64,000 bases of DNA from Sanderia malayensis (taxonomy: Eukaryota; Cnidaria; Scyphozoa; Semaeostomeae; Pelagiidae). A model generated the notes under the pieces. That model was not told where the DNA came from. It saw nothing but the letters and a program-made list of their open reading frames with translations, and made no database searches. The number at the start of each line of letters is the position of its first letter. Position 1 is the first letter of the stretch. The position numbers and the translations under genes are program-made. The stretch spans positions 3,348,001 through 3,412,000 of the forward strand of contig RQOL01000718.1 in the NCBI GenBank assembly GCA_013076295.1, written 5' to 3'. Of this stretch, positions 1 through 64,000 are shown one piece after another.

Positions 1-28
1 GTAACATTGTTTTGTTTTGCTTTTATAG

Positions 29-645
<617 letters not shown>

Positions 646-1459
646 TTCAGTCTTGTATTGGTGATTTCCATTTCGTATGCTTATACTTTTTTATGATTTT
701 AAATTGCAGATCCTGACAGACATAAGATTTTGTATGCAAAATCAGACATGTTAAAGCCATTTTGAGACATTTTAAACAAGTAGTTGATAACTGATTATTG
801 TGAAGTCAATTTAATAATAAAAAAAGCAAAGTCAAGAATCGATGTTTTATTTTTTACTGTTGTCCAGTTACTTCAAAGAGTTGGTCATTTGCGTGATAAG
901 CTTTTGTATCGTTTTGCCCACTTTGATAAGGTCATTCGCGCATGCGCACGTTGTACCTTGGAGCCCAGACAAGCCTTTAGATTTTTGCTGAGCAATGCAC
1001 AAAATTCTTTCCTTTCCATTCCAACACTTGGGAAATGGAGTAAAATTGAAGTGCTGGTTAGTTAGTATAAACGCAAGGCTTGCTTTTTTTCACTATAAAG
1101 GTAAATGTTTTAGTGTCTTCTTTTATCTTATCCGTGTAAACTTGTAAAGGACATTTGCGATAGCTTTCTTTCTTCCGTCTTGTGCACGTGCAGTAGCATT
1201 ATCAAACATTCTTGTGGGGCTGAGACATGTAACCGTATCTCATTTATCAGGCACACAAATTCAGGCCCAAAAATAAAGGCAAACGTCCTTTTAAAAACCT
1301 GTACATTTGGTAGGGTTTGAAGACAATAGAACAGCTCTTGGTGAAATTTGTTCTGCAAATGAAAGCTACTAACCTTTTACAAAGGATGAAATAGGTTACT
1401 TAGCTTAGCTGGTTGAAATAAAGACAACTTGTTTCATTAGAAAATTTATTGTTGTCTAG
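646..1459 (+). other. intergenic/5' region of the DUF4246-like gene
   Basis: No coding exon is visible. The stretch contains a CpG-containing patch with a palindromic GCGCATGCGC motif at 938-947, and ends in a clear acceptor (GTTGTCTAG, 1451-1459). The next gene's ATG follows 23 nt later, so 1460-1482 is probably a short 5'UTR exon, either cis-spliced to an upstream noncoding exon or a trans-splice site. Confidence 0.5.
938..947. promoter_or_regulatory. NRF-1-like palindrome
   Basis: GCGCATGCGC is a perfect match to the core of the animal NRF-1 binding site, commonly found in housekeeping promoters. It lies about 535 bp upstream of the DUF4246-like start codon. Function here is inferred from position only. 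Confidence 0.4.
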
Positions 1460-1482
1460 GATTACCAATACTGAACCAGACA

Positions 1483-3525
1483 ATGGCTGTAAACAGATCT
1501 AATGATGCAATCACGGCCATTGAGAAGACCCTGGGACCTGATGGTGCAGTTGTTGATGACTTTTTGGCCTTCACAGATCAATATGCTGATGAATGTTACA
1601 CAGCAGGTGATAAATTTGCCATGCCAGGCTTGAAAGAGAAGCCTGGTATTAGACTGATTGAAGCTGTTGCCCAGGACCTGCCACCTTATGAAGACAGGGA
1701 CAGTGAAGTGTATGATGATTACGATTTACAGCTGGCTGCTATAATCCATGCTGACTCCTCAAAATACCAGGCAAACACTGCACTATTGAAGATGGTGAAG
1801 GAATGGTTTATCTGCGGAAAGGAAATGAAAGCCATAAGTGAACAAGTCACGCCAGCTTCAAAAGATGACACTGGTGAAGATTTCACCAGCACAAGGAGCC
1901 ATGTTGTCAAGATGACATTTCTTGTAGATGGATGGATGTGCCGAGAATACATTGGTGATATTATTGAATCAGAGTTTGAAAGAAGAATTTGGCGTAAACA
2001 CATGAACAAAGTTGTGAAAGAAGGTGTCTGCTATGCCAAGGGCAAGGTATCAAAAGTGTTGGACGATAGTCTACGTAGGAATATTGATGATCTTGCCAGG
2101 AAGACAGCAGTTGATTACCATCCAAATTCTAATGACATCGTTCGTGATTTAGTGCATCCAGCTTTGTTCTCCTTCATTAAAGGGGTAAGTAAGTTGAAGG
2201 GAGGCAAAAACGTGGAAGCAACAGTTGAGGAGGATGACGGGAAAGATTTCTGGGGTCGACCATATGAGGGCTCAAAGTTTCAATGGCTGCCAACACCGTT
2301 CAAGGTAACAGATGCAGGAAAGTGCTTGATACAGGAATATGTGAATAATCTAGATCGCAACACATTCCCTGCACTTTACAATGATCTCCAGTCGCTTTTT
2401 GAGCTCATGTTGCCATACTTTGAGGAGACGTGGTCCTACGCCAAGGCAATGGAGTTCTTTGTGAATGAGGAAGATGATAATGAAGTTGACAAGATTCCAG
2501 AATTGGATAAAAAACCTGTTTCATTCCGGGGCAAAGAGTTGCAGATTATAACAAAGATTGTTGATTACACATTGCAACCTGGTCAGGCATACGAAGGAGT
2601 TTGGCATGCCGAAGGCATGTCTCATGAGAATATAGTCATGACAGGTATGTCTTGTGCCCCCTCCCTTATCTCTATTAATTCTGTCTGTCTTTATTTGCCT
2701 TGCTCTTCCAAGATGTTGGAGATCATGTATTTCCACAGCTTTTTTTATTTTGCTTTCCTCAGCAGCTCTTGTTCTTTCACACTCTTTTCTTTTCTCATTC
2801 TGTTACATTTGCCGTCCATGCTCTCAAACTCGTCAAATAATTTGTTCACTCCTTCAGCATTCTGTCCTTTAAGCTAGCTCAATCCAAAGACCATGCAAAC
2901 ATTTTCTTTAGCATGAGTGCAATCTATCAATCTTCAACATCCTTTACTCTGCACTGTTCAATTTTATATTGCCATTCAATCTATTGCCCCACCCCCTTGG
3001 ACTTTTTTCTTCGCAATTTGTCACTCTCCTCTACCCTGCTTATGCACCAATGACTGAATCAAATTGAATTATCTTTCAGGAATCTATTTCATTGACAGAG
3101 ATGCTAATATATCTGGCGGCGATCTGCGATTTAAGCGTGCATTTACAGTGGCTGAAAGAAACAAGGTGTTCTGGAATGTTCCCCAAACTCGCCCATACAC
3201 TGTCAATGAGTTTGCCTCAGATGGCCTGATCCCCCTGGGGTATTTCCCCACCAACCAAGGTTACCTCCTCGTGTTCCCCAATTGCCACATTCACAAGCTT
3301 TCAAAGATGGTAAACGAATCAACAACAGATGCAGCCAGTCGGCGCATCGTCGTATTTTTCTTCATCAACCCGGAGAAGAAGATCGTTTCGACCAGAGACG
3401 TGCCACCGCAACAGAATGTCATTGCCTTGAAAGACGCAAAGAACTACCGCCTGGAATTGATGGCTGAAAGAAAGTACGACAAAGCCAAACTGAACATCAG
3501 AGATATTGAACTATGCGAGCATTGA
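1483..3525 (+). CDS. DUF4246-type 2-oxoglutarate/Fe(II) oxygenase-like protein
   Basis: Two exons, 1483-2644 and 3080-3525, join in phase across a GT-AG intron (GTATGT...TTTCAG), giving 535 residues. The C-terminal half matches the DUF4246 family, known mainly from fungi and some invertebrates. A WHAEGM motif (His375, Glu377) is followed by a short aromatic strand, then FPNCHIHK (His457/459) and an Arg-Arg-Ile-Val strand (Arg475/476). This is the H-x-E...H...R layout expected for a double-stranded beta-helix that binds iron and 2-oxoglutarate. The N-terminal 350 residues are acidic and helical, with no motif I recognise. Substrate unknown. The ATG at 1483 follows an acceptor at 1459 with no upstream in-frame alternative. 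Assignment to the oxygenase fold is inference; family membership is fairly secure. Confidence 0.8.
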
Positions 3526-3670
3526 TTTATTATGTAGCTTCGATTTGTTTCAACTTTCTGCTCTGCTCGCTTGAATCTATAGTAGTATAGTTTGATAAAT
3601 GGGCATCTGTGTTAAGAAACATTTATGAATTTGTCGTTATTAGTAATATGTCAAGAGATATCATCTCCAA
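3526..3670 (+). other. 3'UTR region of the DUF4246-like gene
   Basis: AT-rich sequence after the TGA at 3523-3525. No strong AATAAA is seen before the foldback element that begins at 3671. Confidence 0.3.
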
Positions 3671-3972
3671 CCAGTGGCGTCGCCACGGGGTGGACTTGTC
3701 CACCCCAGTTTTCTCAGAGGTCGATTTTCTAATTTCTCGAAATTCGTTGAAAAAACTTTGGGGGTGATGTTCATTCACTCAGAACATCTGGGTGTGCAGC
3801 TTTCCTCTTTGATGCCCACTGTTACGAAAAATGCTGCTTGACAAAACTGCTTTTCCAAAATTTTCTAAATAGTTCAAAAATGCTAAAATGGGTGTTTCTC
3901 ACGTTTTCCGAGAGTCTGAAGGGCCCCTCGTTTTTGTCCACCCCAGTTTTTTCGAGCTGGCGACGCCCCAGG
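3671..3972. mobile_element. foldback/MITE-like element, hAT-type ends
   Basis: The left end CCAGTGGCGTCGCCA pairs with the right end TGGCGACGCCCCAGG. Inside both ends the phrase 'TCCACCCCAGTTTT' recurs (near 3698 and 3938). CAGTGGCGT-type ends are common on non-autonomous hAT elements. There is no coding capacity in the roughly 300 bp. No convincing target duplication was found. Confidence 0.6.
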
Positions 3973-5228
3973 GTTTAAAATACATATATGGTAATAATTT
4001 GTTATGTGATTGTTAAACGAATAATGACGCTTTATTTTTTAGACAATTGCGTATATTTTTATGCGTCTCTGCCCACTGATTTGCGTCTTGAATTTGAGGT
4101 GGCCACCCACTTTCTCCGCTCTCCGCTAAACCAAAACCATGCTAACTTGATCTTTTTTGTCTCGGAACAGAACGAGCACAAATGTTGTTGTCGTTGTTTT
4201 TTGAAGTGAATATTCTTCTGAACCTAAACCTACCTGGAGCGACCTGGACATGCAGCATGTGGCCTGGATTTTTTTAAGAGCTCAGTCCAACCGAACCGGG
4301 CTCAAGTGACAAGCCCCTTTGATATGGTTGTGAAAGGTGAGGTATTTTGACAAATCATTTTAATATGCACTAAAACGTGGTAATTTAATTCAAACTTCGC
4401 AAAAACTTAATCTTCTTAATTTAACAAACAAGCAAATAAAACGAAGATTTATTCATTTTCTGGCAAGCTCTATTTTTGGGTGCTCTATCTATTTTCTAGC
4501 TCTCTTAGGCGAGGCAACCCTACCTACCCCTACAACACAACTCAACTCCTCCCTCCTTTTGAGTCCATCATGTCTTGTCTTCACTTCATGCAAGAAGTCG
4601 TTCTTCTTTTTCTATCAGTTTTTTCATTTACTCCATTCCTTTACTCAGGTCTCCAAGCCCAACAATTTCCAGATAAAGATTGCATAGATCCGTAACGAAT
4701 TTATACCCACAAAAGGCTGCATGTTGCAAAGCCAAGATTAAACAGGCCATGAAGAACTCGCAGCTAATACAGATAAGTTGCTTTATTGTTATATTGACCT
4801 TTTGTAATATTGTGACATATATGGTTGGTTAAAATTGTCCAAGTATAATTTCCATCCAAGACACCTGGTCCTGATGGAATGTTATTACAATATTTTTCAG
4901 TTTACATGTGGGTATAACAAGAAACAATCTCAAGTGTCAGAGACATTTGAATGAAGAATGAAATTGCCCACCTGGTAAGTTTAAGTTCTTTTTACTACAT
5001 GTGTCACCTATTTGAATAAGCTTTCTAAACTTTGATAGACTCTGTGTACTTATTGTAGACCTTTGCATTTGTTTATTAGAGCTCCATTCTTCTTGTAGAC
5101 CTTTGAATTAAAGTGCAACTACAGCTTATTTTTATATTGGCTAAAATTGTAGATTTGAATGCGATCATTGTGAATCCGTTTATATTTTTTTGATATGACA
5201 AGTTGTTTTTGAGTTACTTTTATGTGGT
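3973..5228. other. intergenic, no gene seen
   Basis: AT-rich, with only short unconvincing reading frames. An exon-like acceptor/donor pair (about 4900-4974) is closed in all frames. At about 4855-4895 the sequence reads KTPGPDGMLLQYF, which recalls the start of a LINE reverse transcriptase domain and is related to the segment at 6095-6275. Confidence 0.4.
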
Positions 5229-5517
5229 CAACTTTTAGGACTGGGCGCGCCTACTATGACATCACAGTGGGAACCCTGTTTCTTTCTTTGAAATTTGAAA
5301 GGTCTGTGGGTGATAAGTTTCACAAGCCTTTAAAATTCCAATGCCATGATGTGCCGACCTGTTTCTAATCATGAAAGTAAAAAAAACAAATATTGACTCC
5401 ATATTTGATGACTCCATATTTGAAGAAACAAATCGATGTTAGATTTGTTTCTTCAGTACGGAAAAAAATGGGGTTCCTACTATGATGTCAGTACGCTCGC
5501 CCCAGTCCTAAAATTTG
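5229..5517. mobile_element. foldback element with about 48-bp inverted arms
   Basis: The left arm (5229-5276, containing TTTTAGGACTGGG and CTATGACATCA) is the imperfect reverse complement of the right arm (5470-5517, containing TGATGTCA and CCCAGTCCTAAAA). The interior is noncoding. Adjacent sequence repeats the phrase 'TTTATTAGAG...TTGTAGAC' on both sides (about 5070 and 5570), as if the element had landed in an older duplicated segment. Confidence 0.6.
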
Positions 5518-7079
5518 ACAAAAAAACTGAAAAACGGGGCTTCATTTTGGTTTTGGATCTTTGTATTAGTTTATTAGAGGTTCATACTTTTTTTAACTCT
5601 CATGTTTTTTGTAGACTGGGATTATCCGGAAGACATTTACAGAGTGAGGTAAAGACTGTCAAAGTTGCTGACTGGTCAAAGACAAGGATGAGACGTTTTA
5701 TCATGATCATATTTTTTGATTATAATGTCTTTTTCATTTATGCTTATTTTGCTCTTTAGTGTTTTAAATATCAACACTGTCACAAGCATGATGGGAGGAT
5801 TGATATTCCATGGGTCCCATTTTATACCTTGCAAGAAAAGGAGATTTTGTACTGCTAGAAACCAACCAAACAATTATATAGATCAATGGCTCTTGAAGAC
5901 ATTTTGATGTATGGTACGGGATATACATTTGACCAAAGCACTTGATGCTATCATAATACTTCAAATTTCACAAATCTGCTGTTTCTGAATGACGAAATCC
6001 TTCTTGCCTCTCATGCTTTTGACATTGTTCATTATATGAGTTTATTGTAATTTGACTTTCATTGTAATTTATTGTAGCGTTGGTGATGTAAAGAAAAGGA
6101 TATGCTTACCTCCTCTGTCGTTGCCAAGAGACCTGGTCCGTGTGGAGTGTTGCTGGAGTATCTTGTGCCGTATGGTCTCCATGGAACTGGTTAAGCTTAT
6201 TCTCTGGTTCACCTTGTTGGCAGCTCCTTGGTTGTCATTCTCCATTTCAAATGGTGAGAGAAATGTTTTATCTATTTTACTTCTCTTTCATGCTTATCAC
6301 ATGAATATCCAAGTTCCAAAAACTTTAAGGATTGGGCCAAAATGCTTGAGGTATCTGTTTACATTTCAACAACTCTATGAATACAGTTTGAGAAGGAAGG
6401 ATTTGTTATCTGTTAGCATCCAAAACTAGGAGATGTATTAAGCATTGTACGCGTCATCGTAGTTGAAGCCTGGGTCGCTGAATTTGATATCGGGCTGTTT
6501 AGACCTCACTCACGCAAGGGTATGCATCATAACCCCGATTTCCCAATTAGGTTAGGGTTCACGCATGCAAATGAATTTCTTTGTGCACTTATTTTATTAA
6601 GTTATAACGTTTTATAATTAGTCAGATTATTGATTTTTGATTTGTGTCTAGTTGATGGGCAATAGAGAATAGTTATCACTTTTTGAGTTTAAGATGAAGT
6701 ACGAGAAGTAAGGGTATATTTCTTGTGGTTTATCTTTTTATTTTTATGAATTTATAGCTTGCTTTTGTAGTTGAAGATTGTAGTACCAGCTGCCCTTTAT
6801 TAGTTTTATGAATTTTTTTAATCTGATGTTTTTTGCTATGCATGCAATGGTGTAATGCAGGGTTTGTACCTTTGAGCACAAAACTAAGGGTTCCCTGATA
6901 TTTGGCTTAAGGGCCCAACAATTCAAATTTATTTAGGTATAGGAGGCCCCCCACTGCTTCGTTACGCCAATGGATGGAAGCTTTTAGTAATTTGGTTTAA
7001 AACAGTTAGGAAGACTCCACGTGGCTGGTGCGAAATTTATTGATAAGGAACTGAGACAAAATCCAATAGAAGAAGTGTG
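5518..7079. other. intergenic, decayed repeat fragments
   Basis: No gene is supported. 6095-6275 is about 170 bp homologous, in inverted orientation, to 7912-8090 of the 8.45-kb unit (see separate entry). 6890-6975 ends in a CCACTGCTTCGTTACGCC block that resembles the end of a hAT-like MITE. Confidence 0.4.
6095..6275. repeat. dispersed repeat, possible reverse-transcriptase remnant
   Basis: About 170 bp align, as reverse complement, with 7912-8090 and its copies in the tandem unit. The shared core is 'AGTGTTGCT...CATGGAACTGGT'. One frame reads KRPGPCGVLLEYLVPYGLHGTG, which resembles the GPDG region of LINE reverse transcriptases, but stops interrupt both copies. On the opposite strand both copies end in a donor-like AG-GTAAGC. 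Confidence 0.4.
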
Positions 7080-7530
7080 TAACATGGATTTTAGTATCAG
7101 TATAAAGTTTTAGTATTTAGCTACGAGCCTAAGAATCTTCTATGCAAGAGATGGCACATAATATAGGCTTTACTGTCAGTGTAAAATGTTAGTATGTAGC
7201 TATTAGCTTAAGATTTGCAGCTCTGCAAACCTTCCAGGCAGCAAGTGACATATAATTTAAACTTTAGTATCAGTATAAAGTGTTAGTGTCTGAGCTTAAG
7301 GTTTGCAGTTACTGCCTGGAAAACCTTTCAGGCAACAAGTGATATATATTTTGAGCTTTGGTGGTAGTAGATTTAGCTATGGCGTAAGAGTTGCAAACCT
7401 TGTATGCAAAAATTGACGTATGATATTAGCCTATACGTAATATGAAGTACGTAATAGTAGTAATATGAATTGCTAGTGTGTAGCTGTGAACTTTGATTTG
7501 CAAGTTGATCTTTTAGAAGAGCAATGCAGT
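7080..7530. repeat. degenerate tandem repeat, about 75-100 bp unit
   Basis: Phrases such as 'ATCAGTATAAAG', 'GTTAGTGTGTAGCT', 'CTTAAGATTTGCAG' and 'CAGGCAACAAGTGA' recur in the same order about four times with many substitutions and indels. It lies directly left of the 8.45-kb array and has no open frame across it. Confidence 0.5.
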
Positions 7531-7911
7531 GTAGATATATGATTTTTTTTATTTTGTGCAAAGTTCTTCATTTGTTTGACGCCAAGTTTTTATCGTTTAA
7601 AATGCCCGAAATATAGTGGTGCATGCTCTTGTATTGTGTTGGTCGGCTGTCGTCTGATCAAATAATGATGATACGGCTTGGGGGGTGCAGTAAATGCAAT
7701 GACGCTATGGCCTACGGGGGGCAATGCTTAATACTCTCAGAAATATTACTGCATAGGAAATTTTGGCTTATTTGATAACAGGTTTCAATTTCCAACTTCA
7801 AAATCTGTATTCAACGGCCTTGTTGATTGTAATTTATACTTCATAGCCATTCTTTGTTATATTAATGTCTCGAACAAATGAACTTGGACATAGATTGTGA
7901 TAAGATTGTGA

Positions 7912-8090
7912 TTGAGTTGGATTATAGATGAATATTTCTCTGACCATCTTGAATGGAGATGACAACAAAGGACTTGTCGGCAGGGTAAGCCAGGGAATAG
8001 GTCACCAGTTCCATGGGTACCATATGGCATAAGGTACTTTAGCAACACTCAACGGCCCGGTCAAAGCAATGGCAGAGAAGGTAAGCGTAT
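7912..8090. repeat. dispersed repeat, inverted relative of 6095-6275
   Basis: Homologous by eye to the segment at 6095-6275 in opposite orientation, and repeated in copies 2 and 3 of the unit. On this strand it ends in AGAGAAG-GTAAGC, a good donor-like sequence. Frames are broken, so it is read as a fossil. Confidence 0.4.
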
Positions 8091-8380
8091 TCTTAATGAA
8101 ATATTAATTACTTCCTCCCACCTTTTACGGAACAGACCGTCCGGGACAAACCAGCAGCCGTAGGGACCTGGGGTGCCCTACGACTATATCCCCACCCCCC
8201 AGTTTCATCCTCCCCAGCTATCCCTCCCTGCTAGCCTATTTACTAATCTACCTATGTTTACTTACTTACTTGCTTCTTACTTATATATATATAGTTATTT
8301 TGCTATATTTGATGCTATGCTTCTATCCTAAAACTAATCTTTTATTTATCTAACCTATTTTACTCTTTGAAGATCTTGAA

Positions 8381-8967
8381 TTATCCTATGCCTATATTCC
8401 CAAGACACAGAAAACACAATGACCGGTTTTTAATAATAGATTCAACAAAGGTAGAAAAAGTAAATATGATAATCAATTGTCCATAAGATGAATTTGCAAA
8501 CAATATCTTCCATCTTCGTTGCTTGATTTCTTCGCCAAAATATCTGCAAAATAAGAGAGCAGGAATGAAAAATAATCGAACAACAAGATACAGCTAAAAT
8601 GTTTCAAAGAGCCTTTCTACGTCTAGAGTTTTGATCTGTCTTACATAACTTTGGGACAATGTTGAAAAATTATTTGATATCAAGGGTTAAAGGCTGAATA
8701 ACTGCGAAATTTCATCTGCTTGTTTCACATAAATTGTCTTCAAGTAGTCACCGAGAATTCACAATTCATCAACTCAAATATTTGGTAGAAAAATATAACA
8801 TTTTAGATAAAATACAGCCCATGAGTAACGACCTTCCTAAATAATCAACGCAAAAATGTCCTATTGCCATTGCCAAGGTTAAGTAAGATTGAAGTAAGAT
8901 ATTAATTCGATTACCTTTTATTTTCTTCTGAAATCTTTCTATTCGTCGAGTCCTTCGTCTTCTTCAT
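8381..8967 (-). other. possible small two-exon gene in the tandem unit
   Basis: On the minus strand an ATG at 8967 opens exon 8967-8915 (MKKTKDSTNRKISEENK) ending at AAAAG-GTAATC. An acceptor TTTTGCAG precedes 8543, and the second exon runs in phase to a TAA at 8383, about 71 residues in all. A related first-exon-like block recurs at 9305-9190 (minus; MKKTKISTN then a stop after 18 codons). The lysine-rich start vaguely recalls N-termini of some hAT-type transposase-like proteins. No known domain is evident, and chance is a fair explanation. Equivalent positions exist in copies 2 and 3. Confidence 0.2.
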
Positions 8968-9353
8968 TTTTGCGCCGCCATGACACCAAAAGCAGCAAAA
9001 TCCGACATGACCTTCCCTCTCCAGCTAAATGCGAAAATGAGTACGAATGAAGTGAAGAATAACTTCTACAGCCAATGCTTAGGCCTTACTACGGGCCTAC
9101 AGCAAACGATTTTAACGAAAGAACAATTCAAATTCGCCTTTTAGATACCCATAAATAGCGAATAAACATAGCAAAATACTTCCAGGTACCAGATAAGATT
9201 GAAGTAAGATATTAGTTCGATTACCTTTAACTCCCCTCCTTTTGAAATTTTTCAATGTTAGTTGATATCTTCGTCTTCTTCATTTTCCTGGCGCCATGAC
9301 CTTCTTCCCCCAGCACAGCAGCAGTTCAATGCGGCGAAAATAAACAATTATAC

Positions 9354-9412
9354 GCATGCGCTGCGCTCCGTTATCAAAAGCAACAAAATGAGGTCGGTCA
9401 CGTGACTTCCGT
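9354..9412. promoter_or_regulatory. promoter-like patch in the tandem unit
   Basis: Within 60 bp there are GCATGCGC (NRF-1-like, 9354-9361), GTCACGTGAC (E-box-like, about 9397-9406) and an ETS-like CTTCCG. It lies directly upstream, on the minus strand, of the duplicated exon-like blocks at 9305-9190 and 8967-8915. It recurs at +8450 and +16901. Activity is inference. Confidence 0.3.
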
Positions 9413-9943
9413 ACATGAATATTTTAAAAGCAAAGAACAGGGAGTCACAAATGCAAACAAAATAACATGCGCGCAGTGAATGGCATGGCCTGTTAAATTT
9501 CTATTTCACAGTACTAGAAAGCAAAAATAGCACAAAACTAGCTGTAGACAGAATGTAGGTGGGTGCTGCTCGGGTGTATATAACAATAATATTTAATTGT
9601 GCAGTGTTGAAGACAATAAATAAATAGCAGTTGTGTTTAATATCCAATCAAGTAACTTGTCACTGAATCAACGATGCGGCATGATAATATAGATACGCAT
9701 GCGTAATGACAATCATGCCCACAACTAGAATATCTGTGCACACAATTCCAGATAGTAATTTGACGTGTCTATATCTATTGGTGGCGAGTCACCAAGCAGA
9801 TGTCGCTGGATATATATGAACAGACCGGCACTGTTGGCCTCGTCACCCCGGTGTACCAACAGAGTTAGTAGTTGAGTACGATACGTAGATGGTTTTTCGG
9901 CGTTTCTGCCGGTAAATCATTCTCGACGGAAAAACGAAAAGTC

Positions 9944-9991
9944 CCGGTACGCCGGGGATCTACCTTCTCTTGTAGATCCCCGGCGTACCGG
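9944..9991. repeat. perfect 20-bp GC-rich hairpin
   Basis: The arms 9944-9963 and 9972-9991 are exact reverse complements (CCGGTACGCCGGGGATCTAC on the left) with an 8-nt CTTCTCTT loop, in otherwise AT-rich DNA. The same hairpin is at 18394-18441 and 26845-26892. Perfect pairing suggests either a recent origin or selection. It is shorter than a typical pre-miRNA. Confidence 0.85.
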
Positions 9992-10027
9992 CCCTCATTT
10001 AATTTCAACTCATCTTCAACTCAACTT

Positions 10028-10106
10028 CAAGTGGAGCTCAGTGGAATCGATCCGCGACTCCATGAGTGGCAAGCACAAGTGCCAACCACTTCGCCACAAG
10101 AGTTGA
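10028..10106 (-). repeat. tRNA-derived (SINE-like) segment
   Basis: The minus strand reads TGGCGAAGTGG (matches a pol III A-box) and, about 40 nt on, GGATCGATTCC (one change from the B-box GGTTCGANTCC). The spacing is right for a tRNA-derived promoter, but a full cloverleaf with matching acceptor stem cannot be drawn, so this is a SINE head or tRNA fossil. Copies are at 18478-18556 and 26929-27007. Confidence 0.55.
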
Positions 10107-10840
10107 ACTAACAAGATAGTAAACACAAAAGTTTCCATTCTGGATTTGCCCAACAATTGGCCGAGCAATCATCCAGCAAACCATACTTCTGCCACGCAGC
10201 ATAAATCACAGAGATGCACATAAAAGCACGCGGATATATTATATACTATGCGAGCTTACCACTCCGTCAAGCTCCTCCCTAGTTCTGTCATCAACATATC
10301 CTGATATGATGCTCCATCGGCAGTCAAGATCGACGAGAGTACCTCTATACGCAGGCGAAGCAGCCAACAAGGACAACTGCAAAAGAAAACAAAATGTGCA
10401 CTTGTTTTCTTAATCTTACTGGGGACTTTTGAAAGTTGTTGCAAAGCGTCTTTTTGTGACAGTGGACGGTGAATCAAACGACGATTCTTATGCTTACCAT
10501 GATAGGGGCAAGTACTGCAAGCTGGTCATACAGCGCTGTGGTCTCTTCGATGCAACATGCTTGAGATGTCACCTTGGATCAAATGGGAAAAGATTCAAAA
10601 CAAAACAGATTCAAATTTGATCAGATTGAAATCAGGTTGAAATACGTTTTGATCTAAGACTATGTGAGTCTATTGTGCTACTAGTATTGATGTAGGTAGA
10701 AGTATTATAGTATTCGTATCAAGACATTTGTTACTATGAATAGCGGGGTTGACTCAATTGGCATTATACTTAATATAATGAAAAAGCAAAAGCTAAAAGC
10801 AAATATACTCTACAAACATAGTCTACAGATATACCATACA

Positions 10841-10918
10841 TAACCTACCATACTATATACTATACTATACTAAACTATACAAGACGATACGATACGATAC
10901 TATACTATACTATGCTAT
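10841..10918. repeat. pentanucleotide microsatellite (ACTAT/CGATA type)
   Basis: Runs of CTATA and CGATA pentamers with interruptions. Repeated at 19291-19368 and 27742-27819. Confidence 0.85.
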
Positions 10919-10923
10919 AGTAA

Positions 10924-10990
10924 GGGTTTCACGTCGATATACCGTGCTTTTAGAACGACTATCTTTTGAACCACTTGTCCTAGAAAACGG
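10924..10990. repeat. partial copy of the 187-bp internal repeat
   Basis: The phrase from GGGTTTCACGTCGATAT to CTAGAAAACGGCA matches the segment at 13731-13800. It shows the 187-bp family is dispersed within the unit as well as tandem. Copies at +8450 and +16901. Confidence 0.7.
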
Positions 10991-11396
10991 CATCTCATGC
11001 CAAATCCCATGCAATCAAGGTACACATGATCAGGAAGCGATGCAATTGCCCCCTCTCCGTCATCGTTTGGTAAATCTGTCAGGAAATGGGTCTGGAGTGC
11101 TCTCGTCTTTAAACACTACGACTCAATAAAAAAGAGAATGGTATATAACGTACAAAACAACAGAAAAAACATCTACCTAGGGATATAGTAGAAAGACGCG
11201 ACGCGCGTGGGAAAAAAGGAAGAAGGACCTGTGAGAAACCTGGTACATTAATGATCTGCTTTCGACCTCTTCGGTGGCAAATACTTTGACTGAGATTTCT
11301 GTTGAAAACATAAAATGGATGTAGATTAATTCTTCTGGCTTCCTGAAGCAATGTTCAGAACTGTGTGTGGCCAGACCTTTGCTGTGGTCATTGTAA

Positions 11397-11424
11397 AACT
11401 GCAGTCTTCTAGAAGACTGCAGTT
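11397..11424. repeat. perfect 28-bp palindrome
   Basis: AACTGCAGTCTTCT is followed directly by its exact reverse complement with no loop; the next few bases repeat TGCAG. Repeated at 19847-19874 and 28298-28325. Confidence 0.85.
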
Positions 11425-11884
11425 GCAGTTTTAGTCAAGCGTAAGAGCATCAAATACATCCTACATATATGCAAAGATTAAAAGCTATGCTCCTTTGCAA
11501 CAAAAGACTGCGAGTGAAATAATTTTGTCAATGAGATAAATTTGGGCTTGCCTCAAATAATCACAAGTTTTAGATTCTACGCATGCGTGGTTTATTAATT
11601 TGGTTTCAAAGTCAAAGTGTGCACGTGTATTAACATCATCTCAAAATCTCAACAACTTATCTCGCAAATAACGAGGGATGGCGTACCTTGGAAAAGCAGC
11701 ATAGCAAATCAATGTTTCTCCGGGTCTCGTCAGCAACGAATGAATCTGTTGTATCCTTGTAAAATAAAACAAGGATTAAAACGTTACAACTTGAACTGCA
11801 GAGCAATTGGGCCAGCGCATGATGGATGGAGGGCGCATTTAAGGACAAAAAGCACCAGGCACCACAAACCTTAATTGTTCATTG

Positions 11885-12050
11885 ATAGATACCGCATTTA
11901 ATCAATAAGCGCTTATTAACACCGGCTCTTTTTAAGGAGGCTTTTATTTGAAGGGAGTGGTTATTCAAAGGAGCGCTTATTTAATAACATGGTCTGTTGA
12001 GGAGGCGCTTACACGAGGGGCCGTTTAATCGAGGAAATATGGTATATTAC
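11885..12050. repeat. dispersed repeat of the GCGCTTATTT type
   Basis: Contains 'AATAAGCGCTTATTAA', 'GGAGCGCTTATTTAATA', 'GGCGCTTACACGAGG' and 'GCCGTTTAATCGAGG', a phrase-like structure recurring in short form at 50437-50490 and 60185-60215. Such blocks are common interspersed repeats in some marine invertebrate genomes. Copies at +8450 and +16901. Confidence 0.5.
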
Positions 12051-13314
12051 AAAATCCTATACACTTGTGCCTTGCTATCCCTTGTTAGATTTTCAAGAAA
12101 TTTAGAGCAATTGGAAGGGGCGTAAAAAGAGATGTCGTGGTGCGTTGAAGTTCAGGTGTGAAGAAATTAAGCTTGTGTGGCGGGCAGATGTAGTATTGCA
12201 AATAGCAGCAAGTTTAGCTGAATAATTGATTAATTAACTGGGTATTATAGCTTTTACATACCTAAATCTGGAGAAGCTGAAATTTTGCCCTTGCAATGTA
12301 AGCCTAGTCAGGATTTTCTGGACCTGGGATTACTTTCAATATCCCCCCCTGCTAAAACAGTAAAATACATAATGATGGTGCAAGTGATGATACAATAATT
12401 TTGAGGACCTATTATACTTCCGCACAACTTTTCTCTTCCACTTGCAGGCATTTATTTTGTCAACTTATCCCACGACAAGAAAGCAACTCCTGTGTTCTGT
12501 TCTTGTCGAAATAAAAATGGCCTTTTTTGGGCCTTCTCAATTCTGGCCACGAAAAAAAGTTAATAACCAGCAGATAAGCCAACCAAATATTGTTTTCCCA
12601 ATGTTTCTAAAACGTCTCACTGCACTGCAGCAAAAAGATTACCGCCATTGATGAACTGATAATAAAACCAGCATACGGCTAAACGGGGGAGGATTTGAGG
12701 CCACGCGAGGGCTAGAATGACACAAACAAACAAGATTTTTTCTCGACAAGGAATCGATTATATTCAACTGCGCAGCCGCTTCGCAGCAGCATAAAATAGA
12801 AAATCTATTGCCCAAAGATAGTTGGAGCAGCATTCTTGTTGTTAACGTTAAAATTAAGTAGAACTAACGAGCTAAATCAACTGTGAATATATAGCTGCTA
12901 TGTTTTAGAATATATAATTATATGATATTATGTCATAAGAGGCAAATGAACCTTAAATAAAAAGTAACTCATCGTCACCTGCAAGCTGCATTCAAATGAA
13001 AAAAGAAAACCACGCCCAAATGTTCCAGAATATATTCATCTGTTTATAAAGAGATAAAAAAGCAATAAAGATAAAACGTTAAAACGTAGTGGGGCAGCAT
13101 AGTCCTGTCTTTCAGGGCAGGAACGTAATGAAATAAATAAAAAATCGACTGACAAACAAATAAATGCTCACAGAATTGTTCAAAGTAAGAAGCACAAGAT
13201 ATGTTTCTTCTCTTGGGATCAAATTGGGGACGCGTGTGCCGTAGAATTTGGGTCCTTCTAAAATAAGTGTCTTTTCATGTACGGTAATAAATTTAAGGTA
13301 ATAAATAACGTTAA

Positions 13315-13468
13315 AAATCGCCCGCGGATAGCCGTTTAAAACTTTCTATCATACATGAAGTAGGTACTGAAGAAATCAAATTTTGAAATAGATTGAAATA
13401 TGACTCACAAGGAGTCAAACGTTACTAAATGTATTATAGAAAGTTTAATAGCTATCCGCGGGCGATTT
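13315..13468. mobile_element. 154-bp terminal-inverted-repeat element
   Basis: The left arm starts AAATCGCCCGCGGATAGC and the right arm ends GCTATCCGCGGGCGATTT. The arms extend imperfectly to about 35 bp, including ACTTTCTAT/ATAGAAAGT. The interior is noncoding. Present in copy 2 (21766-21919) and, with substitutions, in copy 3. Confidence 0.75.
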
Positions 13469-13573
13469 GGGTCCACTAAAATTTGAGCCATTACTCCCAG
13501 AGAGCTGGGAATTGTCTCAACGTGATCAGTAGGACCTATTTAGTATAACTCGACCTTTTGTGAGTCATTTTTC

Positions 13574-13990
13574 AGTCTATTTCAACTTTTGAACCACTTG
13601 TCCTAGAAAACTGCAAAGTGTTGCAACGTGATGAGCTAATCGAAATAGTATGGTTCGACTATTTGCAATTTAGATTTCATTGCAAACTATCACCAGCGTT
13701 CGGTATGGGTTTCAAGGAGGTTTTCTGAGGGTTTCAACCACGTCGATATCCGGTGCTTTTAGAACGACTATCTTTTGAACCACTTGTCCTAGAAAACGGC
13801 AAATTGTTGCAACGTGATGGGCATGGTCGAAATAATATGGTTTGACTCTTTGCAATTGAAATTTCATTGTAAGCTGTCCCCAGCTTTGCAAAACATTGGA
13901 AACGACGTTTTCTATGGGTTGAAGGTAGGTCGATGTGCGGTGCTTCTCGCAGAACTCCAACTTTTGAACAAAATCATTCAGAAAAAGTTA
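13574..13990. repeat. internal tandem repeat, about 187-bp unit
   Basis: 'TTTTGAACCACTTGTCCTAG' occurs at about 13587 and 13773, and a decayed 'CTTTTGAACAAAATCATTC' at 13962, giving spacings of 186 and 189 bp. The shared body includes 'GTTGCAACGTGATG' and 'TTTGCAATT'. Short reading frames here are open by chance. Copies at +8451 and +16902 (the latter with substitutions). Confidence 0.75.
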
Positions 13991-16012
13991 CAATTTGATG
14001 TGTGTGCAAATATTGTATAAAATAAACATGAATTTTAAATTCTTGCAAATTTGAGAGATAATAAATACACACGTGTACAAGAATCATACATTATGCATTT
14101 GATGAATGCTTAATGTTTGTATAAGCCCAGAAATTGTGTAAAATTGTGATTCTGTTATCAATTATTAATATTGCAAAAGGTTTCCAGAGAATATTTGACA
14201 AAACGTTGTGTTCAGTCTGGTCTGGACTAAGGGAGTAACTCAATAAGCAGTGACTGAGCTAAATAATTATGAATTATCGAGAATACTATTATCTCCTTCG
14301 CTTACCAATTCTGCGGCTCCTTTTCTCCAAATTCAACTTTCTTCTAAAAGAGAATATTTTATTTATTCAACTCGTCTAAGCAAAAGTTGAGAAACAACCA
14401 AGCATATCTGAGTCGACAAAGTTTCAAGACAGCATATTCTAATTTGCAGAATTATCACGCTTGAATTCACAACGTTGGAATTTTTAAGAACCCAGTTTTT
14501 CATCCAATCAAACGACAACAACACTTCTTTTTAAATTTTCTTTGAAAACTGCAGAAAAAACACTCTATGCAAGAACTTTAGCTTAAACTTTTTAAATTAG
14601 CTCCTAGGGATTAGTTAATTTCAATTTTTCAACTGGTGATAATAGTCATACCCCAATTAAAATTTCGGCCACATAATTACTGCATTTTTAAAGCGACAGA
14701 GAACATGATCCAGAATTCCAAGCGCATTATTTTTTGTAAGAAACCTACTCGAAACTTCAATACTCAAAGTTTTTTAATTTTTTTGGCATTTGATTAATGA
14801 GTTTCTTATAAAACTTGCATCACAAGTAATGCTTTGAAAATACTTACTTTTTCAACGATTTGACTTCACGAGTAGTGATCTTATCTTCAGCCTGAGAAAT
14901 ATGAAAAATCTGCCTTGACGTGTATACAATTCAGCAATTTATGCAATAAGTTTGCTGCTCTATTTTCGATACGTCTATTTTAACTGCTTCACAAACGCGT
15001 TTTTCCAATAAAAATCAATTTATCGCCTCAAATTCTCCTCTGTATTTGGTTTGTTTTCAATATTCAGTGCACAGGTGTCCCTCAGACTGACACTGGCGCA
15101 AGTGGGTTTTTAATTCATATCAAATATCGCGCCAACCAAACAGACTGGCATTCTCAAAAATCATTGTTCTGGAGTTGGGGGTCGTGTTATGAAAAATTAA
15201 AGAATTAATGAATACGATTTCAGTGACACCTTAAACGTTAGTATTTAAATTCAAATATTTTATAGATAACATCTTTTATGGAAGTAACGTGAATTGCGTG
15301 AGTTCATCATCATCTCCCATCTGCTGTGATGGGAAAGCTCCCGAAAATACACGTTTTACAAGACCAAAAGGTTAGGTTAATGAATCCATGAAAAATGTTA
15401 TCCATAAATTACAAGAATTAATGAAATCGAGACAAATCATATTTGTACAGTTTTTGAAATAGCAAAATGTGATAAGACCCTGTTGGTTGGCGAAAGTCGA
15501 GCGAAACATAGGGACGCAATGGAATGAGTCTAGCTAATAATCGTTTCTCAACTTTCGTTTCTCGTTTTTCGCTATTTTATGCGATTCTCGGTAAGGTCCT
15601 TCTGACCACGAGTGTCCTTTTGTTTTTGCACCACTACACTACACTAACCTGGTTTCTTCTTCACCACCCTCGTGGTCTACACACGCAATGTATCCTGAAT
15701 TGACATCGTTTTTGAACGCCTCTTTAAGTGAATTACAGAAGGTATTTGCGTTATTCATGGCTTTTTAAATACGTTCTTCTCGGCAGCTTCTACTTTGTTG
15801 CAGTTAGTGGCAAGATAGGCTATTACACTGGGGTTCCAAAAGTATTGCAACGCCTGATGAAAAATGGCGTCTAGAAGCGGCCCTAGGCCTGAGCGAGAAA
15901 ATTTAAATAATAATATAAAACTACAAAACGGGTTTCAATAGCGAGTTTCTTTAGCATAAATATACTCAGAATTTCATAAATTTTTAAGTGAAAACATCAT
16001 TTAAACTATATC

Positions 16013-19000
16013 GTTCTTCATTTGTTTGACGCCAAGTTTTTATCGTTTAAAATGCCCGAAATATAGTGGTGCATGCTCTTGTATTGTGTTGGTCGGCTGT
16101 CGTCTGATCAAATAATGATGATACGGCTTGGGGGGTGCAGTAAATGCAATGACGCTATGGCCTACGGGGGGCAATGCTTAATACTCTCAGAAATATTACT
16201 GCATAGGAAATTTTGGCTTATTTGATAACAGGTTTCAATTTCCAACTTCAAAATCTGTATTCAACGGCCTTGTTGATTGTAATTTATACTTCATAGCCAT
16301 TCTTTGTTATATTAATGTCTCGAACAAATGAACTTGGACATAGATTGTGATAAGATTGTGATTGAGTTGGATTATAGATGAATATTTCTCTGACCATCTT
16401 GAATGGAGATGACAACAAAGGACTTGTCGGCAGGGTAAGCCAGGGAATAGGTCACCAGTTCCATGGGTACCATATGGCATAAGGTACTTTAGCAACACTC
16501 AACGGCCCGGTCAAAGCAATGGCAGAGAAGGTAAGCGTATTCTTAATGAAATATTAATTACTTCCTCCCACCTTTTACGGAACAGACCGTCCGGGACAAA
16601 CCAGCAGCCGTAGGGACCTGGGGTGCCCTACGACTATATCCCCACCCCCCAGTTTCATCCTCCCCAGCTATCCCTCCCTGCTAGCCTATTTACTAATCTA
16701 CCTATGTTTACTTACTTACTTGCTTCTTACTTATATATATATAGTTATTTTGCTATATTTGATGCTATGCTTCTATCCTAAAACTAATCTTTTATTTATC
16801 TAACCTATTTTACTCTTTGAAGATCTTGAATTATCCTATGCCTATATTCCCAAGACACAGAAAACACAATGACCGGTTTTTAATAATAGATTCAACAAAG
16901 GTAGAAAAAGTAAATATGATAATCAATTGTCCATAAGATGAATTTGCAAACAATATCTTCCATCTTCGTTGCTTGATTTCTTCGCCAAAATATCTGCAAA
17001 ATAAGAGAGCAGGAATGAAAAATAATCGAACAACAAGATACAGCTAAAATGTTTCAAAGAGCCTTTCTACGTCTAGAGTTTTGATCTGTCTTACATAACT
17101 TTGGGACAATGTTGAAAAATTATTTGATATCAAGGGTTAAAGGCTGAATAACTGCGAAATTTCATCTGCTTGTTTCACATAAATTGTCTTCAAGTAGTCA
17201 CCGAGAATTCACAATTCATCAACTCAAATATTTGGTAGAAAAATATAACATTTTAGATAAAATACAGCCCATGAGTAACGACCTTCCTAAATAATCAACG
17301 CAAAAATGTCCTATTGCCATTGCCAAGGTTAAGTAAGATTGAAGTAAGATATTAATTCGATTACCTTTTATTTTCTTCTGAAATCTTTCTATTCGTCGAG
17401 TCCTTCGTCTTCTTCATTTTTGCGCCGCCATGACACCAAAAGCAGCAAAATCCGACATGACCTTCCCTCTCCAGCTAAATGCGAAAATGAGTACGAATGA
17501 AGTGAAGAATAACTTCTACAGCCAATGCTTAGGCCTTACTACGGGCCTACAGCAAACGATTTTAACGAAAGAACAATTCAAATTCGCCTTTTAGATACCC
17601 ATAAATAGCGAATAAACATAGCAAAATACTTCCAGGTACCAGATAAGATTGAAGTAAGATATTAGTTCGATTACCTTTAACTCCCCTCCTTTTGAAATTT
17701 TTCAATGTTAGTTGATATCTTCGTCTTCTTCATTTTCCTGGCGCCATGACCTTCTTCCCCCAGCACAGCAGCAGTTCAATGCGGCGAAAATAAACAATTA
17801 TACGCATGCGCTGCGCTCCGTTATCAAAAGCAACAAAATGAGGTCGGTCACGTGACTTCCGTACATGAATATTTTAAAAGCAAAGAACAGGGAGTCACAA
17901 ATGCAAACAAAATAACATGCGCGCAGTGAATGGCATGGCCTGTTAAATTTCTATTTCACAGTACTAGAAAGCAAAAATAGCACAAAACTAGCTGTAGACA
18001 GAATGTAGGTGGGTGCTGCTCGGGTGTATATAACAATAATATTTAATTGTGCAGTGTTGAAGACAATAAATAAATAGCAGTTGTGTTTAATATCCAATCA
18101 AGTAACTTGTCACTGAATCAACGATGCGGCATGATAATATAGATACGCATGCGTAATGACAATCATGCCCACAACTAGAATATCTGTGCACACAATTCCA
18201 GATAGTAATTTGACGTGTCTATATCTATTGGTGGCGAGTCACCAAGCAGATGTCGCTGGATATATATGAACAGACCGGCACTGTTGGCCTCGTCACCCCG
18301 GTGTACCAACAGAGTTAGTAGTTGAGTACGATACGTAGATGGTTTTTCGGCGTTTCTGCCGGTAAATCATTCTCGACGGAAAAACGAAAAGTCCCGGTAC
18401 GCCGGGGATCTACCTTCTCTTGTAGATCCCCGGCGTACCGGCCCTCATTTAATTTCAACTCATCTTCAACTCAACTTCAAGTGGAGCTCAGTGGAATCGA
18501 TCCGCGACTCCATGAGTGGCAAGCACAAGTGCCAACCACTTCGCCACAAGAGTTGAACTAACAAGATAGTAAACACAAAAGTTTCCATTCTGGATTTGCC
18601 CAACAATTGGCCGAGCAATCATCCAGCAAACCATACTTCTGCCACGCAGCATAAATCACAGAGATGCACATAAAAGCACGCGGATATATTATATACTATG
18701 CGAGCTTACCACTCCGTCAAGCTCCTCCCTAGTTCTGTCATCAACATATCCTGATATGATGCTCCATCGGCAGTCAAGATCGACGAGAGTACCTCTATAC
18801 GCAGGCGAAGCAGCCAACAAGGACAACTGCAAAAGAAAACAAAATGTGCACTTGTTTTCTTAATCTTACTGGGGACTTTTGAAAGTTGTTGCAAAGCGTC
18901 TTTTTGTGACAGTGGACGGTGAATCAAACGACGATTCTTATGCTTACCATGATAGGGGCAAGTACTGCAAGCTGGTCATACAGCGCTGTGGTCTCTTCGA

Positions 19001-22000
19001 TGCAACATGCTTGAGATGTCACCTTGGATCAAATGGGAAAAGATTCAAAACAAAACAGATTCAAATTTGATCAGATTGAAATCAGGTTGAAATACGTTTT
19101 GATCTAAGACTATGTGAGTCTATTGTGCTACTAGTATTGATGTAGGTAGAAGTATTATAGTATTCGTATCAAGACATTTGTTACTATGAATAGCGGGGTT
19201 GACTCAATTGGCATTATACTTAATATAATGAAAAAGCAAAAGCTAAAAGCAAATATACTCTACAAACATAGTCTACAGATATACCATACATAACCTACCA
19301 TACTATATACTATACTATACTAAACTATACAAGACGATACGATACGATACTATACTATACTATGCTATAGTAAGGGTTTCACGTCGATATACCGTGCTTT
19401 TAGAACGACTATCTTTTGAACCACTTGTCCTAGAAAACGGCATCTCATGCCAAATCCCATGCAATCAAGGTACACATGATCAGGAAGCGATGCAATTGCC
19501 CCCTCTCCGTCATCGTTTGGTAAATCTGTCAGGAAATGGGTCTGGAGTGCTCTCGTCTTTAAACACTACGACTCAATAAAAAAGAGAATGGTATATAACG
19601 TACAAAACAACAGAAAAAACATCTACCTAGGGATATAGTAGAAAGACGCGACGCGCGTGGGAAAAAAGGAAGAAGGACCTGTGAGAAACCTGGTACATTA
19701 ATGATCTGCTTTCGACCTCTTCGGTGGCAAATACTTTGACTGAGATTTCTGTTGAAAACATAAAATGGATGTAGATTAATTCTTCTGGCTTCCTGAAGCA
19801 ATGTTCAGAACTGTGTGTGGCCAGACCTTTGCTGTGGTCATTGTAAAACTGCAGTCTTCTAGAAGACTGCAGTTGCAGTTTTAGTCAAGCGTAAGAGCAT
19901 CAAATACATCCTACATATATGCAAAGATTAAAAGCTATGCTCCTTTGCAACAAAAGACTGCGAGTGAAATAATTTTGTCAATGAGATAAATTTGGGCTTG
20001 CCTCAAATAATCACAAGTTTTAGATTCTACGCATGCGTGGTTTATTAATTTGGTTTCAAAGTCAAAGTGTGCACGTGTATTAACATCATCTCAAAATCTC
20101 AACAACTTATCTCGCAAATAACGAGGGATGGCGTACCTTGGAAAAGCAGCATAGCAAATCAATGTTTCTCCGGGTCTCGTCAGCAACGAATGAATCTGTT
20201 GTATCCTTGTAAAATAAAACAAGGATTAAAACGTTACAACTTGAACTGCAGAGCAATTGGGCCAGCGCATGATGGATGGAGGGCGCATTTAAGGACAAAA
20301 AGCACCAGGCACCACAAACCTTAATTGTTCATTGATAGATACCGCATTTAATCAATAAGCGCTTATTAACACCGGCTCTTTTTAAGGAGGCTTTTATTTG
20401 AAGGGAGTGGTTATTCAAAGGAGCGCTTATTTAATAACATGGTCTGTTGAGGAGGCGCTTACACGAGGGGCCGTTTAATCGAGGAAATATGGTATATTAC
20501 AAAATCCTATACACTTGTGCCTTGCTATCCCTTGTTAGATTTTCAAGAAATTTAGAGCAATTGGAAGGGGCGTAAAAAGAGATGTCGTGGTGCGTTGAAG
20601 TTCAGGTGTGAAGAAATTAAGCTTGTGTGGCGGGCAGATGTAGTATTGCAAATAGCAGCAAGTTTAGCTGAATAATTTGATTAATTAACTGGGTATTATA
20701 GCTTTTACATACCTAAATCTGGAGAAGCTGAAATTTTGCCCTTGCAATGTAAGCCTAGTCAGGATTTTCTGGACCTGGGATTACTTTCAATATCCCCCCC
20801 TGCTAAAACAGTAAAATACATAATGATGGTGCAAGTGATGATACAATAATTTTGAGGACCTATTATACTTCCGCACAACTTTTCTCTTCCACTTGCAGGC
20901 ATTTATTTTGTCAACTTATCCCACGACAAGAAAGCAACTCCTGTGTTCTGTTCTTGTCGAAATAAAAATGGCCTTTTTTGGGCCTTCTCAATTCTGGCCA
21001 CGAAAAAAAGTTAATAACCAGCAGATAAGCCAACCAAATATTGTTTTCCCAATGTTTCTAAAACGTCTCACTGCACTGCAGCAAAAAGATTACCGCCATT
21101 GATGAACTGATAATAAAACCAGCATACGGCTAAACGGGGGAGGATTTGAGGCCACGCGAGGGCTAGAATGACACAAACAAACAAGATTTTTTCTCGACAA
21201 GGAATCGATTATATTCAACTGCGCAGCCGCTTCGCAGCAGCATAAAATAGAAAATCTATTGCCCAAAGATAGTTGGAGCAGCATTCTTGTTGTTAACGTT
21301 AAAATTAAGTAGAACTAACGAGCTAAATCAACTGTGAATATATAGCTGCTATGTTTTAGAATATATAATTATATGATATTATGTCATAAGAGGCAAATGA
21401 ACCTTAAATAAAAAGTAACTCATCGTCACCTGCAAGCTGCATTCAAATGAAAAAAGAAAACCACGCCCAAATGTTCCAGAATATATTCATCTGTTTATAA
21501 AGAGATAAAAAAGCAATAAAGATAAAACGTTAAAACGTAGTGGGGCAGCATAGTCCTGTCTTTCAGGGCAGGAACGTAATGAAATAAATAAAAAATCGAC
21601 TGACAAACAAATAAATGCTCACAGAATTGTTCAAAGTAAGAAGCACAAGATATGTTTCTTCTCTTGGGATCAAATTGGGGACGCGTGTGCCGTAGAATTT
21701 GGGTCCTTCTAAAATAAGTGTCTTTTCATGTACGGTAATAAATTTAAGGTAATAAATAACGTTAAAAATCGCCCGCGGATAGCCGTTTAAAACTTTCTAT
21801 CATACATGAAGTAGGTACTGAAGAAATCAAATTTTGAAATAGATTGAAATATGACTCACAAGGAGTCAAACGTTACTAAATGTATTATAGAAAGTTTAAT
21901 AGCTATCCGCGGGCGATTTGGGTCCACTAAAATTTGAGCCATTACTCCCAGAGAGCTGGGAATTGTCTCAACGTGATCAGTAGGACCTATTTAGTATAAC

Positions 22001-24463
22001 TCGACCTTTTGTGAGTCATTTTTCAGTCTATTTCAACTTTTGAACCACTTGTCCTAGAAAACTGCAAAGTGTTGCAACGTGATGAGCTAATCGAAATAGT
22101 ATGGTTCGACTATTTGCAATTTAGATTTCATTGCAAACTATCACCAGCGTTCGGTATGGGTTTCAAGGAGGTTTTCTGAGGGTTTCAACCACGTCGATAT
22201 CCGGTGCTTTTAGAACGACTATCTTTTGAACCACTTGTCCTAGAAAACGGCAAATTGTTGCAACGTGATGGGCATGGTCGAAATAATATGGTTTGACTCT
22301 TTGCAATTGAAATTTCATTGTAAGCTGTCCCCAGCTTTGCAAAACATTGGAAACGACGTTTTCTATGGGTTGAAGGTAGGTCGATGTGCGGTGCTTCTCG
22401 CAGAACTCCAACTTTTGAACAAAATCATTCAGAAAAAGTTACAATTTGATGTGTGTGCAAATATTGTATAAAATAAACATGAATTTTAAATTCTTGCAAA
22501 TTTGAGAGATAATAAATACACACGTGTACAAGAATCATACATTATGCATTTGATGAATGCTTAATGTTTGTATAAGCCCAGAAATTGTGTAAAATTGTGA
22601 TTCTGTTATCAATTATTAATATTGCAAAAGGTTTCCAGAGAATATTTGACAAAACGTTGTGTTCAGTCTGGTCTGGACTAAGGGAGTAACTCAATAAGCA
22701 GTGACTGAGCTAAATAATTATGAATTATCGAGAATACTATTATCTCCTTCGCTTACCAATTCTGCGGCTCCTTTTCTCCAAATTCAACTTTCTTCTAAAA
22801 GAGAATATTTTATTTATTCAACTCGTCTAAGCAAAAGTTGAGAAACAACCAAGCATATCTGAGTCGACAAAGTTTCAAGACAGCATATTCTAATTTGCAG
22901 AATTATCACGCTTGAATTCACAACGTTGGAATTTTTAAGAACCCAGTTTTTCATCCAATCAAACGACAACAACACTTCTTTTTAAATTTTCTTTGAAAAC
23001 TGCAGAAAAAACACTCTATGCAAGAACTTTAGCTTAAACTTTTTAAATTAGCTCCTAGGGATTAGTTAATTTCAATTTTTCAACTGGTGATAATAGTCAT
23101 ACCCCAATTAAAATTTCGGCCACATAATTACTGCATTTTTAAAGCGACAGAGAACATGATCCAGAATTCCAAGCGCATTATTTTTTGTAAGAAACCTACT
23201 CGAAACTTCAATACTCAAAGTTTTTTAATTTTTTTGGCATTTGATTAATGAGTTTCTTATAAAACTTGCATCACAAGTAATGCTTTGAAAATACTTACTT
23301 TTTCAACGATTTGACTTCACGAGTAGTGATCTTATCTTCAGCCTGAGAAATATGAAAAATCTGCCTTGACGTGTATACAATTCAGCAATTTATGCAATAA
23401 GTTTGCTGCTCTATTTTCGATACGTCTATTTTAACTGCTTCACAAACGCGTTTTTCCAATAAAAATCAATTTATCGCCTCAAATTCTCCTCTGTATTTGG
23501 TTTGTTTTCAATATTCAGTGCACAGGTGTCCCTCAGACTGACACTGGCGCAAGTGGGTTTTTAATTCATATCAAATATCGCGCCAACCAAACAGACTGGC
23601 ATTCTCAAAAATCATTGTTCTGGAGTTGGGGGTCGTGTTATGAAAAATTAAAGAATTAATGAATACGATTTCAGTGACACCTTAAACGTTAGTATTTAAA
23701 TTCAAATATTTTATAGATAACATCTTTTATGGAAGTAACGTGAATTGCGTGAGTTCATCATCATCTCCCATCTGCTGTGATGGGAAAGCTCCCGAAAATA
23801 CACGTTTTACAAGACCAAAAGGTTAGGTTAATGAATCCATGAAAAATGTTATCCATAAATTACAAGAATTAATGAAATCGAGACAAATCATATTTGTACA
23901 GTTTTTGAAATAGCAAAATGTGATAAGACCCTGTTGGTTGGCGAAAGTCGAGCGAAACATAGGGACGCAATGGAATGAGTCTAGCTAATAATCGTTTCTC
24001 AACTTTCGTTTCTCGTTTTTCGCTATTTTATGCGATTCTCGGTAAGGTCCTTCTGACCACGAGTGTCCTTTTGTTTTTGCACCACTACACTACACTAACC
24101 TGGTTTCTTCTTCACCACCCTCGTGGTCTACACACGCAATGTATCCTGAATTGACATCGTTTTTGAACGCCTCTTTAAGTGAATTACAGAAGGTATTTGC
24201 GTTATTCATGGCTTTTTAAATACGTTCTTCTCGGCAGCTTCTACTTTGTTGCAGTTAGTGGCAAGATAGGCTATTACACTGGGGTTCCAAAAGTATTGCA
24301 ACGCCTGATGAAAAATGGCGTCTAGAAGCGGCCCTAGGCCTGAGCGAGAAAATTTAAATAATAATATAAAACTACAAAACGGGTTTCAATAGCGAGTTTC
24401 TTTAGCATAAATATACTCAGAATTTCATAAATTTTTAAGTGAAAACATCATTTAAACTATATC
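16013..24463. repeat. 8.45-kb tandem unit, copy 2
   Basis: 8451 bp. Internal features of copy 1 recur here at +8450 (or +8451 beyond the inserted T near 20675). The last 187 bp (24277-24463), ending ...AAACTATATC, are present in copies 1 and 2 and absent from copy 3. Confidence 0.95.
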
Positions 24464-27400
24464 GTTCTTCATTTGTTTGACGCCAAGTTTTTATCGTTTA
24501 AAATGCCCGAAATATAGTGGTGCATGCTCTTGTATTGTGTTGGTCGGCTGTCGTCTGATCAAATAATGATGATACGGCTTGGGGGGTGCAGTAAATGCAA
24601 TGACGCTATGGCCTACGGGGGGCAATGCTTAATACTCTCAGAAATATTACTGCATAGGAAATTTTGGCTTATTTGATAACAGGTTTCAATTTCCAACTTC
24701 AAAATCTGTATTCAACGGCCTTGTTGATTGTAATTTATACTTCATAGCCATTCTTTGTTATATTAATGTCTCGAACAAATGAACTTGGACATAGATTGTG
24801 ATAAGATTGTGATTGAGTTGGATTATAGATGAATATTTCTCTGACCATCTTGAATGGAGATGACAACAAAGGACTTGTCGGCAGGGTAAGCCAGGGAATA
24901 GGTCACCAGTTCCATGGGTACCATATGGCATAAGGTACTTTAGCAACACTCAACGGCCCGGTCAAAGCAATGGCAGAGAAGGTAAGCGTATTCTTAATGA
25001 AATATTAATTACTTCCTCCCACCTTTTACGGAACAGACCGTCCGGGACAAACCAGCAGCCGTAGGGACCTGGGGTGCCCTACGACTATATCCCCACCCCC
25101 CAGTTTCATCCTCCCCAGCTATCCCTCCCTGCTAGCCTATTTACTAATCTACCTATGTTTACTTACTTACTTGCTTCTTACTTATATATATATAGTTATT
25201 TTGCTATATTTGATGCTATGCTTCTATCCTAAAACTAATCTTTTATTTATCTAACCTATTTTACTCTTTGAAGATCTTGAATTATCCTATGCCTATATTC
25301 CCAAGACACAGAAAACACAATGACCGGTTTTTAATAATAGATTCAACAAAGGTAGAAAAAGTAAATATGATAATCAATTGTCCATAAGATGAATTTGCAA
25401 ACAATATCTTCCATCTTCGTTGCTTGATTTCTTCGCCAAAATATCTGCAAAATAAGAGAGCAGGAATGAAAAATAATCGAACAACAAGATACAGCTAAAA
25501 TGTTTCAAAGAGCCTTTCTACGTCTAGAGTTTTGATCTGTCTTACATAACTTTGGGACAATGTTGAAAAATTATTTGATATCAAGGGTTAAAGGCTGAAT
25601 AACTGCGAAATTTCATCTGCTTGTTTCACATAAATTGTCTTCAAGTAGTCACCGAGAATTCACAATTCATCAACTCAAATATTTGGTAGAAAAATATAAC
25701 ATTTTAGATAAAATACAGCCCATGAGTAACGACCTTCCTAAATAATCAACGCAAAAATGTCCTATTGCCATTGCCAAGGTTAAGTAAGATTGAAGTAAGA
25801 TATTAATTCGATTACCTTTTATTTTCTTCTGAAATCTTTCTATTCGTCGAGTCCTTCGTCTTCTTCATTTTTGCGCCGCCATGACACCAAAAGCAGCAAA
25901 ATCCGACATGACCTTCCCTCTCCAGCTAAATGCGAAAATGAGTACGAATGAAGTGAAGAATAACTTCTACAGCCAATGCTTAGGCCTTACTACGGGCCTA
26001 CAGCAAACGATTTTAACGAAAGAACAATTCAAATTCGCCTTTTAGATACCCATAAATAGCGAATAAACATAGCAAAATACTTCCAGGTACCAGATAAGAT
26101 TGAAGTAAGATATTAGTTCGATTACCTTTAACTCCCCTCCTTTTGAAATTTTTCAATGTTAGTTGATATCTTCGTCTTCTTCATTTTCCTGGCGCCATGA
26201 CCTTCTTCCCCCAGCACAGCAGCAGTTCAATGCGGCGAAAATAAACAATTATACGCATGCGCTGCGCTCCGTTATCAAAAGCAACAAAATGAGGTCGGTC
26301 ACGTGACTTCCGTACATGAATATTTTAAAAGCAAAGAACAGGGAGTCACAAATGCAAACAAAATAACATGCGCGCAGTGAATGGCATGGCCTGTTAAATT
26401 TCTATTTCACAGTACTAGAAAGCAAAAATAGCACAAAACTAGCTGTAGACAGAATGTAGGTGGGTGCTGCTCGGGTGTATATAACAATAATATTTAATTG
26501 TGCAGTGTTGAAGACAATAAATAAATAGCAGTTGTGTTTAATATCCAATCAAGTAACTTGTCACTGAATCAACGATGCGGCATGATAATATAGATACGCA
26601 TGCGTAATGACAATCATGCCCACAACTAGAATATCTGTGCACACAATTCCAGATAGTAATTTGACGTGTCTATATCTATTGGTGGCGAGTCACCAAGCAG
26701 ATGTCGCTGGATATATATGAACAGACCGGCACTGTTGGCCTCGTCACCCCGGTGTACCAACAGAGTTAGTAGTTGAGTACGATACGTAGATGGTTTTTCG
26801 GCGTTTCTGCCGGTAAATCATTCTCGACGGAAAAACGAAAAGTCCCGGTACGCCGGGGATCTACCTTCTCTTGTAGATCCCCGGCGTACCGGCCCTCATT
26901 TAATTTCAACTCATCTTCAACTCAACTTCAAGTGGAGCTCAGTGGAATCGATCCGCGACTCCATGAGTGGCAAGCACAAGTGCCAACCACTTCGCCACAA
27001 GAGTTGAACTAACAAGATAGTAAACACAAAAGTTTCCATTCTGGATTTGCCCAACAATTGGCCGAGCAATCATCCAGCAAACCATACTTCTGCCACGCAG
27101 CATAAATCACAGAGATGCACATAAAAGCACGCGGATATATTATATACTATGCGAGCTTACCACTCCGTCAAGCTCCTCCCTAGTTCTGTCATCAACATAT
27201 CCTGATATGATGCTCCATCGGCAGTCAAGATCGACGAGAGTACCTCTATACGCAGGCGAAGCAGCCAACAAGGACAACTGCAAAAGAAAACAAAATGTGC
27301 ACTTGTTTTCTTAATCTTACTGGGGACTTTTGAAAGTTGTTGCAAAGCGTCTTTTTGTGACAGTGGACGGTGAATCAAACGACGATTCTTATGCTTACCA

Positions 27401-30400
27401 TGATAGGGGCAAGTACTGCAAGCTGGTCATACAGCGCTGTGGTCTCTTCGATGCAACATGCTTGAGATGTCACCTTGGATCAAATGGGAAAAGATTCAAA
27501 ACAAAACAGATTCAAATTTGATCAGATTGAAATCAGGTTGAAATACGTTTTGATCTAAGACTATGTGAGTCTATTGTGCTACTAGTATTGATGTAGGTAG
27601 AAGTATTATAGTATTCGTATCAAGACATTTGTTACTATGAATAGCGGGGTTGACTCAATTGGCATTATACTTAATATAATGAAAAAGCAAAAGCTAAAAG
27701 CAAATATACTCTACAAACATAGTCTACAGATATACCATACATAACCTACCATACTATATACTATACTATACTAAACTATACAAGACGATACGATACGATA
27801 CTATACTATACTATGCTATAGTAAGGGTTTCACGTCGATATACCGTGCTTTTAGAACGACTATCTTTTGAACCACTTGTCCTAGAAAACGGCATCTCATG
27901 CCAAATCCCATGCAATCAAGGTACACATGATCAGGAAGCGATGCAATTGCCCCCTCTCCGTCATCGTTTGGTAAATCTGTCAGGAAATGGGTCTGGAGTG
28001 CTCTCGTCTTTAAACACTACGACTCAATAAAAAAGAGAATGGTATATAACGTACAAAACAACAGAAAAAACATCTACCTAGGGATATAGTAGAAAGACGC
28101 GACGCGCGTGGGAAAAAAGGAAGAAGGACCTGTGAGAAACCTGGTACATTAATGATCTGCTTTCGACCTCTTCGGTGGCAAATACTTTGACTGAGATTTC
28201 TGTTGAAAACATAAAATGGATGTAGATTAATTCTTCTGGCTTCCTGAAGCAATGTTCAGAACTGTGTGTGGCCAGACCTTTGCTGTGGTCATTGTAAAAC
28301 TGCAGTCTTCTAGAAGACTGCAGTTGCAGTTTTAGTCAAGCGTAAGAGCATCAAATACATCCTACATATATGCAAAGATTAAAAGCTATGCTCCTTTGCA
28401 ACAAAAGACTGCGAGTGAAATAATTTTGTCAATGAGATAAATTTGGGCTTGCCTCAAATAATCACAAGTTTTAGATTCTACGCATGCGTGGTTTATTAAT
28501 TTGGTTTCAAAGTCAAAGTGTGCACGTGTATTAACATCATCTCAAAATCTCAACAACTTATCTCGCAAATAACGAGGGATGGCGTACCTTGGAAAAGCAG
28601 CATAGCAAATCAATGTTTCTCCGGGTCTCGTCAGCAACGAATGAATCTGTTGTATCCTTGTAAAATAAAACAAGGATTAAAACGTTACAACTTGAACTGC
28701 AGAGCAATTGGGCCAGCGCATGATGGATGGAGGGCGCATTTAAGGACAAAAAGCACCAGGCACCACAAACCTTAATTGTTCATTGATAGATACCGCATTT
28801 AATCAATAAGCGCTTATTAACACCGGCTCTTTTTAAGGAGGCTTTTATTTGAAGGGAGTGGTTATTCAAAGGAGCGCTTATTTAATAACATGGTCTGTTG
28901 AGGAGGCGCTTACACGAGGGGCCGTTTAATCGAGGAAATATGGTATATTACAAAATCCTATACACTTGTGCCTTGCTATCCCTTGTTAGATTTTCAAGAA
29001 ATTTAGAGCAATTGGAAGGGGCGTAAAAAGAGATGTCGTGGTGCGTTGAAGTTCAGGTGTGAAGAAATTAAGCTTGTGTGGCGGGCAGATGTAGTATTGC
29101 AAATAGCAGCAAGTTTAGCTGAATAATTTGATTAATTAACTGGGTATTATAGCTTTTACATACCTAAATCTGGAGAAGCTGAAATTTTGCCCTTGCAATG
29201 TAAGCCTAGTCAGGATTTTCTGGACCTGGGATTACTTTCAATATCCCCCCCTGCTAAAACAGTAAAATACATAATGATGGTGCAAGTGATGATACAATAA
29301 TTTTGAGGACCTATTATACTTCCGCACAACTTTTCTCTTCCACTTGCAGGCATTTATTTTGTCAACTTATCCCACGACAAGAAAGCAACTCCTGTGTTCT
29401 GTTCTTGTCGAAATAAAAATGGCCTTTTTTGGGCCTTCTCAATTCTGGCCACGAAAAAAAGTTAATAACCAGCAGATAAGCCAACCAAATATTGTTTTCC
29501 CAATGTTTCTAAAACGTCTCACTGCACTGCAGCAAAAAGATTACCGCCATTGATGAACTGATAATAAAACCAGCATACGGCTAAACGGGGGAGGATTTGA
29601 GGCCACGCGAGGGCTAGAATGACACAAACAAACAAGATTTTTTCTCGACAAGGAATCGATTATATTCAACTGCGCAGCCGCTTCGCAGCAGCAAAAAATA
29701 GAAAATCTATTGCCCAAAGATAGTTGGAGCAGCATTCTTGTTGTTAACGTTAAAATTAAGTAGAACTAACGAGCTAAATCAACTGTGAATATATAGCTGC
29801 TATGTTTTAGAATATATAATTATATCATATTATGTCATAAGAGGCAAATGAACCTTAAATAACAAGTAACTCATCGTCACCTGCAAGCTGCATTCAAATG
29901 AAAAAAGAAAACCACGCCCAAATGTTCCAGAATATATTCATCTGTTTATAAAGAGATAAAAAAGCAATAAAGATAAAACGTTACAACGTAGTGGGGCAGC
30001 ATAGTCCTGTCTATCAGGGCAGGAACGTAATGAAATAAATAAAAAATCGACTGACAAACAAATAAATGGTCACAGAATTGTTCAAAGTAAGAAGCACAAG
30101 ATATGTTTCTTCTCTTGGGATCAAATTGGGGACGCGTGGGCCGTAGAATTTGTGTCCTTCTAAAATAAGTGTCTTTTCATGTACGGTAATAAATTTAAGG
30201 TAATAAATACGTTAAAAATCGCCCGCGGATAGCCGTTTAAAACTTTCTATATTACATGAAGTCGGCACTGAAAAAATCAAATTTTGAAATAGACTGAAAT
30301 ATGACTCACAAGGAGTCAAACTTTACTAAATGTATTATAGAAAGTTTAATAGCTATCCGCGGGCGATTTGGGTCCACTAAAATTTGAGCCATTACTCCTG

Positions 30401-32711
30401 GAGAGCTGGGAATTGTCTCAACGTGATCAGTAGGACCTATTTAGTATAACTCGACCTTTTGTGAGTCATTTTTCAGTCTATTTCAAAATTTGAACCAGTT
30501 GTCCTAGAAAACTGCAAAGTGTTGCAACGTGATGAGCATGATCGAAATAGTATGGTTCGACTATTTGCAATTTAGATTTCATTGCAAACTATCACCAGCG
30601 TTCGGTATGGGTTTCAAGGAGGTTTTCTGAGGGTTTCAAGCACGTCGATATCCGGTGCTTTTAGAACGACTATCTTTTGAACCACTTGTCCTAGAAAACG
30701 GCAAATTGTTGCAACGTGATGGGCATGGTCGAAATAATATGGTTTGACTCTTTGCAATTGAAATTTCATTGTAAGCTGTCCCCAGCTTTGCAAAACATTG
30801 GAAACGACGTTTTCTAAGGGTTGAAGGTAGGTCGATGTGCGGTGCTTCTCGCAGAACTCCAACTTTTGAACAAAATCATTCAGAAAAAGTTACAATTTGA
30901 TGTGTGTGCAAATATTGTATAAAATAAACATGAATTTTAAATTCTTGCAAATTTGAGAGATAATAAATACAGACGTGTACAAGAATCATACATTATGCAT
31001 TTGATGAATGCTTAATGTTTGTATAAGCCCAGAAATTGTGTAAAATTGTGATTCTGTTATCAATTATTAATATTGCAAAAGGTTTCCAGAGAATATTTGA
31101 CAAAACGTTGTGTTCAGTCTGGTCTGGACTAAGGGAGTAATTCAATAAGCAGTGACTGAGCTAAATAATTATGAATTATCGAGAATACTATTATCCCCTT
31201 CGCTTACCAATTCTGCGGCTCCTTTTCTCCAAATTCAACTTTCTTCTAAAAGAGAATATTTTATTTATTCAACTCGTCTAAGCAAAAGTTGAGAAACAAC
31301 CAAGCATATCTGAGTCGACAAAGTTTCAAGACAGCATATTCTAATTTGCAGAATTATCACGCTTGAATTCACAACGTTGGAATTTTTAAGAACCCAGTTT
31401 TTCATCCAATCAAACGACAACAACACTTCTTTTTAAATTTTCTTTGAAAACTGCAGAAAAAACACTCTAACTTTAACTTAAACTTTTTAAATTAGCTCCT
31501 GGGGATTAGTTAATTTCAATTTTTCAATTGGTGATAATAGTCATACCCCAATTAAAATTTCGGCCACATAATTACTGCATTTTTAAAGCGACAGAGAACA
31601 TGATCCAGAATTCCAAGCGCATTATTTTTTGTAAGAAACCTACTCGAAACTTCAATTTTTTAATTTTTTTGGCATTTGATTAATGAGTTTCTTATAAAAC
31701 TTGCATCACAAGTAATGCTTTGAAAATACTTACTTTTTCAACGATTTGACTTCACGAGTAGTGATCTTATCTTCAGCCTGAGAAATATGAAAAATCTGCC
31801 TTGACGTGTATACAATTCAGCAATTTATGCAATAAGTTTGCTGCTCTATTTTCGATACGTCTATTTTAACTGCTTCGCAAACGCGTTTTTCCAATAAAAA
31901 TCAATTTATCGCCTCAAATTCTCCTCTGTATTTGGTTTGTTTTCAATATTCAGTGCACAGGTGTCCCTCAGGTTGACACTGGCGCAAGTGGGTTTTTAAT
32001 TCATATCAAATATCGCGCCAACCAAACAGACTAGCATTCTAAAAAATCATTGTTCTGGAGTTGGGGGTCGTGTTATGAAAAATTAAAGAATTAATGAATA
32101 CGATTTCAGCGACACCTTAAACGTTAGTATTTAAATTCAAATATTTTATAGATAACATCTTTTATGGAAGTAACGTGAATTGCGTGAGTTCATCATCATC
32201 TCGCATCTGCTGTGATGGGAAAGCTCCCGAAAATACACGTTTTACAAGAACAAAAGGTTAGGTTAATGAATCCATGAAAAATGTTATCCATAAATTACAG
32301 GAATTAATGAAATCGAGACAAATCATATTTGTACAGTTTTTGAAATAGCAAAATGTGATAAGACCCTGTTGGTTAGCGAAAGTCGAGCGAAACATAGGGA
32401 CGCAATGGAATGAGTCTAGCTAATAATCGTTTCTCAACTTTCGTTTCTCGTTTTTCGCTATTTTATGCGATTCTCGGTAAGGTCCTTCTGACCACGAGTG
32501 TCCTTTTGTTTTTGCACCACTACACTACACTAACCTGGTTTCTTCTTCACCACCCTCGTGGTCTACACACGCAATGTATCCTGAATTGACATCGTTTTTG
32601 AACGCCTCTTTAACTGAATTACAGAAGGTATTTGCGTTATTCATGGTTTTTAAAATACGTTCTTCTCGGTAGCTTCCATTTTTTTGCAGTTAGTGGCAAG
32701 ATAGGCTATTA
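24464..32711. repeat. 8.45-kb tandem unit, copy 3 (truncated, partly diverged)
   Basis: 8248 bp. From 24464 to about 29692 it matches copy 2, including the extra T. From 29693 onward it differs by scattered substitutions and small deletions (for example near 31467 and 31651). It stops at GGCTATTA (32711), 187 bp short of a full unit, and passes into unrelated DNA. Confidence 0.95.
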
Positions 32712-32737
32712 GGATGGTTTGCTAGCATTGTGTCATA

Positions 32738-32805
32738 TTCAGATTCAAATTCATATTCATATTCATATTCATGCTCATATTCATTTCATATACATACTCA
32801 TATAT
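32738..32805. repeat. hexanucleotide-like (ATTCAT) microsatellite
   Basis: Imperfect ATTCAT repeats immediately right of the truncated third unit and immediately 3' of the LINE fragment on the minus strand. Some non-LTR elements end in such simple repeats. Confidence 0.7.
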
Positions 32806-33056
32806 TTATTTGATATATTTTATTTTGTTATTATTATCAGCCGTTATTGATTTGTATTTATGGTTCAATACAATACCATTTATATTATCCAATTTACAAT
32901 CTTTTATTCTTTTTGAAAAAGTGTCTTTGTTATGACATGATTTTGCTTCTGGTGTTAAATGATTCCATAGTAGTGACCCTCGATAGTGGCCCTCATTAAT
33001 CTGGACTTTTTCTTGGTCTAATTTAATCTCTTCATAGGGTGAATTTATTCTCATAG
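32806..33056 (-). pseudogene. LINE reverse-transcriptase C-terminal fragment
   Basis: The minus-strand frame includes a FxYxGxxxWN-like stretch (GHYRGSLLWNHLTPEAKSC) followed by a TFSKRIKDCKLDN helix. This is the typical C-terminal signature after the RT domain of jockey/CR1-type non-LTR elements. The upstream RT body is absent, so the element is 5'-truncated. An ATTCAT-rich tail lies on its 3' side. It abuts the first visible ELP6 exon on the opposite strand. Confidence 0.55.
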
Positions 33057-36000
33057 AAGATGACAAAGTTGATGGAAGCTTCCTTCTTCACCATTTCATA
33101 TCAGTATTTCTAAAAGGTAAGTTGAGTATTATCAGTAATTCTTATGTATAACTATATAATACAGCAATAAAAATGGAATTACATTTAGAGCTAAAACGTT
33201 TTTCCAGAATGAAGCGACTGTTCAAGGAGATTCAACAACAATGAAAATAATAATAATTATTGTGCAAGTTGATAGCTTTAACAAACCCTGGATAATGCCA
33301 TTAGAAACTATACTTTTTGATTTTAATATATTTGTAGGTGATTGTAATGTTCTGCTTATTGGATTTTCACAAGCACTGGTACATTACAACTCAATTGGAA
33401 AGAAATTGGTATGTTTCGTCATTTCATGCACTATGCATAATTATCAATGGAAATCATTTTAGAGAAAATTATTCAATTTTTGTTTGCATGTAGCTATTAG
33501 AATTTGTCATTTACGAGCACACGTTGAAGAAGAAAGACAATCTGATCATAGAACGGAACAATAACAGAGAATAAGAAAAACTGATAATTAACTAATACAA
33601 CGCGAAAGTCATACAATCTAAAACTATAGTAACAAAACAGCATGTAGCATGTCAGCGAGTATTTAATGTATAGCAGGGATCATAATAATAATAATAATTG
33701 AGTTCTTACCAGTAGCCTTTTTCTCACTTTCCAGCTGCAAGTTTGCACAACTCCAGAAGTTCTGTGAACTTATGGCTGCAATCGAAGCAATTCTGATAAT
33801 CGATCTTCAAATATTTGAGTGCTTATACTCTACCAGGTTGTAATTCTTCTGTGCTTTAATTCATAGGGATTGAATTTAAATTCTGCAAAAGAGAATAACC
33901 AATTTGTGTTTATGGATGGAATGAGTTTTATTTTGAAGAGTTTGGATTCAGAGCATTTGTCACAATCTCATGATTTAAAAAAGTTGGTTTTCACTTAACT
34001 TATTATTTCAGTACAGACAGAAATAGCATCTTTTATGTGTTCCTAATTGGTTAAATATCTAATTCCTAATGATGTCACGCTTACTGGAGAGATGCTGTGA
34101 ATATATAATTTTTTTAAGTTTAGAAGCCTTTGTCAAACTCTCTGTCTTTTTCTATTTTCAAACTTACAAGTTGAACAAGTTGCTTATTTGATATATATAT
34201 ATCCCTATATTCTAGATTATATGGAAATATAGTGTCAACTTTGGAAGAAATGAATAAAATGCCGACATTACTTATTTTGGATGATATTAATGTTCTTTTA
34301 AATGCTGGCATTGATGCAGAAAGTGTTGCAGATTTCATGCACCACTGCAATTGTTTGACTAATTTCATTACAAACGTGAGTATCTTTTCACACAATAATT
34401 CCATGAAAAGCATTTATTTGAAATATCAAGGAATCACTAGCTGAATTACATTTGTGCTATGAAAATTTTGCCAGTTATTTTTTGCGCAATGCTATTATTT
34501 GGCATTAAAATAGTTTCATATAGCTGGACACATGAAGCTTATTTACTGGAAGAGGTATTTGTTTTTTGGCAAATTGTTTTAAATTTTATTTTCCAGCCCT
34601 TAAGTTTTCTGGCCTTGCTTCATTGTGACAGTGACGTAATAGACGATGATGTAATATATTTACGCAATCAGCTGAAGTATTATGCAACCATCCAATTCAA
34701 TGTGAGGGGACTGGAAACTGGATATTCGAAAGATGTTCACGGCGAGGTAACTAACACACGTGACCTTGCTATTCCTCCATAGTCCATGCCATGTAGAGAT
34801 AGGATATTGGATAATCTAGAGTGCTAACGTAGCGGCGGATACCAGGGTTGCCTTTATAGCGCGTGAAGCAAAAATTTCCAACCAGCCAACCTCCAACAAA
34901 ATGGCAGAAAATAATCTGCAGCTAGTACTATCACGTTTTGAAGTCAAAGTACATTGATAATTTCAATTAAAAACCTCAAAGAATCATTCTAATCTAAGTA
35001 AATTTCATTTTTCTGAATAGTTATGGTTGGTTTCACAATATTAATACATTTCAACAATTTATTATCCTTCATTTGTGCAAGTTCATAGGCCTAAAGCATC
35101 TCTCCGAGGGCGGAAAGGATGAGCCTCGTTAGCACTCTATATTACCTTATATCCCACCTCTATGTTTTCAGCAGAATTATGACCTAATATTACCTTCATG
35201 TGGTTGATACATGAAAATTTTCAGCCCGTTTGGCCGAGATGAAAATCCCAGCCCGTTTGATAAAAGCGGGCTGAGATTTCAGCTCGGCAAACCGGGCTGA
35301 AACTTTATCATGTAATCGCAACTTTGTTTTTACAACGCTTTAACCGTACCACCGAGCTGAAATTTCAGCCCGGCTGAAGTTACAAACGGGCTGAAAGCTC
35401 TCATATAATCAGGCCCTTAGAGCCGTGGTCTATATAAGGTACTGCGCATGCACACCCACCTTTACGGCCACTCTAACCCTAGCCCTAACCCTAATCCTCC
35501 ATCTACCCCTAACCCCAAGCCAGCATCCACCGTTCTGAAGGCTACACGTCATAGGGCCTACTGCGCAGTGGTCTATATATGGTACTGCGCATGCACACCC
35601 ACCTTTACGGCCATTCTGACCCTAGCCCTAACCCTAATCCTCCATCTACCCCTAACCCCAAGCCCAGCATCCACCGTTCTGAAGGCCATACGTCATAGAG
35701 CTTCCTGCGCAGTGGTCGATATATGGTACTGCGCATGCACACCCACCTTTACGTCCATTCTTACCCTAGCCCTAACCCTAATCCTCCATATACCTACAAC
35801 CCCAAGCCCAGCATCCACCGTTCTGAAGGCTACACGTCATAGAGCCTCCTGCGCAGTTGTCTTTGTTTGGTACTGCGCATGCACACCCACCTTTACGGCC
35901 ATTCTGACCCTAGCCCTAACCCTAATCCTCCATATACCTCCAACCCGAAGCCCAGCATCCACCGTTCTGAAGGCCATACGTCATAGAGCTTCCTGCGCAG

Positions 36001-39000
36001 TGGTCGATATATGGTACTGCGCATGCACGCCCACCTTTACGGTCATTCTAACCCTAGCCCTAACCCTAATCCTCCATATACCCCTTACCCCAAGCCCAGC
36101 ATCCACCGTTCTGAAGGCCATACGTCATAGAGCTTCCTGCGCAGTGGTCTATATATGGTACTGCGCATGCACACCCACCTTTTCGGCCATTCTGACCCTA
36201 GCCCTAACCCTAATCCTCCATCTACCCCTAACCCCAAGCCCAGCATCCACCGTTCTAAAGGCCATACGTCATAGAGCTTCCTGCGCAGTGGTCGATATAT
36301 GGTACTACGCATGCACACCCACCTTTACGGCCATTCTAACCCTAGCCCTAACCCTAATCCTCCATATACCTCCAACCCGAAGCCCAGCATCCACCGTTCT
36401 GAAGGCCATACGTCATAGAGCTTCCTGCGCAGTGGTCGATATATGGTACTGCGCATGCACGCCCACCTTTACGGTCATTCTAACCCTAGCCCTAACCCTA
36501 ATCCTCCATATACCCCTTACCCCAAGCCCAGCATCCACCGTTCTGAAGGCCATACGTCATAGAGCTTCCTGCGCAGTGGTCTATATATGGTACTGCGCAT
36601 GCACACCCACCTTTTCGGCCATTCTGACCCTAGCCCTAACCCTAATCCTCCATCTACCCCTAACCCCAAGCCCAGCATCCACCGTTCTAAAGGCCATACG
36701 TCATAGAGCTTCCTGCGCAGTGGTCGATATATGGTACTACGCATGCACACCCACCTTTACGGCCATTCTAACCCTAGCCCTAACCCTAATCCTCCATATA
36801 CCCCCAACCCCAAGCCCAGCATCCACCGTTCTGAAGGCTACACGTCATAGAGCCTACTGCGCAGTTGTCTTTGTATGGTACTGCGCATGCACACCCACCT
36901 TTACGGCCATTCTGACCCTAGCCCTAACCCTAATCCTCCATATACCTCCAACCCCAAGCCCAGCATCCACCGTTCTAAAGGCCATACGTCATAGAGCCTC
37001 CTGCGCAGTTGTCTTTGTATGGTACTGCGCATGCACACCCACCTTTATGGCCACTCTAACCCTAGCCCTAACCCTAATCCTCCATCTACCTCTAACCCCA
37101 AGCCCAGCATCCACGGTTCTGAATACTACACGTCATAGAGCCTACTGCGCAGTGTTCTATATATGGTACTGCGCATGCACACCCACCTTTACGGCCACTC
37201 TAACCCTAGCCCTAACCCTAATCCTCCATCTACCCCTAACCCTAAGCCCAGCATCCACCGTTCTGAAGGCCATACGTCATAGAGCCTCCGGCGCAGTTGT
37301 CTTTGTATGGTACTGCGCATGCACACCCACCTTTACGGCCACTCTAACCCTAACCCTAACCCTAATCCTCCATCTACCCCTAACCCCAAGCCCAGCATCC
37401 ACCGTTCTGAAGGCTACACGTCATAGAGCCTACTGCGCAGTTGTCTTTGTATGGTACTGCGCATGCACACCCACCTTTACGGCCATTCTGACCCTAGCCC
37501 TAACCCTAATCCTCCATATACCTCCAACCCCAAGCCCAGCATCCACCGTTCTAAAGGCCATACGTCATAGAGCCTCCTGCGCAGTTGTCTTTGTATGGTA
37601 CTGCGCATGCACACCCACCTTTATGGCCACTCTAACCCTAGCCCTAACCCTAATCCTCCATCTACCTCTAACCCCAAGCCCAGCATCCACAGTTCTGAAT
37701 ACTACACGTCATAGAGCCTACTGCGCAGTGGTCTATATATGGTACTGCGCATGCACACCCACCTTTATGGCCACTCTAACCCTAGCCCTAACCCTAATCC
37801 TCCATCTACCCCTAACCCCAAGCCCAGCATCCACAGTTCTGAATACTACACGTCATAGAGCCTACTGCGCAGGGGTCTATATATGATACTGCGCTTGCAC
37901 ACCCACCTTTACGGCCACTCTAACCCTAGCCCTAACCCTAATCCTCCATCTACCCCTAACCCCAAGCCCAGCATCCACAGTTCTGAATACTACACGTCAT
38001 AGAGCCCACTGCGCAGTGGTCTATATATGGTACTGCGCATGCACACCCACCTTTACGGCCATTCTGACCCTAGCCCTAACCCTAATCCTCCATATACCTC
38101 CAACCCCAAGCCCAGCATCCACCGTTCTGAAGGCCATACGTCATAGAGCCTCCTGCGCAGTTGTCTTTGTTTGGTACTGCGCATGCACACCCACCTTCAC
38201 GGCCATTCTGACCCTAGCCCTAACCCTAATCCTCCATATACCTCCAACCCCAAGCCCAGCATCCACCGTTCTGAAGGCCATACGTCATAGAGCCTCCTGC
38301 GCAGTTGTCTTTGTATGGTACTGCGCGTGCACACCCACCTTTATGGCCACTCTAACCCTAGCCCTAACCCTAATCCTCCATCTACCCCCAACCCCAAGCC
38401 CAGCATCCACCGTTCTAAAGGCCATACGTCATAGAGCTTCCTGCGCAGTGGTCTATATATGGTACTGCGCATGCACACCCACCTTTTCGGCCACTTTACC
38501 CTAGCCCTAACCCTAATCCTCCATATACCCCTTACCCCAAGCCCAGCCTCCACCGTTCTGAAGGCCATACGTCATAGAGCTTCCTGCGCAGTGGTCGATA
38601 TATGGTACTACGCATGCACACCCACCTTCACGGCCATTCTAACCCTAGCCCTAACCTAATCCTCCATCTACCCCTAACCCCAAGCCCAGCATCCACAGTT
38701 CTGAATACTACACGTCATAGAGCCTCCTGCGCAGTTGTCTATATATGGTACTGCGCATGCACACCCACCTTTACGGCCACTCTAACCCTAGCCCTAACCC
38801 TAATCCTCCATCTACCCCTAACCCCAAGCCCAGCATCCACAGTTCTGAATACTACACTTCATAGAGCCTCCTGAGCAGTTGTCTATATATGGTACTGCGC
38901 ATGCACACCCACCTTTACGGCCACTCTAACCCTAGCCCTAACCCTAATCCTCCATCTACCCCTAACCCCAAGCCCAGCATCCACAGTTCTGAATACTACA

Positions 39001-41137
39001 CGTCATAGAGCCTACTGCGCAGTGGTCTATATATGGTACTGCGCATGCACACCCACCTTTACGGCCACTCTAACCCTAGCCCTAACCCTAATCCTCCATC
39101 TACCCCTAACCCTAAGCCCAGCATCCACCGTTCTGAAGGCCATTCGTCATAGAGCCTCCGGCGCAGTTGTCTTTGTATGGTACTGCGCATGCACACCCAC
39201 CTTTACGGCCACTCTAACCCTAGCCCTAACCCTAATCCTCCATATACCTCCAACCCCAAGCCCAGCATCCACCATTCTAAAGGCCATACGTCATAGAGCC
39301 TCCTGCGCAGTTTTCTTTGTATGGTACTGCGCATGCACACCCATCTTTATGGCCACTCTAACCCTAGCCCTAACCCTAATCCTCCATCTACCCCTAACCC
39401 CAAGCCCAGCATCCACCGTTCTGAAGGCTACACGTCATAGAGCCTACTGCGCAGTGGTCTATATATGGTACTGCGCATGCACACCCACCTTTACGGCCAC
39501 TCTAACCCTAGCCCTAACCCTAATCCTCCATCTACCCCTAACCCTAAGCCCAGCATCCACCGTTCTGAAGGCCATACGTCATAGAGCCTACTGCGCAGTG
39601 GTCTATATATGGTACTGCGCATGCACACCCACCTTTACGGCCACTCTAACCCTAGCCCTAACCCTAATCCTCCATCTACCCCTAACCCTAAGCCCAGCAT
39701 CCACCGTTCTGAAGGCCATACGTCATAGAGCCTCCTGCGCAGTTGTCTTTGTATGGTACTGCGCATGCACACCCACCTTTACGGCCACTCTAACCCTAGC
39801 CCTAACCCTAATCCTCCATCTACCCCTAACCCCAAGCCCAGCATCCACCGTTCTGAAGGCTACACGTCATAGAGCCTACTGCGCAGTGGTCTATTTATGG
39901 TACTGCGCATGCACACCCACCTTTACGGCCATCTGACCCTAGCCCTACCCTAATCCTCCATATACCCCAACCCCAGCCCAGCATCCACCGTTCTGAAGGC
40001 CATACGTCATAGAGCCTCCTGCGCAGTTGTCTTTTATGTACTGCGCATGCACACCCACCTTGATGCCACTCTAACCCTAGCCCTAACCCTAATCCTCCAT
40101 CTACCCCTAACCCCAAGCCCAGCATCCACCGTTCTGAAGGCTACACGTCATAGAGCCTACTGCGCAGTGGTCTATATATGGTACTGCGCATGCACACCCA
40201 CCTTTATGGCCACTCTAACCCTAGCCCTAACCCTAATCCTCCATCTACCCCTAACCCCAAGCCCAGCATCCACCGTTCTGAAGGCCATACGTCATAGAGT
40301 CTCCTGCGCAGTGGTCTATTTATGGTACTGCGCATGCACAGCCACCTTTTCGGCCACTCTAACCCTACCCCTAACCCTAATACTCCATCTACCTCTAACC
40401 CCAGGCCCAACATCCACCGTTTTGAAGACTATACGTCATAGATCCTTCTTTGCAGTAGCCTTTATATGTTGCTGCGCATGCTTTCATCTTTAGGCCACAC
40501 TAGCCTTAACTCGAACCTCAATCTTCATGCCAGGCCCTGTGCGACACTTTGAATGCATCATCATAGAGATTGGATATAGGATTATCTAGAGTGCTACGGC
40601 CGCCTTTAAAGTATTATGTTCTGATCATTTCACTGAATAGTTATGGTTGGTTTTACAATGTCAATACTATTTCAAGACATTATTGTCTTTCATTTGATGA
40701 ATTTGATGGGCCTAAACATCTCTCAGAGGGTGAAGGTGAAAGGGTTTCGATGTATCAAGTTAACGAAAATGGCTGCCATTGGACAGTGAGATGGTGTGTG
40801 GAGCGGTGTGGAGGGTGAGCTTCTTTAGCACTCGAGGTCATTTTATGTCTTATCTATGGTTGGTCATTATGACATTGAAATGGATATATGTATATTAAAC
40901 CTATTGGGTGGCAAGCGAATTAGGGGTAATGGTGTTAGGTTCTATTGCTTATTGTAATGTAATGTAATGCAATGTAATGTCCCTAAAATGTTCGTGCTTA
41001 TTTTGTAGGTTGATTTGAAGCGTAAAAATCCGAATGATATTCATGTAATTGAAGCGGAAACTAAAACAATGCAGTATAAATTACACGAGAAAGGCGTTAA
41101 TTTTTTTCCTGTTGGGACATCAGCTGCCGTTTTATAG
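33057..41137 (+). CDS. ELP6: Elongator complex protein 6 (first exon not found)
   Basis: Six exons join in phase: 33057-33116, 33338-33408, 33867-33982, 34216-34375, 34597-34746 and 41009-41137, giving about 227 residues plus stop. ELP6 forms the RecA-like Elp4-5-6 ring that supports Elongator in wobble-uridine modification of tRNA. Matches to the family in order: DGSFLLHHFISVFLKG, VLLIGFSQALVHYNSIGKKLG, FVFMDGMSFILKSL, PTLLILDDINVLLNAG (Walker-B-like strand), FMHHCN, RGLETGYSKDVHGE, and the C-terminus YKLHEKGVNFFPVGTSAAVL. As is normal for ELP6, no canonical Walker A is present. The initiating exon (about 25 residues) is not between the tandem array and 33057. The last intron (6.26 kb) carries the 144-bp minisatellite. 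Human ELP6 is about 266 residues. Confidence 0.9.
33684..33700. repeat. (ATA)n microsatellite in an ELP6 intron
   Basis: Five to six ATA/AAT trinucleotides in a row. Confidence 0.7.
34802..35154. mobile_element. MITE-like element, left of the minisatellite
   Basis: The ends are imperfect inverted repeats of about 28 bp: GGATATTGGATAATCTAGAG at the left and its near complement at the right. The innermost 13 bp are exact (TAGAGTGCTAACG at 34817 and CGTTAGCACTCTA ending 35139). The interior shares 'CTGAATAGTTATGGTTGGTTT' and 'GGCCTAAA.CATCTCTC' with the element at 40572-40834. Confidence 0.65.
35205..35420. mobile_element. CAGCCCG foldback element with long hairpin
   Basis: 35220-35255 and 35266-35302 pair over about 36 bases (TTCAGCCCGTTTGGCCGAG against CTCGGCAAACCGGGCTGAA). 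CAGCCCG arms recur to 35400, and the block ends with CTCATATAATCAGGCCC. Similar foldbacks are abundant in cnidarian genomes as I recall. It abuts the first unit of the 144-bp array. Confidence 0.65.
35421..40495. repeat. 144-bp minisatellite with embedded telomere-like hexamers
   Basis: About 35 head-to-tail units of 144 bp lie inside the last ELP6 intron. Each has GGTACTGCGCATGCACACCC, then CTAACCCTAGCCCTAACCC (telomere-like CCCTAA hexamers), ATCCTCCAT, CCCAGCATCCACCGTTCTGA, a CACGTCATAGAG phrase, CTGCGCAG and a TATATATGG or TTTGTATGG variant. A three-unit (432-bp) block is duplicated: 36031-36318 recurs at 36463-36750. Because 144 is a multiple of three, long frames stay open in both directions; one runs 35448-37886. 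Single-base losses (about 38485, 38655, 39930-40060) break these frames, arguing against coding. The last unit (from about 40400) is decayed. Confidence 0.95.
40572..40834. mobile_element. MITE-like element, right of the minisatellite
   Basis: Same orientation and family as 34802-35154. It shares GGATATAGGATTATCTAGAGTG at the start, GAATAGTTATGGTTGGTTT in the middle, GGGCCTAAACATCTCTC later, and TTTAGCACTCGAGG at the end. It is shorter and more decayed than the left copy. Confidence 0.6.
40952..40981. repeat. (TAATG)n pentanucleotide microsatellite
   Basis: Five to six TAATG/CAATG pentamers just upstream of the last ELP6 exon. Confidence 0.8.
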
Positions 41138-42302
41138 CCACCATCAATTTTGTTGTCAATCGAGTTGTTATGGAGGACACTGATCAAACCCGGCTCTAGC
41201 AAGAGACAAGACCCAAAGACAATAAGAACTGTAGTTGTTATAGTAATTGTCACTGTGTCTATTATTCGAATGTCAAGCTGGGGCACTGCCCCTTAACTCC
41301 CTGTAGCTATGAGCCTTGGAAATTAGATACAAGCTGGTAGGCCGCTTTTCCTCTCTGAGATGGTTTGGGAATTTATAAATAAGTTGTCCAGTTTGAGTTA
41401 CTTAATGCTAATCTAAAGACTTGTTAAAACCAGGATTAGAAATTTCGTGCACCTAATTAAGGAATCAAATTTTCTTATGGCCCGGTTTAAACAGCTTCAC
41501 AAAGGCGAGAAAAATCAATTATTTAACCGAATACAATGAATGCTTTTTCTGATCTGCGCATTAACAGTCTTATTGTATACTGCAACCCGTTGTAACCTTG
41601 GATATAAATGATAATAGCGAAACGTGCGGTCTGTCATATCTCTCATTCATTTTATTTTTGATTAATACACATAAAGAACTTCATTGAATAATGGTTTTTT
41701 GTTGGGATATTTATCTCGCTGGCAACCATAGAATTGAGAGGATCTCTTAATTCTATGCTGGCAACGTTCATTGGTTGATGACGTAATTCGTGTTCATTTC
41801 GCACGGAAATTATTTGTATTTGAGAAGGGGCAAATGACAATGCTGTCTCACTTTCGTCAGGTTGTCTGATCTTCGTCGTCCTGTACTCCGTACTGTTCTC
41901 GATAATCGAAAATTTTGGAAATATACGAGAGTTCAGGACAAAACAGAAAAACCTGTACAACAATCATTATTTTGACGAAGTTTTAACGCATTTTTATTTG
42001 GCCTGTTGAAGTTTGGATGACCTTTTTCTAACCGAAAAGCCACCAAAGTTTTCCTGTTTACCTGATAACTTATTTGGAACAAAAGAAAGAAATTTGGTAA
42101 GTTTGAGAATCCTTGACACATAGCGAAGAACTTTCAAGCTGCCAAAGAATTATAAAATTTATCGACTTTGGCAAAAATAGATTCTGTTAAATAACTTTTC
42201 AATTTGGTTTGTTTTCTTGTGTGCTCTTCCTATCAGCTGTTGTCTGTTGAGCGAAACAAAGATCAATATTGATTTATTTTGTTTAAACAAGGCTTACATG
42301 TG
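41138..42302. other. ELP6 3'UTR and intergenic region
   Basis: No exon is recognised. A hairpin at 41727-41757 pairs CATAGAATT with AATTCTATG and is flanked by direct GCTGGCAAC repeats. The 400 bp before 42303 probably contain the promoter and 5'UTR of the next gene; TTTGGTAAGTTTG at about 42093 could be a donor of a noncoding exon. Confidence 0.4.
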
Positions 42303-42770
42303 ATGCTAAATGGTAGTAACACAATTGTACCTTGTAACATTGAACATTCATTAACGAATGAAGAAAAATATTCTCAACAAGAAAACAAGCAACCGGGTGA
42401 AGGAAAATTGAGTGAAGAAAATCTTGAAAACAAAATGTGTCCTTCAGCACGTTGTAGAAAATGTGTACAACACGATAACAATGGTGGAACCGACAGAATT
42501 TGCCTCGTTGAAGACCAAGAAGAACTAAGGTTAAAAAACATATCGAAGTCACTACAAAGAATACATTCACTTCAAGAAAATATCAGAAAAGAACTCGATT
42601 CAGCAAAAATGGCTATGAGTAGCAAACTTAGAAATAACGAGAATGTTTTTCGAATCCTTTCATCAGATATGAAAGAAATATCAAGAATGGTTGAACTGGT
42701 ACGTTTGATCAATGAAAAAATGGATGTTCAGAGTCCAAGGATGGCGAAAGTTGTGCAGAAAGATGACTGA
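42303..42770 (+). CDS. small coiled-coil protein, unknown function
   Basis: A single open exon of 155 residues from ATG 42303 to TGA 42770. The frame continues upstream without an ATG, so an earlier spliced start is possible. The N-terminal half is polar, with a cysteine cluster (CPSARCRKC). The C-terminal half (from about residue 80, LRLKNISKSLQRIHSLQENI) is a continuous amphipathic helix with heptad-like hydrophobics, probably a coiled coil, ending in lysine-rich sequence. I do not recognise the family. It lies 1.2 kb after ELP6 on the same strand. Base composition and length make a chance frame unlikely. Confidence 0.6.
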   Translation: MLNGSNTIVPCNIEHSLTNEEKYSQQENKQPGEGKLSEENLENKMCPSARCRKCVQHDNNGGTDRICLVEDQEELRLKNISKSLQRIHSLQENIRKELDSAKMAMSSKLRNNENVFRILSSDMKEISRMVELVRLINEKMDVQSPRMAKVVQKDD

Positions 42771-43386
42771 TTTATAGATTATGATGAATTCTATGCATAT
42801 GATAGATGTTTTTAATTGAAGATAAATTTACTTCTTTAAGTGAGGTATGGTTAACTCGTTTAATTATTTATTAAATGCTATGTAGATTCAGCGTAGATTC
42901 TCAGCTGGAGTGTAGATCATGAGTTTTTTCCTTTAACTTATCTTTTGAGGATATTTTGTAAATAATTTTATATTAATTTCAAGCCAATTTTCAGTGCTGA
43001 CGAAGACGATTTTGTGTTCGTGTCTCAAAATTAAAATTTAACCTCAGAGGAGTTGGTGTTTGAGCAAGAATTCTAAAGGGGGTATACCACCAGGGAGACA
43101 GTCCAATGATGTACATAGAAAATATTCATTGCTCTCTTTCTTTTCCTGCAATCCGCTTTACAGATATTCAAAGGAGGGCAAAGGCATTCAAAGCACTGTG
43201 ATCCAGAGCTAAATACATAACTTAACACAAACTAGCGCCGAGTCGAATAAATAAATAAATTATTACATTACATAATTTTCAACCAACAACAACAACAACC
43301 ATTCAAGACCCAATGCCACTTTCTCTGCCTCGTTTGGAAACAAGAAGAAAACGAAAACGAAACATATATGGCGGGAGATTGACGCC
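42771..43386. other. intergenic before the two-gene element
   Basis: 3'UTR-like AT-rich sequence followed by DNA with no supported gene. It contains short AATAAATAAATAA and CAACAACAACAA runs (about 43245-43300). The minus-strand frame across 43268-43642 crosses the element end and is not believed. Confidence 0.4.
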
Positions 43387-43394
43387 CACTTTTC
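43387..43394. repeat. target-site duplication (left)
   Basis: CACTTTTC, identical to 48632-48639, directly abutting the left terminal inverted repeat. Confidence 0.8.
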
Positions 43395-43435
43395 CAGGAA
43401 TGAAATGTTCCTGAATTTGGTACTTCTTCAACCAA
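43395..43435. repeat. left terminal inverted repeat
   Basis: 41 nt beginning CAGGAATGAAATGTTCCTG, matching the reverse complement of 48591-48631 except at three positions near the tip. Confidence 0.85.
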
Positions 43436-43630
43436 GAGAACAATACCAATACAAAACCTTTGTGCGTGAAGAGGAGGCTGGACATTAATGGCTACCGTTC
43501 TTAGGCCACTCTGCGCTGCAAAACAATTCATCCTTTCTGTATTTACAGTTTCAATTTCAACTTTCAATCTGGAATATTCTGTTACGTTTAGGTTTTTATA
43601 CATTTCATACATACGTTTGTGTTTTATGTA

Positions 43631-45311
43631 ATGGAATCCCAAAGCGATTTTCAGCCTCTAGCATCGGGTGAAGCAACCGGAGGAGAGCAACAGTTGGGAC
43701 AATCAGCAACAACGGTATATATTATGTCTTTCTATTTTCCCAACAAAAAGCGTTATGTTAATATAAATAAAATAACGAATGAGAATTACGCTTTTTAAAT
43801 CACGGTTTTCAGTTTTCTTTTTTTTTTATAGAAGTTTCGCGGCTCTGCTAAAAAGAGTTATTTAAAAGAAAAAAGAGAACGAACACGCACTGATGCTCGG
43901 ATGATTTCACGCCTCGATAAAATGGTCATAAATTTACAACCGTTTGTTGATTTGCTGTAATATCGGAGAATACTAACTATTTTTATTTTATTTTATTTTT
44001 GTTGTTATATTGCAGATGAAAGAATGGAAGATAAAAACAGAAATGCCAGCAGTTGCTTTGGCATTATGCAAAGACAAGAGTGGCAATCTGCAGATTAAAT
44101 ACATGGGTAATTTCATTATTTGTTTTGAATTATTTTGAGGCAAAGCAATCACTTGTATAGTTTGACCAAACTCAGGACAAAGTTTTCTGGCAGTTTTGTA
44201 GCTGATTTGTTATTAATGCTAAATAGCAAACTGAATAACATAATCTTTACATCTTTAACTTTACAATTGAAATGTGCATCTAGGTGATCCTTGCTTTGCT
44301 GAATTTGCTGAGCATCCTGTAGTGATGCAGCAGTTTAAGCAAGTGGCACTAAAGTGCATGAATATGCCAACTCAAATATCGTCAGATGATGCCAGTACCA
44401 TCAACAACAAGTATGTATAGGAATTTAAAGTTTAGATGAATATGTTCCCAGCATAATGTATTTATGGCTGATATATTTATGTGTGTGTTTTTAGGAGTTG
44501 ATCAAATTGTTATAAAATCATTAATGGAGGATGCTCAGAGCTTTCATATTGATGATAAAAGATCATTGATTTGCAAGCTTGTATTGGGCAATGGTATAAC
44601 ATTTGTTTTTGTAGCATGCTAACTTTTTTGTAGCATATGGAATTTTCTAATTAATGTTTATAGATGGTTTAACCTATGTATTTGTTTTTAAGATATCATG
44701 AAACACAATAAATGGCAGAGTGATCATAGACCAGTTTGGTGGCCAGCAGATATACATTTTGCCTCCCCAAATAGTTGTCCACGCTTTTGTGTTGAAATAT
44801 TAGACAAAATTCTAGAGAGTGCACAGGAGTATTTTGCTGGCCACCAAAGTGTGTTGGAATATGAGATGCCGAGAACACACTCAAGAATCAGAAGTAGAGG
44901 AGCAAGGACTCACTGAAGATGTTGTTGTTGGAGAAGTTGAAGAAGTAAGGGGTGCAGAAGTTCACACAACTGTTGACTCAGTACAAGATAGTGAACAAAG
45001 TAATAGCCAGCAAGGTTTTGTTTCAAGACAACCTGTATTGCTGACTGATATGCCCTGTTTTCAGGTTGGCTTACTTGCTTATTTGCAAGTTCATAAATAC
45101 ATTTTTTCAGTTAATCAAACCAAATATTGAATTTCTTACTGCATGAGGTCTAATTATTTTTATTACAGAATTTTACATGGAATCCTGCTGATTGTAAGTC
45201 GCTTATGCTTCAATTAGCTGGCTGTCCTACATTTTCTGAGCTGAAGAATTTGCTGGCTAGTTTACCTTCTTCACAAGTGCCTCCCAGAGATAACAACATC
45301 AGAAGCAAACA
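43631..45311 (+). CDS. rightward gene of the two-gene element (partial, into gap)
   Basis: Exon-like blocks: 43631-43714, from 43832 (lysine/arginine-rich, KSYLKEKRERTRTDARM), 44016-44106, 44284 to about 44410, 44495-44593, 44694-45064 and 45169 to the gap. A distinctive motif is HRPVWWPADIHFASPNSCPR followed by a helix. A strongly acidic stretch (ESEVEEQGLTEDVVVGEVEE) comes next, then NFTWNPADCKSLMLQLAG. I do not recognise the family. The phases of exons 2-3 and 4-5 do not chain cleanly, and near 44860 the coding-looking frame shifts by one base, so the copy may be decayed or carry sequence errors. Probably an accessory or DNA-binding protein of the element; that is inference. Confidence 0.5.
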
Positions 45312-45411
45312 NNNNNNNNNNNNNNNNNNNNNNNNNNNNNNNNNNNNNNNNNNNNNNNNNNNNNNNNNNNNNNNNNNNNNNNNNNNNNNNNNNNNNNNNN
45401 NNNNNNNNNNN
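45312..45411. other. assembly gap (100 N)
   Basis: Exactly 100 N, usually a placeholder of unknown size. It falls between the 3' parts of two convergent genes, so their C-termini cannot be read. Confidence 1.
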
Positions 45412-48400
45412 TTAGAAACGACGGGCCAAAAACACTCACCCGAAACATCAAATATATACTTTTGAGTGTAAAACTTCCTGTTATTTATCCATTGAATTTC
45501 AGTCGATAAATCCGCCTTGCAAATGCTGCACATAGATGATGCAAAGTCATCTATTATTATAAAACGATCTTCAACAGTGTCAACAATACCATTTAAAAAC
45601 CCAGTAAACAAACTTCTCTGAGAGTGCTGAACAGAGAATGGAATTTTCATTGTTGAAACTGCCGGGCGAGAGTATATCTTTGGTGCTGAATTTCGAAGAT
45701 ATTCATGTTGTTGAACCATATCAAGCAAACAATCAGGTATATCCGTGTCTGTTCCATTTCTTGCAAGAGTCGACTTTACGCAAGATATATGATTGCAAGA
45801 ATATCGAGTAGACGTGCAAGTAAAACATCTGAAACCCCTTCTATCAGCACCAACAATTCCAAATGAATCAAGTGGTGGCTTTACAATGACCATCGACTTT
45901 CCAGACAATGGTAGCTGAACAAATGTAGACAAACCCTGTCAAAAAAACCGTTCATGGTTACAGTGAATAAAGTATGGCCAAAGAGAGGTAACTTCTTACC
46001 CAATCGGCCCTTTTACACTGGCCCTAAATGGCGTTGGTTTTTGTTACACATAACATATTTTTATACTTTATAGGGATTTTATGTGAAAACCCGACCAGGT
46101 GCATACACTTGAAAACAACACGCATGAAAATATCAATATAAAAATGAGAACTTTTTTCCATGGGCAAGTTTAAAAGATGACAGAGATGACTTGATTTTGA
46201 ATACCAAAAACTGAGAGGATAGAAAAAGGGAGAAGGACAAAAACAAAATTAAAGAAAATGTAGAAAGCAGCAAGACAATCAACTTTGGGGAACAGAGCTC
46301 AGAAGTGCGAACAATATGAATCAATAATTAATTTCTTTTTATTAAGAAATTTGATAACAAATTACAGAATATATGTTAGGATTCACATAATTTGGGCAGT
46401 GTAAAAAGGGCCAATAAAGTACCAGACATGAAGTGGATAAAAGAAAAGTGGTTTGCAAGCTCAGATATCGCTCAATAATTTATTGTACTTTAGGAATATG
46501 GTTATTTTTGCCACTACCTGATGATACCAGTGGTCTGTGTATATCTCTATAAAACAATTGAAATTTGAAAAGTAATAGAGAAGTGTTGTTACAAAATTTA
46601 TAATTACATCAAAATTATTTGAAAATTGTGTTATTATGAAGCACAGCCAAGTATTTAAACATCACATGTTTAAAGTGGCATAAAATGTATTTGTACATGA
46701 TGTACATAAACATTTTACATACCTTCATTTATTGCTGGCATTGTTACTCCATTGAATATTTCCCAAACACTGAACACTTCAAAGCATATCTTTATATGAA
46801 TGCAGTCAGCAAATTTTTCTTTAAGCATCTCCTTAAGCTCTGTATGAAAAAGGGGTTTACAAAAGTTTCACAAAAGTTACAACCAATGTTTCAAACCAGA
46901 GCAAGACTTTTCTATTGCCTTATCTTGACATAGTTGGTATGAAATGGTAGATGACCATGTCAATGACAAACAGCACTGTGGGATTTGAACCCACAATCTC
47001 ATTTCTAATTCTAGAAATGTGTGTTGCTGTTACACCAAGTGCTGGTAGACATTGTCACTGAAACAGGTGTCTAGTATTAACTAAACTGGCTCATATTAAA
47101 GTAATGTGCAATAAAACCAATTGATATATTTTAACTTACCTTGTGCACCATGATTAATTTCTCTGTTTAAATTTCTAACAAAGTCAGAACGCCCTTCATG
47201 GCAAGAACAGTAATACACCCATTGCAGATTATTGTAACACTTAATGGGAACCCTTGACACAATACAGTACCTCTGAAGCTAAAAATATTTCAAAAATATA
47301 AAAAATTACATTCTATTAAATTTCCAAAAGATAATAAACAATAGCATGACAACAAAGGCTGAAAAATATTACCTTCAACATCTGCCTTTCAGTATCAAAA
47401 TCTTGAATGAGGTAATCAGTATTTCCGCATATTTGCATCACTGATTTTGCTTTCAAAACTTGAAAAAGATATGACTGCTCAACAACAGACATGCCCTATA
47501 ATATGAAAAATATGTAGAGTATTGTCATGATGGTTCAAGTAAAGGGAGCCCCTATACCAGAAAGTTTGATTTCTGCATGCGGAAGATAGTTTTTCTCATC
47601 AAACTTGACACACTACCGCCATAGCAGCACCTCTACTAAGGTGGTAGTGTTTGATGGTGGTAGTGTTTGACAAGTACAATTTTCAATTTTGCGCACTTGA
47701 TTGGCAGTTTTGCACCTGGCAGTTTGTTTGTATGTGCAAAATCTTCTACATGCAGTACATACTTTCTAGTCTGGGGAAGCCCCATTTCTAAGTTAAGAAC
47801 TCTTTGCCACAAACTTGGGGGTACCTGGTCTCTTTGTTTTAGTACTCATCATTCTAAGCTACTCTGCCATTTTTTGCAATATTGCAATTTCCACACATTC
47901 CATGCGAGAACAAGCTGACAATACAACAAGCATACATTGCAATAGCATATATGCAAACCATAAACATCCTAATACCTGTCCACTTGATTTGGTGTCACTG
48001 TCACTCCTTCTTGACCAATTTGCATTTCGCTTCCAATAGCCGTAGATCTATTATCTAAAATAAAATAAAAAATTTAAATAATCTCACTTAACACACAGGG
48101 TAAGATATCCTATATTCGTTAAACAGTGAACGCCGCCCATATACCTTACCTGGTACAGAGTTTTGCTGTGGCACATAAAAGCCAATACCATCGTCCTCAT
48201 CACCACCACCATCACCAACATCATCATCCTCGGTCAATTCCATATTATTCAGTGGGTCAGGGTTAATTACTTTCTTTTTCGGGCGGCCTTTTGGTCTCTT
48301 TCGCCCTGACAATTTAGGCCTCCTTGGGAAAATTGTATAAGCAGGCAGGCCTTCATTTGGACCAAACACATTATCTGGTCTGTTAAAAGAGGACGAACAC

Positions 48401-48489
48401 AATTGAAAATGTTGGCGGATGTTTTCTCTCCCTAACCCAAGCTCGGGCCTTCCAACTATTTCTCTGTTCGTTGTATTTTCTTCTGCCAT
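45412..48489 (-). CDS. leftward cysteine-rich gene of the two-gene element (partial, transposase candidate)
   Basis: Minus-strand exons: 48489-48150, 48054-47976, a tentative 47914-47863, 47495-47373, 47278-47140, 46839-46723, 46546-46518 and 45935 down to the gap at 45412. All phases agree if the tentative exon is used. The first exon carries a basic AT-hook-like KRPKGRPKKK and an acidic run. Later come YYCSCHEGRSDF, then RRGFRCFTCTSTRYSCNHIS (C-x2-C...C-x-H, SWIM-like) and DDFASSMCSICKADL (C-x2-C). Such cysteine clusters ahead of a C-terminal catalytic region recall KDZ-type transposases, but no catalytic residues are visible before the gap. About 480 residues can be read. Family assignment is inference. 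Confidence 0.6.
46971..47044 (-). tRNA. tRNA-like sequence (pseudo-tRNA or SINE head) in an intron
   Basis: The minus strand starts CAGCACT and ends AGTGCTG, a perfect 7-bp acceptor stem. D-stem GTGT/ACAC and T-arm GTGGG-TTCAAAT-CCCAC are intact, and the B-box GGTTCAAATCC is perfect. The anticodon arm is abnormal: a 5-bp stem closes a 10-nt loop instead of 7. So it is folded like a tRNA but unlikely to be a working one. It lies in an intron of the leftward transposon gene. Confidence 0.5.
47544..47783. mobile_element. nested MITE-like element in a transposon intron
   Basis: The left end GGGAGCCCCTATACCAGAAAG is the imperfect complement of the right end CTTTCTAGTCTGGGGAAGCCCC. The interior has two adjacent 'GGTAGTGTTTGA' repeats. 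Its insertion explains the long intron between the exons at 47914-47863 and 47495. Confidence 0.5.
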
Positions 48490-48590
48490 CACATCACAAC
48501 ATCACAAGTGGGTCAGGCAATTCATGCAATGCCGCCGCCATATACAAATGGCCTCATTTGGGGATATGAGTGAACACGTGATAAAGTGTG

Positions 48591-48631
48591 TTGGTTGAAG
48601 AAGTACCAAATTCAGGAACATTTTATGCCTC
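48591..48631. repeat. right terminal inverted repeat
   Basis: Reverse complement begins GAGGCATAAAATGTTCCTG; pairs with 43395-43435. Confidence 0.85.
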
Positions 48632-48639
48632 CACTTTTC
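48632..48639. repeat. target-site duplication (right)
   Basis: CACTTTTC, identical to 43387-43394. Confidence 0.8.
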
Positions 48640-48687
48640 TGTACAACAGGCTTTTATTGTATGGAATCATAGTCTTTATGTTTTGCA

Positions 48688-51600
48688 ATGGTAAGAATAA
48701 TTTAGCTAAAATTGATTGATTTATGATAATATTTTTATTGCATGTTACGTCCTGAAAAATCAAATCCTTGCCTTTGTTATGATGGTCCTTTTTGACCCTC
48801 TTTCGTAGTGACCAGGCCAGCCAGGCTATGAACTTGCATTTGCATGCATGCAACGTGCCTTCAAAATGAATTGCCTTGTCTTGATTTCTAGATAAATAAA
48901 TTATCATTTCTTAGGATATAAGATCGTTCTTCAATCCCGGTGCTAAATCTACATCATCCAGCAGCGAGGATGTTGGTAGTGCTAAGAAAAAGAAAGTTGG
49001 AAAGGTAAGAACATTTTCTAACCTTGAGGTTGACCACGTGGTTTGCCATCGATGGCACGTCAAATAAAACAATTTAATTCAACAATACCAGATTTCAAAA
49101 TATTGCCCTTCAGATAATTACATTGAGATGTTTTTTCATTTTGATTTCTTAAGGTTATATCTTTTCTTCTCAGAGCAACAAAATTGAATCCAAAGTAGAT
49201 GAAAAGAGAAAAAAGAAGTCCAGTAAAAAACGCACTTTTGATTCAGGTATTTTTGCCATCGTTTACCATCTAAATTAACATAGTTTTTCGATCTGACTTT
49301 TGGCACGTAAGGAATTTTTTGCTGAGATCTTTGATGTCCAAGAGGACCCACACTTTATCCAGTCTCTCCTCCTTTTTCAGTTATCCCCTTTCATAAGTCT
49401 CCCACTGTAGTCCTCCCCCCTGTCCCCTTTTCAGCCCCCTCTCTTCTGCCCTTTTTAAAACTAGAGAGCTGAAGTTCCTCTGGAACTTGATAGGGTTTTC
49501 TCAATAAGTTTATATTGCTTTTTTAGATTCAGACGAAGAACCTTTGCCCCCAAAATTAAGGTATCATATTCCATTTTGACGCAAATAAAGAAATAAACAA
49601 GAAAAGGTAACAAAAAGCCAACAAAGGTAACAATTGTTTCACTCTTTTTTGTCTTTCATGCAGAAAAACAGCATCTTCAAAGGCAAAAGTTATCAAAGAG
49701 TCAGGTAAAGTTGTTTTTAAAACTTTATTTTAAATTATCACTGAAGAATAAGTCTCCACTCACAAATAGTGTAACATGATTGATTTGTGAAATTGCAAAC
49801 CTAATTTAAAAGAAACTAATTTACTTTAGCTTTATATGGCATGCATTGATAATGCTCTAGATAACTGTTCCACTATGAACTGCTGTAATATGTTTGGGTG
49901 CAGGTTGCCTCAAGTCTTTGTCTCATTTGTCATCATTTGCCAGATAATACCAATTGATTGGGTATTATCTGATTTGATATTGGTCGGATCTGCATGGGTT
50001 AGGGTATGATTTATTGTCTCCCATCTTTTCGTAGATGATGATGATGATGATGTAGTTGTAGTTTCTGTGAAGAAAAAAGCAAAAGAAGAGCCAAAGTAAT
50101 TTGTTTAAATTTTATATAGATAATAAAAACTCTACTAGTTACTTAATTTTTGACTTTGCAGAGGGGCTATTATCAGAGAGAGGGTTTAATATAATTCGTA
50201 AATTGGCATAACTTACATCTCAAATTTCTTTACTCAAGGAAACCTTCAGAGAGTGAAAAGAAAAAAGTTGTTGCTTCTCCTAAATTACCACAGCTGAAAC
50301 CAACAAGTGCAGTTGACTTTTTTGGTTCAACACCCATCAGTCAGAAGTCCAAACCAAGTATTTTGAAAAAGAAACAAGTAAGTCCACTGTTTATCCATTG
50401 ATTTCCTTCCCATTTAATTGCAGTTTTTGATAATTTAGGGGGCGTCTATTTGAGGGGGCATTTAATAGAAGGGGCATTTAATCATTACGATATTTCAAGT
50501 ATTCAAGTTTGAATTTCATAATGCTTTTCATTACCAGTACTTTTTATTTCAATATTATTTTTCAAGGAGCCAAAGGAAAATAAAGAGAAGCAAAAAGTAA
50601 TTGTTGCAAACGTTGTCAAACTTGTTGAATTGATGTCATTCCTGTTTTTTCTTTCTTGATTGTGACATTAATGTTTGCAGGAACATAAGGAGAAGAAATC
50701 AAAAGGACAAATTGTTGAAGATATTGATATATTTGATGATGACGATGATGATTTTGAAAAATCCATCCTGGATCTTGAAACTTTTCCTGGCGAAACTGCA
50801 ACCAAGGATGTATGTTTTTGTAATTCAATAACTTTGATTTTATTTTGCGATATCATGATTTGCGATATCAAATCAACAGTAAATAATCTATAATTTGATT
50901 TTTGCAGAAAAACGTTTCTTCAAAACGCCCGGAAGAGTCAAAAAGTAAGAGACTTTTAGAGGAGTCGCCAATTCCTTCGAAGGAAAAGAAAGAAAAACGT
51001 AAAGAAATTGAAGTTCAGAAAAACCCAGCGAATAAACCATCACCGCAGAAATCAGAGAAAAATACTCCAAAGAAATCAACTATTAAATCTGGTAAAAAGA
51101 GTGCAGATATGAAAGAAACTGAAACACCTACATCTGAGAAGAAAAAATTTAATTATGCAGCCTACAGATCTAGGGAAGGACCCAGAGAACTAGGAACCAA
51201 AGAACTGCCAGAAGTAAGACGTTTCCTATCTGTTGTCCTCCAATTTATACCTGTGTATTATGTGTGTGTTTTGATATTTTTATTCAATTTATCTGTCTAG
51301 GGTGGCGAGAATTGTCTTGAAGGGCTGACATTTGTAATAACAGGAGTTTTAGAATCGATTGAAAGGGATGAAGCGGTAGATTTGGTAAAACGATATGGCG
51401 GTAAAGTTACATCTGCGATAAGCAAGAAAACATCATATTTAATTGTCGGCAGAGATGCCGGAGAAAGTAAAATCGAAAAAGTAATTGTTTTTTAATTTTT
51501 TTCACTTCTTAATGATATATTTTCCCTGTTATTCTTATTTAGATTTCTTAGCAGCGCGAGAAAAGGAAATTTCATTTCACGAAATGAACTGATGAGATTT

Positions 51601-54600
51601 GTAATGCCATATGCTTAGCATGCATATTTTCGTAGCTTTATTTAGGTTATATCGGTTAATGTTTAAATTAAATTAAATTTTTTGCAGGCCAAGAAATTAC
51701 GTACGAAACAACTTGACGAAGATGGTCTTTTTGATTTGATAAAGAAACTCCCTGGAAAGAAGTCAAAATATGAAGTGGAAAGTGCTGAAGTTGAGCAGGT
51801 TACTTCTAGTTATTCATTCTAGGCATAAGTAGTTGTAATTATCTACATAAGTGATATACAAAAGTAATTTCGCACTTGAGGGCGTCAGAGTTGGGAGCAA
51901 TATCTCACCGAAAATAATATGCAAAACATCAAAATTGGATATGAATATAATATGTTCATGATTTTCATAATTTTGCACATTAATTAGTCTTTACTAATCT
52001 TCAAACGATGCCATTTGAAGATTACTCACCGAAAGTGACACAAAAGAGTCATCCAAGATTTACACCTTTATTTATTTATGTTTGTAGCCTCGTTCGCACA
52101 AGAAGTCACCCTCGTCTACGCTTGCAAGCGAAAGCAAGTACTTCAAAAAGGAAGACAATAGCGTCATCGTTGAAGATAACAAAGATGCAACTGCGCATTC
52201 GCAAAGTTCAACTGCGCATTCGCATGAATCACCAGGCCAACGGGCAAACAGCCAATCGCAGTCCCAGTCGCAAGGTATGATGGGATATTGTTTGGTAGAT
52301 TAGTTGATATTATGTCGGAAGAATTACTTTACCTCTGACATTTAGTTATCACGCATGCGTAACCCAAAGCCTTTATCAAAGAAACGTCATGATTCCAAAG
52401 ACAAGATTTATAACTTTTTTCCGATTGAATTGAATTACAATTCAACTCATGAACGATAGATTATTATTGTCCTTTGTTACTCAAGTATTCAGGGATACTT
52501 GTAGATGTAGGGGGGAGGGGAGGGGCGATAAACCAGGGTAAAGATTTTGTAACTCTTTTCAAGAGGAGTAACTTCTGATGATGGAAACTTTTTTCAACCT
52601 TTTGCATTGAATTTGTTTTGAGATATGTTTACATTTATTCGTAGATACCCGTTCAGCGGAAGAGCTACTTTGGGTCGATAAATATAAACCAAAAGTGATG
52701 AAGGATATTATTGGCCAACAAGGTGATAAAAGCAATGCAAAGAAACTTTTGAAATGGCTGAAAAATTGGAATCATAATAACGCTAATCCTAAAGGAAAAG
52801 GAGGTCATATATTCGAACATATTCATTATTTACTTCATTACTTACTTTTATTAACTACTTTTCATTGACTATTTCAATAACTACTTTTTTTACTTATCTA
52901 ATATTTTTTACTATTGAATTTAACTTTCTTTTTTTACTCTATTCTATATTATATAGATTTATTTTTTATTAATTTATTTCTTTATTTTACTTCGTTTTTA
53001 CCCCATTGCTGGTTTATTTCTTTCTGATTTACTTTTAATCATTTTTCTATAATTATCTGCTTGATTTTATTTACTCATTTCATTTTCAAGTTACTTATTT
53101 GATTATGCAATTATTCAACTCATTTCAATCCCTATCCATTCTTTTATCCATCTTCTTGAGCCTAATTATACACTCAATTATTGCTTTACTGAATTATCAA
53201 TCAGCCTATATGGAGTTGCTTTTTCATGAAGTTGTTTTTTATAGGTTTTTTCGCCGGCAAGGAAGATGGTTCATATTCAAATGCGCCCTTTTATCGGGTC
53301 CACCCGGAGTCGGAAAAACCACAACAGCCGGTCTTGTTTGCAAGGTGAGAATAGGGGGTGGGGGGGCTGAGATAATGATTTTGACACAGTAAGGCCCCAC
53401 AATTAAAAAACTCGCTTCATTAAGAGCTCTATTGTTTGCAAAGGCTTCCTATTGTTTTCCTATTGTTCTTCTGAAAAAATTGGCCTGAAAGCTTTTTGCA
53501 AGTTTCTGCGGGGCTACCCTGAATTCCATAAAATTCAATGGTCCAAATAAATATAGTAGAACACAATTACTGAGCACTCGTATGTCGGTATGTGAGCCTG
53601 CAGATGAAACTCCAAAGCGAGGCTTTCTTGTTTTCTTTCAACCTGCGTCATTTCAGTATGATATAATCCGTTGTGCAATTTGCTCCCTTCAATTTCAATT
53701 ATGAATTCCCCTTGGGAAACTGCAATGTCGCCCCCTCCCCCCTGTAACCGCAGTATGAGGGACACCAACAACATCGGTATCAGTTGTATGCAGGGTGATT
53801 AGCAATGGGACTTGCACGTTGCGGGTCACAACTAAACCGCCCTCCATCATCGAATCAAAGGGCGAATGTTCGTGAATGCTGAATGCTAGAGTCACTGTAC
53901 TCTGAAATCAAATATGTTTATTTCCACATTCATTTTCCGTCAATATTTAGGAAGCCAATTTTTCATTTGTTGAACTGAATGCAAGTGATACAAGGAGTAA
54001 AAAGACTTTGCAACAAGTTGTTTCAGAGCTCCTGTCCAACACTACTGTTGATAACATGTTCTTTTCAGGTATGTTATTATCATTATATTTGTGACACGAT
54101 AGCAGATGAAAATGCATTGAATTCCCGAATCAATTCGGTATTAAGTGCCTAGGTGATAAGTTATCTTATATAGAAATTATATGTACAGTCAAGTCTGCAT
54201 AGTTGGAACTCGTGTTATTCGAACTCTATCTAATTCGAACGAAATTCTCTGTCCCTTCAAAGGATCAACTAATGAATCATATCTTATAAAACAAACCTCT
54301 TTAATTCGAGTTTTTTGTAATTCGAACATTTTCACGCTTCCCCGGGGTCTCCGAATTTGACAAACTTGACTGTAATATAGATCTTATATGTAATTTTTTT
54401 GGAGCTGGAAAGCCACAGTTATAGTGGATATGCTCATTTATGCCATATATAATAATGGTAATAATATAATAATAAAGGAAATAATTATAAGATGGGATTG
54501 AATTTTTTTAATTTAGGGAAAAAGCAAGTTGTTGGAAACCACGCTCTTATCATGGATGAAGTTGACGGGATGGCAGGAAATGAAGACCGCGGAGGCGTAC

Positions 54601-57600
54601 AGGTTAATTAAAAATCCTCATTTTTAATCCTCAAGATGATTATTGCCTTTAATTACTTTGATTTAAATGACTAACATGATTTCTTTTTGCTTTGGCTATG
54701 ATTGACTTTGTTACTATTTTGTTGGTTATTTCAATTACCATCAAAGTCATTAATTGTAATCACTCTGATTAATGAGTTTGAATAATTTGATTTTATAAAT
54801 ACATTTCACTTGATGTTTCTAAAATTTGAATGACGAATCGATTGCTAAAAGTTTGATAATATATTTTTAGGAATTGATATCATTAATTAAGAACACGAAG
54901 ATTCCAATCATTTGTATGTGCAACGACAGAAATCATCCTAAAATCAGAAGTTTGGCCAATTATTGTTTCGATTTGAGGTTCTATAAACCAAAAGTCGACC
55001 AAATCAAGGTTTGTTCCCTCGCTAACTAACTTCTTCATTTCTTTATTTCATCAAACAATAATCTTAAATGATCTTAAATGGTTTGATCTTAAATTTCTAC
55101 TGTAGGGTTTCGCAATGACAATATCTTGCAGAGAGAAGCTGGTTGCCAATCAAGATATCAGACAGGTTATTATTTACATCATTGTTATTCCATCCACAAT
55201 ATGGGACAAACGTTCTGGGACACCTAGAATTGTTGCAGGTTTTCCACGCATACTTCATCCCCCCTCCCCCAAAAACAATGCTGTCGCTGTATTCATTTTC
55301 GCTGAAATTCTTTCGGCACGGCGATGAGAAAAGACTGGTGCACAAGACAACATTGTTTGGGAGGGAGTGGGGGGGGGGTCGCACTCTGCCAACAGGGAAC
55401 AAAGTGTGCAGAAACATAGCATTATCCAGCGAAATTTTTCACGTGTCCAAGGGACTTTTGTCCCCTATTGTACGACTTGAACAGCTATATGTTACTGTTA
55501 TAACAATCTATCATTCACTATAGTCGATTATACACCCGATATACTTGGTATATACTTGGTATATTGGGTGTTCTAACAAACTTACTCAGTTGTTTTTGTT
55601 AATTTTGTTAATTAAAGGGATGCTGTAATTCAAGGGAAGGGACATAAACATTTGTTTTTCCATCTTTTCTGATGTCACTTGACAAAATCTTCTCCTCTGT
55701 ACACTGCATCGATTTATTTGCAAGTAACGATTACAGGTTAATAGTATAGTTGCAGATTTTTGTTATTTTCCGAGTCCATCTATATATAAGTGTGTGTGCG
55801 TATTTAATATCTATTTTCAGGTGCTGCACAATCTGCAAATGTGGACATCCACAAAGAAATCGATGACTTTTGATGAAGCGAAGATTGAAGCGAAAAATTC
55901 TGAGAAAAATATCAAAATTGTGAGCTTGGGTTTATTGTGTTTACCACAAGTACTTAAATCATTTAAAGAGTAGTCCAGATAGTTAGATTCTGAGCTGGAA
56001 TTTGTTGCTCAACCGCAAACATCTCTATCTTTTGTTTACTTCTGTTTTAGGGGCCTTTTGACATTATCAAGAGGTTGTTTTCTGCGAGTGAAAAACTAAG
56101 CATTCACGACAAGACCGATTTATTCTTCAACGATTATTCATTTGTGCCTTTATTCGTGCAAGAGAATTACCTGGGCAGCCATCCAATTCAATCAAGGTTA
56201 GTATAACATGACCAGTCATTCAATTCAACGCTATAATATCCCGACCACTGCTTTCCTGTCTTGCATTTCTTTGTAAAACGCATCTTTTGTATATTTTGTA
56301 AAGCGCCGTCTCATTTAAGTGCTTTCTTTTAATTTATATTGACATGAACACATCATATTATTATGTGTAGCTACGCAATATTTTGTTTACATGACTACGG
56401 ACATTGCCTTGTGATAACTTCCATTGTGGAGATAAAGCATTAGCTTCAATGCCTGTGTTTATTCATGCGTTAGACAATTTCCCAGTTTCTTAAGATAAGA
56501 ACACTGAGGCTTGATTTCCCAAAAACATGAGATTATGCTCAGCCTCGGGTGAGAAATTGAAAAAAACAACGTGATTTTTAATTTTTTTCCCCTTCAATAA
56601 AACAAAACCATGCAAATTCTGAACAAAATTGTACTGTTCAGTATGTTGTTTTCCATATATTTTAGGAAGAAAGTCGCTCCTAAAATAAGAACACTTTTAA
56701 GAACATTTGAGCATCAAGTTATTAAAAAATTAAGAACATCGAGCCTCGGAAAAAATTATTTGGTTCTTGTAAAAGGAAAAGAGTGTATAATGATACTTCT
56801 TGAAGAGTCTTTAGATTATGGAATATTGTCTCATTAGTTATTGGGCAACAGTGTTCAGGTATTTTCGGTAACATTGGTGGTTTATAATATTAATTAAATA
56901 ATCATATTAATGATAATAATCTAATTACAGAGGGAATATGAGAAAGACTTTGGAATTGACAAGCAAAGCCGCTGATGCCATTGCGGATAGTAATTTAATC
57001 GAGAAGCTCATACGAGGCGAACAGAATTGGAGTTTATTACCACTGCAGGTGTGTGATATCATTGAATGTCATGATAATGTTTACCTGTACACACGTGTAT
57101 CCGTAGCCATCTTTGCCACGTGTTATTGTCGAAGTCATTTGTTTGCACAACAATGCGAGATTTTGTTCGCTTCAAGAAATAACTTCCTTTTCTCCTTATC
57201 AAAGATAACTGTCTGGTTTCAACGTGTCCAGACATCCCATCTCCCACCGTATCTCCCACTGTATCTCCCACTTTTCTAGCACTCGGCACTATTTTTCCGC
57301 ATTGCCTTTGATAAGGGATTTCGATTATACCGATTGGCCGCCGGTTCACAAAATTAGCAAAACAATGAAGGATTTAGAACTGCATACAAAGCAACTTTTT
57401 TTAATTAGCAATGCTGGGTAGAGCATTTCTGGTGAAAATGTCACCCAACAGGGTGAAATTTTCACTAGAAATGACATTCTCACAATACCCTAACATCAAC
57501 AAATATTCGTTGCATACGCTGCCAAAATCCTTTCGCATTAGCATCAGCTTTCAGTTCCACCCCATTCTCTGATTGTTGCAAACACTGCTCTCTTTGTGTA

Positions 57601-59669
57601 CGTCCTGGCAAACTGTTTATATCCATGTTTATGCTTATCATGTTATCCGTGCAACAGTATAATGATGTCTAATATTATTCATGTAGTAACTCAGGATTAG
57701 CACACTTTAAATCATCGAAAGTATGTGATTGGTGTAATTTTGAAGTGACATTTTTTTCCAGGGTTTCTTTTCATGTGTTTATGCACCTGATATGATGCGT
57801 GGAGGCATGGGTCAAAGAATCGAATTTCCACAATGGCTAGGCAAGAATTCGTCAACAACTAAACACGATCGAATTCTGCAAGAATTAAAAGTACACATGA
57901 GATTAAGGTAATTTGTTTAATAAAGATATTTATTTTTCTCCCATAATGATGACGATTACATAGAAAAATACTACCTTTTTTCTGTGGTTTGCTTTTTTAA
58001 ATATGCGTTTGATATCTCCAATAAAGAACATCTCATGAGCATTGTATCGGCTGAGCATTTTGAATATAGTTGGACGATTTAATAACAATAATTTAATAAA
58101 ATCTTTCTTCTACCAGTGCATGAATCGGGACATTTTTTTACTTCAATTTTTATTCTTTTATTACTTTACTTTATTACTTTAAGTTGTAAACCAGGCTGAA
58201 AAAACTTTAGCTTAGCTGTGTAATTTTCGTTAAAGAATGAATGCATACATAAAACTCATTTTACAGCTGCCTTGCGAACAAAGCAGACATCAATCTGGAC
58301 TACCTGTGGCTCATGAGAAACCGCCTTATTGCTCCATTGACAAGATCGGTATGCTATGCTATGCTATGCTATGCTATGCTATGTTATGCTATGCTATGCT
58401 ATGCTATGCTATGTTATGCTATGCTATGCTATGCTATGCTATGCTATGCTATGCTATGTTATGCTATGCTATGCTATGCTATGCTATGTTGTGCTATGCT
58501 ATGCTATGCTATGCTATGCTATGCTATGCTATGCTATGCTATGCTATGCTATGCTATGCTATGCTATGTTATGCTATGCTATGCTATGCTATGCTATGCT
58601 ATGCTATGCTATGCTATGCTATGCTATGCTATGCTATGCTATGCTATGTTATGCTATGCTATGTTATGCTATGCTATGCTATGTTATGCTATGCTATGCT
58701 ATGCTATGCTATGCTATGCTATGCTATGCTATGCTATGTTATGCTATGCTATGCTATGCTATTAAGTAATCTGCATAAGAAATTGATGTATCTTACTGCC
58801 GTGTATCATAGGGATACGCAAAGCTTTGCATTTAAGCGCAGCAATGCGCCTGAAGGCCAAACATGATTTGATCGAATGTGATTTCATTTGTGACATTTCA
58901 TTTTTTGTTATGTCCCGTAGATAATGGATTCATATAATCTAACAAGAGAAGACTGGGAATCTTTTATGGAGATTGGAAAATGGCCATCAATGCCTGACTT
59001 AATGTCTTCCATTCCCTCCAAGGTTTGTTATTGTTTTATGCTAATATTCAGTAATAAGTCATTATCATATCATACCTAATGAACAGTTTGGTGTAACGAA
59101 CTGAGTATCTGGCAAAACCTTTGTATTGTATTATAATGTACTCTTAGTTTAACTGACGTTATGGATAATATTTGTTTTCCTCCCAATCACGAAGGTTATT
59201 CAAGGATTTCAATTCTTAATTTCAATCCTTAAATTGCGATCAATTTTTTAATTTCAATCCTTAAGTAGCGATCAAAAAACTTCAATCAATTACTTATATC
59301 TGTTATTTGGTCTTATTTAAAACTGGGAAGTATCACATCTAATAAGTTTATTTATTTTCTCGTTTAATCGATAGTTTATTCATTCGTTTGTTTATCCTTT
59401 ATTAGGTAAAGGCTGCATTTACGAGGACCTACAATAAAGGTACTCACATAACGCCATACGCAAGTCAAGGCATTGCAAAGAAATCAAAACGAGGCGCATC
59501 AAATAGCGAGGCTTTGGAAGATGTTGATAATTTGGAACAAACTGACGAAGAGGATGACGTAAGCAAGGATTCAATGATTAAAATAAAAAGCAAATCCAAT
59601 GAGAAAGGTGGTAAAAGAAAAATGAAGAGTGAAGCCTCTGCCAGTAGCAAGAAAAGGGTGAAGAAGTGA
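48688..59669 (+). CDS. RFC1: Replication factor C subunit 1 (large clamp-loader subunit)
   Basis: 26 exons: 48688-48690, 48915-49004, 49174-49246, 49527-49560, 49664-49704, 50035-50095, 50239-50377, 50567-50596, 50681-50809, 50908-51213, 51301-51480, 51688-51798, 52088-52274, 52645-52803, 53245-53344, 53951-54068, 54517-54602, 54871-55008, 55106-55165, 55821-55919, 56051-56196, 56931-57048, 57762-57907, 58267-58348, 58921-59022, 59406-59669; about 1000 residues (human 1148). Loads PCNA onto primed DNA in the nucleus. N-terminal DIRSFFNPG and SAVDFFGS motifs; BRCT domain about 303-395 (NCLEGLTFVITGVLESIERD); AAA+ module with LLWVDKYKP, Walker A SGPPGVGKTTTAG, ELNASDTRSK, Walker B LIMDEVDGMAGNEDRGG, CNDRNHPKIRSL (sensor 1) and NQDIRQ (sensor 2); RFC1 C-terminal domain; lysine-rich tail. 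All phases agree except exon 53245-53344, which lacks one base. The single-codon first exon is inferred from the ATG-GTAAGA at 48688 and the phase of exon 2. Confidence 0.93.
50437..50490. repeat. short GGGCGTCTATTTGAGGGGGC-type repeat in an RFC1 intron
   Basis: Phrases GGGGGCGTCTATTTGAGGG, GGGGCATTTAATAGAAGG and GGGGCATTTAATC resemble those at 11885-12050 and 60185-60215. Confidence 0.45.
54186..54372. mobile_element. pogo/Tigger-type MITE in an RFC1 intron
   Basis: The ends are CAGTCAAGT and ACTTGACTG, each flanked by TA. The interior has repeated ATTCGAAC phrases ('GTTATTCGAACTC', 'TAATTCGAACG', 'GTAATTCGAACATT'), the usual signature of pogo/Tigger non-autonomous elements. 187 bp, no coding capacity. 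Confidence 0.85.
58349..58762. repeat. (TATGC)n pentanucleotide array in an RFC1 intron
   Basis: About 82 TATGC pentamers, some changed to TATGT. The array starts at the first base of the intron, so the 5' splice site GTATGC is itself the first repeat. All three forward frames stay open across it because the 5-mer contains no stop in any phase; those frames are not genes. Confidence 0.97.
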
Positions 59670-61044
59670 GGAAATTTTTCATTGATTTGATTTTCATTGA
59701 ATTTCTATGCATGTTCCCTAATATGCATAGAATCTCATGATGAATTAAAGGGGAACAAAAGACAGAAAATTAATGCAAGATGAAAAGTCGATTGGTATTT
59801 GAAATGAGGCTCTATCATTTCATGCAATTACAGACGATGTTGTGCAACAACAATAACATTTTTTCTGGGTGTAGCGAAGCAGTATTTTGTGTTGGATATT
59901 TTTTTTATGTTATGCTGTATTCTGTTTGTGAGTTTTTTGTGAACATGCTACTTGAGCTCATCAAAAGAACAACAGATTGAGAAGTTGTAGGCCAAAGAAT
60001 ACTTCTGCTTCCAGTCGCGAAATTGAGGTTGTATCTGAATTCTCAAATGGAAGAGAGGTTTTCTGTGACTCTTCTTTCATTTTGATATTAGCAGAGTAGG
60101 ATATATGTACGCTTGGGCTGATGAATTGAATTGTTGTTACGTCACTTCAAGTGATAAATTACCCAGGCGCAACCTTTCTTACTACCCGGCCCTTATTTTT
60201 GGGGGCGCTTATTTTATTCAGACGAATGGCTGTAAATTAAGCACTTTCACGTGAAAGAAGCACTTTGTTCAAACCTGAAATACAACTTACAGAAGCGCAA
60301 CCAAATACAGAAATCGGGAATCGCAACTTTGAGCCCGCTTTACCAACTGTGCAGTTATCTTTTCTCTGAAGCAGAATATGGTTTACCACAAGTTTTCAAA
60401 GGGTTCTGCGCATGTCACTTTGTCAATGAGACAGAATGGCCTTGCTCTCTTTGCAACTCCGCACTGGCCGGCAGCTGGGCCTATCCTCCGCACGTACGGG
60501 CTTACGCTTCACCACCCAATCCCATGAATGAACGTGGATTGAGGTTTGAAATGATTTCAACTCAGATCGGTATTTCAAAGCGTTTGATGTAGAAATTTCA
60601 TCATTGGAACTTGTTACGAGATACTAGTATTATAAACTGAAGTTTAACTTAATGCTTCCCGACTTTCATCAAAACATTTTGAAAATCCGCATCTGAAAGC
60701 AATCTCAAGTCAATTTACAATATGCGCGCTCAAAATGAATACGTCACGAAACCGTTCCGCTTTGACCTTGTGTTTATATTTTGCTTGGAAACAAATATTG
60801 CATGAAATTACTGCGCAGCGCCAATCGATTCTCATTTGAATACAACGTATTTACTCCTGTTTTCAACATGGTGGTATTTGTACAGCAGCAATGGTACAAT
60901 GCTGCTGTACAAATCCAATGCCGATATGATTTCATGCCATTTTTTGTTTTCATTGCCGTGTTGTACCCATGATCTCACTAAATACGAAGGTGAGCAGTAT
61001 ATAGATGGTTATAGCGAGTCCAAAAAACATGGACATTGTATCAT
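59670..61044. other. RFC1 3' flank, no gene seen
   Basis: ATTAAA at about 59745 may serve as the RFC1 polyadenylation signal. A GGGGGCGCTTATTTT repeat fragment lies at 60185-60215. The frame 60251-60592 (113 codons) has no recognisable domain and no splice partners. Two phrases (TTGTACAGCAGCA.../TGCTGCTGTACAA, 60877-60911) form a short inverted pair. Confidence 0.4.
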
Positions 61045-61160
61045 GGCCAATCTTAGACTCACTACATTGCGCCCCTGTGCTTCACTCGCATTTTTTCTTG
61101 CTCGGTTGTGTTGAGAGTTACGAGCTGGGTACAGGGACGCAATGTATTGAGTCTCGGCCA
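61045..61160. repeat. foldback repeat with about 30-bp arms
   Basis: The left arm (61045-61079, ...GACTCACTACATTGCGCCCC) pairs with the right arm (61131-61160, GGGACGCAATGTATTGAGTC). The right-arm phrase GGGACGCAATG-N4-GAGTCT also occurs once in each 8.45-kb unit (15511 and its copies). Confidence 0.55.
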
Positions 61161-63359
61161 ATCTCGGAAGCGTGCTGTAAGCTTTACATGATAAATGCCG
61201 CCCTATTTAGTTTCGGTCAATTTCAATGCCATCATAAATACTGATAATTTCAATGCCATAATACCCGAACTCATTAGATTTCGTTGATGGCGACATTTCG
61301 TGACTGTCACTTTGGTGATTACTGTACCTTTATCTTTGACTGAAGCCATATTGATGTTGTTATTATTTATTGAATTTAATAGCGATGTTGTCTCGTCAGC
61401 AATGTTTTGTATGCAACTTTGTTTTGCTATTTGTTTTTAGTACCTGCTGGTTTTAATCGTATCTCTGCTACCAATGCTTTCATATGTCTCTAAGTTAATT
61501 ATGATTGCCTACCGATGTATACCCTTTCTACATTCACCCGCCATTGATTACACGAGCTGCAACACGCAATTTAACAGTTAACGTGTATTCGCATTGTTTT
61601 ATCTCGTTCATTCACGTACTGAACATACTCACGGATTGTCTTTACTCTCCATTCACGAAAACCTAATTTGATGTTATTTCTCTCGTGCCACTGTGGGACT
61701 TCTCTCTATTTTTCTCCTTCAATTGCACACTAAACATGGGTATATACTTTTCATTACGTGCATCTTTTAATTTACGCTGTGTGCATTCGAGTTTCCCACT
61801 AATAGTAATTAATAATTGAGATTGTGCAACAGGTTGGATTAAAAACTTTGTCTCCGTAGCTCCTTATTAGCCTGGCCGGTAATGAAAACTGTATTATAGC
61901 TATCAAGTGTTGCTAAAATAATATCTACGGCTTGGTGAATCCATTGAAACATTCATTCCGTCGCTAAAGCTATTTTTACACGGTGCAATCTTTCTTGCAA
62001 CATGTGTTGCAATAGAGTTGCAACACAAATTCCTGGCCAGTTGTTCGATTTAACATTTGATTTTTGCAACGATTGCCTGTAGGAGAACTCTTTACTACTT
62101 TGTGCAATGATGGCAAGCATTATTTTTGCCATTGCACTTGCTAATATTGATTTTTAAAACTTGCATTTCAACCTCACATTTGGCGCAAGCGCAGTTAACG
62201 TTTTTCAATAAAGTGTTCAAGGAATAAAGTTACTCTTATCAATGAAGTGTTGTGTGTTCCTAGATAAGGCATTGTCTTTTTTTATCCTTATTTTTTGTTT
62301 GTGTTTTTATTTGCTTGTTTACTTTTTTTATTTGTTGATTTAAGTTTTTATTTGTTAATCTTTTATCGTTTATCTACCATTTCAGAACATGACGAATTTT
62401 TTAGACTTAAACCAATCACCTCGTTGTGTGAGCTTACAGTGAATATAAATTGTAATATGGGCAACTTAACAGATAAGATTTTTCCATCTGTATGCACGAA
62501 AGATCTTCATGCCGGATCCGATATAAAAATACGTTACTGTAGCTACACAATGACACAATACATTGCATCCAAAATGGCGTCGCTAAACTAATTAAGCCGA
62601 GTTGTGTTTTGATATAATTATAATAATGATCTTTTTTGTCACGCCTCGCCTATTATGTTATTAAAGCGTGATTTCGGCTGATCATGAAATATCTCTTAAA
62701 TGACCTTATATCGATTCATCTAATAAATACACCTGCATAATTGCATTGATGTAGAAAGTACAGATTTCGCTACCCGTTGACAGACACTATGTCGGTGGCC
62801 TATTCATGTAAAATTAATTAACGTTTTAAAAACCAACTGAGCAGATGAATATTACTGATAAATATGGCTAGCAAAAACTTGTACTTTTCAAGCATGCTTT
62901 TGTCAGGTCATTTCAAATGAAGGATTTTGAAAATCATGTTTATATTTCGGTGTCATCTGTTTTCCAGTTGCTTCAGTGCTGATTGTCCTCCATGACAAGT
63001 AATGTTTTGTTCACCCATATGTTTACAGTGGATATCTGCTCTTTTGCATTAATTCAACGATGATGAATTTGATGTTGATTGTTCAATAATACAACAGTCA
63101 AATCTTTTTGGTTTGAAACTCATTTAAGTCATTCTATTTAATTCCAAGAAAGCTTTATGCCCCATGAATGACCACATGGGGACCAACCCTTATAAACCAG
63201 ACGTCAATAATACGAATTTTTCTATTGTAATTTTGGTGTGCTTTCCAGCCTGATCGAATGGTCCTAGTTCACTATAACCTCTCTTTTCTTTATAATAGCA
63301 TTACGCGATAACAGATTATCATGGTAATGCTCAAGAATGGATGTTTTGCAGTGAAATAC
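61161..63359. other. intergenic, no gene seen
   Basis: AT-rich. Short inverted phrases occur at 62000-62030 (TTGCAACATGTGTTGCAA). The frame 62295-62591 is a hydrophobic, T-rich artefact with no family resemblance. This may be intron or 3' flank of a gene outside the window. Confidence 0.4.
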
Positions 63360-63408
63360 GTTTGTTTGTTTGTTTGTTTGTTTGTTTGTTTGTTTGTTTG
63401 TTTGTTTA
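63360..63408. repeat. (TTTG)n tetranucleotide microsatellite
   Basis: About 12 perfect TTTG repeats. Confidence 0.95.
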
Positions 63409-64000
63409 CTTTAAGTTGTAAGTTTATGGTAATGATTTGAGCAGGCCCTTTAGATATGTTGCAAATTACCCACATTTTTGTTACCCCTCGATGCCAAGCG
63501 ATAACATGGAATCGAGACCAATGGATGTATGCATGTGACTTAAATTGGTCGCCATTTGAGGCATAGCTTATTCTAGAAGCGCTCTTGTGGCTTGTTGCTT
63601 TTATGCTTTCATCGCAGTTTGACAATCTTTCGAAGCATAACCAACGATTCATAATGCTGCTCTCTCACCACATGCTCCACATTATATCTTTGTAATTTGG
63701 AGCCAACTTCATTGCATTTCTTATTTCATTCGGCTATTACTTTGCTATTTACGAGTTAAAAGTCCTGCTGATAGCAACAATCCTGAATACACAACTAGGC
63801 CACTTTAGAACTCTGCCGAATGCATTGCTACCCCATTGCAGCTGACCGCAAGAAATTGTTTGTGTGTTCAAATGAAGGCGAATTATTATTTACATTTGAT
63901 TTGGCGTTTAATGCATCCCGCTAACAACTATAATTACATTGAATGCAACCATTCCACTAATTCAACATACAACTACTTAGTTCTTCATTATCAATAGATG
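63409..64000. other. intergenic to window end, nothing recognised
   Basis: No open frame of note on either strand, no clear splice-bounded exon and no repeat recognised. Confidence 0.4.

Follow-up and report, generated by a model that had tools for sequence, protein, structure and literature searches.

In the 64,000-nucleotide stretch of Sanderia malayensis DNA analysed here (the window), two convergent genes lie between terminal inverted repeats (TIRs), which raises the question of what kind of mobile element this might be and what a second gene would contribute to it. Our results favour, with a probability of about 0.78, a cut-and-paste transposon of the KDZ (Kyakuja-Dileera-Zisupton) superfamily, about 12.1 kb long and combining a transposase gene, a convergent second gene (P2) and a conserved intronic tRNA-like element.

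Ends, copies and full length

The repeat finder recovers the TIRs (Table 1) as repeats of 40 nt that are 95% complementary; including the outermost base brings the mismatches to three in 41, which bears out the 41-bp repeats with three mismatches described in an earlier, sequence-only reading of this DNA. The exact 8-bp target-site duplication (TSD) that it reported at both ends is likewise present as CACTTTTC. A search with the 41-bp ends, which that reading had proposed, was run against the genome of the window (184,004,477 bases, 918 contigs) and found further copies with different 8-bp flanks. The left-end query returns 25 matches, comprising 13 left ends (two without their outermost bases), 2 internal fragments and 10 right-end TIRs, and the right-end query agrees. 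Three copies have two intact, pairable ends, and all three carry perfect 8-bp TSDs that differ from one another: CACTTTTC in the window, CAAATCTC on contig C598 and GTCTTTTC on C781. The pattern is beyond chance because the same ends recur in the genome and other copies have other perfect TSDs; a chance TIR is thus ruled out by the searches with the left and right ends. Some copies have similar flanks and resemble haplotype duplicates, so independent insertions are fewer than copies. All three TSDs end in TYTC, a possible target preference in a small sample (n = 3).

Empty sites were sought with 150 bases of flank from each side, joined with one copy of the duplication. For C598, paralogous repeats matched through the junction in all 40 scored candidates (of 74), 36 over positions 1–300 and 4 over 1–282, at 89–98% identity. 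For C781, 40 scored candidates matched through the junction at 91–95%, and 69 of the 109 rows were partial secondary matches. Paralogous empty sites therefore exist for both copies. The joined flanks of the window copy matched just the two halves at their own locus in the genome search. The 8-bp TSD expected of KDZ elements is present in three of three pairable copies, two with an empty site and the third without. TIRs unique to this place, with neither further copies nor empty sites, had been named as the outcome that would undo the transposon reading; copies and empty sites were found. A reading in which both genes belong to the host and the TIRs lie beside them by coincidence would fit their many introns and a dN below dS in each, yet is effectively ruled out by the multiple near-identical copies, the TSDs and the empty sites. 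The element is a recently active transposon of about 12 kb.

This length comes from a gap-free copy, C598:48043–60130 (12,087 bases). The window copy is interrupted by a run of 100 Ns, and the parts flanking the run match C598 at 99.7% over 1922 bp and at 99.9% over 3225 bp. The run replaces about 6.95 kb (C598 element positions 2121–9066), and the 5.2 kb implied by the sequence-only reading is thus wrong. Because of the gap, the window shows just the outer parts of both genes, and exon coordinates were mapped to it from splice models on C598. Other copies match C598 over long stretches at about 87% to 99.9% identity. In the window copy, two P2 exons and one transposase exon are each a single base longer or shorter than in C598; barring assembly errors, each gene is therefore interrupted here.

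Two further arrangements were seen among the copies. On C859, a left part of the element occurs twice within 22 kb (6078244–6085167 and 6093651–6100574), in inverted arrangement and with differing flanks, and both stop matching near the same internal position (about 7098). The C405b copy (L046, L047) lacks a 1.34-kb stretch between the convergent genes (C598 element positions 3689–5027) that other copies have.

Table 1. Features of the element in the window, with positions counted from the first base of the window
Feature	Position	Strand	Basis or remark
Left TSD CACTTTTC	43387..43394	.	adjoins left TIR
Left TIR, 41 bp	43395..43435	+	repeat finder
P2 exon 1	43631..43714	+	C598 splice model
P2 exon 2, NRF1-like region begins	43832..43924	+	C598 splice model
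P2 exon 3, NRF1-like region	44016..44106	+	C598 splice model
P2 exon 4, NRF1-like	44284..44410	+	1 base longer than C598: frame broken in window copy, or assembly error
P2 exon 5, NRF1-like	44495..44593	+	C598 splice model
P2 exon 6, RPVWWPADIHF, NRF1-like end, acidic segment	44693..45064	+	1 base longer than C598
P2 exon 7, cut by gap; OTU-like and PHD-like exons in gap	45169..45311	+	C598 splice model
100-N gap, for about 6.95 kb: P2 exons 8–10, tRNA-like element of P2 intron, intergenic part, transposase exons 8–13 with D-D-E residues	45312..45411	.	C598 copy
Transposase exon 7, cysteine-rich	45440..45935	-	C598 splice model
Transposase exon 6	46518..46546	-	C598 splice model
Transposase exon 5	46723..46839	-	C598 splice model
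tRNA-like cloverleaf, transposase intron 4, sense strand	46970..47044	-	Rfam RF00005, 49.1 bits
Transposase exon 4	47140..47278	-	C598 splice model
Transposase exon 3	47373..47495	-	C598 splice model
Transposase exon 2, 1 base shorter than C598	47976..48054	-	mapped from C598
Transposase exon 1, AT-hook-like RKRPKGRPKKK, acidic run	48150..48489	-	C598 splice model
Right TIR, 41 bp	48591..48631	-	repeat finder
Right TSD CACTTTTC	48632..48639	.	adjoins right TIR

A KDZ-type transposase

The two multi-exon genes do run inward from the TIRs as first described. The minus-strand gene has 13 exons in the C598 model, and the D-D-E residues of the RNase H-like fold expected of KDZ transposases fall in the exons hidden by the gap. 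The sequence-only reading took its cysteine-rich product for the transposase, KDZ-like at best, and this is supported through relatives labelled KDZ or CxC4. Sixteen hits in Rhopilema, Clytia and molluscs are 33–51% identical, the best being a scyphozoan protein; KDZ is the label of 3 of the 16 and CxC4 of 7. Three of the 16 carry Pfam KDZ model PF18758, at 36–38% identity over 91–97% of the region. When seven relatives were rescored with PF18758, one (P0002) reached 26.2 of the 26.6 bits required and the other six gave no hit. The model matches a piece of the C598 transposase (E = 1.7e-4, 21.8 bits), gives no hit to the whole protein, and in a genome scan picks out no copy of this element among the 121 matches listed; as these lie at other places, KDZ elements are diverse in this genome. 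The CxC4 model PF18717 behaves similarly, matching a piece of the transposase below the cut-off (E = 0.0035) and three of seven rescanned relatives above it (P0004, P0010 and P0015), with P0002 just below and no CxC4 hit in the closest relative, P0001. The profile search for KDZ and CxC domains suggested at the outset is thus answered by the relatives, the pieces of the protein itself staying below cut-off. Foldseek with a transposase relative gave no match at E ≤ 0.001. Overall, this lineage is too divergent for PF18758, and the transposase is placed in the KDZ superfamily through its relatives, not by a cut-off score of its own.

The element is consequently not a new superfamily as the word "new" in the first description might suggest, while its description as a mobile two-gene DNA transposon stands. 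Nor are its many introns unusual, as had been claimed, because Zisupton transposons are described as multi-exonic (PMC9297572). Beyond the homologous KDZ/CxC4-labelled transposase, the D-D-E residues and the introns, it shares with the superfamily the 8-bp TSD, reported for Zisupton and one Dileera family (PMC12730594). What sets it apart is the second gene facing the transposase, which joins NRF1-like, OTU-like and PHD-like regions, together with the conserved intronic tRNA-like element. Cut-and-paste transposition, in which the transposase would cut and insert through its D-D-E core, is supported by this anatomy.

The second gene, P2: NRF1-like, OTU-like and PHD-like regions

P2 lies on the plus strand and is modelled with 10 exons encoding about 583 residues, with more 3' exons possible. 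An NRF1-like DNA-binding region is followed by an acidic linker, an OTU-like protease and a PHD-like half-finger, and a divergent copy on C475 has the same parts in the same order, acidic linker included, at 43% overall identity. The RPVWWPADIHF motif and acidic segment noticed in the sequence-only reading are both encoded by exon 6. That reading called the partner an accessory protein, and P2 does look accessory; its three recognisable regions had gone unnoticed.

P2 residues 44–189 align with positions 29–172 of Pfam Nrf1_DNA-bind (E = 0.0025–0.004). It could be argued that this is an ordinary KDZ element and the similarity no more than a WWP-type motif that arose by chance on a DNA-binding domain of unrelated origin, since the region alone, although it matches PF10491 at E = 4.4e-4, scores 20.5 of the 23.5 bits required in the window family, and direct PDB searches return NRF1 at E = 0.9–1.4, once behind an unrelated chain (6pol). 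We consider this unlikely. In both of the two families the Pfam alignment runs colinearly over 145 residues, and R206, a base-contacting residue of NRF1, whose binding mode has been described as novel (PMC10810270), aligns with a conserved arginine in P2. In addition, a genome scan with the Nrf1 family finds 12 further short places outside the host gene, 7 of which reach the PF10491 cut-off. One, on C758, reads GSQKPNWGKEDCKPFWWPTSIPF, matches human NRF1 structures at E = 1.4e-7 and is faced by a KDZ-type transposase about 5 kb away. Among the matches listed, a convergent transposase is near at least 3 of the 12 (C758, C478 and, at 12 kb, C679), and the remaining nine have none that is both near and convergent.

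The NRF1-like reading of this region, favoured here, also has to accommodate differences. Besides colinearity with the DNA-binding and dimerisation model and the R206 equivalent, a KPxWGKExCKPxWWPxxIP-type motif in one family recalls NRF1/EWG/P3A2, whereas the positions of N242 and R244 differ (ANVR in NRF1, ASPN in the window family), the region is fused to OTU-like and PHD-like parts, and the host has a separate NRF1 gene (C479:2475304–2475936; E = 2e-111 in the same scan). The DNA-binding domain of the host gene lies in one exon (212 of 213 positions) and the transposon version is spread over five. An NRF1 target within the element was considered and rejected: the site GCGCATGCGC is absent from its 12,087 bases, in which TGCGCA occurs once.

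In the OTU-like region, Cys365 (GDGTCLYRS) and His504 (NVDHVIPL) are conserved in both P2 families and, from the OTU family, are presumably the catalytic residues. The region stays below the PF02338 cut-off (E = 0.05). Its best PDB matches are a chain labelled RNA-dependent RNA polymerase (E = 0.011), which we take to be a viral OTU domain, and OTUD5 (E = 0.07–0.08). The PHD-like part conserves just C-x2-C-x4-H-x2-C and C-x-C of the full C4HC3 pattern and is also below cut-off (PF00628, E = 0.001–0.004).

Diverged copies give dN/dS of 0.41 (C303a), 0.47 (C303b) and 0.35 (C404a) for P2, with 7, 3 and 1 stop codons skipped, and of 0.53 (C771), 0.57 (C303c), 0.33 (C591) and 0.26 (C404b) for the transposase, with 1, 3, 0 and 2 skipped; C859a and C781 were too similar to be informative. 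The dN below dS in both genes suggests that P2 has been maintained much like the transposase. No protein relative of P2 reached E ≤ 0.001 among 3317 candidates, or E ≤ 0.01 among the 7997 best candidates for the two-family alignment, results from short exact-word seeds with bounded lengths that do not imply absence.

The two genes are paired elsewhere in the genome. Outside the window's family there are at least 13 divergent P2 loci, at 33–55% identity (best 75 of 249 candidates), and at least 10 of these have a transposase 2.4–10 kb away, convergent each time: C303:4.87M, C876, C303:0.89M, C350, C771:4.8k, C415, C453, C686:4.52M, C303:5.75M and C475. No transposase was found for C686:5.18M, C303:2.55M and C781:3.83M among the matches listed (best 90 of 597 candidates). 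Many transposase places (for example C482, C571 and C726) have no P2 match among those listed, and P2 may thus be confined to part of this genome's KDZ diversity.

A comparable protease is found in the Ginger1 transposons of Hydra, DNA transposons described as carrying OTU or Ulp1 and in one family also PHD (PMC2836005). There the protease belongs to a Gypsy-integrase-like transposase, whereas here the OTU-like exons lie in a gene on the other strand, encoding a separate protein beside a KDZ transposase. The Ginger1 authors suggest a role for such proteases in transposition. P2 might bind DNA through its NRF1-like domain, either of the element or at host promoters, and its OTU protease might deubiquitinate chromatin or the transposase. 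It would then be an expression or anti-silencing helper, like the supposed role of TET/JBP, which fungal KDZ relatives carry (PMC12730594). The KDZ superfamily would in this way gain a separate OTU-type helper protein in parallel to fungal TET/JBP.

A conserved tRNA-like element within introns

Rfam gives five tRNA matches (44–53 bits, gathering score 29), each in sense orientation to the gene around it. Two are in the transposase intron, one in the window copy and one in C598; the other three, from C598, C475 and C781, are in the P2 intron that precedes the first OTU exon. In C598 the P2-intron form occupies element positions 2259–2333, so that introns of both genes are represented. When a short segment surrounding the C475 element was later scanned again with Rfam, no match was listed. 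Between the C598, C475 and C781 families the element is 83–89% identical over all columns, compared with 35–53% for flanking intron on either side (shuffled 35–49%), which is near background, and 54–74% for exon 7 (shuffled 51%). A cut-and-paste transposon here carries in its introns a tRNA-like sequence whose conservation exceeds that of the coding exon beside it. It is also present at 9 of the 13 divergent P2 loci, the others being C415, C453, C303:2.55M and C686:4.52M.

All 71 positions of the tRNA model are matched, and in all three forms the cloverleaf is the minimum-energy structure (z −3.7 to −4.1); judged by eye against the consensus, A and B box motifs are intact. These features would suit a tRNA gene that the transposon carries and that functions in decoding. 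Such a gene is nonetheless very unlikely given the abnormal anticodon arm, with its extended stem and odd loop, and the ARAGORN result, which assigns no amino acid to the window family, where a decodable anticodon loop is lacking, and pyrrolysine and serine to the C475 and C781 forms. Furthermore, the 15 bases that follow the C598 copies contain no run of four T, which makes a Pol III gene less likely.

Among nine distinct rows, 94.6% of cells are paired, a figure reached by 8 of 500 shuffles, with double changes at two pairs (30 of 500) and a covariation score of 0.091 (5 of 500). This covariation is weak evidence because one double change comes from a single decayed copy and the 5' part of C350 is rearranged; the case for the element rests on conservation, fold and position.

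Like the helper role of P2, an action of the element in cis is inferred: it might be bound by TFIIIC, form a barrier, or provide an RNA-processing signal that determines the isoforms produced. A bolder proposal, which we regard as doubtful, is that P2 is an ancient progenitor, or else a sister, of the NRF1/EWG/P3A2 factors, a core animal regulator having been domesticated from a transposon accessory protein, and that the tRNA-like element is a dedicated, selected module controlling expression or insulation of the two genes. With an NRF1 DNA-binding domain linked to a mobile element, the origin of the factor becomes testable by a tree. A literature search of titles and abstract openings, with subscription papers largely outside, turned up neither a KDZ element encoding OTU nor a transposon with an NRF1-like domain, and no DNA transposon described there carried a conserved tRNA-like element; we did not find an earlier description of the combination of transposase, NRF1-like/OTU-like P2 and intronic tRNA-like element.

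SINEs are commonly tRNA-derived, and the element shares with them and with other tRNA-like RNAs a cloverleaf and, by eye against the consensus, internal-promoter-like boxes, which would allow a SINE inserted into these introns by chance. Its distribution and conservation make this improbable. Searching with the window form gives 31 DNA matches, of which 30 are inside element copies or at divergent P2 loci; the remaining one, C771:22093, shares its strand with transposase exons 8 kb downstream of it. The C781 form gives 30 of these places and C303:5750944 at another P2 locus. All 31 in each search thus lie in these genes or, on the same strand, near one, a confinement that holds for searches skipping very common words, and the 64-kb window has no other tRNA match at the gathering score. 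A chance insertion would also leave unexplained why three families keep the element in one and the same intron and orientation, at 83–89% identity, when flanking intron is near shuffled background. As far as searched, the element occurs solely in introns of a single transposon lineage, whose families share it in conserved form, and a SINE is accordingly disfavoured. Over 116 bases, the transposase-intron copy shares 94–96% identity with most copies from P2 introns of the same family, as a recent duplication or insertion would leave it; under the reading of a conserved intronic element preferred here, the P2-intron element has been duplicated into the transposase intron.
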